Shown here piece by piece: positions 1-43,324 of a stretch of 43,324 nt of DNA. Numbering within the stretch: position 1 is the stretch's first letter; each line of letters begins with the position of its first letter. A program made the position numbers and the translations under genes. The notes beneath the pieces were generated by a model that was given only the letters and a program-made list of their open reading frames with translations, was not told the origin of the DNA and ran no database searches. The stretch lies in IMG/VR virus record IMGVR_UViG_3300020202_000038, positions 1-43,324 of that record; one strand, 5' to 3'. This DNA is from a virus.

Positions 1-127
1 AGATACGCCCGTACTCTTTCAAGCCTGAAGGGGAGGACAAGAACGTGACCGGCGTTGAAATCATGCAGCGCGACGGCACAGGCATGTTTAACAAGAAGGT
101 CAACTCGTTCTTCCACAAGAAGGAAGG
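1..127. repeat. Left copy of 127-bp terminal direct repeat
   Basis: Bases 1-127 are identical to bases 43198-43324. An overlap of exactly 127 bases equals a common de Bruijn k-mer size, so this is most simply an assembly overlap of a circular or circularly permuted genome (unique length 43,197 bp), not a biological terminal repeat. One reading frame runs unbroken across the join. Confidence 0.95.
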
Positions 128-359
128 TGAGAAGTGGGTTGCGACAAACGGATTCCCAGTACCAGAGGGAGATACGGCGATGTACACCTCAGACGACTGG
201 GACATCTTCTACAAGCAGACTCGCCGCTTCCTGGTGAACTACACCAAGGAGAACATCGCGCCACGGTTCGGGCAGGCGGAAATTAGCCTCAGTGAGTGGC
301 AGGAGGCAGCAGACACCGAAGAAACCACAAGCGACGGTGCGCCAATGCCAACGTTTTAG
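1..359 (+). CDS. Probable single-stranded DNA-binding protein, C-terminal part (gene crosses the ends)
   Basis: This is the 3' part of the gene that starts at 42849; the frame here begins at base 3. Joined across the overlap, the gene encodes 235 aa. No domain is identified by strong sequence identity. The protein has alternating hydrophobic beta-type segments, and its C-terminus is acidic (EAADTEETTSDGAP) and ends in MPTF. An acidic tail ending in an aromatic residue is the partner-docking signature of SSB-type proteins. It lies directly after a RecB-like nuclease gene and heads the rest of the rightward operon, which fits a role in replication or recombination. SSB is an inference from tail and context; another OB-fold early protein is possible. 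The next gene starts 4 nt after the stop. Confidence 0.6.
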   Translation, partial: IRPYSFKPEGEDKNVTGVEIMQRDGTGMFNKKVNSFFHKKEGEKWVATNGFPVPEGDTAMYTSDDWDIFYKQTRRFLVNYTKENIAPRFGQAEISLSEWQEAADTEETTSDGAPMPTF

Positions 360-362
360 GGT

Positions 363-941
363 ATGACGAAATTCAAGGTGGGGGATAGGGTGCGGGTGAC
401 AAAGAACGAGGGTTGCGATGAAGAGTATGGAACGGGCGTTGGAAGTGTCGGAATAGTGGCAGGGAGTGACGTTATGGGCTGCGTGCTCGTTAACTTTCCC
501 AACTATTCTGAACGCGGTATGTTCCCAGAGCAGCTCGAACTGGTAGGCAGCGTCCAAAGCACGAAAGATGTGCGCTTCATCCTTCAGTACGAGCTAGACC
601 GCGACCCGTTTGAAACCTTCAGCACCATGCAGGAGGTGGAGGACAGAATCAAAGAGCTGGCGAAGCGGCCGGACTTGAAAAGGGAAGGCATCAAGGTCTA
701 CGAAGTCTCGAAGACCTATGACGTTGAGATAGAAAGCCGCGTGCTGTTCAACTTGTTCGGGCAGCGGGTGAAGGTGACAGAGAAGCCGATGATGCCAAAC
801 GCTGAAAACATGTTCGTGAAAAAGCGCGGTCGTCCCGCACTCACAGAACGCCAGCGCAAAGCACGGCAAAGTAGCTATAAGCGCGACTATTACAAGAGAC
901 GAAAGGAAAACGGCGGCGCACCGTTGAGAAAGGCGAAGTAG
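363..941 (+). CDS. Unknown protein with SH3-like N-terminus and basic AT-hook-like C-terminus
   Basis: 192 aa. Residues 4-60 (FKVGDRVRVTKNEG ... GVLVNFP-type pattern ... FPEQLELV) have the alternating pattern of a small SH3/KOW-like barrel. The middle (about residues 65-130) is mixed alpha/beta and unrecognised. The last 45 residues are very basic and contain KKRGRPALTERQRKAR, whose RGRP core resembles an AT-hook, so DNA binding is likely. It starts 3 nt after the SSB stop and ends 3 nt before the next gene, inside the early rightward operon. A DNA-binding or replication accessory role is inference only. Confidence 0.7.
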   Translation: MTKFKVGDRVRVTKNEGCDEEYGTGVGSVGIVAGSDVMGCVLVNFPNYSERGMFPEQLELVGSVQSTKDVRFILQYELDRDPFETFSTMQEVEDRIKELAKRPDLKREGIKVYEVSKTYDVEIESRVLFNLFGQRVKVTEKPMMPNAENMFVKKRGRPALTERQRKARQSSYKRDYYKRRKENGGAPLRKAK

Positions 942-944
942 TTT

Positions 945-1199
945 ATGGACTCGCTTGCAGACATCATTGCAAAGCGTGAACCCATCCCTCGAAAGAGGGG
1001 TACTGAGCGGGGTGAGTTGATAGAGTTTTTCTCGCTCAAGCTGGAACGGAAGCCCGTGCAAATCGGAGTCCGGCTGGCGCATTACAAGACACCAGAGCTG
1101 TACGCGCTCAAGTCCGCGTTCTTGGACAGATGGAACAGGAACGGAACGGAGGCGGCGAGACGCTACTTCTGGTGGGTAACTAAGACCGACAAGGTATGA
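945..1199 (+). CDS. Small unknown early protein (84 aa)
   Basis: A basic, largely helical 84-aa protein, with Arg/Lys concentrated at the N-terminus (KREPIPRKRGTERGELIEFF) and a Trp-rich end (RRYFWWVTKTDKV). No family is recognised. It starts 3 nt after the previous stop and overlaps the next gene by 4 nt (GTATGA), so it is translated as part of the early operon. The charge pattern would suit nucleic-acid or replisome binding, but nothing in the sequence proves it. Confidence 0.7.
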   Translation: MDSLADIIAKREPIPRKRGTERGELIEFFSLKLERKPVQIGVRLAHYKTPELYALKSAFLDRWNRNGTEAARRYFWWVTKTDKV

Positions 1200-1507
1200 C
1201 ACAACACGACCTCGTAGTGCTCAGCCTCGCATCGCATCGGGAGTGGCGGCGGGGGTACGAGCTGGAACGCCAGGTAGTCGGGAAGGAGAGCATAGGTTCA
1301 GAGGCCGACACCAGGCTTTATGAACTGTTCAACAAGCGCGTGCCGGAAGCTGGTGAGACGACGCGCAAGATTAACGGTGACACCTACACCATCGAGACGA
1401 AGAAGGAAGGGACGGCGCGGCTGTGGCGGGCGTACCTGTCGTCAAAGAAGCCCCAACAACGGGTGATTCAGTTGCCGAATGGGAGTGTGCGCCTCGAATA
1501 TGCTTAA
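1196..1507 (+). CDS. Unknown early protein (103 aa), possible small DNA-binding domain
   Basis: 103 aa. The N-terminal half is helical (DLVVLSLASHREWRRGYELE) and is followed by RLYELFNKR, then two beta strands (DTYTIETKKEG) and a basic helix-strand end (RVIQLPNGSVRLEYA). The order helix-helix-hairpin resembles a winged helix, but no specific family is recognised. It is coupled to the preceding gene by an ATGA overlap, and its end overlaps the next start by 8 nt. Confidence 0.65.
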   Translation: MTQHDLVVLSLASHREWRRGYELERQVVGKESIGSEADTRLYELFNKRVPEAGETTRKINGDTYTIETKKEGTARLWRAYLSSKKPQQRVIQLPNGSVRLEYA

Positions 1508-1832
1508 GCTCCCAGCGACATTTGACGCCTACTCCTCTCGCGCGGACGGGAGCATGGGGCTGCGGTTCTCCACGCAGGAGTTGAACGCCGCACACCTCGA
1601 AGAAATTCACTCCCACGCTCGGCTCTATGGTTGGCTCCTGTTCTCGGAGAACGACATCCAGAGCGGGGACATTCCGAAGGAAGAAGCCACGGAAAGTAAA
1701 ACACCCTCAAAGAGACTGCGGGATGTGCTGTTCGTGAAGTGGACGCAGCTTGGCAAGCCTGGGGACTTTGAGGGCTGGTATCGCGCGAGCATGGAGAAGT
1801 TCATCGAGCACGTGAAGAGCGGGCTGGACTAG
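1500..1832 (+). CDS. Unknown early protein (110 aa)
   Basis: The ATG at 1500 is preferred over the upstream in-frame codon at 1479 because it gives a short 8-nt overlap with the preceding stop. The product is 110 aa, with a beta-containing N-terminus (residues 5-30), a helix ELNAAHLEEIHSHARL, an acidic linker, and a C-terminal helical part with several Trp residues (FVKWTQLGKPGDFEGWYRASM). No family is recognised. It is the last gene of this stretch before a fresh promoter at 1854-1874. Confidence 0.65.
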   Translation: MLKLPATFDAYSSRADGSMGLRFSTQELNAAHLEEIHSHARLYGWLLFSENDIQSGDIPKEEATESKTPSKRLRDVLFVKWTQLGKPGDFEGWYRASMEKFIEHVKSGLD

Positions 1833-1865
1833 CTGTGGATAGCCGAAGCACCCTTGACAACTAGG

Positions 1866-1874
1866 TGCTAGGTT
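1866..1874 (+). promoter_or_regulatory. Extended -10 promoter for a leaderless gene
   Basis: TGC at 1866-1868 followed by TAGGTT at 1869-1874 fits an extended -10 box (TGnTAnnnT). The ATG lies 7 nt downstream at 1882, where transcription would begin, so the mRNA is probably leaderless. The same TGCTAGGTT box with 7-nt spacing precedes the gene at 39128. A TTGACA at 1854-1859 is only 9 nt from the -10, too close for a normal -35. A DnaA-box-like TGTGGATAG lies just upstream at 1834-1842. Confidence 0.55.
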
Positions 1875-1881
1875 AAGGGTA

Positions 1882-2160
1882 ATGAAGTGGCCGACGGTAC
1901 TGAAAATCGGAGGGCATCAGGTTAGCGTTGTCTTGGATGATTTGTCCAAAGAGAATCTGTCAGGGGACTTTGACCCCGCAACAAACACCATTCGCATCAA
2001 CAAAGAGCACACAGCCTCCCAACAGGAGGCTACGCTTTTTCATGAGGTCGGGCATGTGATGAACGCAGAGTGGGAAGAGAACCCCATGATGCACGCTCTG
2101 CTTGAGAGCTGGTCGCAACAGATGTACGCCTTCTTAAAGGATAACAACCTTCTGCGATGA
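1882..2160 (+). CDS. Mini-metallopeptidase-like protein with HEVGH motif
   Basis: 92 aa. The C-terminal half has a zincin active-site helix, EATLFHEVGHVMNAEW (HExxH at about residues 54-58), preceded by a predicted beta strand (TNTIRINKEHT) as in IrrE/ImmA- and SprT-like folds. The N-terminal half is beta-rich. The third zinc ligand is not certain. ImmA/IrrE-like peptidases often inactivate repressors, which would suit a temperate phage, but the target is unknown. The gene probably has its own leaderless promoter, and its stop overlaps the exonuclease start by 4 nt. Confidence 0.75.
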   Translation: MKWPTVLKIGGHQVSVVLDDLSKENLSGDFDPATNTIRINKEHTASQQEATLFHEVGHVMNAEWEENPMMHALLESWSQQMYAFLKDNNLLR

Positions 2161-2909
2161 AGCTGCTGCTCATTGACTTGGAAACGTCGCCCTTTCTGGG
2201 TTACACGTGGGGCAAGTATGACCAGACTGTTCTCGCGTTCACCGAATACTCGCAAATCATCTGCATGTCATGGAAGTGGTACGGCGAGCCGGAGGTGTAC
2301 GCGATGGCACTGCCCGACTACCGAGGCTACAAGAAAGGAAAACTAAACGACAAACACCTGGTCAAGCACTTGTGGAAACTCCTAGACCGAGCGGAAGTGG
2401 TGATGGGTCATAACGCTGACCGCTTTGACGTGAAGGTGGCGAACGCGCGGTTCGTGTTCCATAACCTCACCCCGCCTTCACCGTATCAGACCATTGACAC
2501 CAAAAAGATTGCGAAGCGGGTCGGCATGTTCCCGTCGAACAAGTTAGACGACCTGGGGCAGTACTTCCATGTGGGGAAGAAGATGGCCACGGGAGGGTTT
2601 GATTTGTGGCAGGACTGCATGAAAGGAGACGACGCGGCCTGGAAGAAGATGAAGGCGTACAACAAGCAGGACGTGATGCTGTTGGAGGAGGTTTACAAGA
2701 GGCTGTTGCCGTGGGCACCGACGCATCCGAACCGGAACGTGTTTGACGAGAAGACGATGAACTGTCCGCGCTGTGGGTCACATAAGGTTCAACGGAGAGG
2801 GTGGCGAGCTGCTGCAACCGGACGGCGGCGAGCGTTTCAGTGCCAGGACTGCGGCGGGTGGAGTTCCGGACAGTTGGTGCAATTAGAAGAAAAAGTAATC
2901 CTACGATGA
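2157..2909 (+). CDS. DEDDy 3'-5' exonuclease with C-terminal zinc ribbon
   Basis: 250 aa. Residues 1-180 form an RNase H-like DnaQ-family exonuclease. Motif I is LLIDLETSP (D7, E9), motif II is GHNADRFDVKVANAR (D91), and motif III is YNKQD (Y168, D172), the DEDDy arrangement. Residues 203-232 form a zinc ribbon (CPRCG and CQDCG) with Arg-rich sequence between. It should degrade single strands or 3' ends from DNA or RNA using two metal ions. No polymerase domain is present, so it is a stand-alone nuclease for replication, repair or host DNA turnover. It is coupled to both neighbours by ATGA overlaps. Confidence 0.88.
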   Translation: MKLLLIDLETSPFLGYTWGKYDQTVLAFTEYSQIICMSWKWYGEPEVYAMALPDYRGYKKGKLNDKHLVKHLWKLLDRAEVVMGHNADRFDVKVANARFVFHNLTPPSPYQTIDTKKIAKRVGMFPSNKLDDLGQYFHVGKKMATGGFDLWQDCMKGDDAAWKKMKAYNKQDVMLLEEVYKRLLPWAPTHPNRNVFDEKTMNCPRCGSHKVQRRGWRAAATGRRRAFQCQDCGGWSSGQLVQLEEKVILR

Positions 2910-3157
2910 ACGACACAACCGAGCTGGTAATCGCACTCGACTACCTCAAAGACCTTCAGAAGAAGAGCCGGAAGCCGGAGGCGTTTGACGCGGCTATCAA
3001 AGCCCTGAAGCGCGAAGCACGGCGTCTTTATGAAATACGTTCCAGGCCGTCCACTGCCATTGACGTTTGGCCTGAAACTCTTGAGCAGCCCAATTTACCG
3101 CCCATCGAACGTCGAGAGCTTGAGCTTTCGAAATCGTCGGATGCGCTGGTAGATTGA
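2906..3157 (+). CDS. Small unknown protein, last gene of the early rightward operon
   Basis: 83 aa, starting with an ATGA overlap on the exonuclease stop. Residues 1-46 form helices rich in Lys, Arg and Glu (IKALKREARRLYEIR). The rest is proline-rich and may be disordered. The 3' 161 nt overlap, on the opposite strand, the coding end of the lysozyme-like gene 2997-3404. The helical part lies mostly before the overlap, so the true functional unit may be that N-terminal half. No family is recognised. Confidence 0.55.
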   Translation: MNDTTELVIALDYLKDLQKKSRKPEAFDAAIKALKREARRLYEIRSRPSTAIDVWPETLEQPNLPPIERRELELSKSSDALVD

Positions 3158-3404
3158 TTTGGGCGATGCCGTAGGACTCCTCGCGGACTCCGTTCTTCAC
3201 CACGCGGCTTTGGATGTTCTGCCAGCCGGCACTTTCATATTCCAGAGTCTCATAGAAATCATCTCCCAGCCCGTACTTGTGCTGGACTTCACGAACATAG
3301 GCCGCGATGGTCGTAGTGGAGTTGAGTTCAACTGGCGCGGCGTGCGCGGTTAAGACGGTCGGGTCGAATCCCGCCATCATCATGAGCACGATTTGTAGGA
3401 GCAT
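2997..3404 (-). CDS. Secreted lysozyme-fold protein (transglycosylase/endolysin candidate)
   Basis: 135 aa. The N-terminus is hydrophobic and ends in VLTAHAAP, a plausible Sec signal with cleavage near residue 22. The mature part has a lysozyme-like core: YETLEYESAGW (likely catalytic Glu57) followed by EESYGIAQINLPAH, the SYGxxQ element of SLT/goose-type lysozymes, and a Trp-rich end. It should cleave peptidoglycan glycan strands. It is the last gene of the leftward late block, next to holin-like and other lysis genes. Its 3' end overlaps the convergent gene 2906-3157. Confidence 0.75.
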   Translation of the reverse strand: MLLQIVLMMMAGFDPTVLTAHAAPVELNSTTTIAAYVREVQHKYGLGDDFYETLEYESAGWQNIQSRVVKNGVREESYGIAQINLPAHPTISKAQALDVRWAVNWAAQEFQAKRQWQWTAWNVFHKDAVLRASGL

Positions 3405-3428
3405 GGCAGCTAGGCCATGGAAATCAAG

Positions 3429-3665
3429 TTAGTGGGCGCTCCACCGGCCTAGGTGAATCTTGCGAGTGAGGCCGACGAGGGCGACGGCAGACGAAATGAC
3501 CATGCCGATGCCGGTGATGAGTGTGGCAAGCTGATTCTGTAGGTCGCCAACCACTGTTGCATTGAGACCAAAAAGTACCGCGAGTGCGCCGAGGCTCTTG
3601 AGGGTGAGTGAGACCTTCTCCGGATCGGCAGAACTCGTCATGAACCACGTGATGAAGTTTGTCAT
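3429..3665 (-). CDS. Holin-like two-TM membrane protein
   Basis: 78 aa with two hydrophobic segments (about residues 25-42 and 47-66) separated by a short polar turn, and a basic C-terminus (RKIHLGRWSAH). Size, topology and position between two lysozyme-like genes suit a holin that permeabilises the inner membrane. The start is fixed by a leaderless-type promoter: the -10 box ends 6 nt before the ATG. No holin family is recognised by sequence, so the function comes from topology and context. Confidence 0.65.
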   Translation of the reverse strand: MTNFITWFMTSSADPEKVSLTLKSLGALAVLFGLNATVVGDLQNQLATLITGIGMVISSAVALVGLTRKIHLGRWSAH

Positions 3666-3671
3666 GCTTTC

Positions 3672-3680
3672 ACACTAGCA
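3672..3680 (-). promoter_or_regulatory. Extended -10 promoter of the holin-like gene (leaderless)
   Basis: On the minus strand, TGC then TAGTGT is followed by 6 nt and the ATG at 3665. It is the same extended -10 variant as upstream of GroEL and the methyltransferase. The spacing implies a leaderless transcript and separate control of the last two lysis genes. Confidence 0.5.
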
Positions 3681-3683
3681 TTT

Positions 3684-4226
3684 CTATTCCTGAGTGGGAG
3701 CGTTTTCCACAAGCAGCCACATTTCGGATGTCTTTGGCAGCCATTGGAGGTGGTGGCCTTTCTTGTAGCTTGACCAGAGATTGAGCTGTCCACGCTTGTA
3801 GCAGGTAATCATCCAGCGCACCATCTTCTCTGGGTTTCCTACGACGTATTCGACGGAAGGGAAGGTCTTTCCTTTTCCGATGTGCCAGTAGTCGTTCACC
3901 TGGACTATCCCGTAGTCAGTGGAGCCTTCGTTTCGGCCGACGGCGGTGTTCTTAAAGCGGCTCTCCTGGTAGATGCAGGCGCAAATGAGGTTCTTCTCGT
4001 CGTAGGTGAGTCCCATTTCGTCGCAGATGACGCGGACGCTATGCCAGGCTTTCTGGGGGGTTGAGAAGTCATACGGCTCAGGTAGTGGTTCTGGGGGTAA
4101 AGGCTCGTCCTGGGGCACTACAGGAGCTGGAGGAGGCACTTCTATCGGGTTGTACGCCCCGCCGCGTCGGAAAAGGAAGGCGGTAAAGACTCCTGCGATT
4201 ACGAGCATGGCGGCGAGGTAAGTCAT
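3684..4226 (-). CDS. Membrane-anchored lysozyme-fold endolysin
   Basis: 180 aa from the ATG at 4226, which overlaps the previous stop (GTATGA). Residues 1-20 are a TM or signal-anchor helix (MTYLAAMLVIAGVFTAFLFRR begins the protein), followed by a Pro/Glu-rich linker (30-52). A lysozyme-like domain follows from about residue 58: ICACIYQESRF (likely catalytic Glu88) and STDYGIVQVNDYW. The topology (anchor, flexible linker, muralytic domain) fits a signal-anchor endolysin exported by Sec. It lies in the lysis cluster between a papain-like peptidase and a holin-like gene. Confidence 0.78.
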   Translation of the reverse strand: MTYLAAMLVIAGVFTAFLFRRGGAYNPIEVPPPAPVVPQDEPLPPEPLPEPYDFSTPQKAWHSVRVICDEMGLTYDEKNLICACIYQESRFKNTAVGRNEGSTDYGIVQVNDYWHIGKGKTFPSVEYVVGNPEKMVRWMITCYKRGQLNLWSSYKKGHHLQWLPKTSEMWLLVENAPTQE

Positions 4227-5035
4227 ACGTTGAAAAGGCGTCGGACGTAATTCACGATGATTGCCACGATGTCCCAATCCACCGTCGCAACACTCTCGCC
4301 CGGCATGAGCTTGTCGAGCGTGAAGGCAACGGAGCCGCGCACAGACATGGTGGCGTTGAAGAAGGAACGGGAGATGTAGACGAAGCCGCCATCGCCGAAG
4401 CTAGATCCAGCCCACGGCTTGCCAACGAGGTAGGGTTCCCCGTTGATGGTCTTCCAGCCCTTCACGTTCCAGTTGTGCCAGGTTGCGAAGTCAAGATTGA
4501 AGTCGGGAAGCGGCACGATGCCGTCAGAGCCGGTACGTCCCCAATGGAGCCACCACGGACTGCCTACGGATACTCCGCGCTTCTCGTTTGAAGCGGAGAG
4601 CATGGCAAGGCGTACGGCATCGAAGAAGTCAATCTGGCGGGACGGACGGACGTTGAAGTAGGCGGGGTGGTTGCCGGTGACAATCTCGCCCTTTTGATTC
4701 TTGAGGCCGTGGTCAACAACAGCCTGCATCGAGTCTCGGAGCTGTGCGCCCCGGTTTTCGTTGGCGTGCGTGATGCTCTCAAGGTAGGAAGGGTCGTAGA
4801 GCTGGCCGTCCTGGTCTGCGGCAAGGTCGCACTGGGAGTAGTTCGTGCACCCATAGGGCATGGGAGGTACCGGAGGCGTGAAGAGGTCTGAGCCGAGGTT
4901 CTGGTTCGGCATCCACAGGTTCGCGTCTACGGAGTAGTTTTCTGGGAATGAAAGGACAGCTCCGAGCTTCTTCGTCTTGAGGAAGTCGTAGTCCCTGTGG
5001 CTATAGGTATGTGGCTTCAGGCCGCCGTAAAACAT
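4223..5035 (-). CDS. Papain-like (C1-type) cysteine peptidase
   Basis: 270 aa from the ATG at 5035, directly after the stop at 5037. The pattern matches C1A peptidases: PPMPYGCTNYSQCDLAAD gives the nucleophile Cys63, FATWHNWNVKGWK the His187, and GEPYLVGKPWAGSSFGDGG FVYIS the Gly/Trp-rich strand that normally carries the third residue (KNSWG in papain). Here that element reads VGKPWAG, so the usual Asn is not in place. There is no signal peptide; the C-terminus is hydrophobic (VDWDIVAIIVNYV). Its place in the lysis cluster suggests an envelope or virion-associated protease, or a peptidoglycan amidase of the related fold. Confidence 0.7.
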   Translation of the reverse strand: MFYGGLKPHTYSHRDYDFLKTKKLGAVLSFPENYSVDANLWMPNQNLGSDLFTPPVPPMPYGCTNYSQCDLAADQDGQLYDPSYLESITHANENRGAQLRDSMQAVVDHGLKNQKGEIVTGNHPAYFNVRPSRQIDFFDAVRLAMLSASNEKRGVSVGSPWWLHWGRTGSDGIVPLPDFNLDFATWHNWNVKGWKTINGEPYLVGKPWAGSSFGDGGFVYISRSFFNATMSVRGSVAFTLDKLMPGESVATVDWDIVAIIVNYVRRLFNV

Positions 5036-5036
5036 A

Positions 5037-5294
5037 TCATTTGAAGACTCCCTTGATGGCAACCCATGCCACCGCGAGAGAACCAACGGCAACAAAGACC
5101 TTCCAGAGCAGTTGGAGACCGGCCGCACCCTGAAGCAGCGGCTTCACCTCTTCTCGGAAGATCTGTTCGGAGAGGATGTGTTGGTCGAGCTTCTCGTCCA
5201 GCGCACGGATCTTGCCGTTCACGTGCTTTTCAACCGCCTCTTTGGTGCTGCGATCGTTGTGCTCTAGGAAGATGGCAAATTGTTTTTCATTCAT
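5037..5294 (-). CDS. Small coiled-coil plus single-TM protein (possible holin or lysis accessory)
   Basis: 85 aa. Residues 1-55 form a charged amphipathic helix (EKQFAIFLEHNDRSTKEAVE, then KIRALDEKLDQ), and residues 60-82 form one TM helix (LLWKVFVAVGSLAVAWVAIKG). This is the shape of XhlA-type and other small lysis accessory proteins. It starts with an ATGA overlap on the preceding gene and ends 1 nt before the peptidase start. The function is inferred from topology and location. Confidence 0.7.
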   Translation of the reverse strand: MNEKQFAIFLEHNDRSTKEAVEKHVNGKIRALDEKLDQHILSEQIFREEVKPLLQGAAGLQLLWKVFVAVGSLAVAWVAIKGVFK

Positions 5295-6052
5295 ACGAGT
5301 CTGCGTCTATCGGGCAATGCAACGTTCTCAAAGAGCAGGTGCATGAACCAGAGCTGAAATGTCGGAGCAACTGCGGCAGCGGCAGGAGCAAACGAGAGCC
5401 CGAGCTGTCCTAGTCCTTGCGATACATCAACGTGGAACGTCATGGTGTGAGATGCAGGAGGCGTGACGAGAAGAGGGTTCGACTGCCACAGACCTTCGTT
5501 CGGTGTTGTGTTTGAAGTTCCGGCGATGTAAGTGGCATTGGACACACTCATGCCCGTTGCGTTGGTTCCGTCGAACCTGAAATAGGCTATGTGAACTGCG
5601 TTATCGGCAACTGTGGTGAGAGTGCTGGATATGTCGGTGCTTGTGACTTTGCCGGATGTCGGGCCAGCGTCAGGGAATCCGCTCTGAGACACGCCTGTAT
5701 AGCAAGCACTGTGAGCTTGTATGAGTGTGGCGCCGCCTGAGATGCTGACTACGATGTTATTAGTTCCTGAGCTTGGATTTATGAGGTAGTACAGATACTC
5801 ACGCGCTACGCCACCATAGTCAGTAGTTGCTGAACGGGTGAGAGCTGCCCCGTTGTAAGTGACGCCTGTGACAATGTCAGTAGTCGGAGTGGTCACTACC
5901 CCTGTGACGAGAAGACGATCTGTACCGTTGCACGCTTGTGCGACAGTAAGGCTAGTCGAACTTGTTGAGCCGGTACTTGTGGCGTTGAGAGCAATCGCGG
6001 CGTGGGAGTAGTTCGGTAGAAGGAAGAACAGAGCTAGGAAGAGGTACCTCAT
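5291..6052 (-). CDS. Exported Ser/Thr-rich beta-sandwich protein, probable tail fibre or adhesin
   Basis: 253 aa. It has a clear signal peptide (RYLFLALFFLLPNYSHA, then A). The mature part is a beta-rich domain with the pattern TYNGAALT ... EYLYYLINPSSGTNNIVV. The gene at 15914-16576 has the same pattern (WNGTAMS ... IYYLVRPEAGSYNI), so the two are probably paralogous domains. Its place immediately after the large fibre gene suggests a fibre partner or receptor-binding protein. An N-terminal signal on a phage structural protein is unusual. Confidence 0.7.
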   Translation of the reverse strand: MRYLFLALFFLLPNYSHAAIALNATSTGSTSSTSLTVAQACNGTDRLLVTGVVTTPTTDIVTGVTYNGAALTRSATTDYGGVAREYLYYLINPSSGTNNIVVSISGGATLIQAHSACYTGVSQSGFPDAGPTSGKVTSTDISSTLTTVADNAVHIAYFRFDGTNATGMSVSNATYIAGTSNTTPNEGLWQSNPLLVTPPASHTMTFHVDVSQGLGQLGLSFAPAAAAVAPTFQLWFMHLLFENVALPDRRRLV

Positions 6053-6055
6053 ATT

Positions 6056-8077
6056 CTATTGAAAGCCTGCACCCATCGAGCCCATGACCTTGTAGGCGCT
6101 AGAGCTGGTGGCACGGGTGATGGCGAACGAGTAGATGTCGCACTGGTTCGCGGCAGTCGTCTGAGTTGGGGCTGTGCCAATCCACTCAACGCCTACCCAT
6201 GTGAGTGCGCCGGCTGTGCCGCCTGGATTACAGACCGGCACGAGTTTTCGTGAGCCCCAGTTGTCAGAGGTGGTGGCGTTGATGACGGCGATCTGCGTCG
6301 CTGCGCCGCCGATGCGGTACTCCACCTGATTCGGTGTCCGTGACCAGTCGAGTTGTATCGAGGTCGAGGTTGCAGGCTGGGAAGCTACAGCGTCAATTTG
6401 CCCGTACTGGTTGATAGCAAAGAGGGTTCCGGAGCCGAAGTTCGTGAATGCGGTGGAGGAGCCTATTGCAAAGACAGGGTTCGTCGTGAGGACACCGGCC
6501 AGCGGGTTGATTGAGAGTTGAGCAAACGGTGTCGTGGTGCCGATGCCGACGTTGCCGCCGAGAGTGCCAAGCCATGCTCCCCGTGTGGCGGTGAGGGACG
6601 TTGAAGACGCGAAATCGAACGTGAGGTTGTTCGTTGTGGCGGTGTAGGTGAAGGCCGCCTCACTGCCGACTGTCCCGGCCGCAGTGCCATAGACGACTTG
6701 GTTTGCCGCAAGTGCTGTGGAGGTTGAGATGCCGGTGTAGTTGATCGTGGCGTTCGCACCGCCTACGAGAGCGCCGAGCGTGCCGCTGACGGTGAACGGA
6801 CCAGAGACGGCAAGCGTCGTTGTGGCGACACTCGCAACCGTCGTGCCGTTGCCGCCGCCATAAAGAAGCTGGTTGGCAGCGAATGATGTGAGACCGGTGC
6901 CGCCTCGTGCAACAGCAAGCGTCCCAGTGGTGTCTGAGAGTGCAACTCCGAGAGAGGAGGTGGCGAGGACGGCAGGGACGGCAGAAGCACTGGTGCGATT
7001 AGCCCAGATGGAGTTCGCGGCGATGGCAGCGAAGCTGATGGAGGCTGCGGAGCCGCCCACCTGAGAACCGAGGGTGCCTGAGTTTGTGAGTCCCGTGCCG
7101 ACTGAGAGTGAGGAAGTAGCGACGCTGTAGAGGCCAGGTGCGCCCCAGTAGGCGAGGCGGCCGGTGGTGGTCGAGACTCCGATGCCGAAGTCACCAGTGA
7201 CGTTTGGAAAGTAGAAAGTCTTGTTCGTAGTAGCGAGTTGGCTAGTGTCAAAGTGTGCATCAGTACCGACGGTGCCGCCGAGAATCAATTTGCCGTCAAT
7301 ACCTGTTGCACCCCTGACGCCCGGCTGCAATGTGATGGTTCCGCCTTCCCCAGTTCCATCACCGTTGCCAGCCGTGATGTTGACCGTTCCGCCACTGCCG
7401 TTTCCATTGCCAGCCCCAGCTAGTAAAGTAAAGGCTCCTCCGTTTCCACTTAAGGGTGCAGACCCCGCTTCCAGGTTGAAGTCGCCGCCAGATCCTGAAG
7501 TCGCCCCGCCTGAGCCAGCAGTCAGGTCGAAGTCACCACCACCTCCAGTATCGCCACCGGTACCTGATGTAAATATTAGATCGCCGCCGCTTGAATTGCC
7601 GCTGCTGCTTCCAGCAGTGAACGTCACGTCGGCCCCTTCGTTGTCGCCTGAAGTTGCGTTGCCACCCGTAATACGCAGGTCGTCAGGCGTGGTCGCGCTG
7701 AGAGTTGAGAATCGAGGACCATCTACGATCAGCGTGCCCGTGGTCGACGAGACTTTGAACGTCCCGTTTACTGTAGTTGACCCGACAGAGAACAGGCCGC
7801 CAAGAAATCCGATCGGGGTGGAAGTCGAGTTGTAGTTTGTGGTCGCGGTGAAAGGGAATGTTCCACCAGAACTCGAACCACAGCCGGTACAGGTTCCAGA
7901 GACAACAAGATCCCGCGTGTAGATGCTCTTGTATTCGAGCAGCGACGGCGAGGACGTTCCGATGTAGTGGGTGTTGGTGACGGAAGGAACGAGACCGGCA
8001 GTCTGCTGGTAGTACGGAGCCGAGTGTGCTACTGCGGCAAGAGCGAAGAACGCGATGAAAGCAGCTAGTTGTGGCAT
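6056..8077 (-). CDS. Large exported tail fibre-like protein with Gly-rich repeats
   Basis: 673 aa from the ATG at 8077, preceded by GGAAGGGGGG. Residues 1-20 are a signal peptide (MPQLAAFIAFFALAAVAHSA). About residues 130-250 are a degenerate tandem repeat of the type GGDFDLTAGSGGATSGSG. The rest carries fibre motifs such as ARGGTGLTSFAANQLLYGG and GGNVGIGTTTPFAQLSI. These Ser/Thr-rich motifs occur in phage fibres and, to my recollection, in Parcubacterial surface proteins. It is probably host-recognition material. No C-terminal chaperone domain is seen. The export signal is odd for a virion protein. Confidence 0.75.
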   Translation of the reverse strand: MPQLAAFIAFFALAAVAHSAPYYQQTAGLVPSVTNTHYIGTSSPSLLEYKSIYTRDLVVSGTCTGCGSSSGGTFPFTATTNYNSTSTPIGFLGGLFSVGSTTVNGTFKVSSTTGTLIVDGPRFSTLSATTPDDLRITGGNATSGDNEGADVTFTAGSSSGNSSGGDLIFTSGTGGDTGGGGDFDLTAGSGGATSGSGGDFNLEAGSAPLSGNGGAFTLLAGAGNGNGSGGTVNITAGNGDGTGEGGTITLQPGVRGATGIDGKLILGGTVGTDAHFDTSQLATTNKTFYFPNVTGDFGIGVSTTTGRLAYWGAPGLYSVATSSLSVGTGLTNSGTLGSQVGGSAASISFAAIAANSIWANRTSASAVPAVLATSSLGVALSDTTGTLAVARGGTGLTSFAANQLLYGGGNGTTVASVATTTLAVSGPFTVSGTLGALVGGANATINYTGISTSTALAANQVVYGTAAGTVGSEAAFTYTATTNNLTFDFASSTSLTATRGAWLGTLGGNVGIGTTTPFAQLSINPLAGVLTTNPVFAIGSSTAFTNFGSGTLFAINQYGQIDAVASQPATSTSIQLDWSRTPNQVEYRIGGAATQIAVINATTSDNWGSRKLVPVCNPGGTAGALTWVGVEWIGTAPTQTTAANQCDIYSFAITRATSSSAYKVMGSMGAGFQ
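7320..7680 (-). repeat. Degenerate Gly-rich tandem repeat inside the fibre gene
   Basis: About ten imperfect units of roughly 11-14 residues follow GG-x-hydrophobic-x-hydrophobic-x-AG-S/N-G (for example GGDLIFTSGTGG, GGDFNLEAGS, GGTVNITAGNG). They resemble stacked beta-helix or collagen-like fibre shafts. The DNA is GC-rich and leaves a long open proline-rich shadow frame on the other strand. Confidence 0.7.
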
Positions 8078-8131
8078 GGAAGAGGCGATCCCCCCTTCCA
8101 AGAGAATGTATTTAGTATAGGGTTGGTAAGG

Positions 8132-8920
8132 CTAAATTGCATATGTGAATATCAGGCTCGCACCGGAAATCGGGGCTGGGACTTCCGCCGTGAGCGTGAG
8201 GGTGATACCTGAGATGGTGTAGTCAGAAATGGGCTTGTAGATGATCGGGAAGTCCGTTCCCGTAAGCAGGATCGAACGCGAGTGCGCGGGGATGGTGAAG
8301 GTCTTGTTCGAGCCGTCGCACTGGGACGAGATGTCTGCTGCGTACACCGCGAGCCCTCCACCGCCACGATGCAGGGTGTGTTTCCCGCCTTCCTTTGGTA
8401 TGTCAGGAAGGTTCTTGAGGGCGTAGTAGTCGAGAGCATCCTTGGTGTTTTTCTTGGACTCGATCGCCCCGATGATGTCTGTGGCTCGTTCGGTGAAGTC
8501 GAGCTTCTTGCAGAGGTCTTTGAGGGCGATGAGAAAGGGCTGCTTCTTCACCGCCTGAGCAATCTCGGTCTGCACCAGAGTTTTGGTGGTTCGCTCGCTC
8601 AAGTAGTCGATGTCTGGAAGCGGGGTGCGGCCTGGCTCACCCTTTTCGCCTGGCTTGCCGTCCTTGCCTGGTTCACCCTTTTCCCCGCGTTCGCCCTTGT
8701 CGCCTTTGAGGCTTTGGGAGAGAAGTTGTTGACGGATCGCGGGAAGGGCACCGGCGATGTCAGACAGAAGCGCCCTCAGTTTCGCCCGGTACTGAATCAG
8801 CTCCTCAGCGAAGGCGTAGCGGTCATCCAAGCTCACTACAACCTCTTGAAGGCGCTTCAAGTGGTTGGCCGTTTGATCGGTCTTTCGGGGGGATGGGAGC
8901 TTACGAAGAAAGCGGTTCAT
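8132..8920 (-). CDS. Collagen-like fibre protein
   Basis: 262 aa. An N-terminal helical/coiled-coil region (residues 10-68) leads into a Gly-X-Y collagen tract (about residues 73-100: KGDKGERGEKGEPGKDGKPG and on). A second helical region and a beta-rich C-terminal knob (about residues 185-262) follow. Collagen repeats drive trimerisation of phage fibres. It sits between the ejection protein and the large fibre, so a tail-fibre or spike component is likely. It has no signal peptide, unlike the next two genes. Confidence 0.8.
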   Translation of the reverse strand: MNRFLRKLPSPRKTDQTANHLKRLQEVVVSLDDRYAFAEELIQYRAKLRALLSDIAGALPAIRQQLLSQSLKGDKGERGEKGEPGKDGKPGEKGEPGRTPLPDIDYLSERTTKTLVQTEIAQAVKKQPFLIALKDLCKKLDFTERATDIIGAIESKKNTKDALDYYALKNLPDIPKEGGKHTLHRGGGGLAVYAADISSQCDGSNKTFTIPAHSRSILLTGTDFPIIYKPISDYTISGITLTLTAEVPAPISGASLIFTYAI

Positions 8921-8925
8921 GGAAT

Positions 8926-11226
8926 TTAGCGACTGAACGGATTACTTTTGACGTTCGGATTCGTCTCCTGATAATGTTGGACGCCGGTTCCGAAGAAGCC
9001 TGGGATGCCAGCCGTGAAAATGGCCTCTGGCCCCACTTCGTTGATGACGGTGAAGATGTCCTGCAAATAGAGAGGAACGGTCTTCTCGATCATCTCGTTT
9101 GGAAGCGTGATGTCCTCACCGAAAAGCTTCTGCCCTTCGGCCAGTTCGAGCGCGAGGCTGACAGTCGGATTCAGTTTTCCCCGGAAGAAGCGGGCTGCAA
9201 CGTCGAGGCGGGAGTCAAACGGGAATTTGTTCTTGTCCAGCTCGTAGACGTTGCCCTTAGCTGACTTGCGTGCGTTACCGGCGATTTGCGAGGTGACACG
9301 CACCCACTGCTGGAATCCGCCCCAGATGTCCCAGCGGGTGTCGCCAACACGAATCTTGGCGAAATCAGTGGAGCGCGGGTCGAGCTCCACACTGGCTCCG
9401 CCAGCTTTGGCGAGAGCAAGGATAGAACTACCTGTAGCAAGGAACTGAAGCATCGTTTTCACAGCGGCCTTGCGAACAGGAGGTGTCTGCTTCATGTACC
9501 ACACCGGGTTGAGCATATTGAAGCGGGCGGCGATGAGGCGAGGCGAGAAGAAGACGTTGTTGAGTCCTTGAGCCGATCGTTCAAATGCTCCGAGATGTCC
9601 GCGACCGGTGGCGTGGTTTACGAAGTTGGCAAGGGACTTCAGGTTCTCCGGGGTGGCTATCCCCTCACGCTCAAACTGAGTGGCAAAGTCGGTGAACACG
9701 TCTACGCGAAGCTTGTTGAGGTAGGAGACGTAGGCACGTTCACTGGCCTTGATCCACGGGAGCTTCTGGGCGAAGTTGGACATGAACGCTTCTTCGCGTG
9801 CGCCGAGCCCGCCAGAGACCCGTGTCGGGTCTGAAATGTAGAGACCCGAGTTCTTCATCATTCGGTAACGGGGGTTGTTCGGGATGTCGGCGAGCCAAGC
9901 CTCGAAGTTCTTCTGGGAGAAGGTCTGCCGCATCATCTCGCCAAACGCGCGGGAAGCAGTGCGTGGGCGTGTAGAAGTGAAGAGGATGCCTTGTCGCAAG
10001 ACGGCAGACATATCAAGCGAGGTTATGAGTGTTCTGGGTAGGTTGAGAGTGCTTGTGATGAAGTCCTTAAACTTGTCCATCGCCGGCCGCTTGGTGAGGA
10101 TCGTTTCTACGAGCTCCTTGCCGAATACGTCTTCGAGAAGGGAGAGTTGGCTCTGTTGAGGGATCTGCCCCTCGAAGATCTTCTGCAATCCACTGGACGC
10201 TCCCACTTTCTCGTACAAGTCTAGACGCGGATGAGCTTGTACCTGGTTGAAGAGGTCATCAACGTCAGCCTGAGTGATCTGTTCGTTAGGTTTGATCGGC
10301 TCAAAGGTCTTCTTGTCGGGCGGAGCCAGCTCGCCTTTGAGCTTCCCGAGTGCCTGAAAGTAGCCCTGTTGACCTTGCTTTTGAGAGAAGACGCCGGCAA
10401 CCTCACCAGCACGTGACGAACGCTCGGCACTGTAGGCGGCTTCGAGCTGTTTGCGAGCGGGGGCGGCACGATTCAGAGCAGAAATCAACTTGGAAACAGC
10501 CGGAGGAGCTTGCTCTATGACGTTCTGAACTGTCTTCGCTGTTGTGCCGACAACGCCAGTAGGATCAATACGAGGAATGCTGCCGCCCGACGGAAGTTTG
10601 ATTTCTGGTGACGCTCCCTTGTCGAGCGTGTCGCCAATGATGCCAAAGCCCTTTGCAGTCTGTTGCGCGGAGCCGTGAAGAAGCTGCGCCGCAGCCTGGG
10701 GTATGCCCGTGAGGGTATTAACCGCAACACCAGCAGGCGTAGCAGCAAAAGGCTTTTCAGCAAGGCTGTGGTACTCACCGAGTACCTTGTTGGCATAGGC
10801 TTCGGAGTCATACTTCACGCCTCGCGCGTTCACTCCTTTTCTGACGAATGGTTGCTCGGCTCCTGCAAGAGAAGTATTCCAGATGAGGGCGATTTCTTTT
10901 GCAGAGTGGCCTTTGCCCAGGAGTTGCTTGATCTTCTGAGTTGCGACAGTGACTTCATTTTCTGGAGTCTGTTCAAGAACGGAGCCCATTGTTTCCGCAG
11001 AGACGCGCTTCCACGTAGCGGGCATGAACTGAAAGGCGCCAAATTCACCAGAGGCTCCGGCGACTTGTTTACCGCCCGACTCAACCTTGGCAATAGCAGT
11101 GGCAACGCGCTTGGCTTCCTTGAGAAGTGACGTATCGCGGTCGTAGGTGGAAACGCCCCGAAGAGCATTGGAGAAATTGGCAACCTCGTTCTTGACTGCG
11201 TAGATGTCGCGGCTAAATGGATTCAT
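8926..11226 (-). CDS. Virion transglycosylase / DNA-ejection protein
   Basis: 766 aa. The N-terminal 160 residues are a lytic transglycosylase: AIAKVESGGKQ (catalytic Glu49) followed by GEFGAFQFMPATWK, the SLT signature. The remaining 600 residues are helical and resemble the long internal virion or polyvalent proteins of podoviruses, with Ala-rich and amphipathic segments but no second catalytic motif that I recognise. It probably travels in the particle, opens peptidoglycan on entry and helps DNA transit. It lies between a coiled-coil virion gene and the fibres, spaced by 3-5 nt from its neighbours. Confidence 0.8.
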   Translation of the reverse strand: MNPFSRDIYAVKNEVANFSNALRGVSTYDRDTSLLKEAKRVATAIAKVESGGKQVAGASGEFGAFQFMPATWKRVSAETMGSVLEQTPENEVTVATQKIKQLLGKGHSAKEIALIWNTSLAGAEQPFVRKGVNARGVKYDSEAYANKVLGEYHSLAEKPFAATPAGVAVNTLTGIPQAAAQLLHGSAQQTAKGFGIIGDTLDKGASPEIKLPSGGSIPRIDPTGVVGTTAKTVQNVIEQAPPAVSKLISALNRAAPARKQLEAAYSAERSSRAGEVAGVFSQKQGQQGYFQALGKLKGELAPPDKKTFEPIKPNEQITQADVDDLFNQVQAHPRLDLYEKVGASSGLQKIFEGQIPQQSQLSLLEDVFGKELVETILTKRPAMDKFKDFITSTLNLPRTLITSLDMSAVLRQGILFTSTRPRTASRAFGEMMRQTFSQKNFEAWLADIPNNPRYRMMKNSGLYISDPTRVSGGLGAREEAFMSNFAQKLPWIKASERAYVSYLNKLRVDVFTDFATQFEREGIATPENLKSLANFVNHATGRGHLGAFERSAQGLNNVFFSPRLIAARFNMLNPVWYMKQTPPVRKAAVKTMLQFLATGSSILALAKAGGASVELDPRSTDFAKIRVGDTRWDIWGGFQQWVRVTSQIAGNARKSAKGNVYELDKNKFPFDSRLDVAARFFRGKLNPTVSLALELAEGQKLFGEDITLPNEMIEKTVPLYLQDIFTVINEVGPEAIFTAGIPGFFGTGVQHYQETNPNVKSNPFSR

Positions 11227-11229
11227 AGG

Positions 11230-12834
11230 TCATATGCCAAGGAACGACCGTAAGGAGTCCCATGAGTTGTTGACCCCTTCGTACACCTTCACAGCGGCCT
11301 TCTCAAACGTCCCGCGCTTCTTCGGAGTGGCCTTCACTGAGCCGAGTTTTGCCTTGAGGAATGTCTTGACCTGATCGGGGGAGTTGCTCTGATCGATGAG
11401 AGAAGCGACTTCTGCGGGAGTCTTCTTTCCCGCCTGCACGGCAGCAAACTCGCTGCTGATAGCTTCGAGCTGCTCATTCGTTGAGTTGATGTAGTAGTTC
11501 TGAACTTCAGGCGGGAAGGTGTTGAAGGTTGCCATGTCAACACCAGCGTTGTTGGCTCCCTGGTTCTTCTGCGTGTCGGTGAACTTGTAGCCTGAAGCGG
11601 TCGTAGGAGCCGGTGTCGGTCTGAACCCGTCCGGAGTCGTGACCGACCCGCCGAGACGAGCTTCCTGTGAAGCTTTTAGTGCATTCTCGAAGACCTGCTT
11701 TTGGTATTCGGTCTTGAGGGCAGCGTTGACCAAATCGTGAGGGAGTCCGGCGCGTGCCGAGAAGGTCTCTATTGCGGTTCGTGTCTCCGGAGAGAGCTGT
11801 GCAGGATCAATCCCACCCATCTTGTCAATTATGTTGAAGAGGGTGGTCTGAGCTTCAGACTCAAGCTTGTCAGCATACGTCATGAGCTTCTCTTCCTGCT
11901 CTTGGAGGCGCTCTTGCACCTTCGCCTGAAGTTCTACGTCGTCGGCCAGGTAGCCCAGTTGTGCGTTCGCAGCGTCGCCGATCGCCTTGCGGGTGTCCTG
12001 CTCGAGACCGAGTTCAGCGAGGAGGTTCTTCTCTTTCAGAAGCTGCTCCTGCTTGCGGAAAGACGACTTGAAGTCAATCTCAGCGGCTCGGCCACCGGCA
12101 AAGCCCATGGTCTGTCCCTCGTACTCTGCGAGCTTGTCCTGTTCGGTTTGCAGGTTGAATTGGTCGGCTTCAGCTCGAAGTGTGAGGAGTTGCTTGCCGA
12201 GTTCCTGTTCACGAGCTGTCGGAGTGAGCGATGAGGCGTACTGCTGGCGAAGCGGGGCAATTTCAGCGTGATAGTCCGCGAGCATCTTGTCGTAGGCTGC
12301 GCGTGATTCATCAGCTCGCTTCACTGCCGCATCAAAAGCACTGTAGTTCTTCAGTGAAAGGGCGCTGCGGGCTTCCGCGGCTGCTCGTGCTGCCTTGTCT
12401 TGCTCGGCGATGAGTGCAGCGTGGTGAGCCTGGTTGTCGGGCGAGAGACCGCCGTTACCTACGGTGCGGTTCACCTCGTCTACCATCGCTTGTGAGGCTG
12501 GCGAGCCAGAAAGATTGCGCAGGGTGTTGAGCATCTGCGTGTTCTGTTCCGCGGTGCCCCGGTAGTTCTGAATACCCTGCTGCGAAGCGATGCCTTGGAG
12601 GGATGTGCGATCCGCCGGCTTGCCTTGGGACTTCAGGTAGTCCACGATGGACGGCCCCATGTACGCGGACTCGATCTGCTGAAGCTTCTGAGTTCCCTGA
12701 TTGACGGCCGTTGCGCCGTTTTTCGAGGTTAGAAGGGTGGGAGTAGCTGTTTTCGGAGGTGTGGGCGCTAGAGATGCCGCGTAGTTGTACGCTTTGAGCT
12801 GTTCCGGCGTGAAAGATGAGGTGTCAACGGGCAT
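11230..12834 (-). CDS. Coiled-coil virion protein (internal or ejection protein candidate)
   Basis: 534 aa. Residues 1-130 are low-complexity and polar. Residues 135-345 are almost continuous helix with heptad-like Leu/Ala/Gln/Glu patterns (ALIAEQDKAARAAAEARSAL, VQERLQEQEEKLM). The C-terminal part is helical with a basic end. No enzyme motif is present. Position directly before the transglycosylase and after the adaptor suggests an internal core or tail-needle-type protein. The start context is AAGGTATG, 3 nt after the previous stop. Confidence 0.7.
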   Translation of the reverse strand: MPVDTSSFTPEQLKAYNYAASLAPTPPKTATPTLLTSKNGATAVNQGTQKLQQIESAYMGPSIVDYLKSQGKPADRTSLQGIASQQGIQNYRGTAEQNTQMLNTLRNLSGSPASQAMVDEVNRTVGNGGLSPDNQAHHAALIAEQDKAARAAAEARSALSLKNYSAFDAAVKRADESRAAYDKMLADYHAEIAPLRQQYASSLTPTAREQELGKQLLTLRAEADQFNLQTEQDKLAEYEGQTMGFAGGRAAEIDFKSSFRKQEQLLKEKNLLAELGLEQDTRKAIGDAANAQLGYLADDVELQAKVQERLQEQEEKLMTYADKLESEAQTTLFNIIDKMGGIDPAQLSPETRTAIETFSARAGLPHDLVNAALKTEYQKQVFENALKASQEARLGGSVTTPDGFRPTPAPTTASGYKFTDTQKNQGANNAGVDMATFNTFPPEVQNYYINSTNEQLEAISSEFAAVQAGKKTPAEVASLIDQSNSPDQVKTFLKAKLGSVKATPKKRGTFEKAAVKVYEGVNNSWDSLRSFLGI

Positions 12835-12837
12835 ACC

Positions 12838-14016
12838 TTAGAAGAGGAGATACCTCCTTGTTACTTTTAATGCTTCGGACGGGCTTTGCGACTCGTACCG
12901 CGCCTTCCATTTCGTGTACTCGTCTCGAAAATACTTCACGTCGTCGTACTCTTTGAGCTCCTGTGAAGCAAACTCAGAAGCCTTGAACGCGATGCCTTCC
13001 ACTTCGTCGGTATCGGCGATGAGAAGATCCGTGGTCGTGGTGCTTTCTTCGATGTAGGAGCCGGCAGAGGTCTGCCAGCCGTACTTCGAGTAGTACACAA
13101 CGTCGTAGGAGTCTCCTTTCTTGAACACGATGTCGTCTACACGCCAGTCGGTGTCCGCAGCGAGGGAAGTTGACTTAGTGACGGTGAGACGGAGGTAGTC
13201 GATTGAGGCAGGGGCAACCGTTCCTACTTCCGTGGCGTCAGTCCAGTCAAAACGGAGGAGATTCCAGCCGTCGTAGAAGGTCAACCCCTCGTTATTGGTC
13301 GTGACGGTGCGGTGCCAGTAGTTCGAAGCATCATTCCCCCAGCGGAGGATGAAGTTCGTCACGGTGTCGCCTTGCGCGTCTGCGTAGTCGGGGATATACA
13401 CCCAGACGAAGATCGATCCCTGTTCGTCGTAGTCCGCAAGATCCACGGCTGTCATGTCCGTGCATTCGATGTAGCCCGTGGCACCTCCCGCAGCCATGTC
13501 GAAGTTGAGGGAGGCAGACCCTTCTACGTAGTCGCCCGTGTCCCGTGTGAGGTTTGAAGCATCCCCACCAGCCGCCCAGGTGCCGTTTGCGGTCAGAGAG
13601 TCACAGTCATTGAGTGGTACGTCTACGTCCCCTTCTACGCCGTCAATTCTGAGGATGCGGGAGAAGTTTCGGTCGAGCACGGCAATCCGGTGATTGCTGA
13701 TGCTCTTGTAGCGGTCGAAGTCGGTCTCATCAACCAAAATCCACCCCTCGTCTGAGGAGCGGTTCACCCGCTTTCGGATGTCAATAAGCGCATCTCCCTT
13801 CAAATCAGAGGGAGCGGTGTAGTCAAAGTTGTCTTCAAAGAGATTCGGCGAGAGTGGGGTGTTGCGCTTGGTGCTGCGAAGGTCGGTATCTCCGATGACG
13901 TAGCGGACAGCGCGATTCATAGTGACCGTCGTACTCTGGCACTGGTCAAATTTCCCGTGTACGTTGCCGTTGATGATGCTTTTGAGTTCTGCCTGGGTGT
14001 AGCTTGGGGTTGCCAT
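12838..14016 (-). CDS. Head-tail adaptor-like protein with an inserted jelly-roll-like domain
   Basis: 392 aa. The ends (residues 1-125 and about 300-392) look like one adaptor domain: an N-terminal helical part, then DVVYYSKYGWQTSAGS, a helical stretch with YFRDEYTKWKARYES, and KVTRRYLLF at the end. Between them, residues 135-300 form a beta-rich segment (EGSASLNFDMAAGGATGYIE, DGWNLLRFDW, DWRVDDIVF) typical of carbohydrate-binding jelly rolls inserted as a unit. Its role in the connector is inferred from position after the tail protein. The insertion may decorate the neck or bind glycans. Confidence 0.6.
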   Translation of the reverse strand: MATPSYTQAELKSIINGNVHGKFDQCQSTTVTMNRAVRYVIGDTDLRSTKRNTPLSPNLFEDNFDYTAPSDLKGDALIDIRKRVNRSSDEGWILVDETDFDRYKSISNHRIAVLDRNFSRILRIDGVEGDVDVPLNDCDSLTANGTWAAGGDASNLTRDTGDYVEGSASLNFDMAAGGATGYIECTDMTAVDLADYDEQGSIFVWVYIPDYADAQGDTVTNFILRWGNDASNYWHRTVTTNNEGLTFYDGWNLLRFDWTDATEVGTVAPASIDYLRLTVTKSTSLAADTDWRVDDIVFKKGDSYDVVYYSKYGWQTSAGSYIEESTTTTDLLIADTDEVEGIAFKASEFASQELKEYDDVKYFRDEYTKWKARYESQSPSEALKVTRRYLLF

Positions 14017-14033
14017 ACGTTGTTTTTTTAGTA

Positions 14034-15917
14034 TTACATGTGCTTCGCCTCAGTTATAGGCTTGTAGACGGGGATAACGTCGTCTATTTCAACCTCAAAG
14101 CCCCGGCACTCAAGCTTCACCTGAATCAGCTCGCCATGCATCACTTCAGGAGCAAGGAGCTTCTGTGAACCTTCTGTGGTGGTGCTGATCGTGCCGAGCT
14201 TTGTCCAGTTATCAAACCGGGCAAGCATCCCCCGGTTGCCTACGCTGTTGAGCGATGGGAGTGATTCATCCACGGTGACGGTAATGCTCGCGGAACCATC
14301 AGGCGTTGCGGAGAGCGCTGAGACGTGGAAGGTGCATCCACCGCCGTTCCCAGACATGATTTCAACCTCATCTCCCACCTCTACACCAGTCGGAACGACA
14401 CACGTGAAGGTTGTTGTCGTCGCCCAGGTGCCGGTAGCCTGGCGAACTTGGTTATTTGTGGAGGTTACGTCAGCGGCATTGAGACCTGTAGGATCAACGA
14501 CACGAGCTTTGGCGATGATGCGGTTGTCAGCGTCAACAAACCGTTTGAATTTGACCCAGACGCCCTCAAACGCGCCTTTGATGAGGTCTGGATCAGCGAA
14601 AGAGAGGATAAGTTGCCCGCGATTGATGCCGATATCGGACGCGCGTGCCTTCCCGCCGTAGTTTGCGCGGATGCGGAAGATCGCGCCCTTAGTAGAGCTC
14701 GAATACGCGCTGTAGAACTTGCCGCCGGCCACGATGAAGGGGCTGATGACGGCGTTTTGTTCGTAGGAGAGGCGAATTCCGCCCACTGAGGCAGCGGGAC
14801 TCTGCCCGAAATCAGGGTTCGTGCCTGCTGTTTTGTAGGCACCGATACTTGCACGGTGATAGAGGTTTCGGTTCTGCGTGTTGTACACCCACAGGCCAGA
14901 GCGGGAACGGATGCTCTCTGAGGCGAAGTTGCCAGAGAAGTTGGCCAGGATGTGCACAAGGTTGCGGTCAACGGTGGCTCCGTACTGCGTGATGTCAGTC
15001 TCGGCGAGAAGGAATCGCTCTTCGACAATAGGGAACTGCTGAATGGGCTCAAACGAACCGCCTGCGTATTTGAAGATCACGCCGAGCTCGGTAATGAAAT
15101 GAGGAATGTTGCTCGCCACGAAACCAGTGAGGGGAATTGAACCTGTCAGCCGGTACTCGTTGTTGGCGGCGAGAGAGAACCCGTCCCATTCTGTGATGAG
15201 GGCGGGCTCCCCGTAGTATCCGGTTGCGGCGATCCAAAAGCGGTCTGACGAGGTGTAGATCCCGCGTACCCGGTAGCCGTAGGGCAACACGAGGCGCGAG
15301 GCGCTCACGGTGTCATTCTTGTCAATTGTGTGGACAAGGTTGCCATCACCAATGGCGATGAGGCGTTGCAGACGAGCAATTGGATGGTAGTAGCCAGAGG
15401 TGTTGGTGAGGGTAAGTCCTGCCACCGTCGAACCCCAGTCGTTGTCCCATGCATTCGCGCCACCGGACTTGTTCAGAATGGCAATGTCGCCTTGGCGAGT
15501 GACAAGAAGGCGCTGTTCTCCGTTGACGCTCTCGTGCGTCTCCATGTCGAGGCAGTCTGTGGGAACGCCGACGGATGCGTCTTCCTCATAGGTGCTGGTG
15601 ATGGCAGGAGGCGTGGCAGCGGTTGCGGTTCGAAACAAGCGCCCGCCTGTAGTCCCGTTTGAACAGAGCGCATACCAGCGTGAGTTCGTGGCATGGTTGT
15701 CGGCCGCATTTGTTTGGAGCCACTTCGTGACGATACCGAGGTTCGTGAAGCCGGTGTCGGTCTCGTCTACGAGGACAGACATTGGGTCGCCAAGAACTGC
15801 ACGGCCTACACTTCGGTCGAGGTCGATGTTGCGCGTCATCCAGACATTGCCGGTGAAGTTGCCGGGGAACATGCCTGCCCACACCTTATTCGCTCCTGGG
15901 ATACGGAATGAGCTCAT
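14034..15917 (-). CDS. Large beta-rich tail or stabilisation protein (possible beta-propeller)
   Basis: 627 aa from the ATG at 15917, which overlaps the previous stop by 4 nt. Longer frames upstream are shadows of the neighbour. It starts SSFRIPGANKVWAGMFPGNF, and repeated blade-like strands follow (RQGDIAILN, ARLQRLIAIGDGNLVHTI, SDRFWIAATGYYGEPALITEW), spaced 40-60 residues apart as in a propeller. The C-terminal 130 residues look like Ig-like beta domains. The family is not recognised. Position suggests a tail tube, stabilisation or hub protein of a podovirus-like particle. Confidence 0.6.
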   Translation of the reverse strand: MSSFRIPGANKVWAGMFPGNFTGNVWMTRNIDLDRSVGRAVLGDPMSVLVDETDTGFTNLGIVTKWLQTNAADNHATNSRWYALCSNGTTGGRLFRTATAATPPAITSTYEEDASVGVPTDCLDMETHESVNGEQRLLVTRQGDIAILNKSGGANAWDNDWGSTVAGLTLTNTSGYYHPIARLQRLIAIGDGNLVHTIDKNDTVSASRLVLPYGYRVRGIYTSSDRFWIAATGYYGEPALITEWDGFSLAANNEYRLTGSIPLTGFVASNIPHFITELGVIFKYAGGSFEPIQQFPIVEERFLLAETDITQYGATVDRNLVHILANFSGNFASESIRSRSGLWVYNTQNRNLYHRASIGAYKTAGTNPDFGQSPAASVGGIRLSYEQNAVISPFIVAGGKFYSAYSSSTKGAIFRIRANYGGKARASDIGINRGQLILSFADPDLIKGAFEGVWVKFKRFVDADNRIIAKARVVDPTGLNAADVTSTNNQVRQATGTWATTTTFTCVVPTGVEVGDEVEIMSGNGGGCTFHVSALSATPDGSASITVTVDESLPSLNSVGNRGMLARFDNWTKLGTISTTTEGSQKLLAPEVMHGELIQVKLECRGFEVEIDDVIPVYKPITEAKHM

Positions 15918-16576
15918 AGGATTTGGATGTAAGGGGTGAACAGGTTGATAACCCCTTCCGTGAACTCCGCACCGACATATCGCGGTGCGCCAGTGCCGGT
16001 GTAGGAGTTGGTGATGTCGGAGCCTGAGTGCGCCTGGTAAGAAGCACCAGCTCGGAACTTGGTCGTGTCGAAGTTGTTGATGATGGCAGTCTGGGATACG
16101 CCTGGTGTGGCTTCCGCGTTTGCCATGAACACGTCGAACACCACGCCGGATGTGCCCTGCACTTGGAAAGTGATACTTGGGTTGGGGTTGAGGAGGGTGT
16201 CGGTGTCGCCGATAGTGGGGCCGATGTCTCCGGTGAGGTCTACAGCAAAGAGACGGCTTGCCTGGATGTCTGAACCGAGAGTCGGAGTGGCAGTGAAGGT
16301 GATGTTGTACGAACCCGCTTCCGGCCGAACGAGGTAGTAGATGCCTGCCGCACGTCCGGCTCCACTCCCGTTTCTCTCTCGTGCAACAGACATGGCCGTT
16401 CCATTCCACTGCACGGCAGATATGGTGGTGTCGTTGGCCACGTCGTTCGTTCCTGCCTCAACCATGATGCCCATTACCATCATCTTCGTGTTGGCCGGAC
16501 AGGTGTAGCTGAACGTCCCGTTGTTGCCGGTTGCGGTTGCTGCTCCTGTTGTTGGTGTGCCTACGACAATTGCCAT
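15914..16576 (-). CDS. Beta-sandwich structural protein
   Basis: 220 aa, with no signal peptide. Strand patterns include GTFSYTCPANTKMMVMGIMV, AVQWNGTAMSVA, IYYLVRPEAGSYNITFTA and GVVFDVFMANAE. The WNGTAM and YYLxxP..G.YNI motifs match the exported protein at 5291-6052, which suggests duplication of one domain in the virion gene set. It is coupled to the next gene by an ATGA overlap. A minor virion protein is likely; the exact role is unknown. Confidence 0.65.
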   Translation of the reverse strand: MAIVVGTPTTGAATATGNNGTFSYTCPANTKMMVMGIMVEAGTNDVANDTTISAVQWNGTAMSVARERNGSGAGRAAGIYYLVRPEAGSYNITFTATPTLGSDIQASRLFAVDLTGDIGPTIGDTDTLLNPNPSITFQVQGTSGVVFDVFMANAEATPGVSQTAIINNFDTTKFRAGASYQAHSGSDITNSYTGTGAPRYVGAEFTEGVINLFTPYIQIL

Positions 16577-16577
16577 G

Positions 16578-17084
16578 TTATTGGGCTGAGACTTTTATAG
16601 TGAGCCCCTTCGCAGCTCCATCTCCTGCATCATCTACGTCAACGGCGATGCGATCGCCTTTTGTGAGCTGTGCATTCGTGAAGTTAATGACAGGCTGTGT
16701 AGCCGCGTCGTAGCTGTTGAACTCGCTGTCGTCAATGTTGATGCGCGTTGAGAGGATGTCAACGCTATCCGTGATATTGCGAAGCTGCACGAGGATGGGG
16801 CCACCCGATGCTGAGACCGTTGTGACGTACCCCGCTACCGACTGAATGAGCGTGCCGTCGAGCTCCTCTGGGACAGTCCAGATTTGCTTGCCGTCACCTA
16901 CGGTAATAGCGGTGTCTTTGTCAGTCACTGGAATCAGAGTGATGAACCCTCTGTTTTTCCAAAGGGAACGCGGCCACTTGAGCGCCTGAATCAAGCGCTC
17001 GATGATGCGCGAGGAGTTCAAGTCCAGCGGAAACGACAGCTGAGACTTTTCGTTCTCGGGAACAGTAGCCTTTTCCTCTTCCAT
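16578..17084 (-). CDS. Unknown virion-region protein (168 aa)
   Basis: The ATG at 17084 (product starting MEEEKATVPENEK) is chosen over a longer frame that overlaps the previous gene. Residues 20-45 are a helix with basic residues (IIERLIQALKWPRSLWK). The rest is beta-rich (GFITLIPVTDKDTAITV, GGPILVQLRNI). No signal peptide or known motif is present. It lies among the structural genes, 2 nt after the neighbouring stop, and is probably a minor head or tail component. Confidence 0.6.
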   Translation of the reverse strand: MEEEKATVPENEKSQLSFPLDLNSSRIIERLIQALKWPRSLWKNRGFITLIPVTDKDTAITVGDGKQIWTVPEELDGTLIQSVAGYVTTVSASGGPILVQLRNITDSVDILSTRINIDDSEFNSYDAATQPVINFTNAQLTKGDRIAVDVDDAGDGAAKGLTIKVSAQ

Positions 17085-17086
17085 GG

Positions 17087-17473
17087 TTACCGAGCTTCGG
17101 AGACGGTGATGACCGTTGAAGTGAAACCGTACGCATAGACTGCGGAGCACCCGTAGAGTTCTGCGTCATACATAACGGTGGATGAAGCAGCTTGAACGTG
17201 TCCCGAGTTGAAGGACGGGCGTTGACCGAGGATGTCGCTGAAGTAGAGCATCACGGCGGAACCGGTGGTGCTCACAATGCGCGATGAGCACATGGGACTG
17301 GTGCTCGTGGCGAAGATCGGAGCCGCGACGCTCGTACTCACAGTCGGATTCGAGGACGTCGCAATGCGAGCAACGAGTCCAGGTCCGGCACCTCTGAGAG
17401 GCTGCTCTTGGGTGATGATATGCAGCACACCGACGAAGGTGAGGACCGTGAAGATCATGCTGATAAATTTCAT
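17087..17473 (-). CDS. Small exported or membrane Ser/Thr-rich protein
   Basis: 128 aa. The N-terminus MKFISMIFTVLTFVGVLHII is an uncleaved TM or signal peptide. The rest is Ser/Thr/Ala-rich beta-type sequence with three Cys residues. It resembles pilin-like or fibre-associated proteins rather than classic virion proteins. Family unknown. A hairpin pair at 17498-17537 lies just upstream. Confidence 0.6.
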   Translation of the reverse strand: MKFISMIFTVLTFVGVLHIITQEQPLRGAGPGLVARIATSSNPTVSTSVAAPIFATSTSPMCSSRIVSTTGSAVMLYFSDILGQRPSFNSGHVQAASSTVMYDAELYGCSAVYAYGFTSTVITVSEAR

Positions 17474-17497
17474 GTGAAACAGGGTTAATTTCTAATT

Positions 17498-17537
17498 GGG
17501 CGAAGCCCGTGTCCTGCCCCCGATGACTCAGGGGCAG
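17498..17537 (-). terminator. Hairpin pair between virion genes (attenuator candidate)
   Basis: Two stems: GGGC/GCCC at 17498-17508 and CTGCCCC (17514-17520) with GGGGCAG (17531-17537). No strong U-run follows in the leftward direction, so partial attenuation or mRNA stabilisation after the capsid genes is more likely than full termination. Confidence 0.35.
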
Positions 17538-17544
17538 AGACGAG

Positions 17545-17913
17545 CTACGGACAAGTACCGAACTCCCAGACCATGTAACCGCCGAGGCCAGTCGTCGTGG
17601 ACCACGTAGTAGTGGCCGAGACGTTCATGGCACCAGGGCGAAGACGGATAGGGTTTGCGGTTGATGTCGCAGTGAGCTGAATACAGCCGCCAGAGATAGT
17701 TGACGTTGCGGTGTTCGAGGTGGTCACCGCGAGGGAACCACCTGATATCGTTGCGTCATCAGTGACGGTGAGGTCGTCGTTTGAAACGAGATCTCCTGCT
17801 GTCCACGTGTCGGAAGTGGAACCTCCAAGCATTGGCTGCGAATAGAACATGGGTGCAATGATTGCGATGATCACCGCAATCACCCACCCGAAGTCCTGGA
17901 AGAAATGAGACAT
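17545..17913 (-). CDS. Small membrane-anchored Thr/Ser-rich protein
   Basis: 122 aa. Residues 8-27 are hydrophobic (FGWVIAVIIAIIAPMFYSQ), giving an anchor or signal. The rest is a repetitive beta-type Thr/Ser/Ala sequence (TVTDDATISGGSLAVTTSN) ending in WEFGTCP with paired Cys residues. The style matches the fibre gene. It lies just after the capsid gene. Role unknown; it may be displayed on the virion or host surface. Confidence 0.6.
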   Translation of the reverse strand: MSHFFQDFGWVIAVIIAIIAPMFYSQPMLGGSTSDTWTAGDLVSNDDLTVTDDATISGGSLAVTTSNTATSTISGGCIQLTATSTANPIRLRPGAMNVSATTTWSTTTGLGGYMVWEFGTCP

Positions 17914-17933
17914 GGTGATGCGGATTACGATGA

Positions 17934-18893
17934 TTAAGCAGTACCGTTGCTACCCACAATGCCTACCCACGTGCCGGCAAAGACTCGCTCCGAGAATCGA
18001 GCGCGGTAGAAGGCGCGTCGCTTGCGATCTGCTTCAGGTGCGGTGTAGGCACGCTGAATTGGAACGCGGACAGAGCGGGTAATGCTGTGCATAGGGGACA
18101 CGACGAAGTACGACGTGTTGGCATTGCTGTTGTACGTGTTGTAGGCCGAATCGAGCCACTCAGATACGCCGATAACGAGACCTGGGTACACCTTGGAGAT
18201 GTAGTTGAGGTCGTTGTCGGTGGTGCCTGGCTTCAATTCAGACTGCGCAACAACGTGAGCGGTCGGAGCGAGGTTCGATGGAACCAAGAGACCTCTTGCT
18301 TGGCAAGAGCCAAGACCACCATCCTGCGCCTTTTGAAGGCGAAGAGAGCGGATTACTGTAGCAAGGTTGTTTGCCGAGAGTGCGCCGGTTTCGAGGTTGT
18401 CGATCGTGTCGCCCGAAAGGCTCACGTGTGAGTTGCTGATAAGTGCTACGCCGTCCGGAGTCGTGACTCCTGAGAAAGCGTCTGAGTATGAGCGGCGGAA
18501 TGCCTGCTCATCCTGCGAGGTGCGTGCGCGGATACCGAGCTCGCGTACCCAGTCCTCCACCATGCCATAGGCCTGAGAAGATTCCTGGTAACGCTGCGGA
18601 ATGCTGATGTCGCGGTCGAACTCGAACACCTCAGCGGTGGTTCGGTTGCCGACGCGGACAGTGGCATCATCCACTTCCTCGTCTTCTGCTGTTGCGCGGA
18701 ACTGACCTGGCCCCATGCTTTCTGCATATTGGAGCGTGAGCCAATCCGTTGACTTCTGGCGGAAGAAGAGGGTGTTGTCTGCACGCACTTCATCAGGCTG
18801 TTTGTCCATCTCGTACGCACTGTCGAAAATCTCATCAAGCCCTGCGCCTGTGGTGAGTCCAACACTGGATACGGTCTGTCGAATTACTGACAT
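17934..18893 (-). CDS. Major capsid protein (HK97 fold)
   Basis: 319 aa. Order and sequence fit HK97-type capsid proteins: an N-terminal arm, an E-loop region with LTLQYAESMGPGQFRATAED, PDGVALISNSHVSLSG, a spine helix LSANNLATVIRSLRLQKAQDG, the strand RGLLVPSNL, and a C-terminal SVRVPIQRAYTAPE with a basic end. SNSH..SG-DNL-GALSANNL is typical of podovirus and Mu gpT-like capsid proteins. It follows the scaffold and decoration-like genes in normal order. No maturation-protease gene is evident. Confidence 0.85.
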   Translation of the reverse strand: MSVIRQTVSSVGLTTGAGLDEIFDSAYEMDKQPDEVRADNTLFFRQKSTDWLTLQYAESMGPGQFRATAEDEEVDDATVRVGNRTTAEVFEFDRDISIPQRYQESSQAYGMVEDWVRELGIRARTSQDEQAFRRSYSDAFSGVTTPDGVALISNSHVSLSGDTIDNLETGALSANNLATVIRSLRLQKAQDGGLGSCQARGLLVPSNLAPTAHVVAQSELKPGTTDNDLNYISKVYPGLVIGVSEWLDSAYNTYNSNANTSYFVVSPMHSITRSVRVPIQRAYTAPEADRKRRAFYRARFSERVFAGTWVGIVGSNGTA

Positions 18894-18925
18894 AAGCTAA
18901 GTGCTAACTATTAACCCTTCCAAAA

Positions 18926-19429
18926 CTAGACCTGACCACGGCCAATCCACGCATTTGAAGGCGTGAAGTAGCACATACCGTCAGTAACTCGGACATCAAG
19001 AATCATGAGTCCGTGCACATCGGGGTCGGTGCCTTCGTCTTCGTCTACAGTGAGCGTTCCGGCTGCTGTTGCAGCGGAGCGGTCAAAGGTGACGTGATCG
19101 AGAAGAACACCAAGGATCTTGGCGTCGGTGTCGACATTGGCTGGTGTAGTTGCGAGGCACTCAAGAACGGTGCCTGGCATTACGAGCTCAACGTCAATAA
19201 CACCATCAGCGGATGCGGTTTCAGTCCCGGCGCTTTTTGAAACGCCAAAGAACATATCCGTACCCTGCTCTGGGTCGCCAGTCAGACAGACGCCAACATA
19301 GTTGGTGCCGGTTCCGATTGCGCCCTTGATTGCGTCTCCTTCGCGGATTCCGACTGTCACGTTCGCTTCTGTGCGGAAACGCTGAACAGTGAGACCGTGC
19401 TTGAGGATTCGCACGTTATTTGCTGCCAT
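18926..19429 (-). CDS. Capsid decoration-like protein
   Basis: 167 aa, beta-rich, without a signal (AANNVRILKHGLTVQRF, VGVCLTGDPEQGTDMFFG, GTLTVDEDEGTDPDVHGLM). Gene order scaffold, this gene, major capsid protein is typical for head decoration or stabilising proteins. Beta-tulip-like strands are plausible, but no family is certain. It is spaced 32 nt from the capsid gene. Confidence 0.6.
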   Translation of the reverse strand: MAANNVRILKHGLTVQRFRTEANVTVGIREGDAIKGAIGTGTNYVGVCLTGDPEQGTDMFFGVSKSAGTETASADGVIDVELVMPGTVLECLATTPANVDTDAKILGVLLDHVTFDRSAATAAGTLTVDEDEGTDPDVHGLMILDVRVTDGMCYFTPSNAWIGRGQV

Positions 19430-19470
19430 AATTCATCCAATTACGGGTGAGTAATCGGACGTTGACAGGG

Positions 19471-20124
19471 CTATCTAGCGATCTTGCGGGACTCCCATTG
19501 GCTCGTCTGAGGATTGAAATACTCCTCGTTGAACCGCGCCTGCCAGGTCTTCGTTTTGGCGTTGAACTTGTACCCGCGACTTTCGAGCATGTGTGCTGCC
19601 GGGTGCGCTGGTACTTCAACGTGAGGCTGTTTTTGTCCTCCTCCTGATCCTGTTTGAGGCGTGGCACGACGGGTAAGCTCCTCAAGAGCCTGCTTGAGTT
19701 TCCCTTTGTTCGCCTGGAAGTGAGCGTCTTCGACGGAAAGCCCCTTGTTCTCTACCCACCACATGATGACTTTGAGTTCATCCTCTGAACGGGCGAGTTG
19801 TTTGGCTTCCAGTCGCGCGAGGTCGATCTTCGTGACGTATCCCTCCGTTGGAGGTGCCACAATGTCGCTCGCGGGCGGTTCCCCGCCAAGTTCCTTGATG
19901 CGCTCATCGATCTGCTTGCGGGTGTAGATGGCCTTTTCAAGCTCAGTCTTCCCTTTGCTGCCCGACTCACGCTCAAGGCGCTCTGCTTCTGCTTTAAAGT
20001 CAATGTCCGTTGAGTCGGTTGGGACTGCGGTTGTATCCTCAGTCTGAATCACCTCCTCGTGCGTTTCCTGCTGGTTTTCAGCAGTCTCTTCAGCCTGAGT
20101 TTCTTCTTTTAGTTCTGTGTCCAT
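19471..20124 (-). CDS. Capsid scaffolding protein
   Basis: 217 aa. The N-terminal 50 residues are acidic and Gln/Thr-rich (ELKEETQAEETAENQQETHE). A helical, charged middle follows (FKAEAERLERESGSKGKTEL, KIDLARLEAKQLARSEDELK). The basic C-terminus with aromatic residues (WQARFNEEYFN, WESRKIAR) fits the part that binds the capsid protein. Size, composition and position before the capsid genes match scaffolding proteins. No protease domain is seen. Confidence 0.75.
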   Translation of the reverse strand: MDTELKEETQAEETAENQQETHEEVIQTEDTTAVPTDSTDIDFKAEAERLERESGSKGKTELEKAIYTRKQIDERIKELGGEPPASDIVAPPTEGYVTKIDLARLEAKQLARSEDELKVIMWWVENKGLSVEDAHFQANKGKLKQALEELTRRATPQTGSGGGQKQPHVEVPAHPAAHMLESRGYKFNAKTKTWQARFNEEYFNPQTSQWESRKIAR

Positions 20125-20191
20125 AGATTTGGCTATCGTGCCAATTACGCTTCCTCGCTAGTAAAGCCAGCGTTGCTGGTCTCCCTTCCTA

Positions 20192-20242
20192 AGACCCCGA
20201 TCCCACGCTCCACGGAAGGGGTGAAGCGGGGAATCGGAGTCT
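20192..20242 (-). terminator. Imperfect inverted repeat after the gene at 20242 (weak terminator or processing hairpin)
   Basis: AGACCCCGATCCC (20192-20204) pairs with GGGGAATCGGAGTCT (20228-20242) with one mismatch and one bulge. In the leftward direction it is followed by TTAGG, a poor U-run. It lies between the portal-side genes and the scaffold gene and may set transcript levels or RNase processing. Confidence 0.35.
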
Positions 20243-20571
20243 CAAGAGGACAGGTTGTCCAGAAATTTCTGCTGAAGGCTGTTCGTGTAGAAGAGGGCTT
20301 TGCCCCACACGATGTCATCGGCCGTCTTTGCGTTCGCCGTCATCGCCTGGTACGCAGTCCACTCCAACTCGCGCTTCATGAGGTTCCACAGCTCCGAATC
20401 TCGGAGAGCTTTAGCCTCCTCACGGAGCGTTTGGAACTCCTCCTGCGTCAATTTCCGTTTCCTGAGCAGGTAGCCCTCGGTTGTGATGCGGAGAATGTCG
20501 TCCTCCGTCACGGCTTTGAGCAAGTGCCTGGTCAGGTGGTCAATCAACCTGTGTTTTATGTCCTTCCACAT
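20242..20571 (-). CDS. Unknown helical protein in the head gene block
   Basis: 109 aa and highly helical (KHRLIDHLTRHLLKAVTEDD, LTQEEFQTLREEAKALRDSE). No motif is recognised. It lies between the portal and scaffold genes, where podovirus-like phages often have small head-assembly or unknown genes. It follows the previous gene by 6 nt. Confidence 0.65.
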   Translation of the reverse strand: MWKDIKHRLIDHLTRHLLKAVTEDDILRITTEGYLLRKRKLTQEEFQTLREEAKALRDSELWNLMKRELEWTAYQAMTANAKTADDIVWGKALFYTNSLQQKFLDNLSS

Positions 20572-20577
20572 AAAGAG

Positions 20578-20856
20578 CTATTCAACCATTCGCTTGCGTC
20601 CCTTGGCCTGCATCTCCTGTTTGCGGACCTGGGCTGCCTTTTCCTCCTCTTCAGTGCGGATGAGGCCGCCGAGCTTCACGTAAATGAGCTCGTGGGCACC
20701 CGCATCCTTCGGTGAGAGCTTGGCTTCCTGAAGGAAACCAGAGAACACGCGAATCATCTCCTGATGATCGGGGTTCTTCGGCTGCGTGACACCGTTCAAC
20801 AGATTGAGAACCTGCTGTGCGCGTTCTGCCTTCTCCGTGTTTACAAGTACGTTCAT
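20578..20856 (-). CDS. Unknown small charged helical protein
   Basis: 92 aa, helical throughout, with a Lys/Glu/Arg-rich end (EEEEKAAQVRKQEMQAKGRK). No family is recognised. It starts 8 nt after the portal stop in the same operon. Its charge and size would suit a small head-assembly or chaperone-like partner, which is only inference. Confidence 0.65.
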   Translation of the reverse strand: MNVLVNTEKAERAQQVLNLLNGVTQPKNPDHQEMIRVFSGFLQEAKLSPKDAGAHELIYVKLGGLIRTEEEEKAAQVRKQEMQAKGRKRMVE

Positions 20857-20864
20857 GCAACAAA

Positions 20865-22817
20865 TTACGCTGATAACCCTTCCATTGCCGTGCTCCTCAT
20901 GAGCTGTGCCGGCAACCTCCCTTGCGCACCGGGCGCAACGCCGGGAGGCATCGCTGCGCCCATAGGATCTTCCTGAGCCAGGTACTTCGAGGCATCCCCG
21001 CCCATAAGCGGTTCAAGCAGGAAGTCCCGAGTCACCGCACGCTGGTCAACAAACGGATTGGCAATTGCTCGATCGTAGGTTTCGAGCTTGAAGGCTCGTT
21101 CAAAGGCGGTGTTCTTCTTGAGCATCTGCTCGTAGTCCACGGACACGAGGTAGGACATGCGGGAGAAGAGTGCAGGGTTCACTTCCCAGATGTGTTTGTC
21201 ATCTCCTGCCTCTTGGTACATGCGCATCTCCTCCTGCCGCTTCTCGTCTTCGGTGAACTCCTGCCCTGCGAAGCGGTCGGTGAACTTGATGTAATCGGTC
21301 ATGCCCTTGCCGTCGTGGATGCGGTTGTGCACGATGAAGGTCTTGTAGTTCATCTTCGGAACCCCACCGATGATTTCACCTATCTCTCCGACCGTCTGGT
21401 AACGCATCACGTCATCGAGCATCAGCTCCCCTACGTCTTTGACCATGACACCGATCATGCGACCCATGACACCGAGGTTTGTCTCTGCGTTCTGTTGAAT
21501 GAGGATGGACTGGCGGGCAGTCTGTGGGAGACCGCCCTCTTTGCCTTGCATCTGTGAGTCCTGCGAGCTTTCAGAAAGGGAACGCTCGGCCTCGTGCATG
21601 ACATTGAACGCTGCCATAGGGTCGCCCACGGTCAGCGGCTGAATCTTGGCGTTCACGTCGAGGTCAGTGACCGTGCCAGGCACCACCACGTCCTTTGAGA
21701 GCTTGCCCGCACCAAACGAGATGATCGGGGTGAAGGTCTTGAGGAATGAGCCATCCACGGCCATCTGCCACTGCTTGTCCACGAGTTTCTGATCGTTGCT
21801 CATCTTGGAAACGAGCGACTTGTACGCCCAGAAACGCATCGCATCAATCGGCTCGGCACCGAACTTGGCGTACTGGTACTTAGGCTTGTTCTTGTTGGTG
21901 CGGTGCTTCATTGGGTTGTAGGCCGCGTTCTCGTTTGAGAGGTAGATCCCGTTGACGAAGATCACCTCGCAGTCGCCGCGACGGTTCATGTATCGCACTT
22001 CTTCAACGAGGGTGCCGTTGACATCCTCCACGTCGTAGAACAGGCCGTTCTCCCCGTTGTAGAAGGCTCTGACACCTGGGCGAACGTGTACGAAGTTGGC
22101 GTGCTTGCCGTAGAGCCCTTCAGCTTCGGAGAAGGAGATGAGGCGCTTTCGGATGAGGAATCCTTGCTTCTGAATGTCGAAGGTGTAGGGGTTCTCGATG
22201 AGCATCTCATCTGCCGGCACGAGGTTGTATTGAAAGCCAGAGAGCACGTCGTCAATGACTTCTTTTCGGGTGTGCTTGGAGTTGGTGCCCTCAAGGACAG
22301 TCTGGTATGCCTCGCAGTACGCTACGTCGAAGTACGAGACCGGATTCACCAGTCCCGAGATGACGGCATAGAGGAACGCCTGCTCGTAGTCGGAGCGTTG
22401 GATGTTGTATTCGAGAAGATCCCTCATCACGTACGCTGCTTCCTTGTCCTCCTCGTCTTTCTCATTCTGGGCGAAGACTTGCGGGGTAATGAGCTGCGAG
22501 GTGAGGTGTGCGGCTGTAGAGATGATCTTGTTGCGGGTGATGGGACGGACACCCTGCCAGCGCCAGGAGCTCTCGGGATCATTGAAAAGCTTTGGGGAGT
22601 GCGAGAGCCAGGCTTGCTGGTCTTCGTTCATGCGGCCGATGAGGGAGAGGCCGTTGAACTCCTGAAAGGGGCGGGTGAGCGTCTCCTCTCCGAGCTGGTA
22701 CGCTTCTTTGACCTTCTTGGTCAAATCCTGAACACTCTGGCTGGGTTGGTACGCCGAGAGTGGTTGGTCAACTGACTGAAGCGCACCTTTGGTTGTGTAG
22801 CTGAGTACGCCTAACAT
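20865..22817 (-). CDS. Portal protein
   Basis: 650 aa, directly after the large terminase gene. The N-terminal 200 residues have portal-like features: GVRPITRNKIISTAAHLTSQ, a helical LEYNIQRSDYEQAFLYAVIS, and LVNPVSYFDVAYCE. The middle carries beta strands and the long crown region. It should form the dodecameric DNA entry ring at the capsid vertex, bind the terminase during packaging and later hold the adaptor. Length and order suit podovirus-type portals. The ATG at 22817 lies 48 nt after the terminase stop. Confidence 0.85.
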   Translation of the reverse strand: MLGVLSYTTKGALQSVDQPLSAYQPSQSVQDLTKKVKEAYQLGEETLTRPFQEFNGLSLIGRMNEDQQAWLSHSPKLFNDPESSWRWQGVRPITRNKIISTAAHLTSQLITPQVFAQNEKDEEDKEAAYVMRDLLEYNIQRSDYEQAFLYAVISGLVNPVSYFDVAYCEAYQTVLEGTNSKHTRKEVIDDVLSGFQYNLVPADEMLIENPYTFDIQKQGFLIRKRLISFSEAEGLYGKHANFVHVRPGVRAFYNGENGLFYDVEDVNGTLVEEVRYMNRRGDCEVIFVNGIYLSNENAAYNPMKHRTNKNKPKYQYAKFGAEPIDAMRFWAYKSLVSKMSNDQKLVDKQWQMAVDGSFLKTFTPIISFGAGKLSKDVVVPGTVTDLDVNAKIQPLTVGDPMAAFNVMHEAERSLSESSQDSQMQGKEGGLPQTARQSILIQQNAETNLGVMGRMIGVMVKDVGELMLDDVMRYQTVGEIGEIIGGVPKMNYKTFIVHNRIHDGKGMTDYIKFTDRFAGQEFTEDEKRQEEMRMYQEAGDDKHIWEVNPALFSRMSYLVSVDYEQMLKKNTAFERAFKLETYDRAIANPFVDQRAVTRDFLLEPLMGGDASKYLAQEDPMGAAMPPGVAPGAQGRLPAQLMRSTAMEGLSA

Positions 22818-22865
22818 TATGGAAATTAGGCATCCCCTTCCGATGCTACAGTTACCATAGCATTG

Positions 22866-24185
22866 TCAATGCCATATGTCTGCCCGCGGAGCCTGTGGAT
22901 AGCCGCCTTGATCGAGCCAGGCCGGACGGTACTGCGGGGTGTCCTCGGGTTGCGCGTCTCGTGTCACCGCCCAGTAGCGGAGTGCATCGGCATAGTGGCT
23001 GGTGAAGTCATGGAAGGGCGCGTTCTTGAACTCACCCCGCTTGTCATCCCACTCTTTGCGATAAAGGGAGATGCAGTGGAGAAACTCGCTGTTCTTCTCC
23101 TCGTCAATCCACAGCGTACTGAAGCGCATACGGACAGCGTTGATGCCGTCCTCAATCGAGAGCTTGGGAGCGACCTTGAACTTGATGCCAAGGGAGGCAG
23201 CAATCTCTTTGCGAGAGCGGCCAGTCCCGAGCTCCTTTACCTCGATGTCGTGCGGTCCCCAGTGGTCTTTATAGAAATAGCCTTTCTCGGTCAGCACCTT
23301 GGCATAGTGGGCTAATCCTTCTCCTGACTGCTCGTAAGAGTCAATGAGCCGCCACTCCTTGCCGTAGTTCTGGAAGAAGAGGATGGCCGTCGAGTCCCCT
23401 ATGCCAAGATCCCACCACGTAGAAACAGGAAGCAGTTCATCGTAGGGAACCTTAGAAATGCGGCCATCTGCTCGTGCTTTGGAGAGCTGCGAGGCGTAGT
23501 ACGCGCCCTTGATCGCCGCCTCGAATGAGCACATGAACTCCTGGAGGTACTCGTCCTCCGACATCGTGGTGCGAGCATCGGCCAGCTCCGCATCAGGAAT
23601 TACTTTTGTGTCGTCGACGGTGAGGAGGAGCGGGAACCAATCTTTTGAAACGTCCTCGCCTTTTTCATTAAAGCCGGTGCGGGCGACTTCGTAGAGCTTC
23701 CAGAAGTCGTTCTTGCCTTTCGGCGTGCCAATCCACACCGCATAGCCAGAATGGTCTGCAAGTGCCGGTCTAATGATTTCAGAGAAGATGTTTGACGGCT
23801 GCTGAGAATACTCGTCGAAGACAACTCCCCACAGTCCAATTCCTCGCAGACTGTCTGGATTGTCTGCGCCATAGAGCGTAATACGGCTACCATTCGGATA
23901 TCTAACAGTAAGCTCAGACTCGTTGAACTCTGCTCCTGGGACCGGCTTCGCGTAGAACTTGATGATGTCCCATGCGATGTTCTTGGCTTGTTTGTACGTC
24001 GGCGCGATATAGGCATAGCGAGAGTTAGGTACGGTTAAAGCGTCACGCTGCAGATGGTTGATGCACGCGGTCGTTTTGCCTGAGCGTCGGTGCGCGACGA
24101 TGACTGACCAGCGTTTTGTACTCTCATGGAAAGGGAGAAAGTGGGTGCGAGGCGCATAGGGGATGACTACATGGGTGCCTGCCAT
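22866..24185 (-). CDS. Terminase large subunit
   Basis: 439 aa. The Walker A variant is VAHRRSGKTT (residues 30-39) and Walker B is LWGVVFDEYSQ (acidic pair near 124-125), followed by the coupling motif IGTPKGKND. The nuclease domain begins with WWDLGIGDSTAILFFQ (catalytic Asp). It is the ATP-driven motor and nuclease that packages DNA into the prohead through the portal. The start overlaps the small-subunit stop by 19 nt. A headful (pac) mechanism is possible but not shown by the sequence. Confidence 0.93.
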   Translation of the reverse strand: MAGTHVVIPYAPRTHFLPFHESTKRWSVIVAHRRSGKTTACINHLQRDALTVPNSRYAYIAPTYKQAKNIAWDIIKFYAKPVPGAEFNESELTVRYPNGSRITLYGADNPDSLRGIGLWGVVFDEYSQQPSNIFSEIIRPALADHSGYAVWIGTPKGKNDFWKLYEVARTGFNEKGEDVSKDWFPLLLTVDDTKVIPDAELADARTTMSEDEYLQEFMCSFEAAIKGAYYASQLSKARADGRISKVPYDELLPVSTWWDLGIGDSTAILFFQNYGKEWRLIDSYEQSGEGLAHYAKVLTEKGYFYKDHWGPHDIEVKELGTGRSRKEIAASLGIKFKVAPKLSIEDGINAVRMRFSTLWIDEEKNSEFLHCISLYRKEWDDKRGEFKNAPFHDFTSHYADALRYWAVTRDAQPEDTPQYRPAWLDQGGYPQAPRADIWH

Positions 24186-24529
24186 GTAATCTTGATCGCT
24201 TCCCCTCCTGACGTAACGTCAGTCTCCTGTCGGTCGCGGTAGTGCTCGCTGAATGCGTTCTTCAGGTAGAAGATGGCGCCAGTAGGTGAGTTGCCGGCGA
24301 GACGCTTTACCCATGCGCTCTCTATGAGTGAATCGAAGCCTTTTATAGCGTCGGCAAACTCAGGCTTCTTTCGGTACTCGCTGTAGGTGTCTCGTGAGAT
24401 TCCAAGTGCGAGGCACAGTCCAGCCTTCTCTGGCAGTTCCTTGATTTCGAGACAGTGCCCGAAATACGCATCCGCCTTGCTGGCGAGGTCTTCGACGGTC
24501 TTGTATTTTGGGGGACGTCCTCCTGCCAT
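24167..24529 (-). CDS. Terminase small subunit
   Basis: 120 aa, starting AGGRPPKYKTVEDL, the typical opening of HTH-containing small terminases. An HTH region follows (LALGISRDTYSEYRKKPEF), then AIFYLKNAFSEHYRDRQE, a pattern of this family's oligomerisation part. It recognises the packaging site and loads the large subunit. It overlaps the terL start. Confidence 0.88.
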   Translation of the reverse strand: MAGGRPPKYKTVEDLASKADAYFGHCLEIKELPEKAGLCLALGISRDTYSEYRKKPEFADAIKGFDSLIESAWVKRLAGNSPTGAIFYLKNAFSEHYRDRQETDVTSGGEAIKITWQAPM

Positions 24530-24533
24530 AGGT

Positions 24534-24689
24534 TTATTCGTTGTGAGTGATCTTCTCCTTGATGCGGAGAATCTGCTTAATCAGCTTAGCCTTTCTCCCT
24601 TCAAGTGCAACTGGCGTGGTGTGGAAAGCCGCTTCCTTCTCGGCAAGCTGCTGTCTGTATGAGCGGAGCTTTGCGGCGAGGGTGGTCAT
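24534..24689 (-). CDS. Very small helical protein (51 aa)
   Basis: The ATG at 24689 overlaps the previous stop (AAATGA). A basic helix (LAAKLRSYRQQLAEKEAAFH) and a second helix (KLIKQILRIKEKI) suggest a helical hairpin. It sits immediately before the small terminase. Function unknown. Confidence 0.55.
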   Translation of the reverse strand: MTTLAAKLRSYRQQLAEKEAAFHTTPVALEGRKAKLIKQILRIKEKITHNE

Positions 24690-24847
24690 TTCTTTAAGGT
24701 GGAGGGTTCGGCTGCGGGATGACCAGCGGTGTGCCATGCCTCAACTTTCATGGTGTCAGGCATGTAAGAGCTAAGGCACCCGTCAGGGGCGAGAGATAAG
24801 CGAATCGCTACATTCATTTCAGAACATTGAGTGCAAGTGGTGGTCAT
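24686..24847 (-). CDS. Very small Cys-containing protein (53 aa)
   Basis: The ATG at 24847 overlaps the previous stop (AAATGA). The CTQC pair near the N-terminus and one later Cys suggest a partial zinc site. It is coupled both upstream and downstream by ATGA junctions, which supports expression. No known family. Confidence 0.5.
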   Translation of the reverse strand: MTTTCTQCSEMNVAIRLSLAPDGCLSSYMPDTMKVEAWHTAGHPAAEPSTLKK

Positions 24848-25035
24848 TTCTTGTTGAGTGCCAGCCACAATGGTGCGTCTAACAGCTTTCGCTCGATGAC
24901 CGCGCGTTTCTCAGCTTCTTCGTAGGCGATGCGGTATTGCATTTGTCGTAGAGTTTTGATCGCGGCGTCTATGTTGCGGGTGGAAAGCTTGTCGGTGTCT
25001 AGTTCATCTGTCTGCACAGCGATCGCGTGCGGCAT
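24844..25035 (-). CDS. Small helical protein after GroEL (63 aa)
   Basis: The ATG at 25035 follows the GroEL stop by 2 nt in a GGTATG context. It is mostly helix (NIDAAIKTLRQMQYRIAYEE) with a hydrophobic C-terminus (LLDAPLWLALNKK). The ORF can be extended upstream into the GroEL gene, but that part is a shadow. Its role, perhaps as a chaperonin partner or head-assembly factor, is unknown. Confidence 0.55.
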   Translation of the reverse strand: MPHAIAVQTDELDTDKLSTRNIDAAIKTLRQMQYRIAYEEAEKRAVIERKLLDAPLWLALNKK

Positions 25036-25037
25036 AC

Positions 25038-26645
25038 CTAGTCTTCGATCAACCTCCCCGCTCCCGCGTCCATGTTCTCTGAGTCCCTGAACGAAGAGCG
25101 TTCGTCTTCGGGGTAGAGCTTGTGTTCGAGCTCGTCCCAGAGGCTTTTGCGGCGCTCGCTGATAGCTGTCTCGGTGGTGATGAGGATGCCTGCTGCGGAA
25201 CAAGCGTTCTCTAGGGCAAGCCGCGTGACTTTTACGGGATCGAGAATGTCCTCGCCGATTTCGAGTGAGCCGCCCGCGTTCTCCTGAATCGTCTCGTAGG
25301 GTGCTTTGAGGGGCTCGTAGAGGATGTTGTCTTCCCCGAGCTCCTCGGCGACTGCTTTGAGAGTCAGCCCGCCGCCTGGTACTACCCCTTCTTCGATCGC
25401 TGCTCGACCAGCAGCTACCGCGTCTTCGATCTTGAGCTTCAGATACCCCCGCTCGGTCTCGGTCATGGCTCCGACACGAATGATGCCAACACCGGCTGCC
25501 AAGGAAGCAATGCGGCGTTTCAGTTTCTCTTTGAACATCGGATCTTTCTCAAGATCCAACTGCTCGGTGAGGAGTGCCAGGCGTTCAGCGGTGTTTCCCC
25601 GACCGCCTGTGATGATCGTGTCATCTTCGTTCGCTACTACCTTCTTTGCGAAGCCGAGGTGCGTCATCTGCACGTCCTTCAGCTTCATCCCGCGCCCTTT
25701 GTCTATGAATGCAGCATCACAGAACACCGCAACGTCTTCGAGTTCTTCTGAGGTGAGTGACGGGGCTTTGATGGCAAGGATCTTCAGGAGATTCGGCTGT
25801 CCTTTCATCGCCGCTATAAGCGTGTTTGCTATGACAGAAACAAAAGGCTTTGAGAACGGATCGGTGCCTTCAGAGTAGCCGCCGATGATGACGAGGGTAC
25901 GCTGCTGGTGCTCGGCGAGCTGCTTTAGAAGTGGCTGAAGGTCTTCGGCTTCAACACGTGCGTTCGTCACAAGAACAGGCGCGTCTTCCCACACTGCCTC
26001 CTTGCGAGGATTGGTCATCATGTACGGGGAGGCATAGGTGCCGAGGAACTTCATGCCCACAATCGTTTCCGTGGTGAGCCCGTACTGAGTAGCCCAGTTG
26101 TCTTCCACGGAGATATAGCCGTCTTTGCCTACGGTCTCAATCATCTCTGCGATAGTCTTGCCGAACTCGAGATTTTCAAGTGAGGTGGAGATGATCTTCT
26201 GTAGATCACCTGGGGCGAGTGGAGTTACCTTTGCTTTGAGTAGCTCAAGTGCCTTGGTCTTCGCCGCGTCAATGTCTCGCTTGAGCTGCATGGCGTTGAC
26301 GTTCTGCCCGAGAAGCCCTTCGCCGAGCATCTTGAAGCACTTGGAAATGATGGCAACGGCGATAACGACGTTGGTGGTGGTTCCATCGCCGGCCTGCTCG
26401 TTGGTCTTCATCGCAGACTCAACGACTGTCTGTGCACCAAGATCCTCTATCTCGTCTTCGAGGTAGGTGTGACGAGCAATAGACACGCCGTCGTTCGTGA
26501 CGAGCGGTGCCTTGTACTTACGGTAAATGATGGCGTTGCGGCCAGAAGGACCGATCGTTGCCCCGACAATGCGGCCGATGGTCTCTGCACCCTTCAAAAG
26601 CTTCGCGCGTGCACGGTCTCCCTCACACACAATCTTCTTTATCAT
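25038..26645 (-). CDS. groEL: Phage-encoded GroEL-type chaperonin
   Basis: 535 aa, clearly a group I chaperonin. NEQAGDGTTTNVV carries the ATPase Asp87 at the same position as in E. coli GroEL; KIEDAV corresponds to the Asp398 region, followed by EEGVVPGGGLTL. The order of equatorial, intermediate and apical segments is complete. The C-terminus lacks the usual GGM repeat and instead has about 45 charged residues (for example ELEHKLYPEDERSSF). No GroES-like gene is visible in the window. It heads the head-gene operon, has its own promoter and an AGGAAGG Shine-Dalgarno, and probably helps fold capsid or fibre proteins. Confidence 0.95.
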   Translation of the reverse strand: MIKKIVCEGDRARAKLLKGAETIGRIVGATIGPSGRNAIIYRKYKAPLVTNDGVSIARHTYLEDEIEDLGAQTVVESAMKTNEQAGDGTTTNVVIAVAIISKCFKMLGEGLLGQNVNAMQLKRDIDAAKTKALELLKAKVTPLAPGDLQKIISTSLENLEFGKTIAEMIETVGKDGYISVEDNWATQYGLTTETIVGMKFLGTYASPYMMTNPRKEAVWEDAPVLVTNARVEAEDLQPLLKQLAEHQQRTLVIIGGYSEGTDPFSKPFVSVIANTLIAAMKGQPNLLKILAIKAPSLTSEELEDVAVFCDAAFIDKGRGMKLKDVQMTHLGFAKKVVANEDDTIITGGRGNTAERLALLTEQLDLEKDPMFKEKLKRRIASLAAGVGIIRVGAMTETERGYLKLKIEDAVAAGRAAIEEGVVPGGGLTLKAVAEELGEDNILYEPLKAPYETIQENAGGSLEIGEDILDPVKVTRLALENACSAAGILITTETAISERRKSLWDELEHKLYPEDERSSFRDSENMDAGAGRLIED

Positions 26646-26674
26646 GCCTTCCTAGCGTTACCTGGTATGTCTTA

Positions 26675-26703
26675 ACACTACCAAGTAGAAGGCATAGACA
26701 CAA
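26675..26703 (-). promoter_or_regulatory. Promoter of GroEL and the late operon
   Basis: Minus strand: TTGTGT (26698-26703), 17-nt spacer, TAGTGT (26675-26680) with an extended TGG just upstream. The start point would be near 26667, giving a leader of about 22 nt with AGGAAGG before the ATG at 26645. An imperfect inverted repeat (CTTGGTA / TACCAGG) surrounds the -10 and may be an operator. Confidence 0.55.
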
Positions 26704-26718
26704 CCAATAGGCTGTGGA

Positions 26719-27312
26719 TTAGTTTGGGACGGTGAACGTGAAAGAGGTGCTCGGAAGATCCCCGTTCTCCTCAATGAACTTCTCAGTTATGAGGCGCAGC
26801 GAACAAGAGTATTGGCGTCCCGACGTGAAGAGGTAGTACCCCTTGTCCCATGGAGCGTTGCAGTTCACAAGCATGTTGCGTACGTCAATCTCATGCTGAG
26901 TGGTGCATTCCTGAGTGAAGCGAGCAGGGTTCGAGGTGCCGTTCTTGAGGTCGCAAGCGACGTTCACGTTCGAGGTGAACGAAAGCCGTGTGACGATGCG
27001 TGGATCACCCTCAGAGAAGGTAAGGGTTGGTTCGCCCACAAGATCAGGTCGCGTTTGCTTTGCGGGCTGTGCAGGCTGGGGAGCTGGTTGAATCACGGGC
27101 ACCGGAACCGGGACCGGAGTCACCGTCACCGGCACGCTGCCAAAGTACACGGGCTGGTTCTCCACTACCGGCGTCTGAATGACCGGCACGATGACGGCCG
27201 GAGTTGAGGTGGCAGGCGTCAAGTCACGGTGTACTTTCTCGATGGTTTGCGCATCTACCCCGAACACACTGAGCACATAAAGGATGGCTGCGATTTGTAT
27301 GGTTGTGAGCAT
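26719..27312 (-). CDS. Exported proline-rich protein
   Basis: 197 aa. The N-terminal hydrophobic segment (MLTTIQIAAILYVLSVFGVD) acts as signal or anchor. Residues 35-90 are a Pro/Val/Thr-rich linker (VTVTPVPVPVPVIQPAPQPA). The C-terminal 105 residues form a beta domain with four Cys (for example NVACDLKNG, FTQECTTQ), possibly Ig-like with disulfides. It looks like an extracytoplasmic or surface-exposed protein. Host-surface modification or virion display is possible; no family is recognised. Confidence 0.65.
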   Translation of the reverse strand: MLTTIQIAAILYVLSVFGVDAQTIEKVHRDLTPATSTPAVIVPVIQTPVVENQPVYFGSVPVTVTPVPVPVPVIQPAPQPAQPAKQTRPDLVGEPTLTFSEGDPRIVTRLSFTSNVNVACDLKNGTSNPARFTQECTTQHEIDVRNMLVNCNAPWDKGYYLFTSGRQYSCSLRLITEKFIEENGDLPSTSFTFTVPN

Positions 27313-27352
27313 AATTTCACCCTACACCCGATTAAAAAGAGCGCAAGGGGAT

Positions 27353-27377
27353 ATCAACAAGCCGCCCGAAGGCGGCT
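27353..27377 (-). terminator. Terminator of the DUF932 gene
   Basis: Minus strand AGCCGCC, TTCG loop, GGCGGCT, then TGTTGATAT. It lies 5 nt beyond the gene's stop. The U-run is weak but the stem is strong. The TTCG loop is shared with the terminators at 29604 and 31364. Confidence 0.65.
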
Positions 27378-27381
27378 CGTA

Positions 27382-28101
27382 TTACACGGCTTCCACGAGC
27401 GTGTCGCAGACTTCGTGAAGGCGCATGGTGAGGGTGAGGTCTTCGGCAACCTTGGACTGCCCCAGCACCCACGTCGCGCAGTTGAACAACTTGAACACCG
27501 ATGCTTCGCCGCCCCATTGGTGCGGGGGTTCCCGCCACGTCCGCTCGATGTCGGCGATCTTCGTCACCGAAATCACTTCCTGGCGGTACAGCTCCATGAT
27601 GGCGTGATCGACGAGTTCGGGCGTCAAGTCCGTCTGCTTATAGCTGAGGAGCTTCGCTGCTTGCCGCGAGCGTTCCTCGTGGAGCGGTTCGACCAGTTCG
27701 GAGACGATCATCGGGAGTTCATGCCGTATTTTGGCCGTGTGCTTCCTGCGCACGACATGCTCGGCCACGAAGGCCAAGTTATCGCAGCAAAAGCACCTGC
27801 TGCCCACCCCGCATGACACCGGAAAACTCTTGTCTGCGGAATTCCGCATGATCAAAGTGTCCATGTAGTCGCCATAGTCGGACTTCAGCGTGAGAAGCCC
27901 GAAGTAGCGCAGCCCTTCCCGCGCGATCGCATGGTGTTCTTCCACGACTTCGTGGCCGTAGAAGCGGAGCCAGTGCTTCACCACGTCCACCAGATGAAAG
28001 TGGGGGATGGGAACGTGGGTCGGTGTCGGGGCGGGCGTGGGAACCTGGCGCAGTTGATCGTAGGTAACCAACTCCCCGCCAGCGTGCAAACAGAGCGTCA
28101 T
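27382..28101 (-). CDS. DUF932 family protein
   Basis: 239 aa. The family pattern is visible: YGHEVVEEHHAIAREGLRYF, then MRNSADKSFPVSCGVGSRCF, CCDNLAFVAEHVVRRKHTA. DUF932 proteins are common on plasmids, ICEs and phages and have no firm function. Higher GC and codon choice unlike the late genes suggest it came with the accessory island. Its leader carries a hairpin identical to the one before the CHC2 primase gene, so the two may be co-regulated. Confidence 0.85.
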   Translation of the reverse strand: MTLCLHAGGELVTYDQLRQVPTPAPTPTHVPIPHFHLVDVVKHWLRFYGHEVVEEHHAIAREGLRYFGLLTLKSDYGDYMDTLIMRNSADKSFPVSCGVGSRCFCCDNLAFVAEHVVRRKHTAKIRHELPMIVSELVEPLHEERSRQAAKLLSYKQTDLTPELVDHAIMELYRQEVISVTKIADIERTWREPPHQWGGEASVFKLFNCATWVLGQSKVAEDLTLTMRLHEVCDTLVEAV

Positions 28102-28118
28102 GGAAATCTCCTAAAGAA

Positions 28119-28135
28119 CCAGCGAGAAGTGCTGG
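28119..28135 (-). promoter_or_regulatory. Shared leader hairpin, copy 1 (upstream of DUF932)
   Basis: Minus strand CCAGC, 7-nt loop ACTTCTC, GCTGG, followed by TTCTTTAGGAG and the start codon 17 nt after the hairpin. The identical 17-mer occurs at 32082-32098 before the CHC2 primase. It could regulate translation or act as a small-RNA or protein target. Confidence 0.5.
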
Positions 28136-28257
28136 ACGCAGGACTGGTTAGCTGGGTCTTACTCTTGGATTCCTCGAAAGAAATCCACACTGCCTTATTA
28201 GTCGGCAGTACCCTCCAACCAGCCCTACGAAATAAACGCGCCTACTAAGCGCTCGGA

Positions 28258-28278
28258 GCAGGAAATCATACTTCCTGC
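28258..28278. promoter_or_regulatory. Perfect inverted repeat in the DUF932 upstream region
   Basis: GCAGGAA and TTCCTGC separated by 7 nt. It lies in the 257-bp noncoding gap between the stop at 28359 and the DUF932 start. It could be an operator or a hairpin. Apart from this, the terminator at 28311 and the leader hairpin, I see nothing definite in the gap; no clear copy of the common -10 box is present. Confidence 0.4.
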
Positions 28279-28310
28279 GTTCAACACTCCTCTTCTTTCT
28301 TCACCCTATC

Positions 28311-28340
28311 AAAAGCTCAGCCCCGTGCAAGACGGAGCTG
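28311..28340 (-). terminator. Rho-independent terminator
   Basis: Minus strand CAGCTCCGT, loop CTTGC, ACGGGGCTG (9 bp with one GU), then AGCTTTTG. It ends the operon 29496-28359. Confidence 0.7.
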
Positions 28341-28358
28341 GGGACAGCATTGCGCTGT

Positions 28359-28586
28359 CTACTGCTGGAAGACCTCATAGGGCGGGTGCTCGGGTATCCC
28401 ACCGGCCGCCTGGATACAGCGGTCGATGTTGAACTGGTCGGCAGGGTTTGCCGGTACCAGAGACTTGAGCCACATGATGTACGTTGACCTGTCGAGCGGG
28501 TCGTCCAGGTTCATCGTGATGACGGCCTGCATCGAGTCGAGCCGGATGAGCCGCGGGAGCTCGGTGAGGTTGACGATGGAGTTCAC
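28359..28586 (-). CDS. Small unknown protein (75 aa), GTG start
   Basis: The GTG at 28586 overlaps the preceding stop (ACGTGA). The product begins MNSIVNLTELPRLIRLD and contains PADQFNIDRCIQAAGGIPEH. No family is recognised. It is the last gene before a strong terminator. The longer frame upstream is a shadow of the neighbouring gene. Confidence 0.55.
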   Translation of the reverse strand: MNSIVNLTELPRLIRLDSMQAVITMNLDDPLDRSTYIMWLKSLVPANPADQFNIDRCIQAAGGIPEHPPYEVFQQ

Positions 28587-28924
28587 GTCTCGCTCCCCAT
28601 CTTCCACAACACCGTCTGCTCCTTGGTGTCCTTGTTGACCTTCAGGAGCTTCACGGCCTGGTTCCCGGCCGCGTAGATGAGGACGTAGTAGATTTCGCCC
28701 GGCTCGTTCACGTCCACGCCGACGATGCACTTGTGCACCGTGTAGTTGCGGGTCGCGGCTTCGGCGAACTTGCCGTCCTTCGTGAGGTGGCACGTGCCTT
28801 GGTAGACCGTGACCTTCCCTTGCAGGACTTGGCGCAGTTCCCGTTCCGTTCCGGCCTGCACCTTCGTGGCGCCGAAGAGGGCGAGCGTCATGAGGAGGAC
28901 GCACACTCCTTTACCGATTGACAT
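28583..28924 (-). CDS. Exported small protein of unknown function
   Basis: 113 aa with a clear signal peptide (VCVLLMTLALFGATKVQA, cleavage near residue 24). The mature part is a small alpha/beta domain with two Cys residues (GTCHLTKDGKF, VHKCIVGVDV) that could form a disulfide. A good Shine-Dalgarno (AAGGAG) lies before the ATG, 9 nt after the RadC-like stop. It could be a periplasmic or surface protein altering the lysogen. Family unknown. Confidence 0.65.
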   Translation of the reverse strand: MSIGKGVCVLLMTLALFGATKVQAGTERELRQVLQGKVTVYQGTCHLTKDGKFAEAATRNYTVHKCIVGVDVNEPGEIYYVLIYAAGNQAVKLLKVNKDTKEQTVLWKMGSET

Positions 28925-28933
28925 GACAGCTCC

Positions 28934-29371
28934 TTACAGCAAGCCCTTCTCAGCGAAACTGAGTGCGGTGCCAGCCGAGACGAGAACGTGGTCGAGTACG
29001 CGAACGTCGATGAGGGCCAAAGCCGCCTTCAACGTCTGCGTGAGTGCTTCGTCTGCCCTGCTTGGCTCACAGCATCCCGAGGGATGGTTATGGGACAAGA
29101 TGACGGACGCGGCATTGAGGGCGAGAGCGGTCTTCACCACTTCGCGTGGATATACCGAGGTCTGCGTGAGCGTTCCTCGGAACATCTCTTCGGTCTTGAT
29201 GACCCTGTTTTGCGCGTCGAGAAACATCACGACGAACACTTCATGGTCTCTACCGAACAGCAGCAGGCACAGGTAGTCTTTGACAGCCTGGGGGCTGCCC
29301 ATGACGTCGCGTGCCTGCATTTCGCGCCCGAGGATGCGGAGCGCTCGCTTCAACACCTGGTCATCTGTCAT
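28934..29371 (-). CDS. RadC-like JAB/MPN metalloprotein
   Basis: 145 aa from the ATG at 29371 (ATGA overlap with the previous gene). The JAMM-type site is [10 protein letters not shown] (His94, His96) with Asp107 in SRADEAL; this is the RadC/JAB signature. It lacks the N-terminal helix-hairpin-helix of full-length RadC, as do most mobile-element copies. The family's true activity is unsettled. Such genes cluster with anti-restriction and DUF932 genes on plasmids and ICEs, so a defence-counter or maintenance role is plausible. Confidence 0.88.
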
Positions 29372-29496
29372 CGCCACCTACACTTGCGAATGAGGGAGAG
29401 GCAGAAGAGGTGATACGGCATCATCACACCGTCTTCCTGCCTGAACGTGAGCTCAGAAGGAAGGATGGACTTTGCGCACCTGTGGCACACGTACAT
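29368..29496 (-). CDS. Tiny zinc-ribbon-like protein (42 aa)
   Basis: The ATG at 29496 follows GAAAGGAAG. The sequence begins [16 protein letters not shown] and ends with [15 protein letters not shown] CxxC with a later HxxC could bind one zinc. The ORF can be extended upstream, but the Shine-Dalgarno supports this start. It is the first gene of the RadC operon. Confidence 0.55.
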
Positions 29497-29586
29497 GGTC
29501 TTCCTTTCAAAGAACTGGCGAGGGTGGAGTGGAGCTACGCAAAGGGTCTTGCGTGTGTCGTGCCGCACCCAATCACCCTCTTACTT

Positions 29587-29595
29587 AACCTAGCA
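29587..29595 (-). promoter_or_regulatory. Extended -10 promoter of the RadC operon
   Basis: Minus strand TGC + TAGGTT, followed by AAGTAAG, the same core as at 1866 and 39136. Transcription would start near 29580, giving a leader of about 85 nt that includes a CTCGCCAGTTCTTT stretch similar to the downstream side of the shared leader hairpin. Confidence 0.5.
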
Positions 29596-29603
29596 CTGCT
29601 GAG

Positions 29604-29629
29604 GCAAAAGAAAACCCGCCGAAGCGGGT
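29604..29629 (-). terminator. Rho-independent terminator after the zinc-knuckle gene
   Basis: Minus strand ACCCGC, TTCG loop, GCGGGT, then TTTTCTTTTG. Strong stem and U-run. It separates the methyltransferase operon from the RadC operon promoter that follows. Confidence 0.85.
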
Positions 29630-29651
29630 CAGTGGTGGATAACGTGAAGCG

Positions 29652-29924
29652 TTACTCGGGCTTCGGCAGCTTGAGCGTCGGGCGTTTGCTGCATGTGCGA
29701 GCCGTATGTCCAGCCTCTCCGCACGTTCCGCACTTCTGCGGGGCACGCTCTTTCGGTTGGAAGAGGCCTGCGAGCTCCTTGTCGATCGCGTCCCTCTGGT
29801 CACAGAGTTCGCGGATGCGTTGTGTGTCGAGTTCCATAGGTTTTCTCCGGGTGGGGATGCCGTGTTCACAGATTCCCCGGTAATGCGGGCCGAAGCTCCG
29901 CGCACATTCAGGACAGTTGCTCAC
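29652..29924 (-). CDS. CCHC zinc-knuckle protein
   Basis: 90 aa from a GTG at 29924, overlapping the deaminase end. The N-terminal CPEC and CEHG elements (residues 4-21) may bind zinc. The C-terminal CGTCGEAGHTARTC (C65, C68, H73, C78) is an exact C-x2-C-x4-H-x4-C zinc knuckle followed by a basic tail (KRPTLKLPKPE). Such knuckles bind single-stranded nucleic acid and are uncommon in bacteria and phages. A shorter start at MELDTQRI is possible. Confidence 0.75.
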   Translation of the reverse strand: MSNCPECARSFGPHYRGICEHGIPTRRKPMELDTQRIRELCDQRDAIDKELAGLFQPKERAPQKCGTCGEAGHTARTCSKRPTLKLPKPE

Positions 29925-30198
29925 CCTCGTCTCCTATGAAGAACATACGAATACCCGCATCGCGCATTGCCTTCTTGCACGGCTCGCAAGCATAAGTGTG
30001 TCCGAAAAGGTGAACGTCTGCACCTGCGACTTCTCCCTGTACTGCTTTGCGTTCTGCGTGGTTTTGGTAGCTGCACCCCTCGCACAGCTCGTATCCTTGT
30101 CCGGTCGGCATTCCTTCACGCGGACACGGACTATGCTCGTTCGTGGCGTAGGAGAGCACTTGGCCGTCTCGAACTACTACTGCGAGGACTGTTCGCAT
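29908..30198 (-). CDS. Cytidine/dCMP deaminase-like protein
   Basis: 96 aa with the CDA-fold zinc site NHAERKAV (H47, E49) and YACEPCKKAMRDAGI (C71, C74). An additional Cys cluster (SPCPREG ... YELCEGCS) may bind a second zinc, as in some dCMP deaminases. It would convert (d)CMP or a related base to the uracil form, altering nucleotide pools. It is short for the family but contains the whole active site. It overlaps the methyltransferase stop by 22 nt and the zinc-knuckle start by 17 nt. Confidence 0.75.
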   Translation of the reverse strand: MRTVLAVVVRDGQVLSYATNEHSPCPREGMPTGQGYELCEGCSYQNHAERKAVQGEVAGADVHLFGHTYACEPCKKAMRDAGIRMFFIGDEGEQLS

Positions 30199-31249
30199 AC
30201 TGCTATTGCTCGCATTATTTCTTCTGCGACTTGCGGGACAATCGCATTTCCAAGAGCTTTGAGTCGGGGAGTTCTGTCCAGCCTTCGGGGAAGCCCATCA
30301 TCCATTCGACAAAGGCGGGCTGCAACTTCAATCCAGTCCTGGCTCCAGTTCCACCCTTCGTCGCTCCGACCTCTACGAGACTGTCCACCGTGTCGCGAGG
30401 ATTCTTCTGGCTTGCTCCCTTCCAGTCTCGCGTGGCTGGTGTCGGAATCATGGATATCAGGCCGTGCAGATTCGTTGTCCCCGTATGACCCGATGGCCGT
30501 TTCTTCCCCGCGCTCACGTCCGCTCCGCCCGTCATGGTTCGCGGTGTCGGGAGCATCGCTATCCTGTCCATCAGCCCCACGCTGTGAGTATTCCCGTTCT
30601 TTGCTATGCGCCTTCCCGTGTGGGACAGCTTTGCGTTTGAGTGCTCCACTTCCTGCGTCGTTGCAGTGGGCAACAATCCATACCCTGTCTCGTCGGTGCG
30701 GCGCGTTGACGGAAACAGCTGGAATAACAAACGCTTGGACTTCGTAACCTTCGGCTTCCAAGTCAAGATGCACTTGTTCGAGAACCATGCCCTCGTTCCA
30801 AGTAACGAGGCCGCCAACGTTTTCACCGATGACCCACCTCGGATGAAACTCTCGTATGACTCGTAGCATCTCCGGCCAGAGATAGCGGTCGTCTTCCGTT
30901 CCGCGTCTTCGTCCAGCTTGGGAAAAAGGCTGGCAGGGGAAGCCACCTGTGAGGAGGTGAACTGATTGAACTTCTCCTGAATGCTCCCCACTCCCCGCGC
31001 TCGGTTTCTGAACCCCTTTAGTGCGCTCGTACTTGCGTCTTGGTTCTGCGGTGTTGGTAAGAGTCCTGATGTCCCCGTAGATTTCGGCCTCTGGCCAGTG
31101 CTTTTTAAGGATTGCTTGGGCGAATGGTTCGATGTCGCAGAAGATGTGTTCAACGTTGCCGAAAACTCGGTCAGCGGCAAGTGCAAACCCGCCGATGCCG
31201 GAAAAGAGGTCAATATGGAGTTTTTTTTTACAGGTAAGTGGGCTTTCAT
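30177..31249 (-). CDS. dcm: DNA (cytosine-5-) methyltransferase, start requires a -1 frame change
   Basis: All core motifs are present in one frame: DLFSGIGGFALAADR (motif I), TGGFPCQPFSQAG (motif IV, catalytic Cys), GENVGGL (motif VI), HRRDRVWIVA (motif VIII) and RLKALGNAIVPQ (motif X). That frame is open from 30177 up to a TGA at 31251-31253 but contains no ATG, GTG or TTG before motif I. The only good start, ATG 31249, is in another frame and reaches the motif frame by a -1 shift on A9 (31221-31229). With the shift the product is 357 aa starting MKAHLPVKKKLHIDLF. It methylates cytosine C5, probably to protect phage DNA from restriction. Confidence 0.85.
31218..31232 (-). promoter_or_regulatory. 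Slippery A9 run at the methyltransferase start
   Basis: In the start frame the codons read GTA AAA AAA AAC TCC; A AAA AAC is the classical -1 slippery heptamer. A one-base back-slip gives the methyltransferase frame. Transcriptional slippage on A9, or a one-base homopolymer deletion, are the alternatives. Confidence 0.6.
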
Positions 31250-31254
31250 GTCAT

Positions 31255-31276
31255 GGCTCCAAAGTTAAGGAGCCTT
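31255..31276 (-). promoter_or_regulatory. Hairpin holding the methyltransferase Shine-Dalgarno
   Basis: Minus strand GGCTCC, 8-nt loop TTAACTTT, GGAGCC, then ATGACATG. The only Shine-Dalgarno-like sequence (GGAG) is in the 3' arm of this perfect 6-bp stem, so translation start may be limited or regulated. Confidence 0.5.
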
Positions 31277-31290
31277 CTATTTATCTCTTA

Positions 31291-31299
31291 ACACTAACA
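31291..31299 (-). promoter_or_regulatory. Extended -10 promoter of the methyltransferase operon
   Basis: Minus strand TGT + TAGTGT then TAAG, identical in core to the GroEL box. The start point near 31284 gives a 35-nt leader containing the Shine-Dalgarno hairpin. Confidence 0.5.
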
Positions 31300-31363
31300 T
31301 GCGTAACGGTCAGCATGGAGCACTGTTCACAGTCTTGACATGCTGCGAGACGGTATGTGTAGA

Positions 31364-31389
31364 CGAAAAAAATCTCCCCGAAGGGAGAT
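31364..31389 (-). terminator. Rho-independent terminator of the primase gene
   Basis: Minus strand AATCTCCC, TTCG loop, GGGAGATT, then TTTTT. Perfect 8-bp stem and a good U-run, 36 nt after the stop codon. Confidence 0.88.
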
Positions 31390-31424
31390 TAAGGAGCCAC
31401 CTAGCAGCTCGCTCTCGGGAACGG

Positions 31425-32060
31425 TCAGCCTGCCTTCTTGAGCGGGATGACGTTTGTCTGCTTGGAAATGTTGTCGGGGAACTTGAGCACGGGTTGCAGC
31501 CCCGCCGCGAAGCCCATGAAGCCCGCGAGCTCGCCGTCCTTGTAGAGCGGGAACACCACACGTCCACGAAGCAGACCGCGCCCGTCGTAGCCTATGCCGA
31601 GGCTTTCGGCTACTTCGGGGGACAGGCCGAGTGCCTGGACAGCTTCATGCTCGTGCAGGAGCCTTGCAGCCACCCTTTCGAGCTTGTCTTCCTGGGGAGC
31701 CTGGGGCTCCGGCTTCGGGGCTGGCACGATCTTTGCTGTACTAGTACCGGTACCTTGTACCGTAGAACTGGTACCCGTACCCATTCCAGCCTGGTCGGCG
31801 ATGAACACGGCCGCGTCCTTCACCGGAATCCCCTCGATGTGCGAGACGAGGGCGATGAGATCCCCGCCCTTCTTGTCCGCGAAGCAGTAGAACGCGCCCT
31901 TGGACGGCGTTACCACCAGCTCACGTCCGCCCGTTGTCTTGCACGCGGGGCAGATTCCGCGGAGCTGACTTCCCGACGCTTTCATTTCTAAGCCGAGCAT
32001 GTCCACGACTTGCTCGATGCTGACGGCGCTCTTGAGAGCACCAAAATCCACGAAGGCCAT
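31425..32060 (-). CDS. CHC2 zinc-finger primase-type protein (truncated)
   Basis: 211 aa from the ATG at 32060, with Shine-Dalgarno AAAGGAG. Residues 8-90 match the DnaG zinc domain (RGICPAC ... GAFYCFADKKGGDLIALV). The second CxxC of the family is here CFAD: Cys59 is kept but Cys62 has become Asp. After a Thr/Pro linker, residues 125-211 resemble the start of a Toprim_N domain (LGIGYDGRGLLRGRVVFPLY). No catalytic TOPRIM acidic motif is present, so it is not a full primase. It may bind ssDNA or act with a host primase. Confidence 0.8.
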   Translation of the reverse strand: MAFVDFGALKSAVSIEQVVDMLGLEMKASGSQLRGICPACKTTGGRELVVTPSKGAFYCFADKKGGDLIALVSHIEGIPVKDAAVFIADQAGMGTGTSSTVQGTGTSTAKIVPAPKPEPQAPQEDKLERVAARLLHEHEAVQALGLSPEVAESLGIGYDGRGLLRGRVVFPLYKDGELAGFMGFAAGLQPVLKFPDNISKQTNVIPLKKAG

Positions 32061-32081
32061 GATGCGTCTCCTTTGAAAAGA

Positions 32082-32098
32082 CCAGCGAGAAGTGCTGG
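32082..32098 (-). promoter_or_regulatory. Shared leader hairpin, copy 2 (upstream of CHC2 primase)
   Basis: The same 17-mer as at 28119-28135 (minus strand CCAGC, ACTTCTC, GCTGG), here 21 nt before the ATG and followed by TCTTTTCAAAGGAG. Identity through both stem and loop argues for a common regulator. Confidence 0.5.
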
Positions 32099-32184
32099 TG
32101 GGGAGTCCCGCATTTTTAAGATACGCGTCGCTGCAGCAATTTGTACCCGTCGGTTGTCCCCCATCAGCACTCCTGTCTGTCAAA

Positions 32185-32193
32185 ACACTATCA
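32185..32193 (-). promoter_or_regulatory. Extended -10 promoter of the primase gene
   Basis: Minus strand TGA + TAGTGT, the common phage box. GTGGAC 17 nt upstream is a poor -35. The start point would be near 32178, giving a leader of about 118 nt that contains the shared hairpin. Confidence 0.45.
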
Positions 32194-32213
32194 CGCTATG
32201 CACACCAGTCCAC

Positions 32214-32241
32214 TTGCGGAGCGTGGATAACGAGGTAGCTT
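32214..32241 (+). promoter_or_regulatory. Promoter candidate of the small rightward gene
   Basis: TTGCGG (32214-32219), 16-nt spacer, TAGCTT (32236-32241). It is followed by a short leader with AAGGAG before the ATG at 32275. Divergent from the primase promoter. Confidence 0.4.
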
Positions 32242-32274
32242 TTAAGAGGGAATGTTCCCGCAAGGAGATTTGAA

Positions 32275-32466
32275 ATGGCGAATGGTGAACCCGGCCGCAA
32301 GCCGGACTACAAGGTTCTCGTCTCCCGCGAGGGGAAAGACAAGACGTTTTACAACCAGGTGGGCGTGGGCTGGGCGGTCAAGAACGACGGCATCAGCATC
32401 CAGCTCGACGCGCTGCCCGTGGATGGCAAGCTCGTGATGTTCCCTTTCCGGGAAGACGACAAGTGA
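32275..32466 (+). CDS. Small conserved mobile-element protein (63 aa)
   Basis: It has a good Shine-Dalgarno (AAGGAGATTTGAA before the ATG). The sequence pattern GKDKTFYNQVGVGWAVKNDG then ISIQLDALPVDGKLVMFP matches a small protein family that I associate with proteobacterial phages and ICEs; its function is not known. It is probably an all-beta fold. It is a single-gene unit with its own promoter and terminator, transcribed opposite to its neighbours. Confidence 0.75.
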   Translation: MANGEPGRKPDYKVLVSREGKDKTFYNQVGVGWAVKNDGISIQLDALPVDGKLVMFPFREDDK

Positions 32467-32471
32467 ACCAC

Positions 32472-32499
32472 GACGCCTCGAAAGGGGCGTCACTCTTTT
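32472..32499 (+). terminator. Terminator after the small rightward gene
   Basis: GACGCCTC, GAAA tetraloop, GGGGCGTC (8 bp with one GU), then ACTCTTTTG. Strong stem, medium U-run. It overlaps the last bases of the convergent replication-relaxation gene. Confidence 0.7.
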
Positions 32500-33350
32500 G
32501 ATAGGTCGAACTTTCCGTGCGCCGAATCCCACCCGTCGAGGATGTCGTTCAGAATCGGCGGGATTTTCCACGGTGAACCGAACGTTGGCAGCGTCTTGAA
32601 GAGGAATCGCTTCGAGAGCTTCGGGTCGAGTTGGTGCATTTCTTCCATGAGGCTGTTCTTGCGCGTCTCGTTCGTCGTGACTGTGAGCACCATGAGCTTC
32701 GGGATGCCCCACTCCTCGAACAACCTGCGTTCCATGACTTCGATGTAGCCCACGAGCTTCTTTCCGAAATCGGTCTGGTCGGTGGTGCGGTGGATTGGCT
32801 CGGTAGCGCGGTCGATTTCTACCGCGAAGAAACGATGCGAGTCCCCGTACCCTATCCCGAACAGTTCATCAGGGATGAGAGCCTTCGGGGAGATTTCCAG
32901 GCGCATCGAGGAGTCATGCCGAGAAAGGATGTCATGCCGCCCGACGAATTTCAGAGCTGCCGCGTCGAGACACATTTCCATCGAAGACATGACGCAGGCA
33001 CCCATGAGGCGATGCACAAAGGGGTCAGTGCGCTTCAGGTACTTCGAGGGCGTAATGAGAGCCTCAGATTTCTTGGTGAGGTCGTAGGTGATGAACTGAT
33101 ACCTGGCGTGGAAGTTGTTGAACTGCTCCGCAGGCCGCATCAAATAGCCCTCGTTGAAGAGGTCGGTGAGGCGGTGCTGGAAGTCGTTGAAGTCCTTGCG
33201 GCCTGAGTACGGGAAGAGGTAGTTGGTTGGCAGATGCCCGTGGCGGTGAATCGCGTTGAAAACAGCAATGTCACGCTCGGTTATTTCGAGCTTCTTTCCA
33301 AGCGACTGCGGCGGCGCGAAGCGTATGCGCCGCTTGAGTGTGTCGTGCAT
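32490..33350 (-). CDS. Replication-relaxation family protein
   Basis: 286 aa. The N-terminus LEITERDIAVFNAIHRHGHL then FQHRLTDLFNEGYLMRPAE is a winged-helix of the Replic_Relax type. The second half has DELFGIGYGDSHRFFAVEID, the nuclease-like core (D...E.D) found in this family, followed by KKLVGYIEVMERRLFEEWG. Replic_Relax proteins are typical of plasmids and integrated mobilisable elements and usually neighbour TraG/FtsK-like ATPases, as here. It probably binds an origin or transfer site. It starts 9 nt after the ATPase stop with a GAGGTATG context. Confidence 0.78.
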   Translation of the reverse strand: MHDTLKRRIRFAPPQSLGKKLEITERDIAVFNAIHRHGHLPTNYLFPYSGRKDFNDFQHRLTDLFNEGYLMRPAEQFNNFHARYQFITYDLTKKSEALITPSKYLKRTDPFVHRLMGACVMSSMEMCLDAAALKFVGRHDILSRHDSSMRLEISPKALIPDELFGIGYGDSHRFFAVEIDRATEPIHRTTDQTDFGKKLVGYIEVMERRLFEEWGIPKLMVLTVTTNETRKNSLMEEMHQLDPKLSKRFLFKTLPTFGSPWKIPPILNDILDGWDSAHGKFDLSKE

Positions 33351-33359
33351 ACCTCAAGG

Positions 33360-34886
33360 CTACCATTTACCTGCCTCTGTGCCATCACCTTCTTCGGGTG
33401 TGGATAGTTTCACGGGCAACGGTGAAGCGGCATGTTTCACATGAGACGCAGTAAACGCTATGGGCTTGATTTTGAGATTCAGAGGATGGTCGAGAAACCC
33501 ATGCCCGTACAGCGCGAAGTTGTAGTCCTGACGGTGAATGAGCTGGTCGGGATCGAGCTTAACAAGCCGTGCGAGTTTCTGTGCGTCCTCAGGTACCACT
33601 CTCCCCACGTACTTCGTTGCCATCGAAAGCACGGCCTGTTCTGTTGAGGAAGGAAACTGGCTCAAACGCTGGTGGCTCAAGGTCAAACACACCCTTGCTT
33701 CCCGTGCGCGGTCAATGATTTCTTCAATGTACTCATTCAAATACACGTCGCTCTCGTCAATGTAGACGAAGGCATACCGCTTGTTTTGTCGTTGCTTGAC
33801 GGCACTCGCCAGAAGCGCGATGACAAACCGCCCGATGAAGGGGGCAGCAAGTTCGTCAAATGAACTGGTATCAAGCAGAAGCACACGGCCGTCATCTATC
33901 ACTTCCCGCAAGTCGAGGGTTGTTTCACGGGAAAAGATGGCGCGAACAGTGTCGTCGTGCAAGAGTTTGTCAAAACGCCACGCGAGTTGACTGTCAGTGT
34001 CCCTGTATCTTGCCGGAGGGTGGGCAATGAGGTACTGCAACTCGGTAATGTTCTTGGCCTGCTTCGCACACTCCATGATGAAGGCCTGTTGTTTCGCGGT
34101 CAGCCCTGCTTCGAGGGATTCAAAGACATACAGGAGAAGTGAGGAGCTGAGTCGAAGGAGGTTTAACCCTACACCTGACCAATCGAAGATAGCCGTCATC
34201 CGGTCGCACGGGATTTGCGAGAGAGCGGGTACTAAATCGCCCTTGGGGGACATGACGGTGACTGAGGCATCGGTCTGCATGTCGTGGTGAACGAGCTTCT
34301 TTATGAGTTCCGACTTCCCCGTGCCTGAGACACCAGTGATGAGGGTGTGCTGCGGTCGCTTCTCTTTCGGGGTTTCGTAGGAGACTCTGAACTTCAGCAA
34401 GTCCCGAAACGGATGCGGGATGTAGGGCTGGACATTCGGCTCTTTGAGTTCGCGCAGTTGGTCTTGCGCTTCCCTGAGTTTGGTTCGCTCCCAGGCTACG
34501 TTCTCGCCCTTGTCGCGGTGTTCTATCTGGTAGTGGTACGTGCTGATTTGGTCTTTGAGGTAGGCCCGTTGGCTGACGTAGTAATCGTGGTGCCAGTTCT
34601 GTGCCAGCGAAAAGAGAAACGGGTCGTCGTCCTGAATCCCTGCAAGGGCTTTGAGCGTAGTGGTAAACGGCCCACGGGTAGGTTCATAGATGGGCGGCAA
34701 GCGAGAGAAGATGTAGACAAGCCCCTTGGCAAAGAGGAGCGGGTCATTTCCACGAAGGCCAGGGAAATTACCTTCAATCTCACTCTGCGCCATAACTGCG
34801 AGCACGGGAATGAGCGAATCCGGCAGGCGGCGTCCTCTGCTCTTCTGGTCTTCGATGAGCGGGTCGATGAAGTCACTCGGCTTCAC
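33360..34886 (-). CDS. TraG/HerA-type DNA-translocating ATPase
   Basis: 508 aa from a GTG at 34886, overlapping the membrane-protein end by 14 nt. Walker A is GVSGTGKS (185-192), followed by SVTVMSPKGDLVPAL. Walker B is FVYIDESDVYL (from 373), then ARVCLTLSHQRLSQFP, the sensor region of type IV coupling/HerA-FtsK ATPases. The N-terminal 160 residues are helical and charged. There is no TM segment; the adjacent membrane protein could supply one. It probably moves DNA with ATP. A phage with its own terminase does not need it for packaging, so mobilisation or segregation is inferred. Confidence 0.82.
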   Translation of the reverse strand: MKPSDFIDPLIEDQKSRGRRLPDSLIPVLAVMAQSEIEGNFPGLRGNDPLLFAKGLVYIFSRLPPIYEPTRGPFTTTLKALAGIQDDDPFLFSLAQNWHHDYYVSQRAYLKDQISTYHYQIEHRDKGENVAWERTKLREAQDQLRELKEPNVQPYIPHPFRDLLKFRVSYETPKEKRPQHTLITGVSGTGKSELIKKLVHHDMQTDASVTVMSPKGDLVPALSQIPCDRMTAIFDWSGVGLNLLRLSSSLLLYVFESLEAGLTAKQQAFIMECAKQAKNITELQYLIAHPPARYRDTDSQLAWRFDKLLHDDTVRAIFSRETTLDLREVIDDGRVLLLDTSSFDELAAPFIGRFVIALLASAVKQRQNKRYAFVYIDESDVYLNEYIEEIIDRAREARVCLTLSHQRLSQFPSSTEQAVLSMATKYVGRVVPEDAQKLARLVKLDPDQLIHRQDYNFALYGHGFLDHPLNLKIKPIAFTASHVKHAASPLPVKLSTPEEGDGTEAGKW

Positions 34887-35325
34887 GATTCTTCTTCAGA
34901 AGTTCGGCGATTTCTTGCTGCAAAGAGGGAGCGGGTGGAGGGGTGGGCGCGGGGGTGTTCTTTAGTGCATCTTGCGCGTCGAGGCATTCAGACTGTGCCT
35001 GTAGCTCAAGAAGACGGCGCGGGATGTAGATGTAGGTGTAGTAATACAGACACGCAGCTAAAACTGGGTAGAAGCACACGAAGACAACGAGCGCCCAGTC
35101 AGGGAGCGGGTCGCCTACTCGCAGAAAGTCCGGCCGATATTTGTATTCGATATACGCTACCGTGAGAAGAACAAGTTCAACACAGAAATCAAATTTGAGA
35201 TGAACTGAAAAGGGTACTCCGTCGGGATACCTTCGGTCGATGGCTGCGGAGACGCGAGGGGCGAACAAGGCGAACGAACCAACAACTAAGATGGTAAGAA
35301 GAACATAGGCAAAGAAGGTCTCCAT
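34873..35325 (-). CDS. Membrane protein of the ATPase cassette
   Basis: About 150 aa (ATG at 35325; a GTG 3 nt earlier is also possible). Three hydrophobic segments: FFAYVLLTILVVGSFALFAP, VELVLLTVAYIEYKY and WALVVFVCFYPVLAACLYYY. A cytoplasmic tail follows, with a Pro-rich linker (PAPTPPPAP) and a helix (LQQEIAELLKKNREAE). A membrane anchor with a cytoplasmic helix beside a TraG-like ATPase fits a docking subunit. The family is unrecognised. Confidence 0.65.
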   Translation of the reverse strand: METFFAYVLLTILVVGSFALFAPRVSAAIDRRYPDGVPFSVHLKFDFCVELVLLTVAYIEYKYRPDFLRVGDPLPDWALVVFVCFYPVLAACLYYYTYIYIPRRLLELQAQSECLDAQDALKNTPAPTPPPAPSLQQEIAELLKKNREAE

Positions 35326-35374
35326 CACGCGGTCTCCTGTCTTCTCTTGGGGCTTCGCTCTCGGAACGGTTGAG

Positions 35375-36154
35375 CTAGTTTATAGCCAACTCGATAGCCG
35401 TCGTCCATCCTTTGGTGTGGGCGGCGTAGCCGGAGTAGTCTGCGAGCACTTCCGCATCCTTGGCGGTGCAGTGGTGTCCCTGCTTGTCTTCGATGAGAAG
35501 CAGGCTGTTGCGCATCTTTTCTGGCACTTCATCAAGGAAGTTCACGCCCGCGATGAGGCGGTTCTGCCGGATGAGAGTTGAGTGTCCTGGCTGGGAATAG
35601 AAACCGAAATCCGGTATGACTACTGTGTGAGGGTACTGCGCGATGAACAGGTTTGCCAGCACGAAGCTCTCGAACTCGCCAAACTCGGCGCGATTGAGCC
35701 GCAGTAACACTACACCGTCGGCTGAAAAGTTTAGCGGCTTGCACAGAATGTCTTTGAGGTCAGGCGAGAACAGGATGTCGTCAAGGACACCGAGGGCTTC
35801 CGCAATCGCTGGGTCACGCTTGTTGCCTTTGATTTGGTTGAGGCGCGTGTGACTCAGGAGAAGTTTGGCGAGTGCTCTCCGGCCGTTGCGAACGGTGAGC
35901 GTGTTTTCTCCTTGCGGATACGCAGAGTAGATTGCGTTTGCGAGATTCCGTGCGCGGCGAGGGTCGATGTCTTTGAGAGGGTTGAAATGGTGTTTGGTAA
36001 CGTCGAAGTGAGTAACGTCCCAGGTCTTTGGAAAAGTGAGGGCGTCAATCATCTCCCCGTCGTCAACGAGGAGGAAGCGTCTCGGTCGATGGTGTGAGTC
36101 AAGTAAAAGGTTGAGGATGGACGACTTGTCCTTCCCTACCGTGAGGTGGTTCAT
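35375..36154 (-). CDS. Degenerate second HerA/TraG-like ATPase domain
   Basis: 259 aa from the ATG at 36154 (a TTG at 36166 is in frame, and the frame is open without another start to about 36233). It aligns by eye with the ATPase at 33360: LTVGKDKSSIL sits where the Walker A should be but lacks GxxGxGK. FLLVDDGEMIDAL corresponds to TVMSPKGDLVPAL, and HFDVTKHHFNPLKD to DWSGVGLNLL. No clear Walker B Asp-Glu is seen (VVIPDFGFYS). It is probably an ATPase-dead partner or a decayed duplicate. The upstream in-frame GLYLHQP suggests the start may be lost or non-standard. It has no Shine-Dalgarno and no obvious promoter. Confidence 0.6.
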   Translation of the reverse strand: MNHLTVGKDKSSILNLLLDSHHRPRRFLLVDDGEMIDALTFPKTWDVTHFDVTKHHFNPLKDIDPRRARNLANAIYSAYPQGENTLTVRNGRRALAKLLLSHTRLNQIKGNKRDPAIAEALGVLDDILFSPDLKDILCKPLNFSADGVVLLRLNRAEFGEFESFVLANLFIAQYPHTVVIPDFGFYSQPGHSTLIRQNRLIAGVNFLDEVPEKMRNSLLLIEDKQGHHCTAKDAEVLADYSGYAAHTKGWTTAIELAIN

Positions 36155-36180
36155 GGGCTGGTGCAAGTAGAGCCCGCGCC

Positions 36181-36474
36181 TTGCAGGGTGCTTGCCGCCA
36201 GCCCTGAAACAAGGTACAGGTCTGCAACCAGTCTACGGTAGCACCGCGCTTGGCGCGACGTGTATAAGTGCCGCATCCAGTCCGTCTGTGTGCCGTGAGG
36301 CCACGACCCCTGGGCTTCTCCGAGTGTCCGTTAGGACGCGAGGACTTCAGCCATCACTCGGTAGAGGGATGTGGGAGCACAGGGGTCGTGGGCGATAGCC
36401 CATGCGGACTGGTGCGGAATGGTGAGCCGTTAGGCGGTATGGTCAGCGTCTCGTCGCTGGGAAAAGCACCATAC
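36181..36474. ncRNA. Candidate structured noncoding RNA (about 295 nt)
   Basis: No plausible gene lies here, but the region folds densely. CCGCA-T-CCAGTCCG (36271-36284) pairs with CGGACTGGTGCGG (36405-36417). Inside it, CCACGACCCCTG (36301-36312) pairs with CAGGGGTCGTGG (36380-36391). Inside that, CCGAGTG (36320-36326) pairs with CACTCGG (36355-36361), enclosing GTCC-GTTA-GGAC. Side hairpins are CGCGC/GCGCG (36245-36257) and the nested GTATGGT/ACCATAC with CAGCG/CGCTG (36437-36474). CCGTTAGG occurs twice in loops. The strand is unknown; no tRNA, tmRNA or RNase P signature is recognised. Confidence 0.6.
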
Positions 36475-36501
36475 AGATTGGTGGTGCGTGTGTGGATGCA
36501 C

Positions 36502-36532
36502 AAAAAAAGGCCGGAGTGGTTAGCTCCGGCCT
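36502..36532 (-). terminator. Rho-independent terminator after the AlpA-like gene
   Basis: Minus strand AGGCCGGAG, 7-nt loop, CTCCGGCCT, then TTTTTTG. Perfect 9-bp stem with a long U-run, 11 nt beyond the stop codon. It isolates AlpA from the structured region and the ATPase cassette, so these need another promoter or readthrough. Confidence 0.92.
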
Positions 36533-36543
36533 CGGTAGCTCCG

Positions 36544-36795
36544 CTAGGAGCTGCTTCGTTTGCTGGCACGCTTGGCAATCCAGTCAAGCACCTCGGCTTC
36601 CAGGTACCCGCGACGACACCAAACTTGATTCATTCCTGCTCGCTTTCCTTTCTTGCAGACCTTCAGGTCTGACAATGAGAATGGCTTGGGGAACGTCTCG
36701 TCGTAGGAATCGTCGTCTGGGTCGTTCTTCCTGTAAATCGTGGCGCGGGACAGGCTCGTCAAGTCGCTCACCTGCTTCACGCTTAGAACACGCAT
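36544..36795 (-). CDS. AlpA/excisionase-like MerR-type HTH protein
   Basis: 83 aa from the ATG at 36795 with Shine-Dalgarno GGAGAG. The sequence VLSVKQVSDLTSLSRATIYR (HTH) followed by FPKPFSLSDLK, RRGYLEAEVLDWIAKRA is typical of AlpA-family regulators and small excisionases. It is divergent from the integrase across a 300-bp region with repeats, so it probably acts as excision factor and/or regulator of the integrase. Confidence 0.85.
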   Translation of the reverse strand: MRVLSVKQVSDLTSLSRATIYRKNDPDDDSYDETFPKPFSLSDLKVCKKGKRAGMNQVWCRRGYLEAEVLDWIAKRASKRSSS

Positions 36796-36845
36796 TGCAA
36801 CTCTCCAGTGAGCGTTGCAACGGCCTTTCAAGCGGGATGCTCTAA

Positions 36846-37006
36846 GGCGTCTCAATTGTACTCGTGCTGTAACAGGAACGGTGTGGAGGCTAGAGTGAAG
36901 CTAAGAGTACCGTAACCCGTTGATTTCGTTCTGCTTTTCCCAGCTTGACAGGTTACACAAACAATAGCATGATGGGCGTCTCAGGGCGACTCATTGCGTC
37001 TCTAAG
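36846..37006. repeat. GGCGTCTCA-type repeats between AlpA and integrase
   Basis: GGCGTCTCA occurs at 36846-36854 and 36975-36983, with near copies GGCGACTCA (36985-36993) and GCGTCTCTAA (36996-37005). The last is flanked by TCTAAG, which also begins the first (36841-36846). The cluster lies in the region typical for excisionase and integrase arm sites or attP. A TTGACA at 36945-36950 with CATGAT 17 nt later may be a further promoter. Confidence 0.45.
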
Positions 37007-37027
37007 TCCTTGATTTTTAAAAGGAAA

Positions 37028-37056
37028 TTGACGAGTGCAGTGTCAACGACTACACA
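37028..37056 (+). promoter_or_regulatory. Candidate integrase promoter
   Basis: TTGACG (37028-37033), 17-nt spacer, TACACA (37051-37056). The start point would be near 37063. The leader has AAGGAG at 37084-37089 before the ATG at 37096. Confidence 0.5.
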
Positions 37057-37095
37057 TACCGTATCGCTGGTACGTGTTGTGAAAAGGAGTCTAGG

Positions 37096-38211
37096 ATGAA
37101 GCTAGGATTGACAGACCTCGCGGTGCAGAGGTTGAAAGCTCCGGCATCGGGACAAGTAACGGTGTTTGACACGAATCTGCGCGGGTTTGGTGTGCGACTG
37201 TCACAGGGCGGCTCGAAAACGTGGGTGGTGGTGACGGGGAAAGAACGGCGGCTCACAACACTTGGACGGTACCCCGACGTTTCCCTGAAAGACGCTCGCA
37301 CGGCGGCAAAGAAGGTGCTGGTCGCCCCGCCTGTTCTTGGTGTCTCCACGCTCACCTTCCCCGAAGCTCGCACCGCGTTCCTCGAAGCCAAGAAGAAGAA
37401 GCTCAAAGCTCCCTCGATTCGGCTCTACACCACCTACCTCAACTTCTTCACCTGGACAAAGAAAGTCCACCTCATCACGAAAGAGGACATCAAGGCACGG
37501 CTGAAAGAGTTGGATGGGAAGAAGACGGCGCAGAACGTCGCCCAGCAGATCCTCAAGACCTTCTTCATGTGGTGCGTGAAAGAGGAAGTCGTAGACCGGA
37601 ATCCCCTGGCGAGGGCTGAGGCTCCGAACAAGCTGAGGTCCCGCGACCGCGTGCTGACCGACGAGGAACTGAAAAAGATTTGGGACGCCACTGACTATGA
37701 CTTCGGGCGGCTGGTGCGAGTGTTGATGCTCACGGGTGCCAGGAGGGAAGAGATAGCACGGTACGGGTTTGGCAAGACGCACCTTCACTTTGAAGACACA
37801 AAGAACAACCGTTCGCACACGCTTCCCATCACGCCGCTTGTGGCGGAACAGTTGCCAGTGAACGGGGCGGTGCATTGGTCGAATGAAAAGAAGAAGCTGG
37901 ACAAGCTCTGTGGAGTGGAGGACTGGCGGCTGCATGACCTTCGCCGGACGCTTTCAACGAACATGGCGCGGCTGAAGGTTCCCATCCACATCACCGAAAG
38001 AATCCTGAACCATGTACAAGGGACGCAGACGGCGGTGAGTTTGATTTACAACCGTTGGACTTACGAGGAGGAGGTGCGGGAAGCTCTCCTGACCTACGAG
38101 GCGTTTATTCTTGGGCTGGTGCGAGCTTCTTCCAGTACCAGTCGTAGAACTGTTGAACAGCGTAAGTGTGTTGATGAAGGAGACGTTCTTCTTCGTCCAT
38201 CGAACGGATGA
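37096..38211 (+). CDS. int: P4-type tyrosine integrase
   Basis: 371 aa. The N-terminal DUF4102-like arm-binding domain (VFDTNLRGFGVRLSQGGSKT) is followed by a core-binding domain (about 90-185) and a catalytic domain: TGARREEI (Arg), LHDLRRT (His280, Arg283), LNHVQG (His306) and LIYNRW (nucleophile Tyr318). All catalytic residues are present. It integrates and excises the phage genome, probably with the AlpA-like factor. The Shine-Dalgarno is AAGGAG. The last 107 nt overlap the convergent zincin-like gene; the residues coded there come after the catalytic fold. Confidence 0.92.
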   Translation: MKLGLTDLAVQRLKAPASGQVTVFDTNLRGFGVRLSQGGSKTWVVVTGKERRLTTLGRYPDVSLKDARTAAKKVLVAPPVLGVSTLTFPEARTAFLEAKKKKLKAPSIRLYTTYLNFFTWTKKVHLITKEDIKARLKELDGKKTAQNVAQQILKTFFMWCVKEEVVDRNPLARAEAPNKLRSRDRVLTDEELKKIWDATDYDFGRLVRVLMLTGARREEIARYGFGKTHLHFEDTKNNRSHTLPITPLVAEQLPVNGAVHWSNEKKKLDKLCGVEDWRLHDLRRTLSTNMARLKVPIHITERILNHVQGTQTAVSLIYNRWTYEEEVREALLTYEAFILGLVRASSSTSRRTVEQRKCVDEGDVLLRPSNG

Positions 38212-38521
38212 CACGCGGATAGTCCTCTCGCTTCCACTTGTGCTGTTTCGCCCAGAGAACGGCGTGCATTAGTTCGTGGGTGACAACACCTGCACCAAGA
38301 CGACCGCGATGAAGGAGAACGATTCCAGTCTGCGGGGACATGCATCTGCCGTCTTTGTGTTTCTCGAACCGAGTGAAGGCAAGGTGGACACCCTCTACGG
38401 ACTCCTGCTCTGAACCCGTCCACTTTTCGTAGAAAGCCTGCATCTCCTCGCGGGTGTCCGCGACCTTCACAACAACGTACTTCTTCTTCTCGCGTCCAAG
38501 CCAAATCTTCTTAGACTTCAT
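38105..38521 (-). CDS. Zincin-like mini-metallopeptidase (HELMH)
   Basis: 138 aa from the ATG at 38521, overlapping the NinG stop (GTATGA). The HExxH site is in GAGVVTHELMHAVLWAKQH, preceded by a beta strand (GIVLLHRGRLGAG), a common zincin order. The third ligand may lie in EERLLHQHTYAVQQF. It is distantly like SprT/IrrE mini-peptidases, but no exact family is recognised. Its 3' end overlaps the integrase gene on the other strand. Confidence 0.7.
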   Translation of the reverse strand: MKSKKIWLGREKKKYVVVKVADTREEMQAFYEKWTGSEQESVEGVHLAFTRFEKHKDGRCMSPQTGIVLLHRGRLGAGVVTHELMHAVLWAKQHKWKREDYPRVIRSMDEEERLLHQHTYAVQQFYDWYWKKLAPAQE

Positions 38522-38919
38522 ACTTGGAATTGTGCGTACTTCTCCTCGTATTCCTGAATCTTCTGGCGAAACCACCAGCTCCCGTAACTTCCACCCTTCG
38601 TTTGTTGGTTCCGCTTCTTGAGTTCGCTGACGTAACGTTTCCCGTGTGCGGCAATGAGCCTATCCTCGTAAACCTGCCAGTTGCCGGAAAGGTTTATGTT
38701 GCAGTGATAGCACTGCGGCCGGAGATTCTTGAGGTCGTAGGCTACCTCAGTTGAACAGGTGGACTTGGTAAGGAAGTGGCCGGTTTGCCAGTTGCCACCA
38801 AAGAGGCCAGTCTTGCCGCATGTGTAGCAAACATTGCCGTAAGTGGCACGGGTGATGTTTTTGCAGAGCTCCCAGAGCTGCTCCTTCAGCTTCGTCATTT
38901 CGCCTTTCTTTCGTCTCAT
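38518..38919 (-). CDS. ninG: NinG/Rap-like recombination nuclease
   Basis: 133 aa. The NinG pattern is clear: CYTCGKTG, then NWQTGHFLTKSTCST, NLRPQCYHCNINLSGNWQVY and HGKRYVSELKKRN. The paired CxxC motifs bind zinc, and the GHF/CNxxLSGN elements are the HNH-like active site. In lambda, Rap/NinG resolves Holliday junctions or D-loops. It is coupled to genes on both sides by ATGA overlaps. Confidence 0.88.
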   Translation of the reverse strand: MRRKKGEMTKLKEQLWELCKNITRATYGNVCYTCGKTGLFGGNWQTGHFLTKSTCSTEVAYDLKNLRPQCYHCNINLSGNWQVYEDRLIAAHGKRYVSELKKRNQQTKGGSYGSWWFRQKIQEYEEKYAQFQV

Positions 38920-39128
38920 GCTTCATGAAAAATGCCCCTCAGAATCTCCACGAACCGCTCCGGCATCTTCGGTTCTTCTTTCTTTCGCCGCTTGAGGTTG
39001 TCGTAGACCCGTTTGATGCAACGAGGACACCAGTTGCCGTGCATCTCGTATCTTCTGAGGGGGTCGCCTTTAATAAATTCGCCACAGTCCACACCAACAC
39101 AATGGGACTTGATGACGATGTACTCCAT
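38916..39128 (-). CDS. Small zinc-binding protein (70 aa), leaderless
   Basis: The ATG at 39128 (product MEYIVIKSHCVGVDCGEF) is chosen over an upstream TTG because a -10 box lies exactly 7 nt before it. The cysteines CVGVDC and CPRC could form one zinc ribbon, followed by a basic stretch (RVYDNLKRRKKEEPK). It precedes NinG in the operon. Probably nucleic-acid binding; family unknown. Confidence 0.65.
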   Translation of the reverse strand: MEYIVIKSHCVGVDCGEFIKGDPLRRYEMHGNWCPRCIKRVYDNLKRRKKEEPKMPERFVEILRGIFHEA

Positions 39129-39135
39129 TAACTTC

Positions 39136-39144
39136 AACCTAGCA
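39136..39144 (-). promoter_or_regulatory. Extended -10 promoter with leaderless spacing
   Basis: Minus strand TGC + TAGGTT + GAAGTTA + ATG, the same 9-nt box and 7-nt spacing as at 1866-1882. It drives the leaderless unit 39128-38105 (zinc protein, NinG, zincin). Confidence 0.6.
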
Positions 39145-39449
39145 TACTCATCAGTTGTGTGGTGTTGTTATGCACAGGCTGTTTGTCGCCACCACCAATA
39201 TTGTGCGCACTTCATTTCCTGCCTCGGATACACCCCCCCCTCCCCCCACAGAATGTGGCTCTCAGTTCCTCCCTTCCTTCCCTCTCCCGCTCAACCGGAA
39301 AGTGTCCTGGGTTCTTGTCTTTGGGCTTGTCCCTCAACTTGTCCTCAAGAGAGCATTTATAAAAAGCCGCTCTCACACTTCTTTCCGTATATCGCGTCTT
39401 CGGTCAGTCGGTCGCCTGTAACCCTTGAATCCCTACAGGTAGGACAAGC
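39145..39449. other. Noncoding region with G-tract / polypurine strand
   Basis: No supported gene is present. C8-T-C6 at 39233-39247 and a long pyrimidine-rich stretch to about 39300 make the minus strand purine-rich, with G6 and G8 runs that could form a G-quadruplex or triplex. A TTATAAAA lies at about 39357. The region separates the two leftward early units and could hold an origin or replication-control site. The single-base-repeat runs are also prone to assembly error. Confidence 0.4.
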
Positions 39450-39486
39450 AAAAATGCCGCAACCAGATGCAGTGGCGGCGGCATTT
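39450..39486 (-). terminator. Terminator of the leftward early operon
   Basis: AAATGCCGC (39452-39460) pairs perfectly with GCGGCATTT (39478-39486). On the minus strand the stem is followed by TTTTTGC. It lies about 100 nt after the last stop (39585). Confidence 0.75.
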
Positions 39487-39584
39487 CTACCAACGACTTC
39501 CTGCATCGAAGTCACTAACTCTCTGCTGAGTTCATAGTAACGTCATGAAGCCTTGGTGAAAAGCAAGGGGCTGTGGATAGCGGG

Positions 39585-39803
39585 TCACTTGAGCAGTAAC
39601 GGGAAGATTTCCGGGTTGCGCTCGTATTCAGCTTTCAGGGAGACGAGAAGGCGTCGGTGGCCTTCCAGTAGTCCGTGTTCGTAGCCCTGGGCGTATGCGC
39701 CGTCTTTGGCCTGCTGGAATAGCTGGATTGGTCGCTCGTGCGCAGGACGTATGAACTCTTCACAGTTTCCGCACACCGGGTCGATGCAGTTGCAGTAAGT
39801 CAT
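39585..39803 (-). CDS. Small zinc-ribbon protein (72 aa)
   Basis: The ATG at 39803 overlaps the previous stop (CCATGA). The N-terminus TYCNCIDPVCGNCEEF has four Cys residues in a ribbon-like pattern; the rest is helical (KDGAYAQGYEHGLLEGHRRL). It is the last gene before the terminator. Function unknown. Confidence 0.6.
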   Translation of the reverse strand: MTYCNCIDPVCGNCEEFIRPAHERPIQLFQQAKDGAYAQGYEHGLLEGHRRLLVSLKAEYERNPEIFPLLLK

Positions 39804-40006
39804 GGTGTCCGGGGCTTCGCGCACAGACAGCAGATGGTGTGAGTGTCTTTCGGAAGACCACAGGCCGGAGAGTCGCCTTGGTTCCAGCAATGGGTGTGGT
39901 CGTAGAGGTAGTAGTCGGTCATACCTAGTTCGGCGGCAAGAGAGGTTTTCACCTTGTCTATTTTTTCTTGTCGGCCGCTCCCCAGCCATCGTCTCTGTGT
40001 GCTCAT
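39800..40006 (-). CDS. Small Cys/His-rich protein (68 aa)
   Basis: The ATG at 40006 overlaps the previous stop (GGTATGA). A basic helical N-terminus (RRWLGSGRQEKIDKVKTSL) is followed by a Cys/His region (DHTHCWNQGDSPACG, ICCLCAKP) that could bind zinc. No family is recognised. Confidence 0.6.
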   Translation of the reverse strand: MSTQRRWLGSGRQEKIDKVKTSLAAELGMTDYYLYDHTHCWNQGDSPACGLPKDTHTICCLCAKPRTP

Positions 40007-40338
40007 ACCTTGTTCAGCGCAATCCACAAGCGGGCGACGGCTTCTTCTGGGGAGTGGCCGCTAATCAACTTCCAGTATCCAATCGTCCGCATACCACCCT
40101 TAGCAGTCCACCGCCTGTAAGTGCTATCGGGTGTGCGCTTCGAGTGGTAAACGAGGTCGCGGAAGTCATCTCCACAAGCCTCTATCAGCTCTTCGAGGGT
40201 GGGGACGTAGGCTCGCGTTTTGTGCGTACAGTCACTTGGCGCGTCCCATCCTTTGCAGTTAGGAGTGTGCAACACGTACCCGTCTCCTTCTTGAGGAAAC
40301 CCAGCATCCTTCAACTGCTTTGCTAGTTCGTAGGTCAT
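40003..40338 (-). CDS. Conserved-type phage protein of unknown function (111 aa)
   Basis: The ATG at 40338 overlaps the previous stop. TYELAKQLKDAGFPQEGDG, VPTLEELIEACGDDF and SGHSPEEAVARLWIALNKV follow a pattern common in phage early genes, with no known function. The end IALNK resembles proteins that appear next to nucleotide-metabolism genes. The long upstream extension of this frame is a shadow. Confidence 0.7.
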   Translation of the reverse strand: MTYELAKQLKDAGFPQEGDGYVLHTPNCKGWDAPSDCTHKTRAYVPTLEELIEACGDDFRDLVYHSKRTPDSTYRRWTAKGGMRTIGYWKLISGHSPEEAVARLWIALNKV

Positions 40339-40469
40339 ACGTCTTTCCACATGGCTGCGGAAGTGATGCAGAAAAGTGCGAACGCTCCTGCCCAGAGGGA
40401 CTCTTGCCACAAGCCAAAGAAGTAGGCAGCAGAGCAAGCCTGTATGACGTATCCCATGCGGGTTCTCAT
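40335..40469 (-). CDS. Tiny membrane protein (44 aa)
   Basis: The ATG at 40469 and TGA at 40335 both form ATGA junctions with the neighbours. The sequence MRTRMGYVIQACSAAYFF is followed by GLWQESLWAGAFALFCITSA, giving one or two short TM helices, and ends WKDV. The coupling strongly suggests translation. Function unknown. Confidence 0.55.
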   Translation of the reverse strand: MRTRMGYVIQACSAAYFFGLWQESLWAGAFALFCITSAAMWKDV

Positions 40470-40813
40470 ACCTCCTTGCTGTTAGAGCGGGCTGCTTCGA
40501 GGAGTGCTTCTGGGACAACGTAGTCGCCTAGCTTCACTCCCTCGGGGATTATTTTCCCGCCTTCATAACGGAAGGATTCCGCCGAGCCTGTTCTAAGGGC
40601 TTGAGCTTTGATGTACTCCACCGCCTCATCCCTGCCACGCTGTTCGGCGGCGGTGATGAGGGATTCGATGAAGGACTCCACCTTAGAACGACAGTATGCT
40701 TGGTCGTCATAACTATCCCTAAATACAAGAGCGTGACTTCCTATGTTCCCAGTGAAATCAGTCCAGTCGAACATTTCGTAAAGTTCTCCTCTCCAGTCTT
40801 GTGATGGGGTCAT
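40466..40813 (-). CDS. Unknown early protein (115 aa)
   Basis: 115 aa, soluble and helical in the middle (KVESFIESLITAAEQRGRDE, AVEYIKAQAL). The C-terminus is GVKLGDYVVPEALLEAARSN. It starts with an ATGA overlap on the DUF5664 gene and ends with GGAGGTATGA. The pattern EAAEQRGRDEAVEYI is common in small phage early proteins, but no function is known. Confidence 0.65.
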   Translation of the reverse strand: MTPSQDWRGELYEMFDWTDFTGNIGSHALVFRDSYDDQAYCRSKVESFIESLITAAEQRGRDEAVEYIKAQALRTGSAESFRYEGGKIIPEGVKLGDYVVPEALLEAARSNSKEV

Positions 40814-41100
40814 GGTTGTTTGGTTAGTTCTATCTCCTTTTGCAAGTTCGCGAGGGCACGCCAGGCCAGCTTCGTTGAATGCCTCATGCCGTCTGTGTCA
40901 ATCGTTCCGGCTTCGAGCATGTGCCGAGCGGCGGCGTCGAGTTCATCTCCTGACTTGCTCCTGTCCCAATGCATCTTCGTGCCTGGGTTGTGCTGCTCGT
41001 TCGCTATGAATGAGAGGCGGGCTACGTCGCGGATAGCGTCGGGGAAGTACATGAGGACGCCGGAGTAGATGGGGGTTGCCTTTCGTTCGTCGGCGGTCAT
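40810..41100 (-). CDS. DUF5664-type dATP/dGTP diphosphohydrolase-like protein
   Basis: 96 aa from the ATG at 41100 (overlap AAGGTATGA). The family pattern is clear: YSGVLMYFPDAIRDVARLSF, GNxQHNPG-type NEQHNPGTKMHW, DRSKSGDELDAAARHM and MRHSTKLAWRALANLQKE. The relatives (dATP/dGTP diphosphohydrolase N-terminal family) act on purine dNTPs, although single-domain copies are rarely tested. It could adjust dNTP pools for phage replication. The region upstream in this frame is a shadow. Confidence 0.85.
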   Translation of the reverse strand: MTADERKATPIYSGVLMYFPDAIRDVARLSFIANEQHNPGTKMHWDRSKSGDELDAAARHMLEAGTIDTDGMRHSTKLAWRALANLQKEIELTKQP

Positions 41101-41231
41101 ACCTTCAGTGAGAGCTGTTCCACTAATGCTTTGAGCGTGATGCCCTTGTGTATCGCGGCGATTCTGAGACGCTTGCGAGCTTCGCTGGTTATGCGAATGT
41201 TCGCGTCCTTTGGCTTCTGTGTTCGAGTCAT
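41097..41231 (-). CDS. Tiny ribbon-helix-helix protein (44 aa), leaderless
   Basis: The ATG at 41231 lies 6 nt after a -10-like box. TRTQKPKDANIRITSEARKR is a basic arm plus beta ribbon, then LRIAAIHKGITLKALVEQL supplies two helices, the order of an RHH DNA-binding protein. It heads the leftward early operon beside the divergent control region, so it may be an autoregulator or Cro-like switch. A short antitoxin-like role is also possible. Confidence 0.7.
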   Translation of the reverse strand: MTRTQKPKDANIRITSEARKRLRIAAIHKGITLKALVEQLSLKV

Positions 41232-41237
41232 AAATAC

Positions 41238-41243
41238 AGCCTA
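41238..41243 (-). promoter_or_regulatory. -10 box of the leftward early operon (leaderless)
   Basis: Minus strand TAGGCT, 6 nt, ATG. It has the TAnnnT core of the other phage promoters but no TG at the extended position. The CGC before it is seen only here. Confidence 0.45.
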
Positions 41244-41272
41244 GCGCATAGCTGAAAAAGCACAATGGCGCG

Positions 41273-41363
41273 TTATCCACAGGGGCGCGGAAGTGGGCTT
41301 GCACGCATTTCTGAACGTGCTTTACTTATCTACAGAAGACTCATTCCGTACTGGGTAGTACGC
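41273..41363. promoter_or_regulatory. Divergent control region: DnaA boxes and palindromes (origin or operator candidate)
   Basis: The 273-bp gap 41232-41504 contains no gene. It has a perfect DnaA box TTATCCACA (41273-41281), a near copy TTATCTACA (41326-41334), an interrupted palindrome GCACG/CGTGC (41301-41320) and CGTACT-GGGT-AGTACG (41347-41362). AGTACG recurs near 41451, and a TCCCC/GGGGA hairpin (about 41461-41490) precedes the first rightward ATG. The layout suits a switch region with operators and possibly the replication origin. Confidence 0.45.
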
Positions 41364-41504
41364 GAAGTCCACGCCACACACCTTTTCTTCATTGAATCTG
41401 GCACGGGCAGACGGCTATCTGGTACGGAGTGAGCCTTCTATTAAAAGCTAGTACGTTGTTCTCCCCGCGTTCTTACTAGCGCGTGGGGAACAGCGAAAAA
41501 CACC

Positions 41505-41720
41505 ATGAATAACTGCGACAAGTGCGACAACGGAATAGTGCATGTGCCGAATGGGCTGGATGACTCAGACCCAGAGTTCTGCGACTGTGAGCTGGGTATA
41601 GCTGCCGCGCAAGACGAACTGGCGGCTGCGCTTCACAAGCTCCTCGATGAAGTCCGCGCCCTGAAGTACGCAATGGAGGAAGTCCACGGCAAGTTAGAAG
41701 AAATCACGAAGAGCGTATGA
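41505..41720 (+). CDS. Small zinc-ribbon protein (71 aa)
   Basis: First gene of the rightward operon. It has CDKCDNG and FCDCELG, a C4 ribbon, then a coiled-coil-like helix (AAQDELAAALHKLLDEVRAL). It could be an early regulator or replication accessory. The stop overlaps the next start (GTATGA). Confidence 0.7.
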   Translation: MNNCDKCDNGIVHVPNGLDDSDPEFCDCELGIAAAQDELAAALHKLLDEVRALKYAMEEVHGKLEEITKSV

Positions 41721-41860
41721 ACGAACTCGAAGACTTTTCAGATGTGCCAGAGGTAGAGGGCTGGAAACCGGAATCACGCGGGCACCTTCAGCTTGCAGCA
41801 GGGTTGATGCTCTTTGCGGTGATTGCGTTCGGGGTGCTGATGGCAGTTATTACGGTATGA
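41717..41860 (+). CDS. Tiny membrane protein (47 aa)
   Basis: The ATG at 41717 overlaps the previous stop. An acidic N-terminus (NELEDFSDVPEVEGW) precedes one TM helix (LAAGLMLFAVIAFGVLMAVI). ATGA junctions on both sides support it. Function unknown; superinfection exclusion is a common role of such proteins but is not shown here. Confidence 0.6.
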   Translation: MNELEDFSDVPEVEGWKPESRGHLQLAAGLMLFAVIAFGVLMAVITV

Positions 41861-42027
41861 CCGCTTTCCTCTATGCAGTGTGTTGGTTCATGGCTGGCGC
41901 GATGTTTGCGATGGCAGTCGGGCAGTTAATCCTCTATGGGAGTGTCATGCTCGCAGTCGGGAACCTTCTGATAGGTGTGATGAACGTGCTCGCCGCTATA
42001 AACTTGCGTAGCACCTGGGAGGTATGA
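41857..42027 (+). CDS. Tiny two-TM membrane protein (56 aa)
   Basis: The ATG at 41857 and TGA at 42027 form ATGA junctions on both sides. It is hydrophobic throughout (TAFLYAVCWFMAGAMFAMAV and GSVMLAVGNLLIGVMNVLAA), giving two TM helices. Function unknown. Confidence 0.6.
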   Translation: MTAFLYAVCWFMAGAMFAMAVGQLILYGSVMLAVGNLLIGVMNVLAAINLRSTWEV

Positions 42028-42797
42028 ACATTCTCCGCATCCCGACGAAAGAACAGTACGCCTACATCGAGGTGCAGTTCGAGGGGTCTGCGGATGAAGC
42101 TCTTGAAGAGTATCGCCGGCTGACAGACTTGGTGAACGGGCGGCAGGGTGCGTTCCAGGTCATCAACACTTTCACGGGAGAGCAAGTCTTGTATGACGAG
42201 GTAAGTCACATCTACAAGACTCTGGACGGCAAGAAGATGCTCTCAGGCAGTGCGTACAAGAGGTCACTTGAAAAGCCATTCCCTCTCACGATGGCGAAGA
42301 CTGTCGGCGACAAATACGGGATGCCAGAAGAAGACGTGCGCTACATGTGGAAGCTCAATGGCGACATCAGTTCGGGTTTTGGAACCTCGGTGCATAAAGG
42401 GCTTGAGCTGTACCGCAAGTTCCGGCATCACAAGAACGAGAAGAGCTACTTCCTGCCTAAGAACCCCTGCATCCGCGAGATTGTTGAGAAGTTCCCTGAG
42501 TTGGACGCAGAAGGGCACAGTGAAATCATGGTGTCCGACGTAAAGAACCTGCGGGTGGGGCAGATTGACTGGCTGAACGTGTTGCATGCCTTGGAGAAAG
42601 TCGGGATTCCAGACGACTACAAGAGCGATGCGGACATTGCCAAGAACCTCAAAGGCCACTTCCACCAGCTCTCGTTCTACGCTCAGATTCTCATTGCGCA
42701 CGGCTGGACGATTCCGAAGGTGCGGGTGTGGAACTGGGACTTTGAGAAGAAGGTGTGGACGGTGTACGAGAGTCCGGTGCTGGATTTGAAGGTGTAG
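42024..42797 (+). CDS. RecB/PD-(D/E)XK-type exonuclease
   Basis: 257 aa. SSGFGTSVHKGLELYRKF (His124) is the RecB-family entry motif, SEIMVSD holds a likely acidic residue, GQIDWL gives Asp182 and PDDYKSDAD the D...K catalytic pair (D198, K200). HQLSFYAQILIAHGW is motif QxxxY. These are the elements of PDDEXK_1 nucleases such as RecB and Cas4-like proteins. It lies directly before the SSB candidate, so a recombination pair is likely. The Shine-Dalgarno is GGAGG, adjacent to the ATG. Confidence 0.82.
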   Translation: MNILRIPTKEQYAYIEVQFEGSADEALEEYRRLTDLVNGRQGAFQVINTFTGEQVLYDEVSHIYKTLDGKKMLSGSAYKRSLEKPFPLTMAKTVGDKYGMPEEDVRYMWKLNGDISSGFGTSVHKGLELYRKFRHHKNEKSYFLPKNPCIREIVEKFPELDAEGHSEIMVSDVKNLRVGQIDWLNVLHALEKVGIPDDYKSDADIAKNLKGHFHQLSFYAQILIAHGWTIPKVRVWNWDFEKKVWTVYESPVLDLKV

Positions 42798-42848
42798 TGC
42801 GACCTGGGTAGGTCGGTAAACTGCTCAATAACAGATAACACGAAGCTC

Positions 42849-43324
42849 ATGTCTACAGAAATCAAGGGGAGTAACAACAATATTTATTGGTCTATCGCAG
42901 AGGGTTCGCTACGAACCGCCGTGCCTGAGACGCATCCCGAAGTGGTGGTGCGGCATTGGGAAGCGGGGGGTAAGAAGGGAGTCAAATACGAGCGGGTAGC
43001 CCGTGCGATGGTAGGAAAAATCGCGGGAGTCAACTTCTTCGATGGGGAGAGCGAGGGACGCAAGTTCACGAACCTCAACATCGTGATGGACGCGAACGCT
43101 GAAGGAAGGACGCCGATTATCTCAATCGGCCTCTCCTCACGCTACGCGCAAGACATCCTGAAGAAGCTGCCGAATGTTGATTTTGAGGAGGAGGTGCAGA
43201 TACGCCCGTACTCTTTCAAGCCTGAAGGGGAGGACAAGAACGTGACCGGCGTTGAAATCATGCAGCGCGACGGCACAGGCATGTTTAACAAGAAGGTCAA
43301 CTCGTTCTTCCACAAGAAGGAAGG
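42849..43324 (+). CDS. Probable single-stranded DNA-binding protein, N-terminal part (gene crosses the ends)
   Basis: This is the 5' part; the gene continues at base 3 to the stop at 359 after removing the 127-bp overlap. It begins MSTEIKGSNNNIYWSIAEGS, followed by beta-type strands (KFTNLNIVMD, GRTPIISIGLSSRYAQDI) and a helix. No Shine-Dalgarno is evident before the ATG at 42849; GATAACAC just upstream may be a promoter. The acidic tail is on the other part. See the entry at 1-359 for function and doubt. Confidence 0.6.
   Translation, partial: MSTEIKGSNNNIYWSIAEGSLRTAVPETHPEVVVRHWEAGGKKGVKYERVARAMVGKIAGVNFFDGESEGRKFTNLNIVMDANAEGRTPIISIGLSSRYAQDILKKLPNVDFEEEVQIRPYSFKPEGEDKNVTGVEIMQRDGTGMFNKKVNSFFHKKE
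43198..43324. repeat. Right copy of 127-bp terminal direct repeat
   Basis: Exactly identical to bases 1-127; see the left copy. Confidence 0.95.

Follow-up and report, generated by a model that had tools for sequence, protein, structure and literature searches.

We describe a structured intergenic element of about 300 bp (36175..36475) in a 43,324-base IMG/VR virus record, the whole of which is referred to here as the window. The element stands out by its fold, has no match in Rfam and has a syntenic counterpart in a relative, G043 (IMGVR_UViG_3300021057_000003, locus L213). It lies beside genes for a coupling-protein-like ATPase and a PF13814 protein, and we put the chances at about even that it serves this nicking/coupling module as its cis-acting DNA site, comparable to an oriT or a strand-initiation origin.

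Genome setting

The window carries genes for a terminase, a portal protein, GroEL, an integrase and AlpA. The element sits between the minus-strand gene annotated as an AlpA-type regulator or excisionase (36544..36855) and a minus-strand ATPase/T4CP/relaxase operon. The intrinsic terminator of the AlpA transcript (36507..36533, minus strand) forms the upstream edge of the element in the sense of the operon. On the other side, ATPase 1 (35375..36166) has a TTG start and a degenerate P-loop, and is separated by a small probable membrane protein (34873..35328; recognised by inspection of the sequence, with no family match) from a VirD4/TrwB/HerA-like, coupling-protein-like ATPase (T4CP, 33360..34886). 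The HerA/TrwB-like family matches of this second ATPase were below the Pfam cutoffs, and its match to TrwB in the PDB had an E value of 0.001. The PF13814 Replic_Relax protein (32490..33350) scored above the cutoff of that family and is a candidate MOBC-like relaxase. A CHC2 zinc-finger primase-like protein (31425..32183) is likewise encoded on the minus strand, and a P4-type tyrosine integrase (37096..38211) on the plus strand.

Several further features of the window were recorded. A small ORF (32275-32466, plus strand) between the relaxase and primase genes opposes the operon direction. The phage-encoded GroEL-like chaperonin (25038-26645) has a 64% identical copy beside a related terminase in locus L003. 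GCGTCTC direct repeats surround the gap between alpA and the integrase gene (36847, 36976 and 36996, within 36846-37010), with a further copy at 36446; they are possibly integrase arm or Xis sites. GTTGCAA is repeated close to the alpA start. The terminase-based genome scan recovered no host clade and no host genome was found; Patescibacteria, guessed as the host in the initial annotation, would be consistent with the style of the proteins.

Structure of the element

The element is unusually structured on both strands. RNA fold z-scores were −4.75 and −4.62, and 0 of 200 dinucleotide shuffles folded as well on either strand, so that the dense non-coding structure described in the initial annotation, after the AlpA terminator and beside a plasmid-like ATPase cassette, is real. 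Folded as single-stranded DNA, the element reached z-scores of −6.4 (minus) and −5.1 (plus). The stretch 36301-36500 (plus) is the energy minimum among all 200-nt windows scanned, and no local inverted repeat of the whole window is stronger than the inner pair of 16-nt arms (94%); stronger z-scores occur elsewhere in the genome, at 28102-28358 and 41305-41504. All stems that had been named before were recovered at their places. The extent of about 295 nt given earlier is indeed non-coding and structured, but the element reaches further left, to 36175.

This left part is the start-proximal hairpin of 83 nt (36175..36257, minus strand), with the helices CGCGCC/GGCGCG and GGTGCT/AGCACC, whose mean pair probabilities are 0.78-0.97 over both strands; it stops 9 nt short of the TTG codon of ATPase 1. 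The central domain (36271..36417) combines an outer stem of 13 bp, interrupted by one bulge, with side hairpins, an inner 12-bp stem and apical hairpins. The outer stem pairs 36271-36275 with 36413-36417 and 36277-36284 with 36405-36412, at a mean pair probability of 0.97-1.0. The inner stem (36301..36391) is the perfect inverted repeat CCACGACCCCTG/CAGGGGTCGTGG, with arms at 36301-36312 and 36380-36391 and pair probabilities near 1 over most of its length; no local perfect inverted repeat in the 43-kb genome is longer, and the one other of 12 bp has a lower G+C content. To the right, nested hairpins (36437..36474) place GTATGGT/ACCATAC (36437-36443 and 36468-36474) around CAGCG/CGCTG.

Short hairpins with four-base loops are repeated within the element. 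GTCC-TAAC-GGAC (36326..36337, minus; GTCC-GTTA-GGAC on the plus strand) and GCC-TAAC-GGC (36426..36435, minus; GCC-GTTA-GGC on the plus strand) each carry one copy of CCTAACGG, and these are the only two copies in the window by a post hoc count. The sequence reported earlier as repeated in two loops, CCGTTAGG, has copies at 36328 and 36427 and no others in the window. The two UAAC loops noted previously on the minus strand are present, and GCC-TCAC-GGC (36292..36301, minus orientation) adds a third loop of the UMAC type. Copies of GCAnCCAGTC lie at 36224 and 36273, with an inverted one at 36415.

The initial annotation recognised no known RNA class and proposed an Rfam search, which gave no covariance-model match to the element at the gathering threshold or at E<=10; the sole resemblance at E<=10 was that of the AlpA terminator region to AgvB. 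It had also named a conserved protein-coding frame among the findings that would speak against it. The ORFs overlapping the element had no protein family match and the minus frames contain stops, and a coding explanation was rejected on these grounds. Readings as an integron attC site, a tRNA or a tmRNA were dropped. No promoter consensus was found in the element, nor in its G043 counterpart, and the GC skew does not switch clearly at this position.

A syntenic counterpart in a relative

G043 was found by an integrase scan (integrase 68% identical) and has in common with the window an early module of integrase, AlpA-like HTH gene, ATPase 1, T4CP, Replic_Relax and primase. Identities are 27% for ATPase 1, 27% over 353 aa for T4CP, 28% for Replic_Relax and 31% for the primase, and counterparts of the window genes 27382-28101 (57%) and 40003-40518 (44%) are also present, while the structural genes are far more diverged from those of the window or unrelated to them. 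The ATPase 1 homologue has an intact P-loop (GVPGTGKS).

The gap upstream of ATPase 1 in G043 (L213:6985-7334) showed no similarity to the window element by blastn, and is itself strongly structured (RNA fold z −5.5/−6.1; single-stranded DNA z −5.6). Two perfect stems, of 10 bp outside and 14 bp inside, are nested in it like those of the window element, and nowhere else in the 50 kb of G043 is there a longer local inverted repeat or a lower fold energy. A hairpin right before the ATPase start, GCATGTACC..GGTACATGC, is the counterpart of the window hairpin 36175-36257, and the terminator of the upstream gene borders the element on its upstream side, as in the window. G043 has only two copies of CCTAATCGG by a post hoc count, one in the loop of the terminator and one in the element's last hairpin; no direct-repeat array was found in the G043 element. 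Position and architecture are thus conserved between the window and G043 with turnover of the sequence, a comparison of two sequences that falls short of covariation proof. A second structured gap of G043 (L213 6030-6390; z about −5.1/−4.1) lies between an HNH gene and a coiled-coil ORF.

The comparative depth is two, the window and this one syntenic relative. The element had no blastn match among phages and plasmids, and a scan of 2.9 million viral contigs for the inner-stem pattern gave 8 matches, four of them copies of one sequence, with no relative among them. Pattern scans with peptides of ATPase 1, T4CP and the relaxase, in which the patterns were exact, gave no match. Relatives found through the terminase have related structural genes and mostly lack the cassette.

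The PF13814 protein and its relatives

PF13814 was matched by 9 of 9 relatives of the window relaxase, in which H113, D161, E178 and Y202 (window numbering) are invariant. In an AlphaFold2 model (pLDDT 71), an HTH domain at the N-terminus accompanies a PD-(D/E)XK-like core; the best solved folds for the model, with modest scores, were those of FokI and the nicking enzyme N.BspD6I. The model suggests that the protein is probably a DNA-nicking enzyme, with a winged HTH and a PD-(D/E)XK-like nuclease domain. MOBC relaxases are members of the PD-(D/E)XK superfamily, akin to restriction endonucleases, and TraX of pAD1 has an N-terminal winged HTH (PMC12857230). A covalent DNA intermediate has not been observed for MOBC relaxases (PMC12857230; PMC9299015). 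PF13814 has been named MobC among the relaxases of IMEs (PMC5357655). No case of a MOBC-type relaxase in a phage was found in the literature searched.

Distant relatives with T4CP and Replic_Relax were recovered, including G015, G044, G045 and G047-G051. In G045, G047 and G048 the relaxase gene is followed downstream, at a distance of 0.6-1.1 kb, by the top inverted repeat of the record; in G049 that repeat is located upstream, about 1 kb from the gene. Occurring on either side, these repeats do not have the character of a leader belonging to a single gene. In G044, G050, G015 and G051, the last three of which are fragments, no top repeat lies near the relaxase. With the window left out, 5 of 9 cassette genomes have their top repeat no more than 4 kb away from the relaxase (p 0.037); among the five records that reach 37 kb, the number is four (p 0.003). 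Both p values are optimistic, as the first cases were already known when the test was devised. Cassette-free phages have similarly strong repeats, located elsewhere, so that it is the location of the repeats and not their mere presence that is special. The relaxase-side elements have no strict common sequence. By a post hoc count, CCTAACGG has two copies in the 8.3-kb G047 locus, both in the gap after the relaxase.

Two of the recovered loci deserve separate mention. Positions 1-252 of G015 (L194), upstream of its TM-T4CP-Replic_Relax cassette, contain the 3' half of a tRNA, from the anticodon loop to CCA, which resembles tRNA-Lys(CUU); by its sequence, this gap is probably an attP or an att junction. 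An alignment of G015 as an RNA homologue of the element was ruled out, the aligned part being this tRNA half. Locus L202 (IMGVR_UViG_3300009537_000513) looks chimeric, with a fragment of a TraG/VirD4-like gene joined to unrelated tail genes.

Strand and pairing characteristics

The element had been described as an unassigned RNA; as a structure it is still unassigned, but action as RNA finds no support, given the absence of a sense-strand advantage, the low share of G.U pairs, the failure to find a promoter consensus and the position of strong repeats on either side of other PF13814 genes. The controls were tmRNA, 6S, RNase P and three 16S domains of E. coli, together with two leaders of the window (28102-28358 and 41305-41504). 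In the sense strand, tmRNA, 6S, RNase P and two of the three 16S domains had a z-score advantage of 1.1-1.8, the 16S 3' major domain being the sole control without one (5 of 6 fold better in sense), and the two leaders had advantages of 1.8 and 2.5 z units. The six relaxase-side elements ranged from −2.1 to 0.02 (p 0.006 against controls and leaders). G.U pairs made up 3-8% of the sense pairs in these six elements and 10-17% in the eight RNAs (p 0.0003), a comparison biased downward for the elements by their selection through exact inverted repeats; the low share is an indication of pairing as DNA, short of proof. Taken together, the lack of a sense advantage, the low G.U share and the changing gene side of the repeats speak for Watson-Crick pairing of DNA and make a leader RNA less likely.

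The loops are not decisive, as they fit a stable RNA type in one orientation and a stable DNA type in the other. Tetraloops of the UMAC type are a known stable RNA type, and C(GNNA)G hairpins are a stable family in single-stranded DNA. In the minus orientation, three of the four tetraloops of the element are of the UMAC type (UAAC, UAAC and UCAC), and in the opposite orientation all four are C(GNNA)G.

The two leaders are observations in their own right. The gap upstream of gene 27382-28101 (28102-28358, minus strand) has z-scores of −5 to −7 in sense and about −3.4 in antisense and a main helix with G.U pairs, and is RNA-like in the sense strand; this leader is not conserved in G043. The plus-strand leader 41305-41504 (z about −6.2 in sense, −3.5 in antisense) ends at the start of gene 41505-41720; five G.U pairs occur in its 20-bp helix, which is accompanied by a second long hairpin.

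Function of the element

As the cis-acting site of the module, the element would be bound and nicked, within or beside its repeats, by the PF13814 protein with its predicted winged HTH and PD-(D/E)XK-like nuclease, a combination also found in MOBC relaxases. The strand unwound after nicking would then fold into the nested hairpins. These may flag the strand for the VirD4/HerA-like ATPases, for transfer or for replication or segregation of the phage genome, and may mark it for second-strand priming by the CHC2 primase. What the analysis shows is the structure, its conserved position in one relative, its tendency to neighbour PF13814 genes, the lack of an RNA signature on one strand, and the family and predicted fold of the nuclease; the binding, the nicking, the folding of the single strand in vivo and the purpose of the element are inferred. 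The adjacent PF13814 candidate relaxase and the adjacent coupling-protein-like ATPase expected of a MOBC-type oriT are both present; no nic site was identified in the element, and five-fold direct repeats, as bound by pAD1 TraX, were not found in it. Likewise present is one characteristic of an sso, a multi-hairpin single-stranded DNA fold in a nicking-gene module with structure kept over sequence, as seen between the window and G043.

That the element is instead a structured 5' leader RNA on the minus strand, controlling transcription or translation of the ATPase-T4CP-relaxase operon, is a possible but less probable reading. It would suit the position immediately upstream of the operon and after the upstream-gene terminator, the last hairpin adjoining the ATPase start (both seen in the window and in G043), the UMAC-type loops on the sense strand and the two further sense-strand structured leaders of the same phage. 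Against it, neither homologue folds better in sense, G.U pairs are few in both, no promoter consensus was found in either, and the strong repeat lies downstream of the relaxase gene in other cassette phages. A plus-strand non-coding RNA, for example one antisense to alpA or one linked to conjugation with a role like that of the sgm-sRNA of SGI1, appears unlikely. The antisense strand does fold slightly better in the window and in G043, and sgm-sRNA, encoded beside oriT, is essential for mobilisation (PMC9299015); the advantage is small, however, the G.U share is about as low as in sense, and no promoter or terminator was found at the element borders on the plus strand.

Two further readings concern DNA. 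That the element is functionless spacer from a host lineage rich in short hairpins would agree with the gaps of G045 and G047, which are packed with short GC hairpins, and with the other structured gaps of the window. This seems very improbable, however, as in the window and in G043 alike the longest local inverted repeat and the energy minimum are both located in this syntenic gap. We also think it very improbable that the element is part of the phage attachment site or of a region bound by the integrase or excisionase. It neighbours alpA and the integrase gene, and the 13-mer AATGGTGAGCCGT (36418-36430) equals the tRNA 3' end within the attP-like region of G015, a match with a chance probability of about 0.002 for this pair by our own estimate. 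On the other hand, the window has neither a T-arm nor a longer tRNA identity, the 13-mer is shared with G015 only, and the orientation to the cassette is unlike that in G015. Integration moreover needs no 300 nt of nested stems, and the gap 5' of the integrase gene is located elsewhere (36856-37095).

Relation to known systems and implications

The modules of pAD1 (TraX) and CloDF13 (MobC) resemble that of the window in having a PF13814-type protein with a winged HTH and a PD-(D/E)XK-like core, encoded next to a coupling-protein-like ATPase and to intergenic DNA that contains inverted repeats. Unlike these MOBC modules, the window module resides in the genome of a tailed phage, together with genes for terminase, portal and integrase. 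Its element has nested stems with long loops, and neither a nic site nor a direct-repeat array was identified in it. The sso elements of rolling-circle plasmids and of ICEBs1 are comparable as multi-hairpin structures of a few hundred nt in a nicking-gene module, in which the sequence changes and the structure is kept; the sso of pBAA1 retained its function when its sequence was altered and its structure kept (PMC4595007). The window differs in encoding a primase and ATPases alongside its putative origin. The sgm-sRNA region of SGI1 is also a foldable non-coding stretch next to mobilisation genes, but sgm-sRNA has been proven to be an RNA and is excised from a primary transcript, whereas the window element has no strand bias. 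GOLLD, ROOL, HEARO and other large Rfam RNAs are, like the element, large multi-stem intergenic elements in phages; unlike them, it had no covariance-model match at the thresholds used.

More broadly, we tentatively suggest, while considering it rather doubtful, that the window belongs to a family of integrating tailed phages with a complete MOBC-like nicking/coupling module and its own folded cis-acting DNA site. If so, phages would start replication or cell-to-cell transfer by means of a relaxase of the restriction-nuclease type acting at an origin that is defined by structure and not by sequence. Little is known of MOBC-type relaxases. If the element is a MOBC site, tailed phages would rely on nicking and pumping machinery of the conjugation type, with an origin maintained by shape and not by sequence; this would explain the replication or movement of a phage from an uncultured host and would provide a directly testable DNA substrate.
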